DNA of 40,388 nucleotides from an uncultured Lachnospiraceae bacterium (lineage in GTDB: Bacteria > Bacillota > Clostridia > Lachnospirales > Lachnospiraceae), in the NCBI GenBank assembly GCA_944376425.1, contig CALWCS010000168.1, forward strand, positions 1-40,388. The letters run 5' to 3'. Below, one piece after another: positions 1 through 40,388 of the stretch (positions are counted from its first letter, which is position 1; the number at the start of each line of letters is the position of its first letter). Position numbers and translations under genes: made by a program. The notes beneath the pieces were generated by a model that did not search any database, was not told where the DNA came from, and was given only the letters and a program-made list of their open reading frames with translations.

Positions 1-8
1 TTTGTTTT

Positions 9-515
9 TCATTCTTTCTCCTTCTCTTGTATTTTCTGTTTTTTTTTTTCTTGTTTTTTTTTTCGCTGCTCTTTTTTTCTCTTTTGATTTTCTTTTTTTT
101 TTTTCTTTTCCTTTATCTGGTCCGCTATTTTTTCTGATTCATCTCTTAGTTTTTGTTCCTGTTGACAAAGCTCTTTCTTCTCCTGATACATCTGTTCTAT
201 GTTATTTTTCTGAATTTTTAAAGCTTCTTTTCTTTTTGATATTTCTTCTTTTAATTGTGCTAATTGTTCTTTTCTTTCTGTCCCTTCCAGTATTTTTTCC
301 TGATTTTTTAAAATATACAAGTACATCTGCCCCATCTGAGAGAGGCGGAGGGATGACTCCTCCGCCTCTCCAACTGGCAGTTTCGCCGCTGCCGTCTTCG
401 TTTCCTCCTGGATATCACGGCAGATATCAAGAAACAGTCCTGCCATTTCTTCGGCATATAAATGATGCCGATCCTTTAATATTTCCAAAGTACTTTTTGT
501 TCTGTAAAACTCCAT
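9..515 (-). CDS. Lysine-rich coiled-coil protein (unknown)
   Basis: Not a family I recognise. The 168-residue protein has a helical N-terminal half (to about residue 75). From about residue 78 to the end it is a continuous highly charged coiled coil, closing in a lysine/glutamate/glutamine tail with almost no hydrophobic residues. It has no signal peptide and no membrane segment. The start is supported by AAAGAGGG about 6 bases upstream of ATG. It is the last gene seen in the leftward five-gene set and lies 25 bases after the Hsp70-like gene, so co-transcription is likely. The tail is encoded by three long A runs on the coding strand (11, 10 and 12 bases), which are prone to slippage or sequencing error, so the C-terminus may vary. 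I infer a structural or adaptor role only. Confidence 0.6.
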   Translation of the reverse strand: MEFYRTKSTLEILKDRHHLYAEEMAGLFLDICRDIQEETKTAAAKLPVGEAEESSLRLSQMGQMYLYILKNQEKILEGTERKEQLAQLKEEISKRKEALKIQKNNIEQMYQEKKELCQQEQKLRDESEKIADQIKEKKKKKENQKRKKEQRKKKQEKKKQKIQEKEKE

Positions 516-540
516 GCTCTATCCCTCTTTGCCAGACTGA

Positions 541-2190
541 CTACCTGTCTAACTGTTTTCGACTAAATATTTCTCCCATTTTATTCAGTTCCACTTTCTC
601 AATATGTTCTGTCAATTTCTGAGATTCATCGTCATATTCTTGAAAATAAAGACTTAACACATTCGAATGGTCAAAAGAAAATCCCAGTGCATATCTTGGA
701 ACATCATTTTTTTGAAAAAGAGGAAGTTTTCTTAGTTTTTCTTTCCATTCTTCTTTTAGTTCCATGATCTGACCTTGCTTGTCGTCATCTCTCCATTTAA
801 CTACAAATTTACTGACATCTGTTCCAATTAGAATTTTCGGTTTTCCATCTATCGGGGTGACCTGAAAATACGGTTTTTCATATGTGATTTCTTCTTTATA
901 ATGGATGGCATATTGATAATTTTCCTCGTCTTCCTCTAGATAAATACCGATTGAATACGGTGCACTGTCCGGAATCGATAAGACTTCATTTGCAATCAAT
1001 GCGGTACCAAGAGAAATTGCATTTTCACAGTCTGTCTGGTCCGCTATTTTATGTTCCCATCTTTGATCTTGAGAGGTAAAACGAAAATAATCTTCTATCT
1101 GTTTCCTTGTCAAATAAAAATTGCAAAATCCTCCCACTAAAACAATTTTAAACGTCTTGCTTCTTGTATTTTCGTAATCAATTTCGTATTTTTTCAATAC
1201 TCTTGTCATCAGATTCAACTTCTCTTCTAAGACAGGCTCAATTACGATCCGATATACGCTTGCCATCAGTCCATATGTGATCGGAATCTGTTTTCCCATA
1301 TAGCGGATCTTAAAAAATGGTTCTTCTAGTTCTTCCAATTCCAAAAAGGCATGATCTTGGTAAAATTGTCTGACTTTTCGACTTTTTGACTGCAGCGCCT
1401 GCTCAAACTGATCCACTGCATAGTAAAACTCATTGTCTATCTCCGGCTTAATCGCAAGGCACTGTTCAATGGCAGAAGATACCACTGCTTCCATATAGGC
1501 AATTCCCGCTTTTCCCATTTGCCCTTCTTCATTTTCTCCTGCACCGGTTCTGTCTATTTCAATCACATTACTTTTTTCTCCATCACACGATACTTGATTG
1601 ATCGTAATGTCAAGAGTTCCTCCGCCGTAGTCGACTACAAAGAGATAACCGCAAAAATCTTCTCCTGTCACTTTTTTATAGTTCCAAGTAAAATAAGCAC
1701 TCGCCGCAGCAGGTTCATTTACAATCTGCACTTCTTCCACAAATGAAAAAGACCGGCAGATATCACGCAGTTTTGTACAACACTCAAGTGCCGGAACTTT
1801 TTTTTCATACCAGTTTGCCGGAACTCCTACGACTAAGCGTCCGATCGTTTCTTCCTCCAGTACTTCTAACGTCTCTTCTAAAATCTCTTCCAGATACTTT
1901 TTTGTAATCCATTCCGGCGTATGTTGTTTGTCATATCCTCGCTCTTTTCGTTTTTGTTCGTCTGTCTGTGTCATCATCATCTTAAAGCCTTTATAGATTG
2001 TCGCCTCACTTTCTGAGACTCTCTGCTTTGCCATCAGTCCGAAATCAAATTCCTCTGATTCATCTTTTAATACGACAGACGGAATAAAAGGAGAGGTGCC
2101 CTGCGTCAGAAGGATTGGTTTTACTTCGCCGTCTCGGTAAGCAGAGACGACGGTATACGTACTTCCGAAATCCAGCCCAATGTTCACCAT
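541..2190 (-). CDS. Hsp70/DnaK-like actin-fold ATPase with non-standard C-terminus
   Basis: The 549-residue protein has the hallmark Hsp70 nucleotide-binding motifs in order: phosphate-1 DFGST (7-11), VPANW (123-127), NEPAAA (158-163), phosphate-2 DYGGGTLD (187-194) and the adenosine loop LVGGF (351-355). The ATPase domain therefore covers roughly residues 1-400. The remaining ~145 residues do not look like the standard DnaK substrate-binding beta-sandwich and helical lid. They are charged and beta-rich by eye and should be treated as a family-specific module. The start ATG follows GGGGAG. It lies 23 bases after the 483-aa unknown gene, in the leftward arm of the divergent locus. Known family role: ATP-driven conformational work on client proteins. 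The inferred role here is a dedicated chaperone or scaffold ATPase for the neighbouring proteins. It is unlikely to be the housekeeping DnaK, since no grpE or dnaJ is adjacent. Confidence 0.85.
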   Translation of the reverse strand: MVNIGLDFGSTYTVVSAYRDGEVKPILLTQGTSPFIPSVVLKDESEEFDFGLMAKQRVSESEATIYKGFKMMMTQTDEQKRKERGYDKQHTPEWITKKYLEEILEETLEVLEEETIGRLVVGVPANWYEKKVPALECCTKLRDICRSFSFVEEVQIVNEPAAASAYFTWNYKKVTGEDFCGYLFVVDYGGGTLDITINQVSCDGEKSNVIEIDRTGAGENEEGQMGKAGIAYMEAVVSSAIEQCLAIKPEIDNEFYYAVDQFEQALQSKSRKVRQFYQDHAFLELEELEEPFFKIRYMGKQIPITYGLMASVYRIVIEPVLEEKLNLMTRVLKKYEIDYENTRSKTFKIVLVGGFCNFYLTRKQIEDYFRFTSQDQRWEHKIADQTDCENAISLGTALIANEVLSIPDSAPYSIGIYLEEDEENYQYAIHYKEEITYEKPYFQVTPIDGKPKILIGTDVSKFVVKWRDDDKQGQIMELKEEWKEKLRKLPLFQKNDVPRYALGFSFDHSNVLSLYFQEYDDESQKLTEHIEKVELNKMGEIFSRKQLDR

Positions 2191-2213
2191 ATGATCTTCT
2201 CCCCATTTCTGTC

Positions 2214-3656
2214 TTATTTTTCTTTTTTTATTTCTTTGATATAAAATTCAAAAAAACAGATACCGTTACGATAAATCCATTTTTGATTTAATCGTTGTTC
2301 TACTCTTTGCCGATCCGGTATTCTCTCGCTGTTTGATTCTTCCGAAAAGATCGCACCGATCTGTTTCCTTAACATTTCTTCTAAAAATGTTTCCTCCTCG
2401 ATTAGCTGCTGAAAACTCAGCGTATCCTGATACCGTTCTTCTTGCAGCAAATATCGGGACATTCCATTACAGTAAGATAAAATCTGCGCCTGACATATTC
2501 CGGTAATCGTCAAGCTCTGCGTCTCCTCCTGATTTTTTCTCCATGTCATTCCCTCTACTTTCCACTTTACCTGGAAACCGTGTTCTTTTTTTCGGATAAA
2601 AAGCAGCTGGCGCACACGTTTGCCTTCCGGTATCCGGTAGTATCCCGGATAGAAAAAGCTGTTTCTTCTTCCATCGTCATACTGTACCGTCATCATATAA
2701 TAAAGGGGAAGTTCCACACAATTTTCCTCTTCCAGTATTCCTTCCTGTTTTAAGATATCAAAAGAGCCGTTTCCCTTTTTTCTTTTCTTTGCTTCTTTGT
2801 TTTCTCTCAGTGTCCATCTTTGCTTTTCTGTCTGAATTTCTTCCCAATATTCTTTTAAGAGAGGCTCTAGTTTTTCCAGTGTTCCTTTTTTTGATAATTC
2901 TCTTTCGAGCATCCGTAAAGGCATTTTCTGATTTTGGGGAAGAGGATGATGTAACGCTTCCCTAAAATCAGAAGAATACAGATAAACGAATAAAAAGTCT
3001 GAAAATTTCTCTATCTGTTTACAGTCCAGATTCCATTCTCCGAGTACTTTCCCGCGAAAAAGCATATTTTGAATTTCCTGTTTTTTTCTTTTGGGGAACA
3101 GAAAAAACTGCTCTCCAAGTTCTCTTTCCATCACCTCAAAAACACTCTCTTCTGCTTTTCTTTGCTCTATGGATTTTCGCAGTCTTAAAAAAAAGTCAGA
3201 ACTTAAAATCCCCGCGTCATTTGTAAATAGTCGCTCTATTCGTTCTTCTTCCGGCGGTAAAATCACCACAAAAATTCCCTCTCTGTCTAAAAAGCTTTCT
3301 ATTTGCTCGCAAACCGTTCCCATCTCTTTTGTGAAAAGTTCGGTAAATGTATCGATACCGGATAAAATCGCTGTCTTGTTTCCTACATTCCAAAATAACT
3401 TGTTTTTGTTTTCTTCTAAAAATTTCTGAAATTCTTTCTGAGTATCACCGCAAGACAGAATCTGTGCCGTTCCTGTTTTTATTCTCCATCGTCCTTTTTT
3501 TGCTTCTATCCGCAAAATATAATTATAACCTTTTTCTCTTAAAGTCCACTCCAGCTTCTGCCGCAGAGTCAGCCTGCACAGAGAATCCGTATAATAACAG
3601 TCTTCCCTTGCAGCCACAAAATGAATCCATCCATTTGCCGCATTTGGCCACGCCAT
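2214..3656 (-). CDS. Unknown 480-residue protein of the Hsp70/ESCRT-like locus
   Basis: I do not recognise this protein. I chose the ATG at 3656 because AGAAGG lies 8 bases upstream; a GTG three codons earlier (3665) is the alternative. The protein opens with a tryptophan-containing stretch (MAWPNAANGW), is rich in Lys/Glu/Phe, and has neither a signal peptide nor a membrane segment. The region around residues 85-210 contains a hydrophobic strand followed by LPPEEERIERLF and a later FSDFLF segment, which faintly recalls a AAA-type module without Walker A. That reading is speculative. Residues 270-300 are a Lys/Glu-rich linker. It sits between the membrane protein gene (25-base gap) and the Hsp70-like gene (23-base gap), which implies one operon. 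Confidence 0.6.
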   Translation of the reverse strand: MAWPNAANGWIHFVAAREDCYYTDSLCRLTLRQKLEWTLREKGYNYILRIEAKKGRWRIKTGTAQILSCGDTQKEFQKFLEENKNKLFWNVGNKTAILSGIDTFTELFTKEMGTVCEQIESFLDREGIFVVILPPEEERIERLFTNDAGILSSDFFLRLRKSIEQRKAEESVFEVMERELGEQFFLFPKRKKQEIQNMLFRGKVLGEWNLDCKQIEKFSDFLFVYLYSSDFREALHHPLPQNQKMPLRMLERELSKKGTLEKLEPLLKEYWEEIQTEKQRWTLRENKEAKKRKKGNGSFDILKQEGILEEENCVELPLYYMMTVQYDDGRRNSFFYPGYYRIPEGKRVRQLLFIRKKEHGFQVKWKVEGMTWRKNQEETQSLTITGICQAQILSYCNGMSRYLLQEERYQDTLSFQQLIEEETFLEEMLRKQIGAIFSEESNSERIPDRQRVEQRLNQKWIYRNGICFFEFYIKEIKKEK

Positions 3657-3691
3657 ATGTTTCACCTTCTGCCTTTTTTATTTCTTGCTTT

Positions 3692-4207
3692 TTATTTTCC
3701 AGCCTTTGGATCAAATCGATTCACAATCCGACTGATTCCTTCCATCATTCCCGCCGCAAGAAGTGCCGGAAGCGGTGAAATCATCACTGCCACGAGCATG
3801 TTAAAATAAAAATTTACAAAATTCCCCATTCCAATCTCAGATCCTACGGCAAGCAGGGGTTCTTCCAAATGATACAACGCGAACAAAAAAGCGAGCAGAT
3901 TTGCCATAAAAAAGCAAAAAAATGCTGCCGCAAAAGAGCGGTATCCAAAAAAGAAGATCATTGCAATCATCACAATCCCACTCGCAATTCCTCCCGCTTT
4001 TAACAGTCTCACCAAAAAGTCATGATATCCGGCATTTTCTCCTGCCATTTCAAACAAATACGGCCAGCAAAAAAGAATCCCAATGCAAAAAACAACCAGT
4101 AAAAAATGCTCCAAGATTGAAATAATTTTCTTGATACAGGTTCCCAGCGGCGGTGTTGTTGTTATATCAGCGCTGTGTCCAAACAGCTGTAAAATCCATC
4201 CTTTCAT
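3692..4207 (-). CDS. Small polytopic membrane protein
   Basis: The 171-residue protein has about four hydrophobic helices: near residues 28-52, 70-90, 92-113 and 126-158. The N-terminus (about 25 residues) and the basic C-terminus (NRFDPKAGK) are polar. No known family signature is visible. The start is supported by AAGGAGAG 5 bases before ATG. It is the only membrane-embedded member of the leftward arm, between the BCCP-like gene and the 483-aa ORF region, so it is the obvious candidate to anchor the locus products at the cytoplasmic membrane (inference). Confidence 0.7.
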   Translation of the reverse strand: MKGWILQLFGHSADITTTPPLGTCIKKIISILEHFLLVVFCIGILFCWPYLFEMAGENAGYHDFLVRLLKAGGIASGIVMIAMIFFFGYRSFAAAFFCFFMANLLAFLFALYHLEEPLLAVGSEIGMGNFVNFYFNMLVAVMISPLPALLAAGMMEGISRIVNRFDPKAGK

Positions 4208-4284
4208 TTTTCTCTCCTTTGTTTTTTACAAGTTCAAAGCCACTTTCCTTTTTTCTTTGTGACAACCTGTTTTCCTCTCTTCTT

Positions 4285-4791
4285 TCACAAAACTTCAACC
4301 GTTGTGTCCCCTTTTTCAATTTTTGCGATAAACAGAGGATCCCCTTTTTTTACCTTCTGTCCGTCCTGTACACAGATCTTTGTAACTTCTCCAAGACACT
4401 TTACAGACAGATTATACGGCATTTCATCTTCATCCTGGATACTTCCGATTTCCATTCCGTCTTCATCGTTAAGCTCTTTGCCAACTCTAAGAAGCGGTCC
4501 TTTTTTCTCTATGTAGTAAAAAAAACCGTCCATCGGCGCCAAAATCTCCTGCTCGTTTTCTTCTTTCTGGTCGCTTTCTTCTTTTGTATCTCTTTCCTTT
4601 TGTTCTTTCTGTATGGTTTCTGTCTCTTCTAAGTTTGAAACGTTTTCTTTTTCTCTTTCTTCTTTTTGAGTCTGTTTTTTTTCTTTCTTCATTTCTATTT
4701 GTATCCCATTTTCATCTTGTCTAAAAGAAAAATTCGTCAATGATGATTGCGATACTTTTTCAATCAATGTCAAAATATCCTGAAATTCCAT
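4285..4791 (-). CDS. AccB/BCCP-like lipoyl-fold protein lacking the biotin-acceptor lysine
   Basis: Residues 1-36 resemble the N-terminal helix-strand of biotin carboxyl carrier protein AccB. Residues 37-82 form a Lys/Glu linker. Residues 83-161 match the biotinyl/lipoyl beta-barrel: APMDGFFY at the start, and GEVTKI plus GQKVKKGDPLF at the end. In true BCCP the hairpin between these carries EAMKM, whose lysine is biotinylated. Here the equivalent stretch reads IQDEDEMPYNL with no lysine, so the protein should not be biotinylated. It is also not next to accC or accA/D but heads the leftward arm of the Hsp70/ESCRT-like locus. The start ATG follows AGAAGGAAA. The inferred role is a carrier fold reused as a binding or scaffold domain. 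Automated annotation would probably call it acetyl-CoA carboxylase BCCP subunit, which would mislead. Confidence 0.8.
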   Translation of the reverse strand: MEFQDILTLIEKVSQSSLTNFSFRQDENGIQIEMKKEKKQTQKEEREKENVSNLEETETIQKEQKERDTKEESDQKEENEQEILAPMDGFFYYIEKKGPLLRVGKELNDEDGMEIGSIQDEDEMPYNLSVKCLGEVTKICVQDGQKVKKGDPLFIAKIEKGDTTVEVL

Positions 4792-4894
4792 TTTCCTTCT
4801 TCCTCTTTATCTTTTTAAGATTCTTTTTTATTCTATCACAATTTAAGCATTAATAAAATATCCATATTTTGTCCATACTTTTTTTATACTTTCA

Positions 4895-4923
4895 TTGATA
4901 TTGCTAAATTTAATTGCTATACT
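4895..4923 (+). promoter_or_regulatory. Sigma-A-type promoter of the ESCRT-like operon
   Basis: TTGATA (4895-4900) and TATACT (4918-4923) are separated by exactly 17 bases, about 30 bases before the first rightward gene and its AGAAAGGAGG ribosome binding site. The 162-base divergent gap also has to contain the leftward promoter. There I see only weak candidates (for example TAGAAT on the minus strand near 4830), so I do not assign it. Confidence 0.65.
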
Positions 4924-4953
4924 ATAAAAAACAGAAAGGAGGATTTCAGAATT

Positions 4954-6009
4954 ATGGTAGATTTATTTCATCGCTTCAGACAAAAAACGTCTGCTGCGGA
5001 CGAACAGAAAGAGCAGGAGGAATCCTCTGTCTCTTTATCTGCTTCTTCTGATACCTGGTATGAAAAAAACCGTGCTTCCGGAAATCATTTAATGGAACAG
5101 TTTGATGATCTGGAAAATGAGATTGCCTGCCTTTCTCTTCCGGAAAGTCCCGAATCTTCTCAAGCACAAAAAAATGCTTCTGATAAGCTGATCTCTTTGC
5201 AGCAAAATTTACTCGATTTTCCGGCTTCTGATCAGGATCTCTCCCAAACGGATCAACTGCTTTATGATGCACTCGACTTTTTAAAGCAAAACTGTATCGA
5301 AGAACTGAAAAAAACATTGACCTCTTCCGATCCGATTGATCCTATCGTTATGGAAACGTTTGCCCGTTCTACGATGCATACCATCTTAAAAATATTAGAT
5401 ACTGTTTTAGATTATGGTATTAATATCGTACGCCGTGAAACATCACAAGAGATTTATCCTGTCAAATTAGACAATCTTCAAAACCGTCTGCAAGTGGCAA
5501 GAGCAGAGTTCGTCTGCTCACAGTGCGAAAAGAATATCATGATCTATACAAAAGAAAAAGCGAAAAAAACTCAGTCTGTCCGGGAGATTTCCGATACTTC
5601 TTCTCTGTCAAAGAAAGCAGAGCTTGCTACTTTAAAACAAACCATACGCAATCTTCGCCTTGATATTGAAGATTTGCAGGCAAAATGGAACACGCATTAT
5701 GAACTTTCTTTGATGTCTACAGATAAAGATATTATCGGTCTTTCAGAAACCGAAAAAACAGCGCTCCGCAGACAGCAGGAACAGCGGTTAAAAGAAAAAG
5801 CAAAACAGATAGAAAAAAATTATATGGAACTTCATGAACATTTAAATGTAAGCAAAGCAGTCACCGACGAAGCTGAAAAAGTTACAAAAGATCTTGACCA
5901 GATGTTTGGAGGAATGTTAGAACGTGAAAAACATCAGGAACAAGAGATGCAGACCCAGCATGAGACTGTTCAAGAAAGCCAGAAAGAAAAAAACCGTTCC
6001 ACTGTCTAA
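4954..6009 (+). CDS. Helical/coiled-coil protein, first gene of the ESCRT-like operon
   Basis: The 351-residue protein belongs to no family I can name. Residues 1-60 are Ser/Glu-rich and probably disordered. Residues ~60-180 are amphipathic helices including a hydrophobic stretch around TILKILDTVLDYGINIV. Residues ~210-340 form long coiled-coil helices ending in a Gln/Glu/Lys-rich tail. It has no signal peptide or transmembrane segment and only two cysteines (CSQC). AGGAGG precedes the ATG by about 10 bases. It is followed by the ESCRT-III-like and Vps4-like genes on the same strand with gaps of 66 and 15 bases. By position and helicity it may be a second filament-forming or nucleating subunit, but no ESCRT-III signature is clear and this remains inference. 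Confidence 0.7.
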   Translation: MVDLFHRFRQKTSAADEQKEQEESSVSLSASSDTWYEKNRASGNHLMEQFDDLENEIACLSLPESPESSQAQKNASDKLISLQQNLLDFPASDQDLSQTDQLLYDALDFLKQNCIEELKKTLTSSDPIDPIVMETFARSTMHTILKILDTVLDYGINIVRRETSQEIYPVKLDNLQNRLQVARAEFVCSQCEKNIMIYTKEKAKKTQSVREISDTSSLSKKAELATLKQTIRNLRLDIEDLQAKWNTHYELSLMSTDKDIIGLSETEKTALRRQQEQRLKEKAKQIEKNYMELHEHLNVSKAVTDEAEKVTKDLDQMFGGMLEREKHQEQEMQTQHETVQESQKEKNRSTV

Positions 6010-6075
6010 CGACACGATGTCCATAAGAAACTTTCATCATACACAACGGTTTTGAAAAGAAAGGATGAAAAAGTG

Positions 6076-6738
6076 ATGTCTCCTAAAATGAATTCTATTT
6101 TTCAGATTCGAAAAAATCGCCGTGAAGTCCAGGAAGTCAAGCGTGAAGAGCTGCTTGACCGTATTTTTGACAGTTGTATCTCGATACAGGCGTACATTAA
6201 TTCCATGGATTCTCAGCTTGATTTATACCTTGCGAAAGCAAAGCAGGCACAGCAAGCCTGCAACAAAAGAGAACTTTCCTTTGCCTATGCTAATATCCGC
6301 ACCGCATTGACCCAGAAAAGAGTTGCCGAGATTATGTATGAAAATCTCTCTCAGATTCGCAATCAGGTAAAATTAAATACTTTAATTCAGACCTTCTCCT
6401 GTGATGTGTCGGCAATGGCAGACCTTTGCAGAAGTCTAAACGGGAATTTAAATATTAAAAAAGTGATGAAAGACTACAATGATATTATGCGTCCTTTAGA
6501 GTCTTCCAGTCTCCAGTTTGATTATTTTAACGAATCGCTGATCCAATCTATGAATGCAGCTTCTTACGGAGATATGGGAATTTCGGATGCTGAGATAGCC
6601 TCTATGATTGAGGCACAATCGATTTCTCAGTCCCTGCCCCCTAAAACGGCATATACAACTTCTTCTTATCCTGGAGGGGATAGTAAAGGAAAGAGCAAAG
6701 CGACTGATTCTCTTAGAGAACGGTTAAATCGTTTTTAG
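6076..6738 (+). CDS. ESCRT-III-like (CHMP/Vps24-type) helical protein with C-terminal MIM1-like motif
   Basis: The 220-residue all-helical protein starts with a basic N-terminal helix (residues ~6-25, QIRKNRREVQEVKRE). Long helices follow to about residue 160, then an acidic helix (ISDAEIASMIE, ~169-179), a Ser/Pro/Gly linker, and a final helix TDSLRERLNRF. The pattern around ELSFAYANIRTALTQKR, then SLNGNLNIKKVMKDYNDI and the LQFDYFNESLIQSM helix, follows the CHMP1/Vps24 order (AExAIRxKN, then KSMDxxLKxMxLEKISxLMDKFE, then a DxxxxMEDxM helix). The last eight residues, LxxRLxxF, approximate the MIM1 consensus LxxRLxxL that docks on Vps4 MIT domains. The start is ATG 6076, or GTG 6073, with AAGGA 7-10 bases upstream; a TTG at 6052 has no suitable site. 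The gene lies 15 bases before the Vps4-like ATPase. The homology call rests on reading by eye only. Confidence 0.6.
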   Translation: MSPKMNSIFQIRKNRREVQEVKREELLDRIFDSCISIQAYINSMDSQLDLYLAKAKQAQQACNKRELSFAYANIRTALTQKRVAEIMYENLSQIRNQVKLNTLIQTFSCDVSAMADLCRSLNGNLNIKKVMKDYNDIMRPLESSSLQFDYFNESLIQSMNAASYGDMGISDAEIASMIEAQSISQSLPPKTAYTTSSYPGGDSKGKSKATDSLRERLNRF

Positions 6739-6753
6739 AAAAGGAGAAAGGTT

Positions 6754-8001
6754 ATGGCAGAAAACATCAATCGTGCTCAGGTAGCACAATACCAGTCAGA
6801 ATACGACCGAGCCTATAAAAAATATCAGCGCAGTCCAGATTCAAAGGAAGGACTCGAATTTTTAAAACAGGCTATTCGCGCGCAGATCGATCTTGCCGAT
6901 TTGTTTCCAGAAGAACCCGGACAGGAAAACTTTGAGCGTGCTTACCATTTAAAACGTGCAGAAGAACTGATGTCAGTGTTGGAAGCATCTCTTCCTCCAG
7001 CTTTAAATCAGCCGGAGGATTCTTCTTTTTCCGTAAACAAGGATACTTCGGAATCATTTTCTTTTCATTCTTCTGATTCTTCTTCCTTTCCAGGCAGAGA
7101 AAAAGAAAAAGGAACTGATGAAACGGAAAAAGTCATCGAATCTGTCCGTGTCATTCAAAAACCATCTACGACCTTCGATGATATCAAAGGACTTGAAAGC
7201 GTCAAAAAAACACTGCTGGAGCTTTGTTCTCCTGATGAATCGAGAAAAGAAATTTATCAGTATTATAACGTTCAGCTGCCACGCAGATTTTTGTTTTACG
7301 GACCGCCCGGAACAGGAAAAACTATGCTTGCTGAAGCATTTGCAAACGCTATGTTTGAAGGGCAAGATGATGCGCCGTTCTTTCTTGTCAATGGAAACGA
7401 TCTTGTCAGCTGTTATGTCGGGGAAACCTCAAAGGCAATCGACGCCCTTTTTTCAGAAGCAAGAAAGCACTCAAACTGCGTTATTTTTATGGACGATGTC
7501 GATTCTTTTTTCCGCTCCAGAAAACTTTTGGAAAAGTCGGATGAAATCCGCAATCTGACTACTTTTTTGACGGCGCTTGATGGATTTGGAACAAAAAATG
7601 ACACTTCAATTGTCATCTGTGCCACAAACCGACCCGATACAATTGACGATGCGATTTTAGGACGATTTCCGCAGAGAATCGAAATTCCTCTTCCGGATAA
7701 AGAAGCCCGCCGTGCTATGATTACAGATGTTTATCTTAAATCTCTAAAATCAAATCTAACTGAAGATATGATTGAAGAACTTGTAGAAGGAACCGAAAAC
7801 TATAACGGACGCGATATCAAAGGTCTTTGTCAAAAACTTTTAAAAGCTTTTTGCGACTTTCTTCCTGCCGACTGCCCTCTTCCCTATCCAAAAACAGTTC
7901 CGCATGAACTTTTAAGAGAAGTTCTCTCTTCTTCCTATTCCAGCGTCAATTTAGAGCAGGTCGAAGAAATTCGAAGATGGGCAACCAAAGGAAAAGCTTA
8001 A
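6754..8001 (+). CDS. Vps4/katanin-class AAA ATPase with MIT-like N-terminus
   Basis: Residues 5-78 look like a three-helix MIT-type bundle (AYKKYQ, LKQAIRAQIDLADLF, AYHLKRAEELMSVLE). Residues 79-135 are a Ser-rich linker. Residues ~140-365 are one AAA module. Visible motifs are Walker A GPPGTGKT (183-190), pore loop DLVSCYVGET (216-225, cf. Vps4 DLVSKWMGES), Walker B VIFMDD (243-248), sensor-1 ATN (290-292), arginine finger GRF (303-305), IPLPDKEAR (311-319) and GRD (352-354). The C-terminus VPHELLREVLSSSYSSV followed by a helix with W409 matches the Vps4-C/meiotic-clade ending. The single AAA domain and these signatures separate it from FtsH, Lon, ClpX and Cdc48. The catalytic Walker B glutamate is aspartate. 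The start ATG follows AAGGAGAAAGG. Known role of the clade: pulling ESCRT-III or tubulin subunits through the hexamer pore. The likely substrate here is the upstream protein. Confidence 0.82.
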   Translation: MAENINRAQVAQYQSEYDRAYKKYQRSPDSKEGLEFLKQAIRAQIDLADLFPEEPGQENFERAYHLKRAEELMSVLEASLPPALNQPEDSSFSVNKDTSESFSFHSSDSSSFPGREKEKGTDETEKVIESVRVIQKPSTTFDDIKGLESVKKTLLELCSPDESRKEIYQYYNVQLPRRFLFYGPPGTGKTMLAEAFANAMFEGQDDAPFFLVNGNDLVSCYVGETSKAIDALFSEARKHSNCVIFMDDVDSFFRSRKLLEKSDEIRNLTTFLTALDGFGTKNDTSIVICATNRPDTIDDAILGRFPQRIEIPLPDKEARRAMITDVYLKSLKSNLTEDMIEELVEGTENYNGRDIKGLCQKLLKAFCDFLPADCPLPYPKTVPHELLREVLSSSYSSVNLEQVEEIRRWATKGKA

Positions 8002-8008
8002 GCTTTCC

Positions 8009-8056
8009 ATGGACGAGTACTGTGGCTTTGCATAGTATTCGTCCATTTTTCTTTTT
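8009..8056 (+). terminator. Terminator of the ESCRT-like operon
   Basis: The inverted repeat ATGGACGAGTACT / AGTATTCGTCCAT is followed by a T-rich run, just after the stop codon of the AAA ATPase gene. It isolates the operon from the downstream lectin-fold gene. Confidence 0.85.
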
Positions 8057-8152
8057 CTTCCCATTGTATCCTTTCTGATTTTGATGTATGATAATATCAT
8101 TCTATCCTTTACGAAAAATTTACGTTTCAAAATTTTATCTGGAGGTGTCACC

Positions 8153-8941
8153 ATGCGGAAGTTTCTCTTAATTATTCTCGTTTGTTCTGCTGTTCTCTCC
8201 TCTTCGTTTCCTTCAAAAGCTAATATTACCACACCGGATGTCGCAATGGAATACGAAGGTCATTATTATCAGCTTTATACTCTGACTATGACCTGGGAAG
8301 AAGCTCAAGACTATTTTAACAGTATCGGAGGACACCTTGCAGTCATTACTACGCAGGGAGAAAATGATTTTCTTTTTAACTACTTACTGTCTATGGGATA
8401 TACTTCTGCCTTCTTTGGCGCATCAGACACGGAAACACCCGGAATCTGGAGATGGGTGACGGGCGAGACATTTCAGTACTCCAACTGGAATCCAAAGGTC
8501 AATTCTTCTCAAAGCGGCACAAACCATTATGCCATGTTCTGTTCGGAATCATACGACGGAACATGGGATATAGGAGAGATTTCAGAGCAAAATGGCTCTG
8601 TCAGTGAAACATTATTTCTGTGTGAGTGGGATCATCTCCTGGAAAGATCCTATTCAGCAGAAGATACCTTCTTTTCTTCTTCTGATGTCTATCAGTATGA
8701 AGTTTCCGGCAACCAGATCAATCTCAATTCTTCCCAGGAGGCGGAAGCTTCTCCTGTTTCCAGTTTTGGTTTCCGAGGTATTCAGATTAATCTTTGGATT
8801 GACAATCTCAGTCTGATCGATCTCAGTATGATTGGAATCGGCGGTTCCAGTGTGATCGGATTTTTGTTATTTCTTGTCAATAAATTAAAAAACCGAAAAA
8901 AAAGACAAAACGTAAAAATGCGGCAAAAAAGGCGGAGATAA
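8153..8941 (+). CDS. Secreted, C-terminally anchored C-type lectin-fold protein
   Basis: The 262-residue protein starts at ATG 8153, which follows GGAGGTG by 5 bases. An in-frame upstream extension to 8081 lacks a ribosome binding site. Residues 1-23 are a signal peptide ending in SKA. Residues ~33-160 form a C-type lectin-like domain: GHYYQLYTLTMTWEEAQDYF, GGHLAVI, FFGASD, WRWVTGE, YSNWNP and a closing FLCEW. Residues 165-220 are a Ser-rich stalk, ~222-242 a transmembrane helix, and 243-262 a strongly basic tail that would sit inside the cell. Such domains bind carbohydrate or protein ligands outside the cell. The ligand cannot be inferred, and the classical calcium EPN/QPD loop is not evident. 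The gene is separately terminated from the preceding operon. Confidence 0.8.
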   Translation: MRKFLLIILVCSAVLSSSFPSKANITTPDVAMEYEGHYYQLYTLTMTWEEAQDYFNSIGGHLAVITTQGENDFLFNYLLSMGYTSAFFGASDTETPGIWRWVTGETFQYSNWNPKVNSSQSGTNHYAMFCSESYDGTWDIGEISEQNGSVSETLFLCEWDHLLERSYSAEDTFFSSSDVYQYEVSGNQINLNSSQEAEASPVSSFGFRGIQINLWIDNLSLIDLSMIGIGGSSVIGFLLFLVNKLKNRKKRQNVKMRQKRRR

Positions 8942-8956
8942 CTTCCGCCTTTTTGT
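8924..8956. terminator. Bidirectional terminator between lectin-fold gene and carB
   Basis: A stem GGCGGA / TCCGCC is flanked by A6 on the left and T5 on the right, so it can terminate both the rightward lectin-fold gene (whose stop codon lies in the loop) and the leftward carB ending at 9012. Confidence 0.85.
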
Positions 8957-9011
8957 TTTATCCTCTTCTTCTTTCTGTCTAAAACTTTTATCATGTCGTG
9001 TGTGAAGATTT

Positions 9012-12000
9012 CTATTTAATTTTTTTATGCAGTTCCTGAAGTGAACATACAGAAGATTTTCTTCCATTTTTCTGTACTGTCAAAATACCTTTTGCAGCGG
9101 CTTTTGCAGCAGCCATTGTTGTGATATACGGTACTTTTGCCTTGATTGCTGCTTTTCTGACATAGCTGTCATCAGAAACTTTTTCTTTTCCGGCCGGTGT
9201 ATTGATCACTAACTGAACTTCTTTGTTCGTAATTACATCGTACAGATTTGGTCTTCCTTCATACATTTTATTGATTTTTTTCACTTCATATCCCGCTTCT
9301 GCAATAGTCTGATATGTATTTCCGGTTGCCATCAGCTTAAATCCGGCATCTTTTAAATCTTTTGCCACTTCAGCAACTTCTGACTTATCCGCATCGCTGA
9401 CACTGATTAAAACAGTACCCTCTAACGGCAGCGGTGTCTTTGTCGCTTCCTGTGCTTTAAAATATGCTTCTCCAAATGTGTCGGCAAGTCCTAATACTTC
9501 TCCTGTAGAACGCATTTCCGGTCCGAGAACAGGGTCTACTTCCGGAAACATATTAAATGGAAAGACAGCTTCTTTTACTCCATAGTATGGAATTTCCTTC
9601 TCTTTTAGCTGCGGAACCGGAGATGGTCTTCCTGTCAGTTCTGAAGTAATAATATCTGTTGCAATCGGCACCATCTGGATATTACATACTTTTGAAACCA
9701 GCGGCACGGTTCTAGAAGCTCTCGGATTTGCTTCCAGCACATAGACTTTTCCGTTTTCGATCGCATACTGCATATTCATCAGTCCGCGCACATGCATCTC
9801 TTCTGCAATTTTTCTTGTATATTCTTTAATGATCTCTAAATTTTCTTTTGAAATATTCAGCGAAGGAATGATACATGCAGAATCTCCGGAATGAACGCCT
9901 GCAAGCTCTATATGTTCCATAACAGCAGGAACGAATGCATGCTGTCCGTCACTGATCGCATCTGCCTCTGCCTCTGTCGCATGCTTTAAGAAACGATCAA
10001 TCAAAATCGGACGATCCGGCGTCACACCGACTGCTGCCTTCATATACTCTTCCATTTCTCCTTTGTCATGAACAACTTCCATTCCTCGTCCTCCTAGGAC
10101 ATAAGATGGACGAACCATGACAGGATAGCCGATTTTCTCTGCAATTTCTGTCGCTTCTTCTACATCTACCGCCATTCCTGACTCCGGCATTGGAATTCCC
10201 AATTTATCCATCATTGCCCTGAACTGATCACGGTCTTCTGCAAGGTCGATCACAGCTGGAGAAGTTCCAAGAATCTTAACGCCGTTCTTTTCCAGATCGC
10301 CGGCCAAATTCAGAGGTGTCTGTCCTCCAAACTGCGCAATGACTCCTGCCGGTTTTTCTTTTTTATAAATGCTTAATACATCTTCCAGCGTCAGCGGTTC
10401 AAAATATAATTTGTCTGATGTGTCATAGTCTGTAGATACAGTCTCCGGATTACAGTTGACAATAATGGTCTCGAATCCTAATTTCTTTAAAGCAAGTGCC
10501 GCATGAACGCAGCAGTAGTCAAACTCGATTCCCTGTCCGATTCTGTTTGGACCTCCGCCAAGGATCATAATTTTTTCTTTCTTGTCACTTACTTTGCTTT
10601 TATCTTCTGCATTATAGGTTGAAAAATAATACGCGCTGTCTTTCGTTCCACTTACATGAACACCTTCCCATGCTTCCTCTACTCCGATTGCAATTCTTGC
10701 ATTTCGAATTTCATCTTCTGAGACTTCCAGAATCTGGCTTAAATATTTATCCGAAAATCCGTCTTTTTTTGCCTTCGTCAAAGCTTCCGCAGAAGGTACT
10801 TTTCCTTTTTCCTTCATCAAAGTCTCTTCTTCTTCTACCAGCTCTTTCATCTGTTCAATAAAATAATGTTTTACCTTCGTCAGCTCAAAAATCTCATCGA
10901 CAGTCGCTCCTTTTCTGAGCGCCTCATACATAATAAAGTAACGTTCACTGTTCGGATTATGCAGCATATTTAAAAGTTCTTCTTTTGATTTCTGATTGAA
11001 ATCTTTTGCAAATCCAAGCCCATACCGTCCAATTTCCAGGCTTCGGATTGCTTTTTGGAATGCCTCCTTGTAGTTCTTTCCAATGCTCATTACTTCTCCG
11101 ACTGCTTTCATCTGTGTTCCAAGTTTGTCCTCTACGCCTTTGAATTTTTCAAATGCCCAGCGTGCAAACTTAATTACCACATAATCGCCGCCCGGAACGT
11201 ATTTGTCCAATGTTCCATACTTTCCGCATGGAATTTCATCCAGAGTCAGTCCTGATGCAAGCATCGCAGATACAAGTGCGATCGGAAATCCCGTTGCTTT
11301 TGACGCAAGTGCAGAAGAACGTGACGTTCTAGGATTGATTTCGATGACTACAATTCGATCGCTCACCGGATCATGAGCAAACTGTACATTTGTTCCTCCA
11401 ATCACTTCAATCGATTCTACAATGCGGTAAGCCTGTTCCTGAAGGCGTTTCTGCACTTCTTCTGAGATAGTCAGCATCGGCGCTGAACAGAAAGAATCTC
11501 CTGTATGAACGCCCAAAGGGTCAATATTTTCAATGAAACATACCGTAATCATATTGTTTTTTGCGTCTCTGACTACCTCAAGTTCCAGTTCCTCCCAACC
11601 CAGAATGGATTCTTCCACCAAAACCTGTCCGACCAGACTTGCCTGAAGTCCTCTTGCACATACCGTCTTTAATTCTTCTGTATTATAGACGAGCCCTCCT
11701 CCTGCACCGCCCATCGTATAAGCAGGGCGCAGCACTACCGGATACCCAAGCTTTTCAGCAATCTGAAGTGCCTCTTCTACAGAATACGCCACTTCACTTC
11801 TCGCCATCTCAATTCCCAGATGGTTCATAGTATTTTTAAACTCAATTCGATCCTCTCCACGTTCAATCGCATCGACTTGAACACCAATCACTTTTACATT
11901 ATATTTATCCAAAACACCTGCATTTGCCAGTTCAGAACAAAGATTCAGTCCTGACTGTCCTCCCAAATTCGGAAGAATCGCATCTGGTCTCTCTTTTTCT

Positions 12001-12233
12001 ATAATCTGTTCCATTCGTTCCAGATTAAGAGGCTCAATATAAGTAACATCGGCGATACCAGGATCTGTCATGATTGTCGCCGGATTAGAATTTACCAGCA
12101 CAATTTCATATCCCAGATTTTTCAGTGCCTTACATGCCTGTGTCCCAGAATAGTCAAATTCACATGCCTGTCCGATAATAATCGGACCTGAACCAATAAT
12201 CAGTACTTTATGAATATCCGTTCTTTTACTCAT
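9012..12233 (-). CDS. carB: Carbamoyl-phosphate synthase large subunit, solitary copy
   Basis: The 1073-residue, full-length CarB has two homologous ATP-grasp halves. The N-terminal half is the carboxyphosphate synthetase, beginning VLIIGSGPIIIGQACEFDYSGTQA. The second half starts near residue 558 with MILGGGPNRIGQGIEFDYCCVHAA. A C-terminal methylglyoxal-synthase-like allosteric domain runs from about 935 to 1073 (VLISVSDADKSEV, VINTPAGKEKVSDDSY). It makes carbamoyl phosphate from bicarbonate, 2 ATP and ammonia delivered from CarA, for arginine and pyrimidine synthesis. No carA is adjacent, so it must use the distant CarA at 20154-21227 or one outside the window. Its sequence differs strongly from the second CarB here (for example DSFCSAPMLTISEEV versus DSIVVAPSQTLSDKE). 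AGGAG precedes the start ATG, and the gene has its own promoter. Confidence 0.95.
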   Translation of the reverse strand: MSKRTDIHKVLIIGSGPIIIGQACEFDYSGTQACKALKNLGYEIVLVNSNPATIMTDPGIADVTYIEPLNLERMEQIIEKERPDAILPNLGGQSGLNLCSELANAGVLDKYNVKVIGVQVDAIERGEDRIEFKNTMNHLGIEMARSEVAYSVEEALQIAEKLGYPVVLRPAYTMGGAGGGLVYNTEELKTVCARGLQASLVGQVLVEESILGWEELELEVVRDAKNNMITVCFIENIDPLGVHTGDSFCSAPMLTISEEVQKRLQEQAYRIVESIEVIGGTNVQFAHDPVSDRIVVIEINPRTSRSSALASKATGFPIALVSAMLASGLTLDEIPCGKYGTLDKYVPGGDYVVIKFARWAFEKFKGVEDKLGTQMKAVGEVMSIGKNYKEAFQKAIRSLEIGRYGLGFAKDFNQKSKEELLNMLHNPNSERYFIMYEALRKGATVDEIFELTKVKHYFIEQMKELVEEEETLMKEKGKVPSAEALTKAKKDGFSDKYLSQILEVSEDEIRNARIAIGVEEAWEGVHVSGTKDSAYYFSTYNAEDKSKVSDKKEKIMILGGGPNRIGQGIEFDYCCVHAALALKKLGFETIIVNCNPETVSTDYDTSDKLYFEPLTLEDVLSIYKKEKPAGVIAQFGGQTPLNLAGDLEKNGVKILGTSPAVIDLAEDRDQFRAMMDKLGIPMPESGMAVDVEEATEIAEKIGYPVMVRPSYVLGGRGMEVVHDKGEMEEYMKAAVGVTPDRPILIDRFLKHATEAEADAISDGQHAFVPAVMEHIELAGVHSGDSACIIPSLNISKENLEIIKEYTRKIAEEMHVRGLMNMQYAIENGKVYVLEANPRASRTVPLVSKVCNIQMVPIATDIITSELTGRPSPVPQLKEKEIPYYGVKEAVFPFNMFPEVDPVLGPEMRSTGEVLGLADTFGEAYFKAQEATKTPLPLEGTVLISVSDADKSEVAEVAKDLKDAGFKLMATGNTYQTIAEAGYEVKKINKMYEGRPNLYDVITNKEVQLVINTPAGKEKVSDDSYVRKAAIKAKVPYITTMAAAKAAAKGILTVQKNGRKSSVCSLQELHKKIK

Positions 12234-12275
12234 AGTTTTCTCCTATCGTCTATATTTTCTCTAACTACCGTTTTC

Positions 12276-12305
12276 ATTATATCATACTATGTTTTCGTTT
12301 GACAA
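12276..12305 (-). promoter_or_regulatory. Promoter of solitary carB
   Basis: Reading the minus strand, TTGTCA (12300-12305) and a perfect TATAAT (12276-12281) are 18 bases apart. They are followed by a ~40-base leader with AGGAG before the carB ATG. The leader shows no obvious attenuator, unlike that of carA. Confidence 0.7.
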
Positions 12306-12336
12306 TCCACACACGAAAAATCCGGAGCGAAACGAT

Positions 12337-12378
12337 AAAAAAACTGCAAAGCAGTTTCTGTCTGCCTTGCAGTTTTTT
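12337..12378 (-). terminator. Terminator of the phospholipase C-like gene
   Basis: The stem ACTGCAAAGCAG / CTGCCTTGCAGT (one mismatch) has a 7-base loop. On the minus strand it is followed by a run of eight T, directly after the stop codon at 12380. Confidence 0.9.
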
Positions 12379-12379
12379 A

Positions 12380-12970
12380 CTATGCCGCTGCCGGCACGAG
12401 TTCTTCGTGATTTCTTGCGGCAAGAAGCTGTACAATTCCTCCGACCACATTCCAACAAAGATGAAGAATATACCGGCAATCTTCCACTACAGAGTGGCAG
12501 ATTTTCAGGTACTCTTTATGTTTCTGACGAATAAATTCAAGCAGAGATTCCACGCTGTAGAAATCCCGGAACGGTCTCTGTTTTCTTACTGTCTCTCGGC
12601 TGTCAAGATATTTCTTCAAATGTACCTTCAGCTCTTTTTCATATACGCAGTGATCTTTTAAATTTCCCATATAGCCTTCATTATGAGGAAATGTAAAGTA
12701 ATCTGCAATATAATGAATCACTTCTCCAATCTTTCTCCAATAACTCTTCTGGTTGCGTTCTTCCATCGCACAGTTTTCAGTTAAATCGCGGATATATCTC
12801 TTTACTTTGTCAAACGTTTCATTAAATTGGTGTTTTTCTGTCAGAAACGATGGTTTGCAGTCTGGAAGAATAGATCCCAGATAAAAAGCTCTTTTATTTT
12901 GATACAGTTCCGGAATTCCGCTGTTTTCCACAATAAACTGTGCCAATGCAATATGTGATTTCTTTCTCAA
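12380..12970 (-). CDS. Zinc-dependent phospholipase C-like protein
   Basis: The 196-residue helical protein carries the spacing of metal ligands seen in the small zinc-dependent phospholipase C/S1-nuclease-fold family of Firmicutes: SHIALAQFI (H6), YLGSILPD (D37), H47, and the central helix IHYIADYFTFPHN (H86, D90, H96). It lacks a signal peptide, unlike secreted Bacillus PLC, so a cytoplasmic role or a different hydrolase activity is possible. The substrate is unknown. The start ATG follows AGGAGGC. The gene stands alone with its own terminator. The family call is moderately secure; the activity is not shown by the sequence. Confidence 0.75.
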   Translation of the reverse strand: MRKKSHIALAQFIVENSGIPELYQNKRAFYLGSILPDCKPSFLTEKHQFNETFDKVKRYIRDLTENCAMEERNQKSYWRKIGEVIHYIADYFTFPHNEGYMGNLKDHCVYEKELKVHLKKYLDSRETVRKQRPFRDFYSVESLLEFIRQKHKEYLKICHSVVEDCRYILHLCWNVVGGIVQLLAARNHEELVPAAA

Positions 12971-13231
12971 AACATGCCTCCTGTGGCTCTTTGATGAACC
13001 CCCTGGTATAGATCTGTTTCCTAGTAACAGGTATTGTCAATTATTTTGTCAAAGCATTGAACTGCCCTCTTTCAAATGCCTTCACGCCTATTCTATACGC
13101 ATTTTTTACATTTGTAAAGTTTCTTTCTGCTAATTTTTTTTTAAATTTGAGAGAATTTTTCATTTTTCTGCACTATTTTTCCTCTTTTATCTTTGAACTG
13201 TATTTAATATCGTCAAAACATGTCTTCTCTC

Positions 13232-14293
13232 TTATGCTTCTCCTGGAGTTGCAGAAGCTCCTGTTGCCAAATCAAGGTCTTCTGATCTTTCATCTACTTC
13301 TGTAATCTCTGCATGTTCTATCAGAAAATCGCTGACCTTTTCTTTGAGAACTGCTGCTTCTATTCCGTCGCTTCCATAGACTTCTTCCATCTGTTCTGCC
13401 GTATTATAGCCGTAATAATCCATGTTTTGTGCAATATATTCATCACATTCTTCTTGTGTGACTTCAATTTCTTCTTCTTGTGCAATTGCCTCTAAGACAA
13501 GCCGCTCCCGCACCATTTCGTCAATCTCTGCTTCTGTATCTTCCTGTGTGATTCCCATATCTTCCAAAGAGATTCCAAAAAGTTCTTCTTCGTATTGATT
13601 TTGCCGTTCTTTCTGTGCTCTGCATGACTCATACAGTTCTTCCGGTATCTCTTTAAACTCTGTATCTTCAATAATTTTTTGTATTAATTCTTCTGCTGTC
13701 TCTTCTCTCGCTTCTTGTTCTTTTGATGCTAGAAGTTCGTTTCTGATTGCTTCTTCGTATTCTTCTCTTGTCTCATAGCTGGAAACTGACTGTACAAATT
13801 CATCCGTATACTCAGGAGTTGTCACCCTTTGAATACTATATAAAGTGATATGAAAAACAGCTTCTTTTCCTGCAACTGTTTCTTCGTAATTTTCCGGAAA
13901 TGTTACCGTTATATCTTTTTCTTCTCCTGGCTCCATTCCTATCATTCCATTTTCCAGCTCTTCTAAAAAGACACCGTCTCCAATCACAATCGTATATCCA
14001 TAACCACTGCCTCCGTCAAATTCTTCTCCGTCAATTGTTCCTTCAAAATCAATCAAAACGGTATCTCCACTCTGTGCAGGGCGATCAGTGATTTGTGTTG
14101 ATTCTGTATTAATATCAATTTGAAATGCAATTTCATCTTCCACTTCCTGATCCGAAACTTCTGCTTTTACCATTTCTACTGCAATGCCTTCATAGTCTCC
14201 AAGTCTTACGTAATCATTTTCTACCGTTTTTTTTCCGCATCCCGTCAGTAAAATGCATATCGTGCAAAAAACTGCAGCCATTTTCTTTTTCAT
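13232..14293 (-). CDS. Trigger-factor-like FKBP-domain lipoprotein
   Basis: The 353-residue protein has a lipoprotein signal with lipobox LLTGC (cysteine at about residue 19), so it is a membrane-anchored extracytoplasmic protein. Residues ~75-160 form an FKBP-type peptidyl-prolyl isomerase domain (GDTVLIDFEGTIDGEEFDGG, IGMEPGEEKDITVTFPENY, GKEAVFHITLYSI). Residues ~165-330 are the helical trigger-factor C-terminal domain. The N-terminal ribosome-binding domain of true trigger factor is missing and replaced by the lipid anchor. The inferred role is folding of exported proteins at the outer face of the membrane, comparable to PrsA. The extreme C-terminus is Ala/Thr/Glu-rich. The gene is monocistronic with AT-rich flanks; TATAAT lies about 90 bases upstream on its strand. 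Confidence 0.88.
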   Translation of the reverse strand: MKKKMAAVFCTICILLTGCGKKTVENDYVRLGDYEGIAVEMVKAEVSDQEVEDEIAFQIDINTESTQITDRPAQSGDTVLIDFEGTIDGEEFDGGSGYGYTIVIGDGVFLEELENGMIGMEPGEEKDITVTFPENYEETVAGKEAVFHITLYSIQRVTTPEYTDEFVQSVSSYETREEYEEAIRNELLASKEQEAREETAEELIQKIIEDTEFKEIPEELYESCRAQKERQNQYEEELFGISLEDMGITQEDTEAEIDEMVRERLVLEAIAQEEEIEVTQEECDEYIAQNMDYYGYNTAEQMEEVYGSDGIEAAVLKEKVSDFLIEHAEITEVDERSEDLDLATGASATPGEA

Positions 14294-14628
14294 CTATAGT
14301 TCTTCCCTTCTATATTTCCTTTTTTATCCGATTTCTGTCTTAGATGTATCTTTGTTTTTTGTCATTTTTAGTTAGTTTATTATATCATAAAAAAGTGATA
14401 AAAATGTGAAAATAAAATTTAAGATATTATTGCTTTAGCAATCTGGGGAATTGTCCGCACGACCAAACATCTCGCCATGTGCCAATCTTCCTCTGCACAG
14501 CTGCCGCGTACTTATAAAACTTTTTATCGAAAAAAATATGTGACTTTTCTTTAACACAAAAAAGGATATCGCCAAATCATCCGTATCGATGACCAGGCGA
14601 TATCCCTTTTATAACCTTTTCTATTCTT
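14294..14628. other. Intergenic gap holding a terminator and an unexplained GC-richer block
   Basis: The left third is the AT-rich leader and -10 region (TATAAT on the minus strand) of the trigger-factor-like gene. The right end is the terminator of the nucleotidase gene. Between them, about 14430-14525 is distinctly richer in G+C than the rest and is not explained by any gene. In one plus frame it reads as an uninterrupted ~39-codon string ending at a TAA near 14552, but it has no start codon or ribosome binding site. It may be a gene remnant or an RNA. Confidence 0.4.
14556..14612 (-). terminator. Terminator of the 5'-nucleotidase gene
   Basis: A perfect 10-base stem GGATATCGCC / GGCGATATCC is flanked by A and T runs on both sides. 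It lies just past the stop codon at 14629 and is able to work on the minus strand. Confidence 0.9.
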
Positions 14629-16602
14629 TTAGTTTTTGGCAGGTATTCGTGTCTGCATCACATTTTCAGGCGTATAGTAGTCTGACAGTGTCCCATTCAT
14701 ACTTTCTGCATAATAGTATAAAGCGGTCCATGATTTCAGCTCATAATCAGTGCCTTCTAAAATACCGGTTCCTTTACAGTAAGGTGCCCAAAATTCATAA
14801 TATTCTTCCGATGTATTGTCAGTCGGAACTTCCGCATATGTACCGGTTTCTTCCTCATACGGTGCAAATGGAATCGCTCCATATCCAAGTCCTTCCGTCA
14901 GTGCCGGCATATAGCTTACCAAATTCTGTGTTGACTCAAATGTGAAAGAACATAAATATGCTTTATCTAATTCCAATGGATTCCATGTCTGTGTCTGTGG
15001 ATCATAAATTTCAATCGTATTGACATCGCAGGAAATCGTTCCGTCCGCTGCCGTGTATTCATAACGCATGTTGGAGCTGTGCAATGTTCCTGCTCCTCCG
15101 TACAAAACACCATCTGCCTCTCCGGAACACATCGCATCAAACGTACAAATTGCAGCAAGCTGTCTTCCGGAAAGATTACATGTCACTAAACTGGATCCTG
15201 CACTGTGATCAATCGCCGATTCTCCGGTCGACTGAATGTTAAAGGCATCTGCTACCGTAAAATCACCTTCAAATAGTGAAGAACGGACATATCCTCCAAA
15301 AAAGAAGGAAACTTGAGATCCGGATGCATAGTTAAAGGCGTCTCCGATAAAGGCTGTCAAAGGAGACTGGATATAAGTATATCCATACTGCTGACCGTCT
15401 TTTTCTTGAATGTAATTGCATCCATTTTCTACTGTCATGACGACCGTATCAGACGTCACTCCTTCTAAGCCCAGTTTTGAGAAGTATCCATTCTCTGCTA
15501 CAAGTGCCTCATCAAATTGCTCTACCAGTCTGTCCAGTTTCCGATATGCTTCTGCCGCAGCAGAGGGATCCTTTTCATCCGCTTTGTCATAGTCTTGTGT
15601 CAGGGCAATCAGTCTGCTTTCATCTGCTTCCACACTCCAGCCGTCCTCTGTCCGATGCAATCCCAAAACACCAAGATGCTGGCTGTAACATCCTGTTGAA
15701 TAGATGATCACATCATTCACTATAAGAGGTTCCGTATATGCCGTATGGCTGTGAGCGCTCTGAATCACATCAAGATATCCCTCAGATGCTTCTGCAATTG
15801 CCTGGTCTTCTGCATCTCCGCAATGGCTGATGGCAATTACCATATCACATCCTTTTTCTTCTTTTAAAAATTTGGCATAGATATTGGCTGTGGCTGCACT
15901 GTCCATTCTCGTAAGATCTGAATTTTTGCAGTAGCCATAAGACGTTTCTCCTTCTAATCCGAATAATCCGATTTTATATCCGTTTACTTCTGTGATATCG
16001 TAATTGAAAGCGCCCGTCTCAGCGTATTCACCTGACGCAAACGCATTGGTAGACAAGTCTTCCGGATCGATATCTTCTTCTGTATACTCGATCACATTTC
16101 CATTTTCATCATATTTTACAAACATATTGGAAATGATCAGAGAAGGCAGTTCATCTGTCACTTTGTAAACAGCGCTATTTTTTTCAGCAGCTGCCCAGGA
16201 ATTCTCCACAGCCTGATCCCCCACATCAAACTCATGATTTCCCAGTGTCGTATAATCGCATTCCAAAGCGGCAAGCGCCATGATTTCCCAGCCGTCCTGA
16301 TATCCATCTTGATATGGCGTGCCCTGAGAATAATCTCCTCCGTCTAACGTTAAATACTTTCCTTCCGACTTTTCACGTTCCTCGGCCAGTGCAGCGGCCA
16401 GTCTTGCTACTCCTCCTATTTCCGTTGTAGATCCGTCCTCGTTCATAATTTTAGAAGTCCCCAAGTTTGAATGAATATCATTCGTCAAAAACAGTACCAC
16501 ATCACTCTTATACGAAGTGCTTTCCTCAGCAGATACACTAAGACTGCCCGCGCTGAGCATAAATGGAACCAGCAGCAGATTCAGTTTATACCATTTTCTC
16601 AT
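14629..16602 (-). CDS. Secreted bifunctional UDP-sugar hydrolase/5'-nucleotidase family protein
   Basis: I chose the ATG at 16602 because AGAGGAGA lies 5 bases upstream and the protein then opens with a signal peptide (MRKWYKLNLLLVPFML, cleavage near SVSA). An upstream ATG at 16641 has neither. The 657-residue product has an N-terminal calcineurin-like metallophosphoesterase domain with the dimetal motifs DIHSN, DGGDYSQGTP, GNHEFD, AISHCGD and SAHSHT. The C-terminal 5'-nucleotidase domain follows from about residue 370 (FIGDAFNYASGSQVSFFFGG). The family cleaves nucleoside monophosphates, UDP-sugars or cyclic nucleotides outside the cell to scavenge nucleosides and phosphate. There is no LPXTG or other anchor at the C-terminus, so it is probably released or loosely wall-bound. 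The gene is monocistronic with its own terminator. Confidence 0.9.
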   Translation of the reverse strand: MRKWYKLNLLLVPFMLSAGSLSVSAEESTSYKSDVVLFLTNDIHSNLGTSKIMNEDGSTTEIGGVARLAAALAEEREKSEGKYLTLDGGDYSQGTPYQDGYQDGWEIMALAALECDYTTLGNHEFDVGDQAVENSWAAAEKNSAVYKVTDELPSLIISNMFVKYDENGNVIEYTEEDIDPEDLSTNAFASGEYAETGAFNYDITEVNGYKIGLFGLEGETSYGYCKNSDLTRMDSAATANIYAKFLKEEKGCDMVIAISHCGDAEDQAIAEASEGYLDVIQSAHSHTAYTEPLIVNDVIIYSTGCYSQHLGVLGLHRTEDGWSVEADESRLIALTQDYDKADEKDPSAAAEAYRKLDRLVEQFDEALVAENGYFSKLGLEGVTSDTVVMTVENGCNYIQEKDGQQYGYTYIQSPLTAFIGDAFNYASGSQVSFFFGGYVRSSLFEGDFTVADAFNIQSTGESAIDHSAGSSLVTCNLSGRQLAAICTFDAMCSGEADGVLYGGAGTLHSSNMRYEYTAADGTISCDVNTIEIYDPQTQTWNPLELDKAYLCSFTFESTQNLVSYMPALTEGLGYGAIPFAPYEEETGTYAEVPTDNTSEEYYEFWAPYCKGTGILEGTDYELKSWTALYYYAESMNGTLSDYYTPENVMQTRIPAKN

Positions 16603-16947
16603 TGTCTTCTCCTCTCTTTTCCCATTTTTTGTACCAGTCATATGACTTCTGACTCTGTTATCTTTTCTGTGTCTTTCTGCCTTAGAATATCATATTTTAT
16701 CAGATGCATCATGCTGCTTTTGGTGAAAATTCTGTCAAATTTGAGTAAAAAAGAATTCTGTGAACAGGATTTTTGCACCGAACACGGTCATTGTTGTAAC
16801 TTTCCTCCTCTTGCGCGAGTCTGTATCCTTGTGCATCATTTTATATCATAACGCTTTTATTTCTTCATGATAAGGTGTTTCCTAATCATATAAAAAATGC
16901 AGGGAAAAATTTTACTGTCTCTTTCCCTGCATTTTTGTTTTTGTCAA
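16603..16947. other. Intergenic gap between carB and the nucleotidase gene
   Basis: It holds the leader of the nucleotidase gene on the left. There I see a perfect 12-base palindrome AGTCATATGACT (16636-16647), a possible operator, and a consensus TTGACA on the minus strand near 16740 without a convincing -10 partner. The right end is the carB terminator. I see no gene in it. Confidence 0.5.
16892..16936 (-). terminator. Terminator of the carAB operon
   Basis: A 13-base perfect stem AAATGCAGGGAAA / TTTCCCTGCATTT is flanked by A and T tracts, just after the carB stop codon at 16948. Confidence 0.92.
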
Positions 16948-19900
16948 TTATACATTTTTTACGGTTGCAATATCAATCAAGGTCAATTTATGAATACTTG
17001 TGTTTTCCAGACTTGTAATCAGCGCCTCAGCCGTATCAAGTGCTGTCAGCACATTAACGCCTGTCTCGATTGCATTTCGGCGGATTAAAAATCCATCATT
17101 TGAATGTTCTACTCCCTGATTTGGCGTATCGATCACAAGGTCAATTTCATGTCCTAAAATTAAGTCAAGCAGATTTGGCGATTCCTGTTCGATTTTGTTG
17201 ATTCGAATCGCATGAACTCCGTTTTCATTCAATGCCTTTGCGGTTCCTCTCGTGGCAAAAATCTGATATCCGATTTTTTCAAATCTCCTTGCAATTTCTA
17301 CAATATCTTTTTTGTCGCTGTCTCTGACTGTGATAATCATTTTCTTATGTTTGGGAAGTTTAATTCCAGCTCCCAAAAAGGCCTTATACAACGCTTCATC
17401 AAAGCTCTTTGCAATTCCGAGGCATTCTCCTGTCGATTTCATCTCTGGTCCAAGACTGATATCCGCGCCGCGGATTTTTTCAAATGAGAACACCGGCATT
17501 TTTACGGCAACATAGTCTGCTTCTGGCTGAAGTCCCGGCTGATATCCTAACTGTGTAATTTTCTTTCCAAGGATTACCTGTGTGGCAAGCGGTACAATCG
17601 GAATGCCTGTCACTTTGCTGATATACGGCACAGTACGGCTGGAACGCGGATTAACTTCAATAACATAAACTTCATCGTGACTGACAATAAACTGAATATT
17701 AATCATTCCAATCACATGAAGCGATCTGGCCAGCCTTTTTGTGTATTCTACAATCGTCTCTTTTACTTTCTGGTTTAAGCTCTGTGCCGGATAGACAGAA
17801 ATGCTGTCTCCTGAATGGATTCCGGCCCTTTCAATATGCTCCATAATTCCTGGAATTAAAATATTTTCTCCGTCACATACAGCATCTACTTCAATTTCTT
17901 TTCCAACCAGATATTTATCGACCAGAATCGGATGTTCCTGTGCAATCCGGTTAATAATACCGATGAATTCATCCACATCTTCATCGTCGATCGCAATCTG
18001 CATTCCCTGTCCGCCCAGTACATAGGAAGGTCTGACTAAGACAGGATATCCCAAAGCATTTGCTGCTTTTTTCGCCTCTTCTGCTGTAAAGACAGTATGT
18101 CCGGCTGGTCTTGGAATTTCACATTTTTCTAAGATCTGGTCAAACAACTCACGATCCTCTGCCGCATCGACATTTTCTGCAGAAGTTCCAAGAATCGGAA
18201 CACCCATTTTCATCAATGCCTCGGTCAGCTTGATCGCTGTCTGTCCTCCAAACTGTACGACAGCACCGTCTGGCTTTTCAAGACGCACAATGTTTTCTAC
18301 ATCTTCCGGAGTTAATGGTTCAAAGTACAGTTTGTCCGCAATGTCAAAGTCAGTGCTGACAGTTTCAGGGTTATTGTTAATAATAATCGTCTCATATCCT
18401 TCTTTTGAGAAAGCCCAGGTACAGTGCACCGAACAGAAATCAAACTCAATTCCCTGTCCGATTCGAATCGGTCCTGATCCAAGCACCAGAACTTTTTTTC
18501 TGTCACTTATCTGCACTGCCTCATTTTCACTTCCGAATACAGAGTAATAATATGGTGTTGTCGCCTCAAATTCTGCCGCACATGTGTCAACCATTCTGTA
18601 AGCTGCAACAATTCCATTTTCCAGACGCATCTGTTTAATGTTTACTTCTTCTTTCTTTGTCAGATCTGCAATCACATGATCCGGAAATTCCAGACGTTTT
18701 GCTTCTTTTAAAAGTTCCGGCGTCAGCTCCTGTGTCTTTAAGGTCTGTTCCATTTCTACCAAAATGGCAATCTTGTCAATAAACCATGGATCAATCTGGG
18801 TCAGACTGTGAATCTGTTCATAATCAATTCCTTTTCTGATTGCTTCCGCAATTCTCCAGATTCTGCGGTCATCTACAATTCTAAGTTCTTCTATCAAGTC
18901 TTCCTTGCTCAGTCCTGAAAAATCATATGACATCAAACTGTCTACATGCTGCTCCAGAGAACGGATTGCCTTCATCAGAGCACCTTCAAAATTGTCGCAG
19001 ATACTCATCACTTCTCCCGTGGCTTTCATCTGTGTCGTCAATGTTCTCTTAGCACTGATAAATTTATCAAACGGCAGGCGCGGAATCTTGACAACACAAT
19101 AGTCCAGCATCGGCTCAAAGCTGGCATACGTTTTGCCTGTGATCGCATTTTTAATCTCATCCAGTGTGTATCCAAGCGCAATCTTTGCCGCTACTTTTGC
19201 AATCGGATATCCGGTCGCTTTTGACGCAAGCGCGGAAGAACGACTGACACGCGGATTGACTTCAATGACACAGTATTCAAAACTATTCGGATTGAGTGCA
19301 TACTGTACGTTGCATCCTCCGGTAATATTCAGTTCACTGATAATGTTTAAAGCAGAGGTACGAAGCATCTGGTATTCTTTATCACTCAGGGTCTGGGAAG
19401 GAGCCACTACAATGCTGTCTCCTGTGTGCACTCCAACAGGATCAATATTTTCCATATTGCAGACCGTAATGCAGTTTCCCATGCTGTCACGCATTACTTC
19501 ATATTCAATCTCTTTCCATCCGGCAATGCAGCGCTCTACCAGTACCTGGCCAACGCGTGAAAGACGAAGTCCGTTTTCCAAAATTTCTACCAGCTCTTCC
19601 TGATTGTGCGCAATTCCGCCGCCGCTTCCTCCCAGCGTATAGGCAGGGCGCAGTACGACCGGATATCCGATCGTATTCGTAAATGCAATTCCTTCTTCTA
19701 CATTTTCTACTACCAAAGAAGGAGCCACCGGCTCTCCTATTTTTTCCATTGTGCTTTTAAATTCCAGACGATCTTCTGCTTTTTTGATCGTCTCGGAAGT
19801 CGTTCCGATCAAACGCACATGATTTTTCTTCAAAAATCCTGCTTCTTCCAGCTCCATAGCAAGATTCAGTCCGGCCTGCCCTCCTAAAGTAGGCAGCACA

Positions 19901-20154
19901 CTGTCAGGTTTTTCCTTTAAAATAAGCTGTTCCACAACTTCTACTGTCAGCGGTTCAATATAGACACGATCTGCAATATCTTTATCTGTCATAATCGTCG
20001 CGGGATTTGAGTTTAACAGTACTACTTCTACTCCTTCCTCTTTCAGAGAACGGCAGGCCTGTGTTCCTGCATAGTCAAACTCTGCTGCCTGTCCAATGAC
20101 AATCGGACCGGAACCGATTACGAGTACTTTTTTGATCTCAGGATTCTTTGGCAT
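16948..20154 (-). CDS. carB: Carbamoyl-phosphate synthase large subunit, Bacillus PyrAB-like copy
   Basis: The 1068-residue, full-length CarB has both ATP-grasp halves (IVIGQAAEFDYAGTQACRSL near the start, PIRIGQGIEFDFCSVHCTW near residue 560). The C-terminal regulatory domain is VIDTPNQGVEHSNDGFLIRR followed by VLTALDTAEALI. Phrases such as GWKEIEYEVMRD, NMENIDPVGVHTGDS and IVVAPSQTLSDKEYQ closely follow the Bacillus pyrimidine-operon enzyme. The ATG overlaps the carA stop by one base (TAATG), which indicates translational coupling and a matched CarA-CarB pair. The regulatory domain of this family binds UMP/IMP or ornithine; which applies here cannot be read reliably. It is the second CarB lineage in this window. 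Confidence 0.96.
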   Translation of the reverse strand: MPKNPEIKKVLVIGSGPIVIGQAAEFDYAGTQACRSLKEEGVEVVLLNSNPATIMTDKDIADRVYIEPLTVEVVEQLILKEKPDSVLPTLGGQAGLNLAMELEEAGFLKKNHVRLIGTTSETIKKAEDRLEFKSTMEKIGEPVAPSLVVENVEEGIAFTNTIGYPVVLRPAYTLGGSGGGIAHNQEELVEILENGLRLSRVGQVLVERCIAGWKEIEYEVMRDSMGNCITVCNMENIDPVGVHTGDSIVVAPSQTLSDKEYQMLRTSALNIISELNITGGCNVQYALNPNSFEYCVIEVNPRVSRSSALASKATGYPIAKVAAKIALGYTLDEIKNAITGKTYASFEPMLDYCVVKIPRLPFDKFISAKRTLTTQMKATGEVMSICDNFEGALMKAIRSLEQHVDSLMSYDFSGLSKEDLIEELRIVDDRRIWRIAEAIRKGIDYEQIHSLTQIDPWFIDKIAILVEMEQTLKTQELTPELLKEAKRLEFPDHVIADLTKKEEVNIKQMRLENGIVAAYRMVDTCAAEFEATTPYYYSVFGSENEAVQISDRKKVLVLGSGPIRIGQGIEFDFCSVHCTWAFSKEGYETIIINNNPETVSTDFDIADKLYFEPLTPEDVENIVRLEKPDGAVVQFGGQTAIKLTEALMKMGVPILGTSAENVDAAEDRELFDQILEKCEIPRPAGHTVFTAEEAKKAANALGYPVLVRPSYVLGGQGMQIAIDDEDVDEFIGIINRIAQEHPILVDKYLVGKEIEVDAVCDGENILIPGIMEHIERAGIHSGDSISVYPAQSLNQKVKETIVEYTKRLARSLHVIGMINIQFIVSHDEVYVIEVNPRSSRTVPYISKVTGIPIVPLATQVILGKKITQLGYQPGLQPEADYVAVKMPVFSFEKIRGADISLGPEMKSTGECLGIAKSFDEALYKAFLGAGIKLPKHKKMIITVRDSDKKDIVEIARRFEKIGYQIFATRGTAKALNENGVHAIRINKIEQESPNLLDLILGHEIDLVIDTPNQGVEHSNDGFLIRRNAIETGVNVLTALDTAEALITSLENTSIHKLTLIDIATVKNV

Positions 20155-21227
20155 TATTTAGACACCTCCATCATTTTCATAAAACGGTCAAATAAATATC
20201 CGGAGTCCAGCCGTCCCGAACACGCTTCCGCATGGAACAGAACAGTAAAGATATTTTTTCCTGTATAGGCAAGTCCTTCATTCGTGCCGTCATTGACATT
20301 GATAAAAGCCGGCACTGCTATGGATGCGTCCAGCTTTTCCGTATCTACAACGTATCCATGATTCTGAGAGGAAATATAAACTTTTCCTGTCTTTAAATCT
20401 TTTACCGGATGGTTTCCTCCGCGGTGTCCATATTTCATCTTATGAGTATCTGCTCCCATAGCAAGTGCCATCAGCTGATGTCCCAGGCAGATTGCAAAAA
20501 TAGGCACATCGGATTCATAAAGCTTGCGGATTTCGTCAATAATCGCCGTACACTCTTTTGGATCTCCAGGACCGTTAGAGAGCATAATTCCGTCCGGGTT
20601 AGATGCCAGAATTTCTTCTGCCTTTGTCCATGCCGGATAGACGGTCACCTGACATCCTCTCTTGTTGAGTGAACGCGCAATATTTCTCTTTGCTCCAAGG
20701 TCAAGAAGTGCTACTTTTGGTCCGTCTCCCTCCAGAATGTACTTTTCTTTGCAGCTTACTTTTTCTACTACTTTTCCAGTTGTATATGCTTTTAATTTAG
20801 GGATGATTGTTTCTAAGTCATACTTTTCATTTGTCGTAATCATCCCGTTCATTGTACCTTTTTCACGCAGAATCTTTGTCAGAGTTCTAGTATCTATTCC
20901 TGCAATTCCTGGAATATCATATTTTTTCAGGAAATTCTGAATGGTGTCTTCACTTCTGAAGTTGCTCGGCATTCTCGACAATTCACGTACAATATAGCCA
21001 TCTGGCCATGGTCTCTCCGATTCCATATCTTCATAGCAAATTCCATAGTTGCCAATCAACGGGTACGTCATCACTACCGCCTGTCCCGCATAAGACGGAT
21101 CTGTCAATACTTCCAGGTATCCTGTCATCGATGTATTAAATACAATTTCACTGATCACTTCTTTTTCTGAGCCAATGCTGGTTCCCTGAAATACGGTTCC
21201 GTCTTCTAGTATAAGAAATGCTTTCAT
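20154..21227 (-). CDS. carA: Carbamoyl-phosphate synthase small (glutaminase) subunit
   Basis: The 357-residue protein has an N-terminal CarA domain (FLILEDGTVFQGTSIGS, FNTSMTGYLEVLTDPSY) and a C-terminal class I glutamine amidotransferase domain. The latter has the nucleophile cysteine in FAICLGHQLMALA, the GGNHPV loop and SSQNHGYVVD. It hydrolyses glutamine and passes ammonia to CarB. I chose the ATG at 21227 because AGGTGG precedes it and the protein then begins as CarA normally does. A longer in-frame ORF back to 21398 runs through the attenuator-like leader and has no ribosome binding site. It is the first gene of the carAB operon. Confidence 0.95.
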   Translation of the reverse strand: MKAFLILEDGTVFQGTSIGSEKEVISEIVFNTSMTGYLEVLTDPSYAGQAVVMTYPLIGNYGICYEDMESERPWPDGYIVRELSRMPSNFRSEDTIQNFLKKYDIPGIAGIDTRTLTKILREKGTMNGMITTNEKYDLETIIPKLKAYTTGKVVEKVSCKEKYILEGDGPKVALLDLGAKRNIARSLNKRGCQVTVYPAWTKAEEILASNPDGIMLSNGPGDPKECTAIIDEIRKLYESDVPIFAICLGHQLMALAMGADTHKMKYGHRGGNHPVKDLKTGKVYISSQNHGYVVDTEKLDASIAVPAFINVNDGTNEGLAYTGKNIFTVLFHAEACSGRLDSGYLFDRFMKMMEVSK

Positions 21228-21302
21228 TCTACCACCTATTTCCTTTCTTTTTTCTCTGAAAACTTCTGCTTCTTGTCTTTTCATAATTAAAAAATTTTCA
21301 TT

Positions 21303-21406
21303 ATTTATTTTTTTAAAAAAAAAAAGAGAACGCAAGAAAGCTTCGATGCTCCCTAAGTCTGCAACCCCCTTGTCGCACACGCTCTCCCCCTGACTCATAG
21401 GTTCTC
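21303..21406 (-). promoter_or_regulatory. Probable transcription attenuator in the carA leader
   Basis: On the minus strand, about 10 bases after the promoter, the leader carries GAGAAC (about 21399-21404) which can pair with GTTCTC (about 21328-21333), closing a long structured arm. Immediately after it comes a run of ten or more T and then the carA ribosome binding site ~75 bases on. Inside the arm, TGCGAC / GTTGCA can form an alternative hairpin. This is the arrangement of a terminator/antiterminator leader. A GTCAGGGGGAGAG segment vaguely recalls a PyrR binding loop, but the match is too weak to assign. Confidence 0.55.
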
Positions 21407-21417
21407 AAATTGTTAAA

Positions 21418-21446
21418 ATTCTACCACAGTTTTTTTTGAATTTCAA
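21418..21446 (-). promoter_or_regulatory. Promoter of carAB
   Basis: On the minus strand, TTGAAA (21441-21446) and TAGAAT (21418-21423) are exactly 17 bases apart, placing the transcript start just ahead of the structured leader of carA. Confidence 0.72.
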
Positions 21447-21521
21447 CCTTTTTCCACAGCAAACAAGAAAAAAGAATTTTGAACACGTATCCGTAATTTT
21501 TTTTATTAGGACAAGTGCAAG

Positions 21522-21553
21522 AAAAAGAGATACCGAATCGGTATCTCCTTTTT
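21522..21553 (-). terminator. Terminator of the PAP2 gene
   Basis: The stem GAGATACC / GGTATCTC has a 4-base loop, with A5 before and T5 after, so it works in either direction. It lies ~30 bases beyond the PAP2 stop codon. Confidence 0.85.
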
Positions 21554-21581
21554 ATCACTGCCAGTTTTTTCCTGCTCACTT

Positions 21582-22244
21582 TTACTTTTGCCATACAAGC
21601 CGCGGACGTTTTTTCTCGTAATCCACATAGTCCTCATAGTGATACACAATCTCATAGATAATTCTTGCCATTACCATACCTGCCACAACATCAATCACGG
21701 AATGCTGTTTTAAGAACATTGTTGCCATAATAATCAAAACTGTCAGAACAAAACTTCCTGTCTGAATCCATTTTTTGTTTCTTAATTTTGGACATTTGCT
21801 GATTGCAATGTAGCATCCAATGGAATTGTAGACATGAATACTTGGAAGTACATTCGTATCGGTATCTGCTTCATACAACATTTTTACCAGGTCTACAAAG
21901 ATATTATCTCTGGCAAACACGTTCGGACGAAGATGATGACCATTTGGGTAAATATAGGATACGAGCAAAAAAATTGTCATACCCGTAAATAAAAATGTGA
22001 TCAGTTTATAGTATCCTTTTTTGTCTTGAAATAAAAAATATACAATGGTCACTGCAACAAATCCAAACCACATCAGATATGGAATGATGAAATATTCACA
22101 GAAGGGTATTTCGTCATCTATCCATATATGAATCTCATGAAAATTTGTTGTCACTGTTTTTTCTAAAAACTGAAATACAATCAAGTACCCAACCATATAT
22201 AGGAGATACCCTGCATGTTTGTAGCGCTTAAAAAGTTCTTTCAT
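21582..22244 (-). CDS. PAP2-family membrane phosphatase
   Basis: The 220-residue protein has about six hydrophobic segments. It carries the phosphatidic-acid-phosphatase type 2 motifs that can be seen: LPSIHVYNS (PSxH, motif 2) and KQHSVIDVVAG (HxxxD, motif 3). The first PAP2 motif (KxxxxxxRP) corresponds poorly, with RP in HHLRPNVF. This layout is like the inositol-phosphorylceramide-synthase-like/PAP2 branch. Such enzymes remove or transfer phosphate on lipid phosphates (undecaprenyl-PP, phosphatidate) at the outer membrane face. The substrate is not determinable. The gene is monocistronic, with a good promoter upstream and a terminator downstream. Confidence 0.85.
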   Translation of the reverse strand: MKELFKRYKHAGYLLYMVGYLIVFQFLEKTVTTNFHEIHIWIDDEIPFCEYFIIPYLMWFGFVAVTIVYFLFQDKKGYYKLITFLFTGMTIFLLVSYIYPNGHHLRPNVFARDNIFVDLVKMLYEADTDTNVLPSIHVYNSIGCYIAISKCPKLRNKKWIQTGSFVLTVLIIMATMFLKQHSVIDVVAGMVMARIIYEIVYHYEDYVDYEKKRPRLVWQK

Positions 22245-22291
22245 GATATCCTTCCTTTTTCAATCTACTTCCCCACCTTCTGTTGAGTTGC

Positions 22292-22320
22292 ATTCTAGCA
22301 CAATTTTGATCTCACGACAA
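22292..22320 (-). promoter_or_regulatory. Promoter of the PAP2 gene
   Basis: On the minus strand, TTGTCG (22315-22320) and TAGAAT (22292-22297) have a 17-base spacer, about 48 bases before the start codon. Confidence 0.65.
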
Positions 22321-22415
22321 TACTTCTTCTCATTTTTTTACAATTTTAAAAAAAACTTAAGGATAACCTCCCGAAAATTTAGTAAAATTTCGTCATAATT
22401 TTGATTCTTCTTTAT

Positions 22416-23681
22416 TTAATTTAATTCTGCTATTCTGGTCACACCGACATAGATCTCCTGGATTTTATACCAGGTGCGATAATCTACAATTCCTGTCTGA
22501 GGCAGCCCAAACACTGACTGGAAAACTTTTACTGCATTCTGTGTCCGTTCGCCGTAAATGCCATCTGCTGTCAGTTTTGGAATCAATGGATAATTCTGTG
22601 AAATCGCAGTAATCTGTTCCTGAATCTGGCGTACTTTCTCCCCTGAAGAACCAATGTCTAAATTATATCCGGGCCAGGAAGCCGGAATTCCTGAGATCTC
22701 TTCTGCTGAGTTAATGTACATATCATCTCCGTAATAATAGCGGATGATTTCTATCGCCTGATATCCCTGATCTCCAAGATCTTTGCTTCCCCACTGACTC
22801 ATCCAGTTTGGACATGTCACACGGCTTCCGTCACAGTATTGGGTTAAAATCGGCTGTTTTACATTTGGTCTCGACAGATAATTATCAAATAACTCATCCA
22901 CTGCCTCTGAGATACTCTCGAAAATATTTCTTCCATAAATCCATTTTTGATCAAATGCTGTAGACGACGTGATCGTAAAATCGTACCCTTTGTTTCGATA
23001 CCATTCTGTATAGACACGATTTAAGGTAAATGACATAATCGTAAGAACATTGGCGCGGATCGTAGCACTTGGCCATGTCGCGTAAATTTCACTTGACGCT
23101 ACATTTTTAATATAATCCCGGTAGCGGACATAGTAATTAGATGCTGTTGTATCTCTAGGAGAACCGTCATGCACTACAATATATTCGGGAACGACAACAC
23201 GGCTTAACACAATCTCACCGGACGTATCCATCGGTTTAATCTCTGCTTCTGCAATTTTAGGCGGATAAGTACCGTATAAGGTATGATCCGGAATTGTAAT
23301 GACATCCGGTGCCTGATCCGGTCTTAAAGGTCTTAGAGATACTTCCTGAACTGCCGTCTGTGCAGATAAAATTTCAGCACCTGTTATGGTAATGCTCTCA
23401 TAACCAGGTGCTGAAATCTGCAAGGTATATTCTGAATAGGGCTGTATCTCGGAAGGTTGTAAACTGTACTCCACAGGCGGCGTCTTCAATGCAACGGTCT
23501 CTGTCTGTCCCGCCTCATCCGTCTTAATTTCTTCCAAGATATCTCCCGGATCTCCGGTATAAGAAATTTTTATATCTGCATTTGGAACAGGGACTTCTCC
23601 TCCTTCTCTTTTTACACGCACCCTTAAGTTTCCTGTGTCAACTGCTTCTTGCTGCATCGCCCGCAAACTTTTTCTCTCCAT
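22416..23681 (-). CDS. SpoIID-like protein with C-terminal peptidoglycan-binding domain
   Basis: The 421-residue protein has three visible parts. Residues ~17-120 form an Ig/carboxypeptidase-regulatory-like beta domain (GNLRVRVKREGGEVPVPNADI). Residues ~165-315 resemble SpoIID/LytB (YVRYRDYIKNVASSEIYATW, then ATIRANVLTIMSFTLNR). Residues ~338-410 are a PG_binding_1 repeat (IGSSGEKVRQIQEQI, ADGIYGERTQNAVKVFQ, VDYRTWYKI). SpoIID-type enzymes are lytic transglycosylases of sporulation peptidoglycan remodelling. No signal peptide or membrane segment is present, so it may act inside the mother cell or forespore, or as a coat-associated protein (inference). The start ATG follows GAGGTAG. It is 120 bases downstream of rseP, so it may be read through or have its own promoter. 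Confidence 0.75.
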   Translation of the reverse strand: MERKSLRAMQQEAVDTGNLRVRVKREGGEVPVPNADIKISYTGDPGDILEEIKTDEAGQTETVALKTPPVEYSLQPSEIQPYSEYTLQISAPGYESITITGAEILSAQTAVQEVSLRPLRPDQAPDVITIPDHTLYGTYPPKIAEAEIKPMDTSGEIVLSRVVVPEYIVVHDGSPRDTTASNYYVRYRDYIKNVASSEIYATWPSATIRANVLTIMSFTLNRVYTEWYRNKGYDFTITSSTAFDQKWIYGRNIFESISEAVDELFDNYLSRPNVKQPILTQYCDGSRVTCPNWMSQWGSKDLGDQGYQAIEIIRYYYGDDMYINSAEEISGIPASWPGYNLDIGSSGEKVRQIQEQITAISQNYPLIPKLTADGIYGERTQNAVKVFQSVFGLPQTGIVDYRTWYKIQEIYVGVTRIAELN

Positions 23682-23801
23682 ATTGATCTACCTCGATCTT
23701 CTATTTTCTCTCTAATAAAGTATGCGGTAAAAGAGCATTTCATTCCTTTCTCGTCAGCTTACCCGTCATTTTGCCATGCTTTCTCCATTTTTATCTTCTC
23801 T

Positions 23802-24833
23802 TTAAAAAATCTTTCTTACATCATTAAACATTACAACAATCATCAGAACCATTAAAAGTGCCATTCCAACAAGATGAATCATTCCTTCTTTTTCTTCATC
23901 TATCCTTCGCCCTCGAATTGCCTCTATAATGAGGAATACCAGCCTTCCTCCGTCAAGTGCCGGAATTGGAAGAAGATTGACGACTCCAAGGTTTGCCGTA
24001 AGCAGAATCGAAATGTTCAGCATATTAATCCAGACATAAAACCCTCCGTCTTTTGCACTCTCTTCGTATGTCTCTCCGATCACATTTACGACTCCTACCG
24101 GTCCTGAGACATCGTCCAGACTTACTTTTCCCTGAAGCATCATTCCAAGACTCTCAATCGTCGTTTCAATCCAGTATTTTACTTCATAAAGACTGTACTG
24201 CAGTGTTTCGATTGGATTCGTTTTTTCCCGGTAGCTGGAACTTCCTGTAATTCCCAGAATCATTCTCCCGTCCTCTGATTCCTTCGGAACCAGAGTTGCT
24301 TCATATTCCTGCCCGTCTCTCTCATAAACTACATGAACGGTCTCTCCTTGATGAAAACTGGTATAATTGGATACTTCTCTATAAAAATGAATCGTTTTAC
24401 CGTTCATTTTTTTTATGACATCTCCTGCCTGCATTCCTGCCTCATCGGCAGCATATCCTTCCACAACCCCTCTGATCTGTGGTTTATCATATCCGATATT
24501 TCCGATCACAAGGACAGACAAAACAAAGGCTAAAATAAAATTGAAGATTGGTCCTGCCACAATGACTGATATTCGCGCCCACACAGACTTACTTCCAAAG
24601 GCGCCTTGTTCTTTATTGTTTTCATCCTCTCCCAGCATCATACATGAACCGCCAAACGGCAACAGCTTCCAGGAATACCTCGTTCCTCCTTTGACGGTCG
24701 AAAGAATTCTAGGACCCATACCAAGAGAAAATTCTACAACTGTAATACCGTTTAATTTTGCCAGCAAAAAATGTCCAAACTCATGAATGATAATAATAAT
24801 GCTGAATATTAAAAGTGCAACCACAATCTTCAA
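23802..24833 (-). CDS. rseP: RIP metalloprotease RseP (site-2 protease)
   Basis: The 343-residue membrane zinc protease has HEFGH in the first transmembrane helix (residues ~17-21), the conserved GGSCMMLGEDE stretch, one PDZ domain (~115-190, GYAADEAGMQAGDVIKKMNG), GPVGVV, and the LDG motif NLLPIPALDGGR near the C-terminus. It performs regulated intramembrane cleavage of anti-sigma factors and leftover signal peptides. The start is TTG at 24833 with AGGTGG 5 bases upstream, overlapping the end of dxr with only one base between stop and start. Its place after dxr and cdsA is the standard bacterial gene order. Confidence 0.95.
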   Translation of the reverse strand: MKIVVALLIFSIIIIIHEFGHFLLAKLNGITVVEFSLGMGPRILSTVKGGTRYSWKLLPFGGSCMMLGEDENNKEQGAFGSKSVWARISVIVAGPIFNFILAFVLSVLVIGNIGYDKPQIRGVVEGYAADEAGMQAGDVIKKMNGKTIHFYREVSNYTSFHQGETVHVVYERDGQEYEATLVPKESEDGRMILGITGSSSYREKTNPIETLQYSLYEVKYWIETTIESLGMMLQGKVSLDDVSGPVGVVNVIGETYEESAKDGGFYVWINMLNISILLTANLGVVNLLPIPALDGGRLVFLIIEAIRGRRIDEEKEGMIHLVGMALLMVLMIVVMFNDVRKIF

Positions 24834-24834
24834 A

Positions 24835-25977
24835 TTACCACCTGCTTTCTATATAGTCATATACTTGCTGCTCTGTCTCTAAAATCTGATCCAAATCGGG
24901 ATTTTCGATCATGCAGTGGACAGCCATACATTTTGAAATAATATCATATATCTGTAAAAAAGAGATTTTTCTCTCTAAGAACTTACTGACTGCACGCTCA
25001 TTTGCTGCATTAAATACTGTAGGCATGGAACCTCCTTTTTGGGCCGCTTCGATTGCAAGCGGAAGTCCTAAAAATGTTTGCTCGTCAGGCTCCTCAAACG
25101 TAATCTGCCCCAGTTTTGCGAAATCTAGTCTTTTTCCAGACAGAAATCTGCGTTCCGGATAAAACAGCGCATACTGAATCGGCAATTTCATATCAGGAGT
25201 TCCAAGCTGTGCGATAATACCTCCATCTTCAAATTCTACCATGGAATGAATGACGCTCTGCGGCTGTACTACGACTTGAATCTGATCGAGTTCCACATCG
25301 AATAGCCATCTTGCTTCCATCACTTCCAGCCCCTTATTAACCAGTGTTGCTGAGTCAATCGTAATTTTATGTCCCATACTCCAGTTAGGATGCCTAAGTG
25401 CATCTTCTATCCCAACCGCTTCTAACTCTTTTCTCTTTTTTCCTCGAAATGGTCCTCCCGATGCAGTAAGTAAAATTTTATGAATTTTATTTTTTTTCTC
25501 TCCATTTAGTGCTTGAAAAACCGCGCTGTGTTCACTGTCTACTGGAAGAATCTTCACTTTATTTTTTTTTGCAAGCGGCATAATCAGATGTCCCGCTGTC
25601 ACAAGCGTTTCTTTATTCGCAAGGGCAATGTCCTTTCCTGCTTTTATTGCAGCAATTGTCGGCCGGATACCGATCATTCCCACAATTGCTGTTACCACAA
25701 TTTCAGCTTCAGGAATTGTCGCAGCTTCCAGCAGCCCTTCCATTCCGCTTACTACTTTTAGCTTTAAATCTTTTATATTTTCCCGAAGTTCCTTCGCTTT
25801 TTTTTCATCCCAAACAGCTGCAAGAGACGGATGAAATTTTCGAATCTGCCGTTCTAAAAGTGCAATATTGCTTCCTGCCGCAAGAGCAGCGACTTGTAAA
25901 TCTTTTTGTTCTTCTACTACTTCCAGAGTCTGTGTTCCAATTGACCCAGTGGAGCCTAAAATGGATATTGTTTTCAT
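24835..25977 (-). CDS. dxr: 1-deoxy-D-xylulose-5-phosphate reductoisomerase
   Basis: The 380-residue full-length DXR catalyses the first committed step of the non-mevalonate isoprenoid pathway (DXP to MEP with NADPH and a divalent metal). Visible motifs are the N-terminal dinucleotide-binding ILGSTGSIGTQTLEV, ANKETLVTAG, the metal/substrate site LPVDSEHSAVFQ, TASGGPFRG, HPNWSMGHKITIDSATLVNK and EVMEARWLF. It sits between cdsA (14-base gap) and rseP (1-base gap), an operon supplying isoprenoid and phospholipid precursors. Confidence 0.96.
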   Translation of the reverse strand: MKTISILGSTGSIGTQTLEVVEEQKDLQVAALAAGSNIALLERQIRKFHPSLAAVWDEKKAKELRENIKDLKLKVVSGMEGLLEAATIPEAEIVVTAIVGMIGIRPTIAAIKAGKDIALANKETLVTAGHLIMPLAKKNKVKILPVDSEHSAVFQALNGEKKNKIHKILLTASGGPFRGKKRKELEAVGIEDALRHPNWSMGHKITIDSATLVNKGLEVMEARWLFDVELDQIQVVVQPQSVIHSMVEFEDGGIIAQLGTPDMKLPIQYALFYPERRFLSGKRLDFAKLGQITFEEPDEQTFLGLPLAIEAAQKGGSMPTVFNAANERAVSKFLERKISFLQIYDIISKCMAVHCMIENPDLDQILETEQQVYDYIESRW

Positions 25978-25991
25978 TCTCTTAACTCCTT

Positions 25992-26801
25992 TTATGCCAG
26001 AACAGTTGCAAGAAAATAGATCATCGGTGCTGTAAAAATCACACTGTCAAAACGGTCTAAAATTCCGCCATGTCCTGGAATCAGTTTTCCATAGTCTTTA
26101 ATCTGATGATTTCTTTTAATCGCTGATGCCGCAAGATCTCCCACCATAGAAATCAGTGATCCGACCATACAGATTAGGGCATATCTTATCATAGGATTCC
26201 CCTCCGATGCAAGATGTCCTGACACAGCAAATGCGTAAATTGCGCCTAAAAGTCCTGCTCCTATCACACCTCCAACAGCACCTTCCACAGACTTTTTCGG
26301 ACTGAGTTTCGGTGCCATTTTATGTTTTCCAAACAGAACTCCTACACAGTAAGCACAAGTGTCGCATCCCCAGGAACAGAAAAAAATCAGCCATACCAAA
26401 AAAGCTCCGTCATCGAGCATTCTAGTCTGATAGATATAAGAAATCATTACTGCTACATAAATTACGCCAAAAAAAGTCCCCATCACCTGTTCTGAGCGAT
26501 ATTTGGGGAAGGTAAATACATAGACAGCCATCATAAGAACCAGGATGAAAACCATACTTATCATACTATATGTTTCTTTTTCAAAAATTAAAATCAGATA
26601 ATAAATAAAAACTCCTATATATCCTGTTGCGGCAAGCGTCTTATCTTTTGCAGTTTCCACGCCAATTGCCTGATACAGTTCATGCAGCCCGATCAGAGAA
26701 ATCAGCAGACATGTAATCCACAGCACAATTTGACCGCTGATGATCGTTATCAAGGCCAAAAGCACTAAAGCAATCCCACTTAACAATCTTGTTTTAAACA
26801 C
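25992..26801 (-). CDS. cdsA: Phosphatidate cytidylyltransferase
   Basis: The 269-residue polytopic membrane enzyme makes CDP-diacylglycerol from phosphatidate and CTP. The CDS signature is complete near the C-terminus: SAIKRNHQIKDYGKLIPGHG followed by GILDRFDS. I chose the GTG start at 26801 because AAAGGAGG lies 7 bases upstream. An in-frame ATG at 26822 would include that ribosome binding site in the coding region and overlap uppS. It is co-transcribed with uppS upstream and dxr downstream. Confidence 0.94.
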   Translation of the reverse strand: MFKTRLLSGIALVLLALITIISGQIVLWITCLLISLIGLHELYQAIGVETAKDKTLAATGYIGVFIYYLILIFEKETYSMISMVFILVLMMAVYVFTFPKYRSEQVMGTFFGVIYVAVMISYIYQTRMLDDGAFLVWLIFFCSWGCDTCAYCVGVLFGKHKMAPKLSPKKSVEGAVGGVIGAGLLGAIYAFAVSGHLASEGNPMIRYALICMVGSLISMVGDLAASAIKRNHQIKDYGKLIPGHGGILDRFDSVIFTAPMIYFLATVLA

Positions 26802-26814
26802 ACTGATTCCTCCT

Positions 26815-27534
26815 TTATCCACTAATGCCTTCTTCTTTCACGCCTCCAAAACGTCTCTCACGGCTATTGTATTTTTCAATTGCCTTTTGCAGCTCTTCTT
26901 TTGTAAAAGCCGGCCAAGGTACTTCGGTAAAATAAAACTCGGTATATGCCAGCTGCCAGATCAGATAATTTGACAGTCTTTGTTCACCGCTTGTACGGAT
27001 CAAAAGGTCCGGATCAGGAATGCCGTGAGTATCAAGATAACCTGCAAAGCGCTCTTCTGTGATCTCATTGCTTTCTATCTTTCCCTCCTTACAGTCTTGT
27101 GCCATTTTGCGGACTGCTCTTACAATTTCATCTCGTCCTCCATAATTAATTGCAATCTGAAAATTCAGCCCCGTATTATCCTTTGATTTCTCTTCCAGGA
27201 CACGGAGACTTTCCTGCAAATCTTCATCCAGAGCAGACGGATCTCCGATTGTACGCACTTTCATATTATTTTTCATGGCTGTTTTGACACACGTCTTTGT
27301 ATAGCTGCGGAACAGCTTCATCAGTGCTGCTACCTCATCGGCAGGTCTTTTCCAATTTTCCGTGGAAAATAAATATACTGTCAGATATTTAATTCCCATA
27401 TTATAAGCGTCTTCGCAGATAACTTCTAAATTTTTTGCTCCCTTTACATGCCCATAGTTTCTAGGCATTCCTTTACTCTTCGCCCATCTCCCATTTCCAT
27501 CTAAAATAATTGCCACATGCTGTGGTATCACCAT
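26815..27534 (-). CDS. uppS: Undecaprenyl diphosphate synthase (cis-prenyltransferase)
   Basis: The 239-residue protein starts at ATG 27534, with AAAGGAG upstream; an extension to 27594 adds only a charged tail absent in the family. Motifs: the catalytic aspartate loop ILDGNGRWAKSKGMPRNYGH, TVYLFSTENWKRP, and the C-terminal RTSGEQRLSNYLIWQLAYTE followed by FYF. It condenses eight isopentenyl units onto FPP to make the C55 lipid carrier of cell-wall synthesis. It is the first gene of the uppS-cdsA-dxr-rseP run, separated from frr by a 331-base gap full of stem-loops. Confidence 0.95.
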   Translation of the reverse strand: MVIPQHVAIILDGNGRWAKSKGMPRNYGHVKGAKNLEVICEDAYNMGIKYLTVYLFSTENWKRPADEVAALMKLFRSYTKTCVKTAMKNNMKVRTIGDPSALDEDLQESLRVLEEKSKDNTGLNFQIAINYGGRDEIVRAVRKMAQDCKEGKIESNEITEERFAGYLDTHGIPDPDLLIRTSGEQRLSNYLIWQLAYTEFYFTEVPWPAFTKEELQKAIEKYNSRERRFGGVKEEGISG

Positions 27535-27865
27535 ATATGATTCTCCTTTCCTTTCACTGCGTTTCTTCTGTTTTTTTATTTTCCTGACAGACATCGCTGT
27601 ATGTATATCCTCTTGTCATTAAAAATGACTGCATCTGGCAGCAACTATGCCAGCAGTATTCATGCCTCCATATAGATTTTCCTATACAGTAAGAATGCCT
27701 CAAACCATTCGTATCCACACAATGTTTTGAGACATTCTTTTTTGTTTCACCGAAACTTTTCTCTTCCATGAAACAAAAGCGTTCCGCAGACCGCACTGCG
27801 GCGGAAAGGAATCATATTGCGGAAGCGCTCCGCCTCAGGCGGAAAATCTTAAAATCAGGATTTTT
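27535..27865. other. Gap between frr and uppS packed with inverted repeats
   Basis: From about 27690 to 27845 nearly every base lies in a potential stem-loop. AGAATGCCTCAAAC pairs with GTTTTGAGACATTCT (27691-27737). TTTTGTTTCA pairs with TGAAACAAAA (27740-27778). TTCCGC pairs with GCGGAA (27782-27806). GCGGA pairs with TCCGC, and CCGCC pairs with GGCGG (27818-27843). The first stem is followed by a T run on the plus strand, where no gene needs it. An 80-codon minus-strand ORF here has no ribosome binding site. A repeat element or a processed/structured spacer in the operon mRNA is plausible. Confidence 0.6.
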
Positions 27866-28417
27866 TTATACAGTTAAAATTTCCTTAGATTTTTCTTCGA
27901 CTGCCTTGTCAATTTCTTTTACATATTTGTCAGTCATCTTCTGTACCTGCTCTTCCAGATCTTTAATTTCATCCTCGGAAACTTCTGTTCCTTTTAATTT
28001 TTTAAACGCTTCGTTTGCATCACGGCGAATATTACGAACTGCGACTTTCGCTCCCTCTCCTTTTTTCTTTACCTCTTTTACCAGTTCTTTTCTGCGTTCT
28101 TCTGTCAGCTCTGGAAATACAAGGCGAATCACTCTTCCGTCATCACTTGGATTAATTCCTAAATCAGATGTCATAATTGCTTTATTGATCGCCTTCACCA
28201 GGCTGGCTTCCCATGGCTGAATCTGAATCATACGGGCTTCCGGAACTGTGATATTAGCTACCTGGTTAAGCGGTGTCGGAACTCCATAGTAGTCTACTGT
28301 AATTCGATCCAGTACATGCGGATTTGCTCTTCCTGCACGGATCGTTCCAAATTCCGACATTAAGCTCTCATAAGATTTTGTCATCTTTTTGTCATATACT
28401 TTTATTCTTTCATCCAT
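27866..28417 (-). CDS. frr: Ribosome recycling factor
   Basis: The 183-residue protein matches RRF over its whole length, with the usual size: [60 protein letters not shown] and the C-terminal helix bundle [20 protein letters not shown]. With EF-G it splits post-termination ribosomes. It lies 21 bases downstream of pyrH, the common bacterial pairing. Confidence 0.97.
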
Positions 28418-28438
28418 CTCTTTTATCCTCCCTGATTC

Positions 28439-29137
28439 CTATTCTACTGTTACTGTCGTTCCTTTCAGTTTTCCATTTACTGTATCGACAATACTATTCT
28501 CTTCATTTAATCCAAATACCAGCATCGGCATTTTATTTTCCATGCATAAGATAGAGGCTGCCATATCTACAACACCTAATTTTTTGTCTATCACTTCCTG
28601 GATAGAAATTGTATCGTATTTTTTTGCCTCCGGATTCTCTTTCGGATCACTGTCATATACACCGTCGACAGATTTGGCGAGCAGAATCACATCCGCTTCA
28701 ATTTCAATGGCACGCAGTACTGTTGCCGTATCTGTGGAAAAATAAGGATGACCTGTTCCGCCTGCCAGGAAAGAGACAACTCCTTTTTGAAATCCCTCTA
28801 ATACTTTATCTTTAGAAAATAACTGTGTAAACGCTCCGCATACAAACGGGGTATACACCTGTGTCTTAAGTCCCACAGATCGGAAAATTTCGGATACATA
28901 AATACAATTCATCACTGTGGCAAGCATTCCTATCTGGTCTGCCTTTGTTCGGTCAATATTTTCACTGGAGCGTCCTCTCCAGAAATTGCCTCCTCCAATT
29001 ACAATGCTGACCTCCATCTCCTGATCTACAAGCTGTTTTACCTGATACGCTACTTTTGTGACAGTTGCTTCATCAAATCCTGTCTTTTTACTTCCGGCCA
29101 ATGCCTCTCCGCTTAATTTCAGCAATATTCTTTTCAT
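28439..29137 (-). CDS. pyrH: UMP kinase
   Basis: The 232-residue hexameric amino-acid-kinase-fold enzyme phosphorylates UMP to UDP. Motifs: RILLKLSGEALAG at the N-terminus, IVIGGGNFWRGR, ADQIGMLATVMNC, FLAGGTGHPYFSTDTATVLR and AKSVDGVYDSDPKENPEAKK. GAGGTGA precedes the start ATG. It is the first gene of the pyrH-frr operon; the -10-like TATACT about 80 bases upstream on the minus strand is a possible promoter with a poor -35. Confidence 0.97.
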   Translation of the reverse strand: MKRILLKLSGEALAGSKKTGFDEATVTKVAYQVKQLVDQEMEVSIVIGGGNFWRGRSSENIDRTKADQIGMLATVMNCIYVSEIFRSVGLKTQVYTPFVCGAFTQLFSKDKVLEGFQKGVVSFLAGGTGHPYFSTDTATVLRAIEIEADVILLAKSVDGVYDSDPKENPEAKKYDTISIQEVIDKKLGVVDMAASILCMENKMPMLVFGLNEENSIVDTVNGKLKGTTVTVE

Positions 29138-29514
29138 ATGTCACCTCAGACCTTTTTTTCTGCAACATTAGAAATCTGTCTCTCACAGTTTCTTGTGTCC
29201 AGTATACCATATCTCCTCCAAAAAGTAACTTCTTTTTTCTGCAAATCAAGCAAATTCTTTCTTATCCGACGTTTCTTCGAACCATTTTTTCTTTTTTATT
29301 ATTTACATTTTACTATATTTTTCTCCTGTCTTCTTTTATTTTTTCTTAATTGTTTTAAAAATTCTTATTTTTTCTTTCCTTTTGTCGTTTGCATTAACAG
29401 AACTGTCCGGATAGAAGATCCGTTTCTTATACCATTAAAAAAAGAGTTTTTGCAACTCTTTTCTTTTTTATCTCTCTATTTTTTTATTTTTATCATTGCT
29501 TTTTTCTTTCCATT
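29138..29514. other. AT-rich intergenic gap upstream of pyrH
   Basis: The left 100 bases are the pyrH leader, with TATACT on the minus strand near 29205. The middle is extremely T-rich low-complexity sequence in which I see nothing. The right part holds the terminator of the small membrane protein gene. No convincing gene lies on either strand despite long T-rich open frames. Confidence 0.5.
29432..29470 (-). terminator. Terminator of the 65-aa membrane protein gene
   Basis: The stem AAGAGTT / AACTCTT is flanked by A7 and a T-rich tract, 45 bases past the stop codon at 29515. It is usable on the minus strand. Confidence 0.75.
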
Positions 29515-29712
29515 TTATTCTTTATTTTCCGTATGCGCAACGCTGTATTTTTCAGAATTGTCCTGTTCATTTTTTTCTATCCAGCTTATGTATTTATCAT
29601 ATCGAAGCGTTGCAGCAGTTGCAGCATCACTCAAACAATAGCCCAGTATAATTGCTGCCGCTGCACACCATACTAAAATTGTCTTGATCTTTTCTTTTTT
29701 TGTCATTGCCAT
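29515..29712 (-). CDS. Small single-span membrane protein
   Basis: The 65-residue protein starts at ATG 29712 with AAAGGAGG 7 bases upstream; a longer in-frame ORF to 29760 runs through that site. A short basic N-terminus (TKKEKIKT) is followed by one hydrophobic segment (ILVWCAAAAIILGYCLSDAA) and an acidic, charged C-terminal tail, so a membrane span or an uncleaved signal. I know no family for it. It is divergently oriented to the two-component system and shares its 170-base promoter region, which hints at common regulation. Confidence 0.6.
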   Translation of the reverse strand: MAMTKKEKIKTILVWCAAAAIILGYCLSDAATAATLRYDKYISWIEKNEQDNSEKYSVAHTENKE

Positions 29713-29768
29713 AAGCTTTCCTCCTTTATTAGACCTCTCTAAAAACATTTTTTTTATCATACAATAAC

Positions 29769-29812
29769 AATCTGAAATTATCCTTAAAAATTCTGTTTCA
29801 GATTCTTTTCAG
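29769..29812. promoter_or_regulatory. Possible response-regulator operator
   Basis: Two TTTCAG direct repeats (29796-29801 and 29807-29812) lie 11 bases apart, the usual spacing for OmpR-family half-sites. An inverted copy, CTGAAA, lies at 29772-29777. They sit upstream of a TATAAT (about 29822-29827) that probably serves the response regulator gene. The role in autoregulation is inferred. Confidence 0.4.
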
Positions 29813-29883
29813 TATGATATATTATAATAGTATTAATTTGCCTGTTTCAAAATAAAAATGATGTCAGAAATGAGGGATTACAT

Positions 29884-30561
29884 ATGAATTTACTGATTGT
29901 TGAAGATGAAATCCGTCTTGCCGATGCACTCGGGGAGATTATGAAAGAGCAAAAATATATTACAGATATTGTATATAACGGTACAGACGGCTTATATTAT
30001 GCAAAAAATAATTGTTATGATGTGATAATTCTTGACGTTATGCTTCCTGGTATGAATGGATTTGATATTGTAAGAGAGCTTCGTGCTTCCCATATTGCAA
30101 CCCCCGTGATTCTTCTCACTGCAAAAGATGATGTTCGAGATAAAATTGCAGGTCTTGACAACGGCGCTGATGATTATATGACAAAACCTTTTGTTCCGGA
30201 AGAACTTCTTGCCAGAATCCGCGCTCTGACAAGACGTCAAGGAGACGTCATCTTAGAAGAACAAAATTTTCTGGATCTGACCCTTTCCCTTTCCACCTGC
30301 GATTTAATCTGCGGTTCCAAATCAATTCATCTTAGTTATAAAGAATTTGAAATCATGAAACTTTTAATGGCTAATCAAAAATCGGTACTCTCAAAAGATT
30401 TTCTTATTTCTAAAGTCTGGGGAAGCGACTCAAACGCGGAAGATAATAATGTGGAAGCATATATTTCTTTTCTGCGCAAAAAACTTGCTTTTTTAGGTTC
30501 TCATGTTATGATCAGCACCATCCGCAAAGTAGGTTACCGTCTGGAGGATGCTTCTCTGTGA
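29884..30561 (+). CDS. OmpR/PhoB-family response regulator
   Basis: The 225-residue protein has a receiver domain with acidic pair ED (7-8), phospho-acceptor D51 in ILDVMLPGMNGF, T79 in LLTAKDD and K101 in MTKPF. It is followed by a winged-helix DNA-binding domain from about residue 128 (LSYKEFEIMKLLM, VEAYISFLRKKL, TIRKVGYRLE). It overlaps the histidine kinase start by four bases (GTGA), so the two are translated together. The stimulus is unknown. Confidence 0.95.
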   Translation: MNLLIVEDEIRLADALGEIMKEQKYITDIVYNGTDGLYYAKNNCYDVIILDVMLPGMNGFDIVRELRASHIATPVILLTAKDDVRDKIAGLDNGADDYMTKPFVPEELLARIRALTRRQGDVILEEQNFLDLTLSLSTCDLICGSKSIHLSYKEFEIMKLLMANQKSVLSKDFLISKVWGSDSNAEDNNVEAYISFLRKKLAFLGSHVMISTIRKVGYRLEDASL

Positions 30562-31823
30562 TCAAAAAACTGCGCAAAAAATTTATTCTGATCAATATGA
30601 TTTTAATCAGTATTGTTCTGCTGATCATTTTTGGAACCTTATTATTTTTTCATGAAAAACGTCTGGAAACCAATGTTTTAGCAAGAATGGGACAGGTCCT
30701 CGACCGTCCTTTTAATTCTGCAGAACTACTAGAGATTTCTTCCGCTCAAAAACGCAATCCGACTCCTGCCGACTTTATACCGGTGTTTATTGTCCTCGCC
30801 AATCAAGATGGAAGTATCATTGATCAAAAATCGGAAAATCTTCCTCTCTCTGAAGATCTTGTCGCTTCTGCCATTCAAGAATCTCTGGCTTCTCCTGAGG
30901 ACACTGGAATTCTTTCCGATTTAAATCTTCGTTACTGCAAACGTACCAACCCTGATGGAATCTGTATCGTACTTGCCGACCGAAATTATGAAATTTCTTC
31001 TATGCGGACGATGTTTATCAACTGTATCATTGTTTTCCTTCTTGCTTTTATTGCCTTCTTTTTTATTACACTTTTTCTGGCCAGATGGGCAATGCGTCCC
31101 GTAGAAGAAGCCTGGACGCAGCAAAGCCAGTTTGTAGCGGATGCGTCCCATGAATTAAAGACTCCTCTGACTGTCATTCTTGCAAATTTAAATATTCTTC
31201 TTTCTCATCCTGAGGACACCATACGACAGCAATTTAAATGGATTGAAAATACTTACGCTGAATCAACACGCATGAAAAAACTGGTTGATCATCTTCTTTT
31301 CCTTGCAAAATCAGATGCTCAGCAGATTTCCGTCGATTTTTCATCGTTTAATTTAAGCGAGACGGCTTGGAGCTGTCTGCTTCCTTTTGAATCGATTGCA
31401 TTTGAACAATCTGTCTCTATTACAGAAGAAATCATGCCTAACTTATGGATGTATGGAAATGAAGAACAAATAAAGCAGCTGATTGTCATACTGCTTGATA
31501 ATGCCTGTAAATATACGGATAAAAATGGATCTGTCCATTTCTCTCTGACTGCGGAACAAAATAAAATTTTTTTAAAAGTGCAAAATACCGGCGAACCGAT
31601 TCCTCCTCAAGATTTGGACCATATCTTCGAACGCTTTTATCGTTCCGACAAATCCAGATCGCATCAGCAAAAAGGCGGATACGGTCTGGGTCTTGCCATT
31701 GCACAGAGTATCGTATTAAAACATCATGGTAAAATTTCTGTATCAAGTACTTTCCAAGAAGGAACTATCTTTTCTATCATACTTTCTGTCGATAAAAAAG
31801 GAGAACTCCCCTCCAGATCATAA
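30558..31823 (+). CDS. Membrane sensor histidine kinase
   Basis: The 421-residue protein starts at GTG 30558, overlapping the regulator stop. Transmembrane helix 1 is at ~10-28. An extracytoplasmic sensor region of ~120 residues follows, with no recognised fold. Transmembrane helix 2 is at ~150-172. The H-box is FVADASHELKTPLTVILANL. The catalytic domain shows the N-box LLDNACKYTDKNG, F-box FERFYRSDKSR and G-box GGYGLGLAIAQSIV. It is a HisKA/HATPase_c class I kinase, phosphorylating the upstream response regulator. The absence of a clear HAMP or PAS domain makes it a simple two-helix sensor. Confidence 0.94.
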   Translation: MIKKLRKKFILINMILISIVLLIIFGTLLFFHEKRLETNVLARMGQVLDRPFNSAELLEISSAQKRNPTPADFIPVFIVLANQDGSIIDQKSENLPLSEDLVASAIQESLASPEDTGILSDLNLRYCKRTNPDGICIVLADRNYEISSMRTMFINCIIVFLLAFIAFFFITLFLARWAMRPVEEAWTQQSQFVADASHELKTPLTVILANLNILLSHPEDTIRQQFKWIENTYAESTRMKKLVDHLLFLAKSDAQQISVDFSSFNLSETAWSCLLPFESIAFEQSVSITEEIMPNLWMYGNEEQIKQLIVILLDNACKYTDKNGSVHFSLTAEQNKIFLKVQNTGEPIPPQDLDHIFERFYRSDKSRSHQQKGGYGLGLAIAQSIVLKHHGKISVSSTFQEGTIFSIILSVDKKGELPSRS

Positions 31824-31828
31824 CGCAG

Positions 31829-31875
31829 AAATGTCCGAAAAGTCTGATATTGTTCAACTTTTCGGACATTTTATT
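31829..31875 (+). terminator. Terminator of the two-component operon
   Basis: A 13-base stem ATGTCCGAAAAGT / ACTTTTCGGACAT is followed by TTTTATT just after the kinase stop codon. It is shared with the convergent gene that ends at 31891. Confidence 0.88.
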
Positions 31876-31890
31876 ACCAGCGGCTCTTAT

Positions 31891-32436
31891 TTATTTTTTT
31901 AAGTCTTCTGCCACCATAACACCTGCTTTAAATCCCATAATCATTAATTCCAACATCTGGGCATCAAAATTGCGATATTTCAAAAAGTAATAAAAAGTAT
32001 CGAGGTAATTTAAAAATCCTTTTTTATGTTCCTCACTCAAAGCTGCTCCTTTTCCATTTCCGACCAGAAAATATGCGATTCTAGAAAAAGCAAATTTTTC
32101 ATTAATAAAAGCAAGCAAATCGTCCTGTTTTGGATTTTGCAGCGTCTGAAGAGGTTTCCTCCTCAAAAACCAAAATGTCTCATATGCGATTGCTTTCATA
32201 TCACTGATATGTTCTATTTTGTGAAATTGTTTTAATCTGGAGACATCACTATAGTAGTCTAAAACGGCATGGATCAGTATCACTTCATCAATGCGTACTT
32301 GTTGTTCTATTTCAGCATTCTTTAAAAATTCTTTGATCTCCTGATATAAAACGCGGTAGCGGTCCATGATCAGATCTTCCGTAAACTCATCGAGAACATT
32401 TCTATAATTGATATAAACATTTTCTATATTATTCAT
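31891..32436 (-). CDS. Unknown helical protein, third gene of the alarmone-synthetase operon
   Basis: The 181-residue, apparently all-helical protein has no signal peptide or membrane span, and I do not recognise it. I chose ATG 32436, which overlaps the TAA of the preceding gene (ATGAATAA) and has GGAAG about 9 bases upstream; an alternative ATG lies at 32451. Aromatic residues cluster in FLNYLDTFYYFLKYRNF. The overlap with the 75-aa gene and the 12-base gap before that make a tight three-gene operon with the RelA/SpoT-domain protein, so its job is probably linked to (p)ppGpp signalling or to toxin neutralisation (inference). Confidence 0.6.
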   Translation of the reverse strand: MNNIENVYINYRNVLDEFTEDLIMDRYRVLYQEIKEFLKNAEIEQQVRIDEVILIHAVLDYYSDVSRLKQFHKIEHISDMKAIAYETFWFLRRKPLQTLQNPKQDDLLAFINEKFAFSRIAYFLVGNGKGAALSEEHKKGFLNYLDTFYYFLKYRNFDAQMLELMIMGFKAGVMVAEDLKK

Positions 32437-32656
32437 GCATATCACTTCCATTTAATTTTAAAATTTCAAAAGAAAGTTTTGTTTTTATAAAATCACTGTA
32501 TTCTGCAAATTCTCTTTCTTCTAGTGTTCCCTGCCGTACTTGATATGTGTTGCGCATCAGATGCTGCTTAATCTTTCCGTCTCGTATTTTCTCCATCATC
32601 CTCTGTGCAGATCGTTCTGCTTCATCTGAGATTCCAAGTTTTCTCGACCCTATCAT
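32429..32656 (-). CDS. Small unknown protein, second gene of the alarmone-synthetase operon
   Basis: The 75-residue charged helical protein (ISDEAERSAQRMMEKIRDGK, then TLEEREFAEYSDFIKTKLSF) has a well-placed AGGAGG 7 bases before ATG, which argues that it is real despite its size. It lies 12 bases after the synthetase gene and overlaps the next gene by 8 bases. It has no known family. Size and position would suit a regulator, antitoxin or partner subunit of the synthetase, but nothing in the sequence proves this. Confidence 0.65.
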   Translation of the reverse strand: MIGSRKLGISDEAERSAQRMMEKIRDGKIKQHLMRNTYQVRQGTLEEREFAEYSDFIKTKLSFEILKLNGSDMHE

Positions 32657-32668
32657 GTTGTCTTCCTC

Positions 32669-33580
32669 CTATTCGCTTAGAACGCTCTTGATCGCATCTT
32701 CAACGGTATGGATCTCTTTTAAATCCACTGGATGCAGTTCACCATCAAAATTATTTCCTATCATTCTATCATTGACGACAGAATCTTTTCTTTGAAATGC
32801 CTCGTCCGGCACTACTTGGAGACGCTTATAAAAAGATGCCATCTCGTCTCCCATACCCGAAAGCCGATTCAGAAGCTCTGAAAATTCATTAAGCATAGGA
32901 TCATCTTTTTTATAGGGATAGATGATGTGATGGTCAATCTCGCCCCATCCTTCTTCAAACAGAGTTCTGATCTGAATTTCAATATAAACTCCTTCGTATT
33001 TGACAATATAGTGAACGGAACGGTAATGTTTCTGATCTAAAATATTGTCTCTTGAAATCCAATTAAAATAAATATCCGCATAATCTCCAAGACGCATATG
33101 CACTTTTGGAGGTTCTACAATGCATCGGTCTGTCTCATCTGAATAATCTTTCATACAATCTTTTACATATTTTCTAGGATCGTTTTCAAAATGACTGATT
33201 AAATATTTATGAAAAACAATCCAGTCTTCCCGATATAAAAGCAGACCTCTGACTCCGATTAAATCCATGACAAATTTTGTATAGTTCTCTTTTGTCAGCG
33301 AGCGGTATTTGATATAATTTTCTTTTCTTTTTCGGATAATCTTCTCCAGCAGATGTTCCGGATCTTTCATCCGGCTTCTATAAGACTGAAGTCCTGTCTC
33401 TTTTTCACGATACATAAAAAATTCTTCAATGAACTTCCTTCTGATCTTATCATATCGCGGCATCTTGCTCTGATAGTCTCTTTCAATTTCCAGTAAATCT
33501 TCCCATGACAGACCTGCCTCACGAAATTCTTCTTCTGAAATATTATACTTTTTTAAAAATTCTTCCCTTGTTAACTTCAA
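32669..33580 (-). CDS. RelA/SpoT-domain (p)ppGpp synthetase-like protein
   Basis: The ~303-residue protein contains the nucleotidyltransferase motifs of RelA/SpoT synthetases: FVMDLIGVRGLLLY (cf. DxxGxR), HYRSVHYIV (cf. GYRSxH), YIEIQIRTLFEEGWGEIDH (cf. ExQIRT...WAxxEH). It has no HD hydrolase, TGS or ACT domain, so it is a small-alarmone-synthetase type enzyme, longer than RelP/RelQ because of an N-terminal helical extension of ~80 residues. The start is uncertain: TTG at 33580 has GGGGTGAG upstream, and TTG at 33607 does not. It leads a three-gene operon with two small unknown proteins, unlike housekeeping RelP/RelQ genes. Confidence 0.85.
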   Translation of the reverse strand: MKLTREEFLKKYNISEEEFREAGLSWEDLLEIERDYQSKMPRYDKIRRKFIEEFFMYREKETGLQSYRSRMKDPEHLLEKIIRKRKENYIKYRSLTKENYTKFVMDLIGVRGLLLYREDWIVFHKYLISHFENDPRKYVKDCMKDYSDETDRCIVEPPKVHMRLGDYADIYFNWISRDNILDQKHYRSVHYIVKYEGVYIEIQIRTLFEEGWGEIDHHIIYPYKKDDPMLNEFSELLNRLSGMGDEMASFYKRLQVVPDEAFQRKDSVVNDRMIGNNFDGELHPVDLKEIHTVEDAIKSVLSE

Positions 33581-33664
33581 TTTCTCACCCCAAAACTTTT
33601 TTTCCAAAGCTTTTTTATCATATCATATTTTCTGCTCCTTGACCACCGAAATTTTCCAAGCATT

Positions 33665-33708
33665 AAAAAGACCGCATGAAGTATGAAAACGGCTTCATGT
33701 GGTCTTTT
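33665..33708 (-). terminator. Terminator of threonine aldolase gene
   Basis: The stem AAAGACCGCATGAAG / CTTCATGTGGTCTTT (one G-U pair) is flanked by A and T runs, 13 bases past the stop codon at 33721. Confidence 0.88.
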
Positions 33709-33720
33709 GTGAACTTTCGT

Positions 33721-34785
33721 TTATCTTTTATCAGCACTTTTACATTTTTCCCATATTTTTTCAAAATCTTCGATCAACTGATCAACATCTTCTTCTTTTG
33801 TCGCCCAGCTGGTACAAAATCGCACTGCACTATGTTCTTCGTCAATTCTTTCCTGATAACAATAACTGTAATCTTTTCCCAATTCTTTTAAAATCTGATC
33901 TGACAATATCGGGAACTGCTGGTTTGTGGAACTGTCTACTAAAAAGGAACAGCCTGCCTTTTGAAATGCTTTTTTTAATTTTTGTGCCATTTGATTAGCA
34001 TGGTCTCCCAATTGAAAATATAAATCATTTTTGAACAGTCCGATAAACTGTATCCCCAGCAGACGTCCCTTGGCCAGCATCGCGCCTTTTTGCTTCATAA
34101 TATACCGAAAATCTTCTTTTAAAATATCGTTTATAATGACGGCTGCTTCCCCAAACAGCGCCCCTGTTTTTGTCCCTCCAATTGAAAACACATCACAGCA
34201 CTGTGCAATTGTCTCCAGATCCAGGTCGTTTTCTTTCGATGTCAGACCATAAGCCAATCTCGCTCCGTCCAAGAACAGATACATTCCGCATTCTTTGCAT
34301 GTTTTACTGATCTCTTCCAATTCGTTTTTGCTGTAAATCGTGCCCACCTCTGTGGGATTTGAAATATAAACCATTTTAGGCTGTACCATATGTTCATAGC
34401 TTTCATTCACAGCATGACTCTCCCATGCATCCCAGATCTGTTTTGCCGTCAGTTTTCCATCAGCCCCGGGAATTGCCCAAACTTTATGACCGCATGCTTC
34501 GATTGCTCCTGTCTCATGTACATTGATATGACCGCTGTCTGCCGCAATCACACACTGGTGAGCTCGAAGAGCGGCTGCAATCACAGTCAGATTCGTCTGT
34601 GTTCCTCCTACAAAAAACTGTACTTCTGCCTCCTGGTTTTTACACAGTTCCCGAATCATTTCTCTTGCCTGTTCAGAATAATGGTCTTCTCCGTATCCCG
34701 GCGTTTGTTCCATATTCGTCTCCATTATCAGCTTCAATATATTTTCATGGGCACCTTCTGCATAATCACAATTAAATCGTATCAT
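33721..34785 (-). CDS. Low-specificity threonine aldolase-type PLP enzyme
   Basis: The 354-residue fold-type I PLP enzyme has motifs AEGAHENIL near the N-terminus, GYGEDHYSEQA, VGGTQTNLTVIAAAL, the HINVHETGAIEACGHKV segment, LFLDGARLAYGL and the Schiff-base lysine in FSIGGTKTGALFGEA. The family splits L-threonine or L-allo-threonine to glycine and acetaldehyde. I chose ATG 34785 with GAGGAG upstream; the ORF extension to 34836 is not family-like. The gene is monocistronic with a terminator. Confidence 0.93.
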   Translation of the reverse strand: MIRFNCDYAEGAHENILKLIMETNMEQTPGYGEDHYSEQAREMIRELCKNQEAEVQFFVGGTQTNLTVIAAALRAHQCVIAADSGHINVHETGAIEACGHKVWAIPGADGKLTAKQIWDAWESHAVNESYEHMVQPKMVYISNPTEVGTIYSKNELEEISKTCKECGMYLFLDGARLAYGLTSKENDLDLETIAQCCDVFSIGGTKTGALFGEAAVIINDILKEDFRYIMKQKGAMLAKGRLLGIQFIGLFKNDLYFQLGDHANQMAQKLKKAFQKAGCSFLVDSSTNQQFPILSDQILKELGKDYSYCYQERIDEEHSAVRFCTSWATKEEDVDQLIEDFEKIWEKCKSADKR

Positions 34786-34905
34786 CAATTTCACACTCCT
34801 CTTGATTAGTCTATACTTCTCTTTCATCCTTGTCAATCGCTTCTTGTAATTCTGTCAAAACTTAGATATAATAGAAAACAAAAATCCGCAAGAGAGGTGT
34901 TTCCA

Positions 34906-35106
34906 ATGGAAAAATTCAAACGTATCGCTGCTCTTATCGGTATCATTTTACTGCTCGGATTATATGTTGGTACTTTTATATTTTCTTTGATGGACAGCGA
35001 ATATGCTCAAATGATGTTTCGTGCCTGCATTGCAGGAACCATCTTAATTCCTGTTATTTTATATGCTATGATGATGGTTGCAAAATATCTGAAAAACCGA
35101 AAATAA
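34906..35106 (+). CDS. 66-residue two-span membrane protein
   Basis: The start is ATG 34906 with AGAGAGGTG upstream; an earlier in-frame ATG at 34897 overlaps that site. Two hydrophobic helices (about residues 6-26 and 40-58) flank a short acidic loop (MDSEYAQMM), and both termini are basic (MEKFKR, KYLKNRK). A family name cannot be given, but short two-span proteins of this kind are common and often unannotated in Lachnospiraceae. It stands alone, with TATAAT-like TATAATAG about 40 bases upstream. Confidence 0.7.
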   Translation: MEKFKRIAALIGIILLLGLYVGTFIFSLMDSEYAQMMFRACIAGTILIPVILYAMMMVAKYLKNRK

Positions 35107-35153
35107 TCTGTGTCTGCCCAGTTTGACTGAAAAGTCGCTGCCTTACACACTAT

Positions 35154-35198
35154 CAGCCCGACATTTCTTTTTCCTGTTCCGAAATGCCGGGCTGTTTA
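35154..35198 (+). terminator. Terminator after the 66-aa membrane protein gene
   Basis: The stem CAGCCCGACATTTC / GAAATGCCGGGCTG has one mismatch. It is followed by a weak TTTAT tail, 47 bases after the stop codon. Confidence 0.7.
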
Positions 35199-35288
35199 TC
35201 CTTATCTAAACGATAGTCTCTCTAAATTTACTATTCTATAACAGACTGTCCTATTATTCTCCGTCAAAAATTTTTTTGTCTTTTTTTC

Positions 35289-35927
35289 TCAATAGGCAAA
35301 AGCTGCCATTTCTATAGAATCTTCTACATTTTGCAATACCTCTCTTAAAATTGCCGGAAGAGTAATCATTTTCTTTGAACTTACCATTACCTTTCCTTCT
35401 GTCAGGCAAGAGATTCGTATACTGTCTTCATCGAATAAATCGGTAACTCCGCCTGCAACACGGCGGATCTTTTTGTTAAATATAAGATATTCTCCACACG
35501 AATTTACAACTGTCTCTCTCTCATATTCTGTAATATGCCATGGTCTGATTTTATTTAACGTATAGTGAAGATAAAATTCTCGAAAGATCTGCTTCTTATG
35601 GTTTTTCATCCACTCTACTTTGCCGTTCAAAATTTTTTTGCATTCTTCCTCTGTCACTTCCTCATGGTTTTTGTAGTAGATGCCATTTTGCTGATATTTC
35701 TTTTCCAGATAAAGTTTCCGGTTTTTTTCTTTCATCAGACACAGATAAAATCTGGGAATCGATTTTTGTTCTTCTGCCTTTTCTGTCTCTGAAGCAAATC
35801 TTAATTTTCTCAAAATATATTGATACCACTTTACCTTTTCTCTCCCCTGGGCAATACCTCTTTTTACTCTTTCGCACTTTTCTTCGCTTACTGTTACATT
35901 GTCTTCACGATATGTAACGTATTTCAT
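35289..35927 (-). CDS. VTC/CYTH-domain-like protein, short and degenerate (tentative)
   Basis: The 212-residue soluble basic protein has GGGGGA well placed before the start ATG. The order KLYLEKKYQQNGIYYK, VTEEECKKILNGK, REFYLHYTLNKIRPW, ITEYERETVV and a closing ITLPAILREVL resembles the second half of prokaryotic VTC-domain proteins (vFLExKxKxNGxxxKRR, xxEEAxxxLNG, LxPxxxxxYxRxAy, P.WLxxxL). Those proteins hydrolyse or polymerise phosphate chains in a beta-barrel tunnel. The N-terminal half with its RYExKY motif is absent and several basic tunnel residues are changed (KR to KN), so it is probably not an active polyphosphate enzyme. The alternative is a protein of unrelated unknown family. 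Confidence 0.4.
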   Translation of the reverse strand: MKYVTYREDNVTVSEEKCERVKRGIAQGREKVKWYQYILRKLRFASETEKAEEQKSIPRFYLCLMKEKNRKLYLEKKYQQNGIYYKNHEEVTEEECKKILNGKVEWMKNHKKQIFREFYLHYTLNKIRPWHITEYERETVVNSCGEYLIFNKKIRRVAGGVTDLFDEDSIRISCLTEGKVMVSSKKMITLPAILREVLQNVEDSIEMAAFAY

Positions 35928-36239
35928 GAAAATCCCCCTTTTCTTTGTTTATCTAAAATACCAAACCTCTTCAATTATATTCTATGATTCCCCTAAGCAA
36001 AATATTCTACTCAAATTTGACAATTGGCAAACAACTGAGTTCGGGTGTCTGTATCTCTTAAAGCTACAGACAAATGTTTTCTGTTACTTTCTGTTGATCA
36101 TCTTACATTTTTTATTATAACAAATATTTGTGAATTCTCCATGTTAAAGTTCTAAAAAAATTCTTAAAGATTATGATGATTTCCTTGACTTTCCTTTTAT
36201 CCTGTAATAAGATTGCCTCATGACAAAGGAGGAAGCCCC
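35928..36239. other. Divergent intergenic gap
   Basis: It holds the leader of the VTC-like gene on the left and the promoter of the HAD gene on the right. Between them, TGTCTGTA / TACAGACA (36046-36072) forms an 8-base stem with an 11-base loop and no T tail, so it could be an operator or an RNA hairpin rather than a terminator. Nothing else is recognised. Confidence 0.45.
36185..36213 (+). promoter_or_regulatory. Promoter of the HAD phosphatase gene
   Basis: TTGACT (36185-36190) and TAAGAT (36208-36213) are 17 bases apart. The leader is then short, with AGGAGG directly before the ATG at 36240. Confidence 0.6.
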
Positions 36240-36842
36240 ATGATTCATACCATTATATTTGATATCGGAAGAGTTTTATTAGACTTTAATTGGATAACGT
36301 ATCTTTCTTCCTACCATTTTGATCAGGAGACGGAAAGGCGTATTGCGCATGCCGTTTTTGAGAATCCTGAATGGGTGGAATTTGACCGCGGAGTTCTTTC
36401 TACAGAAGAGGTCATTGATCTCTTTGTAACATCCGATCCGGAACTTGAAAAAGAAATTCGTCTTGTCTGCAGTAATCTCTATCAAACGGTTACGAAGCTG
36501 GACTATGCCGTTCCCTGGGTGCGTCATTTTAAAAAACAGGGTTACCGCGTACTGTATCTGTCTAATTATTCTGATTACTATTTCCGTACAACACAATTTG
36601 CCCTCGATTTTCTCTCTGAAATGGACGGAGGCATTTTTTCCTACCGTGTCCAGATGGTAAAACCGGATCATGAAATTTATGAAAAAATTATCTCTACCTA
36701 TCATCTGGTTCCGGAAGAAACGGTCTTTCTTGACGATACGCCTGTCAATATTAAAGCAGCGAAAGAATGCGGTCTTCATGGAATCCTGTTTCAAAATCTG
36801 GAACAGGCAAAAAAAGAGCTTGAAGCTTTGGGCGTCCATTGA
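36240..36842 (+). CDS. HAD-superfamily hydrolase (YihX-like)
   Basis: The 200-residue protein starts at ATG 36240, preceded by AAAGGAGGAAG. HAD motifs: I, IIFDIGRVLLDF (the second acidic residue of DxD is glycine, as in the YihX-like IA variant with FDxG); II, VLYLSNYSDYYF; III, the lysine in MVKPDHEIYEKII; IV, VFLDDTPVNIKAA. The helical cap is inserted after motif I. Relatives dephosphorylate sugar phosphates such as alpha-glucose-1-phosphate; the substrate here is unknown. The gene is monocistronic. Confidence 0.9.
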   Translation: MIHTIIFDIGRVLLDFNWITYLSSYHFDQETERRIAHAVFENPEWVEFDRGVLSTEEVIDLFVTSDPELEKEIRLVCSNLYQTVTKLDYAVPWVRHFKKQGYRVLYLSNYSDYYFRTTQFALDFLSEMDGGIFSYRVQMVKPDHEIYEKIISTYHLVPEETVFLDDTPVNIKAAKECGLHGILFQNLEQAKKELEALGVH

Positions 36843-36866
36843 CGTCTCAAAGCCTTTTGCTCTTTC
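36824..36866 (+). terminator. Terminator of the HAD phosphatase gene
   Basis: The stem around GCTTTGGGCGTC / GACGTCTCAAAGC encloses the stop codon and is followed by CTTTTGCTCTTTCC, a T-rich tail. Confidence 0.6.
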
Positions 36867-36882
36867 CTTGTTTCCTATCGTT

Positions 36883-38040
36883 TTACTCCTCTTTTTCAAT
36901 CTGAATTTTAACTACCAATCCTGTTTCTTTTTCTACAAAGATGGAAATCTCATCTAGGGTCTGATTTTGTGCTGCAATTCCATAATAAAGAAAGTTTTCA
37001 GACTCTTCTTTTACGATCTCATTTTCTCCCAACGCATTCTCCAGATTTTCTCTTGTCATTCCAACCTCGATTCCGCCGGGCAGAATCAAAGAAAACCCAT
37101 TCTGATACAGACTACTTTCCAACGAAGTGACAATACATTCCTGAACTTGTCTTGTCTGTTCTGTATTGTTTTTTACACATACTTTTACCGAACGATTTTC
37201 TTTTTGCAGTACAACAAATCCCGATTCTAAAGATGCCAGTTCCTTATCAGACTCTTCCGGCACAATTTCAAACCCTTCTTCCAGAAAATCGCTAAGGACG
37301 GTCGGAAGTCTGTAAACATGAGAATCAAAAACCACATTACCAGAGTCAATCGTTTCTCCCAATGTTTCCTGTATATCGGAACCATCTTCCGATGCCTGCG
37401 CAGATGTCGCAACTTCCAGAGCTGCTTTCCTTTCCCGTACATTTTCTATCTCAAATCCCTGCACAATATTGGTATCTTTTTCCACGTCTAGTCTCAGATA
37501 TGATTCTGTGCCATACTGATACGTGATCTGAGTGTAGTTTTCTCCTTCATACATGCTTGTCGGTATCCCATAGATCTGTTCTATCTCTTCTAACGTTGAC
37601 ATTCCCAGTACAATTCCACCCGGCAGTTCTGCACGAATCGTTTCTCCGTTTTGTCCAAAAAGATCCATCGAAATTCCAATTACGCTTCCTTCTGCAATTC
37701 CTCCTCTGTTTTCTTCCTGATTTTCCACAGAAACAAAAATCCGCGTCTCTCCTTTTTCAAAAATGATTCCGCTTTTTGCTGTCCCAGAAGCCAAAAGAAC
37801 TGCCTCTTCTGTCACATTCTTCCATCCATTTTGCTCCCATTGGCTTACACTTGTCGGAAAAGAATATACTTCTGTCCCCAGCATGATCTGAAAGGTCGAA
37901 AATTGTTCTGATAAATCTCTCTGCTCTTTTGTGCTTTCTGTTTGTATCGAAACTGGTGCTACGTATTCCTCTGCCCGTGTCTGTATGGGCACTCCAACCA
38001 TACTGATGATTCCTGCTATCAGTACATATTTTTTCTTCAC
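36883..38040 (-). CDS. Secreted protein with two internal repeats (paralogue of the next gene)
   Basis: The 385-residue protein has a signal peptide of about 23 residues (cleavage near TRA-EE). Two repeats cover the mature part, at about 45-205 and 235-385. Each runs: strand with VYSFP or VYRLP, about 15 residues, then GW or GF, a strand pair with VSVEN or VCVKN, ELPGGIVLGMS or ILPGGIEVGMT, and a closing YG...Y element. The linker is acidic (SAQASEDGSD). I know no named family. The protein upstream (38076-39251) has the same architecture, so they are tandem duplicates, 35 bases apart and probably one operon. Both are presumably exported or membrane-associated. Confidence 0.75.
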   Translation of the reverse strand: MKKKYVLIAGIISMVGVPIQTRAEEYVAPVSIQTESTKEQRDLSEQFSTFQIMLGTEVYSFPTSVSQWEQNGWKNVTEEAVLLASGTAKSGIIFEKGETRIFVSVENQEENRGGIAEGSVIGISMDLFGQNGETIRAELPGGIVLGMSTLEEIEQIYGIPTSMYEGENYTQITYQYGTESYLRLDVEKDTNIVQGFEIENVRERKAALEVATSAQASEDGSDIQETLGETIDSGNVVFDSHVYRLPTVLSDFLEEGFEIVPEESDKELASLESGFVVLQKENRSVKVCVKNNTEQTRQVQECIVTSLESSLYQNGFSLILPGGIEVGMTRENLENALGENEIVKEESENFLYYGIAAQNQTLDEISIFVEKETGLVVKIQIEKEE

Positions 38041-38075
38041 GTTAACCGTCCCTTCTGCTGCCTATAAAATTCTGT

Positions 38076-39251
38076 TTAGTCAAACAGATTTTCTGTATTT
38101 GGACTATGTTCAATTGAAATTTTTATTATTTTGTCTTCTTCCTTGTCCACTGTAATCGTAATTCCGTGGTATTGTTCATCATAACTTGGAATAAAGTAAG
38201 AATTTAAAGTAGAATATTCTTCTTTTTCGTATAAGGTTCCCTCCAGTGCACTCTCTAAATCTGCTGTATTCATATTAAAAGTAACTCCCTTTTGCAGGTT
38301 GACTGGAATCACCGTTGAAAAATTATCATTATAGATCTCTGTAACAAAACAATTTTCTACTGTTGTCGCATTGTCATCATAATTTCTCACTGAAATTCCA
38401 AATTTCTGATTGTCTTTTGTCAGATAATATCCATATCCAGTGTCTCTTCCTGCTATCACTTCACTGTTGCCGTTATAGGAAAGCTTCCACCCATTTTCCA
38501 GGAACGCACTGACAGGAGCAGGAATTTTATAGAGTTTTCCATCTATCTCTGCGATACAGGAAGAAAGATCATCTCCAAGCTCTGTTGGAGCCTGATACTG
38601 GGTAACGAATTCCGGAACTTCTTCACTGACTTCATCTTCTTCTAAATCTTCCGGTGTTGTCAATGATCTGATGTTTACACGATTTACCTTGTTCGTCTCT
38701 GGACTGATATAAATCTCAATTCTGCTGTAAAAATCTCCCGCTTCATATGTCAGCTCTGTATAATACTCACTCTCATATATGTCAGAAGCCGGACCGTATG
38801 CATTTTCAACATCTTCCTGAGTAGAAACACCATATACAATACCATTTGGCAATTCAAAACTCATTTGATCCTGCATATAGTATTCATCAAGGTCAATCCC
38901 TGCAACATAACATTCGCTCAGCGGTTTTGTATTGATCCCAAAGTTCATAAATGTTACGCTTGCGCTGATTCTTCCATATTTCATCGAAACCAGACCATAA
39001 CTGTTAGGACTAAGCTGCTCTTCACTGCTGATTCCGTCCAGATTCCATCCTTTTGCCGCAAATTCTTCATATTTCATCGGAAACTGATACAGCTCTCCAT
39101 CAATTTTCACTTGAAAACTGTAAATATCATCTGACATTTCTTCTGCTGTTGCTGCTGTAGCTTCTATGGTATCTCCAGAATTTTCCTGTGCAAATACCGG
39201 CGTTGCCGCAAGACAAAAAGCTGCTGCTAAGATACACAATCTCTTTTTCAT
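38076..39251 (-). CDS. Secreted protein with two internal repeats (first paralogue)
   Basis: The 391-residue protein has a clear Sec signal peptide (KKRLCILAAAFCLAATPVFA, cleaved after about residue 21). The mature part has two repeats, at about 42-205 and 235-391. The first carries GELYQFPMKYEEFAAKGW and ELPNGIVYGVSTQEDVENAYG. The second carries GKLYKIPAPVSAFLENGW and a matching NLQKGVTFNMNTADLESAL. The linker is highly acidic (DLEEDEVSEEVPE). AGGAGG precedes the ATG. The function is unknown; repeats of this shape suggest small beta-sheet domains, perhaps binding or inhibitory modules. It is transcribed from the promoter at 39302-39330. Confidence 0.78.
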   Translation of the reverse strand: MKKRLCILAAAFCLAATPVFAQENSGDTIEATAATAEEMSDDIYSFQVKIDGELYQFPMKYEEFAAKGWNLDGISSEEQLSPNSYGLVSMKYGRISASVTFMNFGINTKPLSECYVAGIDLDEYYMQDQMSFELPNGIVYGVSTQEDVENAYGPASDIYESEYYTELTYEAGDFYSRIEIYISPETNKVNRVNIRSLTTPEDLEEDEVSEEVPEFVTQYQAPTELGDDLSSCIAEIDGKLYKIPAPVSAFLENGWKLSYNGNSEVIAGRDTGYGYYLTKDNQKFGISVRNYDDNATTVENCFVTEIYNDNFSTVIPVNLQKGVTFNMNTADLESALEGTLYEKEEYSTLNSYFIPSYDEQYHGITITVDKEEDKIIKISIEHSPNTENLFD

Positions 39252-39301
39252 AATCCCATTCCTCCTGTTTTTCTTTTATGTCTTCTCTTCTCTGTATGTT
39301 C

Positions 39302-39330
39302 ATTATAGCAATATAACAAATAAAAGTAAA
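39302..39330 (-). promoter_or_regulatory. Promoter of the tandem secreted paralogues
   Basis: On the minus strand, TTTACT (39325-39330) and a perfect TATAAT (39302-39307) have a 17-base spacer, about 50 bases upstream of the first paralogue. Confidence 0.65.
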
Positions 39331-39346
39331 GAGTTCTGTTTCATAA

Positions 39347-39396
39347 CAAAAATGCTGCTGCATAACTGAATCTTCAGCTATGCAGCAGCATCTTTG
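39347..39396 (-). terminator. Terminator of purA
   Basis: A 13-base perfect stem ATGCTGCTGCATA / TATGCAGCAGCAT has an A-rich tract on its left, giving a U-rich tail on the minus strand. It lies a few bases past the purA stop codon. Confidence 0.9.
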
Positions 39397-39401
39397 TCAT
39401 T

Positions 39402-40388
39402 CTATCTGTTTTCCCGATAGATAATGTCATCTCTTCCGGGACCGTTTGATACCATGGTAATCGGGAAGCCGATCTGACTTTCAATAAACTCAATATAATC
39501 TCTGCAGTTTTTAGGCAGATCTTCATATTTACGGATTCCTCGAATATCTGTCTTCCATCCGGGAAGTTTTTTAAGAACAGGCTTTGCCTTTTCCAGTAAA
39601 GTAGTTGTCGGAAATTCCGTTGTAACCTCGCCGTCAATTTCATATCCGACGCATACAGGGATTTCATCCAGATATCCTAATACATCAAGAACCGTAAACG
39701 CAACATCGGTCGTTCCCTGAATTCTGCATCCATACTTCGAAGCAACGCAGTCAAACCATCCCATTCTTCTTGGACGTCCTGTTGTTGCGCCATATTCTCC
39801 GCCATCGCCGCCGCGTCTTCTCAGTTCTTCTGCCTCTTCTCCAAAAATTTCGCTCACAAAAGCGCCTGCTCCTACTGCGCTGGAGTATGCTTTACATACT
39901 GTGATAATTTTCTTAATCTCATACGGAGGAATTCCGGCTCCGATTGCACCGTATGCCGCAAGGGTAGAGGATGAAGTTACCATTGGATAAATTCCGTGAT
40001 CCGGATCTTTTAGAGAACCTAGCTGTCCTTCCAGTAAAATCTCTTTTCCTTCTTTGATTGCATTCCAAAGATATGCAGAGACATCACATACATATGGAGA
40101 GATCATCTCTTTGTATTCCATCAATTCCTCATAAATCTTTTCCGGTTCCAGAGCCGGCTTATGATATAAGTACTCTAACGTTACATTTTTCGTCTCACAT
40201 ACTCTGCGGACTTTTTCCATTAATTCTTCTTTTTCACCAAAAAGCTCACTGACCTGGAAACCAATTTTTGCATATTTGTCAGAATAAAAAGGAGCAATCC
40301 CTGATTTTGTGGATCCAAAAGAATTTTTTCCAAGTCTCTCCTCTTCATACTGATCAAACAATACATGATAAGACATCACCATCTGAGC
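39402..40388 (-). CDS. purA: Adenylosuccinate synthetase, C-terminal part (cut by window edge)
   Basis: The reading frame is open to the right edge, so the 5' end of the gene, including the GTP-binding P-loop and catalytic aspartate at the N-terminus, lies outside the window. What remains is about 328 of the usual ~425 residues. Motifs: LLEGQLGSLKDPDHGIYPMV (cf. EGAQG...LDxDxGTYPFVTSS), AYSSAVGAGAF, EYGATTGRPRRMGWFD and the C-terminal substrate region TTEFPTTTLLEKAKPV. EGQLGS in place of EGAQG is a small deviation also seen in some clostridial PurA branches. It makes adenylosuccinate from IMP and aspartate in purine synthesis. Confidence 0.93.
   Translation of the reverse strand, partial: AQMVMSYHVLFDQYEEERLGKNSFGSTKSGIAPFYSDKYAKIGFQVSELFGEKEELMEKVRRVCETKNVTLEYLYHKPALEPEKIYEELMEYKEMISPYVCDVSAYLWNAIKEGKEILLEGQLGSLKDPDHGIYPMVTSSSTLAAYGAIGAGIPPYEIKKIITVCKAYSSAVGAGAFVSEIFGEEAEELRRRGGDGGEYGATTGRPRRMGWFDCVASKYGCRIQGTTDVAFTVLDVLGYLDEIPVCVGYEIDGEVTTEFPTTTLLEKAKPVLKKLPGWKTDIRGIRKYEDLPKNCRDYIEFIESQIGFPITMVSNGPGRDDIIYRENR

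What the first reader, a model, noticed from the sequence alone, without database searches (positions are those of the whole stretch)
6076..8001. Bacterial ESCRT-III-like protein encoded next to a Vps4-class AAA ATPase
The ATPase reads as a Vps4/katanin/spastin-type protein throughout (DLVSxYxGET pore loop, IPLP-x-x-x-AR, GRD, a Vps4-C-like ending) with an MIT-like N-terminal bundle. The gene 15 bases upstream encodes an all-helical 220-aa protein whose order of segments follows CHMP1/Vps24. The pair Vps4 plus ESCRT-III is the core of membrane remodelling in eukaryotes and some archaea. In bacteria only the distant PspA/Vipp1 relatives, without a Vps4 partner, are familiar to me. If confirmed this would be a complete ESCRT-like module in a Clostridia member. 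The motif content is seen directly; the homology and function are inferred.
Basis: partly seen in the sequence, partly recalled or inferred. Interest (0 to 1): 0.95.

Follow-up and report, generated by a model that had tools for sequence, protein, structure and literature searches.

The report
Bacterial ESCRT-III with Vps4-like partner
A clostridial bacterium carries, side by side in one gene cluster, a protein predicted to fold like the ESCRT-III filament proteins that bend and cut membranes in archaea and eukaryotes and a motor ATPase with a predicted matching docking domain, so it likely has a small ESCRT-like membrane-remodelling machine of a kind that a 2024 survey placed only in archaea and eukaryotes.

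Summary
The 220-aa protein (6076-6738) is predicted to form an ESCRT-III-type hairpin core; Foldseek's first 17 PDB hits are all ESCRT-III or Vipp1. Its extreme C-terminus (LRERLNRF) is a MIM1-like peptide, kept in 9 of 9 distinct relatives tested. The N-terminus of the adjacent AAA ATPase (6754-8001) is predicted as a three-helix bundle whose first 10 Foldseek hits are all MIT domains, the receptor of such peptides. The same genome holds a second, more canonical ESCRT-III/MIT-AAA operon. The two ESCRT-III-like families match profile to profile (E 4.5e-7), and one member of the second family exceeds Pfam's Snf7 cut-off. In a distant relative the pair lies in one run with the lipoyl-like, multi-TM, 466-aa and Hsp70-like genes whose homologues flank it here. 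Weak points: no structure hit at E 0.001 or better, no Snf7 or MIT Pfam hit in the window's own proteins, unresolved AAA phylogeny, and Asp in place of the Walker-B Glu. All functional steps (polymer, docking, ATP-driven remodelling) are inferred; nothing is tested at the bench.

The parts
6076..6738 (+). 220-aa ESCRT-III-like protein (helices predicted at 23-60, 64-121, 127-142, 154-161, 171-180, 211-218)
   Evidence: profile match to family 2; Snf7 below cut-off in 3 of 7 relatives but not in this protein
6703..6735 (+). MIM1-like C-terminal peptide TDSLRERLNRF (residues 210-220)
   Evidence: pattern in 9 of 9 distinct proteins with an intact end; shuffled tails 0-2.2%; 0 of 148 background frames have L..RL..[LF] in the last 12 residues
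6754..8001 (+). 415-aa Vps4-like AAA ATPase
   Evidence: PF00004 4.8e-38; CdvC model 154.5 bits, below its cut-off, aligned to the model's end; alignment of 9
6754..7002 (+). MIT-like three-helix N-terminal domain (residues 1-83; helices 7-26, 31-49, 60-79)
4954..6009 (+). 351-aa helical/coiled-coil-like protein, first gene of the run; candidate recruiter
   Evidence: same position in L009 (48%), L010 (63%) and L061; the L061 protein (388 aa) has no BLAST match to it, only length, place and a 22% global alignment
8009..8046 (+). terminator-like hairpin after the ATPase gene (16 pairs)
   Evidence: 8 such sites found, 3.1 expected in shuffles
4285..4791 (-). 168-aa lipoyl/biotin-carrier-like protein, divergent neighbour
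   Evidence: TIGR00531 7.6e-13, 49.2 bits, below cut-off 115.2; homologues in L009, L010, L061
3692..4207 (-). 171-aa protein with four hydrophobic segments
   Evidence: homologues in L009 and L061, none found in L010
2214..3665 (-). 483-aa protein without a family
   Evidence: homologues in L009, L010, L061
541..2190 (-). Hsp70-like ATPase, 549 aa
   Evidence: PF00012 2.7e-10, above cut-off; homologues in L009 (65%) and L061 (47%)

Best explanation
The window encodes a 220-aa protein predicted to fold like ESCRT-III and, 15 bases downstream, an AAA ATPase with a predicted MIT domain, and the two likely form a bacterial ESCRT-like machine that would remodel or repair the cell membrane. Inferred mechanism: the ESCRT-III-like protein would polymerise on the cytoplasmic face of the membrane through its helical hairpin. 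Its C-terminal MIM1-like peptide (LRERLNRF) would dock on the MIT domain of the (presumably hexameric) ATPase. The ATPase would pull subunits through its pore (aromatic pore-loop residue Y221) and so reshape and take apart the filament. The 351-aa protein and the 4-TM protein would bring the filament to the membrane, as CdvA does in archaea (recalled) and YdjG/YdjH/YdjI do for PspA in Bacillus subtilis. Shown by calls: gene order, conservation, motifs, profile match to a second bacterial family, shared neighbourhood. Predicted: both folds. Inferred and untested: polymerisation, MIM1-MIT binding, ATP-driven disassembly, membrane action. Main cell division is an unlikely task, because the genome has FtsZ above its cut-off.
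For: Foldseek ranks 1-17 all ESCRT-III/Vipp1 and 33 of the 50 rows shown; VIA ranks 1-5 all Snf7/Shrub. Profile match of the two bacterial ESCRT-III-like families over 145 columns, prob 92.6, E 4.5e-7, against prob 0.8 and 0.1 for a control coiled-coil profile. Family 2: P0195 above the Snf7 cut-off, P0184 just below; the own genome's copy Snf7 4.2e-5; L043 ATPase has Pfam MIT 3.2e-5, below cut-off. MIT fold ranks 1-10. MIM1-like end in 9 of 9 distinct proteins. Arg-finger loop deletion shared with 5 of 5 Vps4-group references, 0 of 20 others. Adjacent pair in 4 of 4 loci read (window, L009, L010, L061) and the flanking genes' homologues in one run in L061.
Against: 0 of 578 Foldseek hits reach E 0.001 and the model's mean pLDDT is 60.5; VIA scores are within one Z unit of unrelated hairpins. 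The window's own proteins have no Snf7 or MIT Pfam hit. Of 10 family-2 proteins scanned 6 have no Snf7 match at 0.01. AAA phylogeny is unresolved; by NCBIfam the PAN model scores slightly above CdvC (160.4 and 154.5 bits, all below cut-off), an FtsH of the same genome beats the window's ATPase on the CdvC model (155.5 and 151.8 bits), and the nearest proteins outside the family are CDC48-type. Walker B reads DD instead of DE in 9 of 9. The own genome's family-2 protein lacks the MIM1 pattern.
Confidence: 0.72

Rival explanations
1. A PspA/Vipp1-type protein, the known bacterial branch of the superfamily, that has acquired a generic AAA unfoldase; it stabilises membranes and the ATPase only regulates it.
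For: Vipp1 chains are among the first 17 structure hits (ranks 5, 7, 11, 13, 15, 17); PspA with AAA+ partners is in print (PMC11237479, passages).
Against: PspA_IM30 is not listed for any of 7 relatives at E up to 10 whereas Snf7 is for 3 (the filters drop most weak matches). The best structure rows are CHMP1B and Snf7. A MIM1-like tail and an MIT-like domain side by side point to the Vps4 type of coupling.
Confidence: 0.13
2. A protein-quality-control or disaggregase module: the helical protein is an adaptor that hands substrates to a CDC48/PAN-like AAA unfoldase, together with the Hsp70-like neighbour.
For: An Hsp70-like gene stays in the cluster; sequence searches of the ATPase are led by CDC48/p97 and PAN; its phylogenetic place is open.
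Against: The N-domain is predicted MIT-like; I saw no protease gene among the translated neighbours; the cluster has a 4-TM protein, which suggests a membrane; the adaptor's predicted fold ranks ESCRT-III first.
Confidence: 0.1
3. An anti-phage or other accessory defence system built on an AAA ATPase.
For: Patchy occurrence (4 of 397 family genomes); the ATPase matches PADLOC IetA models (1.1e-35).
Against: The IetA match covers the AAA core only, as expected of any related AAA. The 351-aa protein has no PADLOC match and the 220-aa protein only two weak ones (0.0024, 0.0054). The locus is in 3 of 3 genomes of its genus beside the same 94%-identical 1073-aa gene.
Confidence: 0.05

Closest known systems
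Archaeal Cdv / ESCRT systems (CdvA, CdvB = ESCRT-III, CdvC = Vps4)
   Same: ESCRT-III-like gene directly followed by a MIT-AAA gene, with a further gene upstream in the CdvA position; VIA's best MIT match is archaeal (2w2u_A; tied with others).
   Different: Found in Clostridia; the 351-aa protein has no shown homology to CdvA; Asp for the Walker-B Glu; extra Hsp70-like, lipoyl-like and 4-TM neighbours.
Eukaryotic and Asgard ESCRT-III/Vps4
   Same: Predicted helical-hairpin core like CHMP1B/Snf7, MIM1-like C-terminus, MIT-like N-domain, Arg-finger loop length.
   Different: No recognisable ESCRT-0/I/II; one ESCRT-III-like protein per cluster; none of the Vps4 beta-domain insert (recalled feature) in the 415-aa protein.
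Bacterial PspA/Vipp1 with YdjG/YdjH/YdjI (Bacillus subtilis)
   Same: ESCRT-III superfamily; membrane partners; the second locus of this genome has an SPFH protein as YdjI is.
   Different: PspA is not known to have a Vps4 partner (PMC7615534); no PspA_IM30 match here.
Bacterial VPS4-like ATPases reported in PMC11237479 (passages)
   Same: A Vps4-like ATPase gene in a bacterium.
   Different: There snf7 is said to be displaced by a TPR/6TM gene; here an ESCRT-III-like gene is adjacent.

Membership tests
ESCRT-III superfamily (Snf7/CHMP/CdvB/PspA) | Helical-hairpin core followed by shorter helices | tested here: met
   Predicted only. Hairpin confident, later helices mostly low; no hit at E 0.001.
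ESCRT-III superfamily (Snf7/CHMP/CdvB/PspA) | Sequence homology to Snf7 (PF03357) | tested here: inconclusive
   Window protein no match; 3 of 7 relatives below cut-off; indirect through family 2.
ESCRT-III superfamily (Snf7/CHMP/CdvB/PspA) | C-terminal MIT-interacting motif | tested here: met
   By pattern only: 9 of 9 distinct proteins; binding not tested.
ESCRT-III superfamily (Snf7/CHMP/CdvB/PspA) | Polymerises and binds membranes | not testable with these tools
   Needs EM and liposome assays.
PspA/IM30 branch | PspA_IM30 profile (PF04012) | tested here: not met
   Not listed for any of 7 members at E up to 10; filters drop most matches above about 0.1.
Vps4 / meiotic-clade AAA | N-terminal MIT domain | tested here: met
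   By predicted fold; by Pfam none in the window's protein, 1 of 6 N-termini scanned (L043, below cut-off).
Vps4 / meiotic-clade AAA | Aromatic pore loop and the short Arg-finger loop | tested here: met
Vps4 / meiotic-clade AAA | Groups with Vps4/katanin/spastin in a tree | tested here: inconclusive
   41/52; alternatives not rejected.
Vps4 / meiotic-clade AAA | Walker-B catalytic Glu (DE) | tested here: not met
   DD in 9 of 9; so I call it Vps4-like, not a filed member.
Vps4 / meiotic-clade AAA | Vps4_C (PF09336) | tested here: inconclusive
   Not among the 25 of 32 families shown for the window's ATPase; 17.7 bits, below cut-off 21.3, in the family-2 ATPase.

The most novel reading that the evidence does not exclude
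Bacteria have genuine ESCRT systems: ESCRT-III filaments with MIM tails driven by a MIT-AAA ATPase. This genome holds two of them, one tied to SPFH and 4-TM partners as in archaeal and PspA systems, the other to an Hsp70-like and a 4-TM partner. That would end the statement that vps4 plus ESCRT-III is confined to archaea and eukaryotes, either through an old bacterial branch or through transfer from archaea.
Probability: 0.72. Interest if true: 0.95.

Novelty: new variant of a known kind. Interest (0 to 1): 0.9.

Why it matters
[quoted passage not shown] A bacterial pair with matched docking parts would change how the origin of ESCRT is dated, would give a small two-protein system for reconstitution, and would point to an ATP-driven membrane-remodelling path in a clostridium that has FtsZ.

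Tried and rejected
Direct sequence searches of the 220-aa protein against PDB sequences gave no ESCRT-III, nor did the family-2 protein. A Snf7 scan of 392 genomes of the order gave 26 genomes with a match at E 0.01, none over cut-off; only the own genome's second locus covered nearly the whole model (2-157 of 171), the others being partial. The archaeal control Sulfolobus acidocaldarius also stayed below cut-off, so that scan is blunt. A CdvC scan rang in 14 of 14 control genomes, over cut-off in 1, so it does not discriminate. AAA trees: the full set left family 1 unresolved; removing the long row L006 moved it next to family 2 plus the Vps4 group at 41/52; I do not use this as proof. The 351-aa protein as a further ESCRT-III was tested and dropped (hhalign prob 0.8 and 0.1). 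Promoters: 6 sites against 7.0 expected, no evidence. PHROGs gave nothing for the 220- and 351-aa proteins. Contamination was considered and rejected: the same 1073-aa gene (93.8-94.5% identical) lies just beyond the module in all three genomes of the genus. Marginal matches called chance and not counted as members: G886, G033 and G309. Left out of the C-terminus count: P0008 (fragment, ends in the same peptide) and P0009 (fragment whose end departs from the family and does not match). Two of the 11 rows counted were duplicates, hence 9 distinct.

Papers: nine searches. I saw no title or abstract start in their listings that reports a bacterial ESCRT-III beside a MIT-AAA Vps4-like ATPase; subscription papers and preprints are not held and listings were capped, so this is not proof of absence. 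PMC11237479 was read in passages only; [quoted passage not shown]

Full report
What is there. Three genes run on the + strand: 4954-6009 (351 aa), 6076-6738 (220 aa) and 6754-8001 (415 aa), followed by a terminator-like hairpin at 8009-8046. On the other strand, starting 162 bases before the first gene, lie a lipoyl/biotin-carrier-like protein, a protein with four hydrophobic segments, a 483-aa protein without a family and an Hsp70-like ATPase.

Whose it is. The window is one contig (C168) of a 3.1-Mb assembly, 96.34% complete with 0.64% contamination. All 3 held genomes of its genus have the 220-aa gene. A distant relative (38% identity in the alignment) lies in another genus of the family, G204. 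In the family sample 4 of 397 genomes match. In the phylum sample 2 of 398 do, one being the own genome and the other a 78-residue match of 17.7 bits inside a 559-aa frame, which I take for chance.

A second system in the same genome. The ATPase search of the own genome found another ATPase on contig C101. Beside it lie a 195-aa protein with Snf7 at 4.2e-5 over positions 2-157 of 171, a 324-aa protein, a 226-aa protein with four hydrophobic segments, an SPFH (Band 7) protein and a 1415-aa protein. G152 has the same six genes in another order; the four partners match at 26-29% identity. Of the relatives of the 195-aa protein (61 proteins) ten were scanned: Snf7 at E 0.01 or better in 4 of 10, P0195 above the cut-off (28.9 against 27.3 bits), P0184 at 25.3, and 6 without a match. 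In the family sample 4 of 397 genomes match, two of them clear (own, G152) and two marginal; in an order sample 1 of 334. Profile-profile comparison joins the two bacterial families over 145 columns, prob 92.6, E 4.5e-7; the 351-aa protein's profile as a control gives prob 0.8 and 0.1. This chain, window protein to family 2 to Snf7, is the strongest homology evidence.

The link between the two. The C-terminus of the 220-aa protein, after a variable linker, reads TD(S/A)LRERL(N/S)xF in the closer relatives and LSDLRSRLNNL in the distant one. The broad MIM1-type pattern is present in 11 of 11 rows, 9 of 9 distinct proteins. In shuffles of each tail it arose in 0-2.2%; among 148 background open frames 5 match the broad pattern and 0 match L..RL..[LF] in the last 12 residues. 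In family 2 the broad pattern is present in 28 of 57 and [LIVM]xx[RK]L in 53 of 57; the own genome's copy has neither. The MIM1 consensus is recalled; [quoted passage not shown] So a likely docking peptide and its likely receptor are encoded next to each other.

Neighbourhood. In the distant relative L061 the order on one strand is 388-aa, ESCRT-III-like, MIT-AAA, lipoyl-like, multi-TM, 466-aa, Hsp70-like, 240-aa. The lipoyl-like, TM, 466-aa and Hsp70-like proteins match those of the window at 24-47% identity. The 388-aa protein holds the place of the 351-aa one, but BLAST finds no match between them and the 22% of the global alignment proves nothing. The 4-TM gene was not found in L010, and the L010 contig ends before an Hsp70-like gene could appear.

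How it probably works. An ESCRT-III-like polymer on the membrane, MIM1-MIT recruitment of the ATPase, subunit extraction, and with it reshaping or repair of the membrane; 351-aa and 4-TM proteins as recruiters. The genome has FtsZ over its cut-off and no PspA over its cut-off (best 27.3 bits inside a 1013-aa frame, cut-off 33.9), so membrane repair or a special remodelling task is more likely than main division. In B. subtilis the SPFH protein YdjI and the membrane proteins YdjG/H bring PspA to the membrane (PMC8581546, abstract); the SPFH and 4-TM genes of the second locus fit that pattern. All functional steps are inferred.

What is known. [quoted passage not shown] SPFH proteins occur in archaeal ESCRT loci; a coiled-coil component occurs in most ESCRT systems. 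PMC7615534 (passages): bacteria lack a clear Vps4 homologue. [quoted passage not shown] some PspA or Snf7 homologues occur with AAA+ ATPases. PMC8281802, PMC7618577 and PMC13051332 were read in passages, which name no bacterial Vps4 partner. The present pair, with its matching docking parts and a second system in the same genome, was not seen in the listings searched.

Verdict. [quoted passage not shown] On re-checking I lowered the weight of the 351-aa gene (no sequence match in L061) and left the odds as they were.

Noticed in passing
L062 1278-10402 (G000 contig C101); L063 8497-16842 (G152): A second ESCRT-III/MIT-AAA operon with an SPFH (Band 7) protein, a 4-TM protein, a 319-324-aa protein and a very large 1242-1415-aa protein; transposase-like frames (recognised by eye, recalled) lie near both copies.
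   Followed up: partly
window 7492-7506 (ATPase residues 247-251): Walker B reads MDDVD: Asp instead of the catalytic Glu, conserved in 9 of 9 relatives of this ATPase, while the second locus has the usual DE.
   Followed up: partly
whole genome G000: No PspA/IM30 protein over Pfam's cut-off was found in the 96%-complete genome that has two ESCRT-III-like genes.
   Followed up: no
window 8081-8941; L009 11898-12815; L063 4771-6162: A C-type-lectin-domain protein with hydrophobic ends (Lectin_C 1.1e-10) follows the ATPase gene; a relative (31% over 135 residues) lies near the second-family operon of G152 as well.
   Followed up: no
L061 2500-3222: The run in the distant relative ends with a 240-aa coiled-coil-like protein that has a weak PspA_IM30 match (0.0055, below cut-off).
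   Followed up: no
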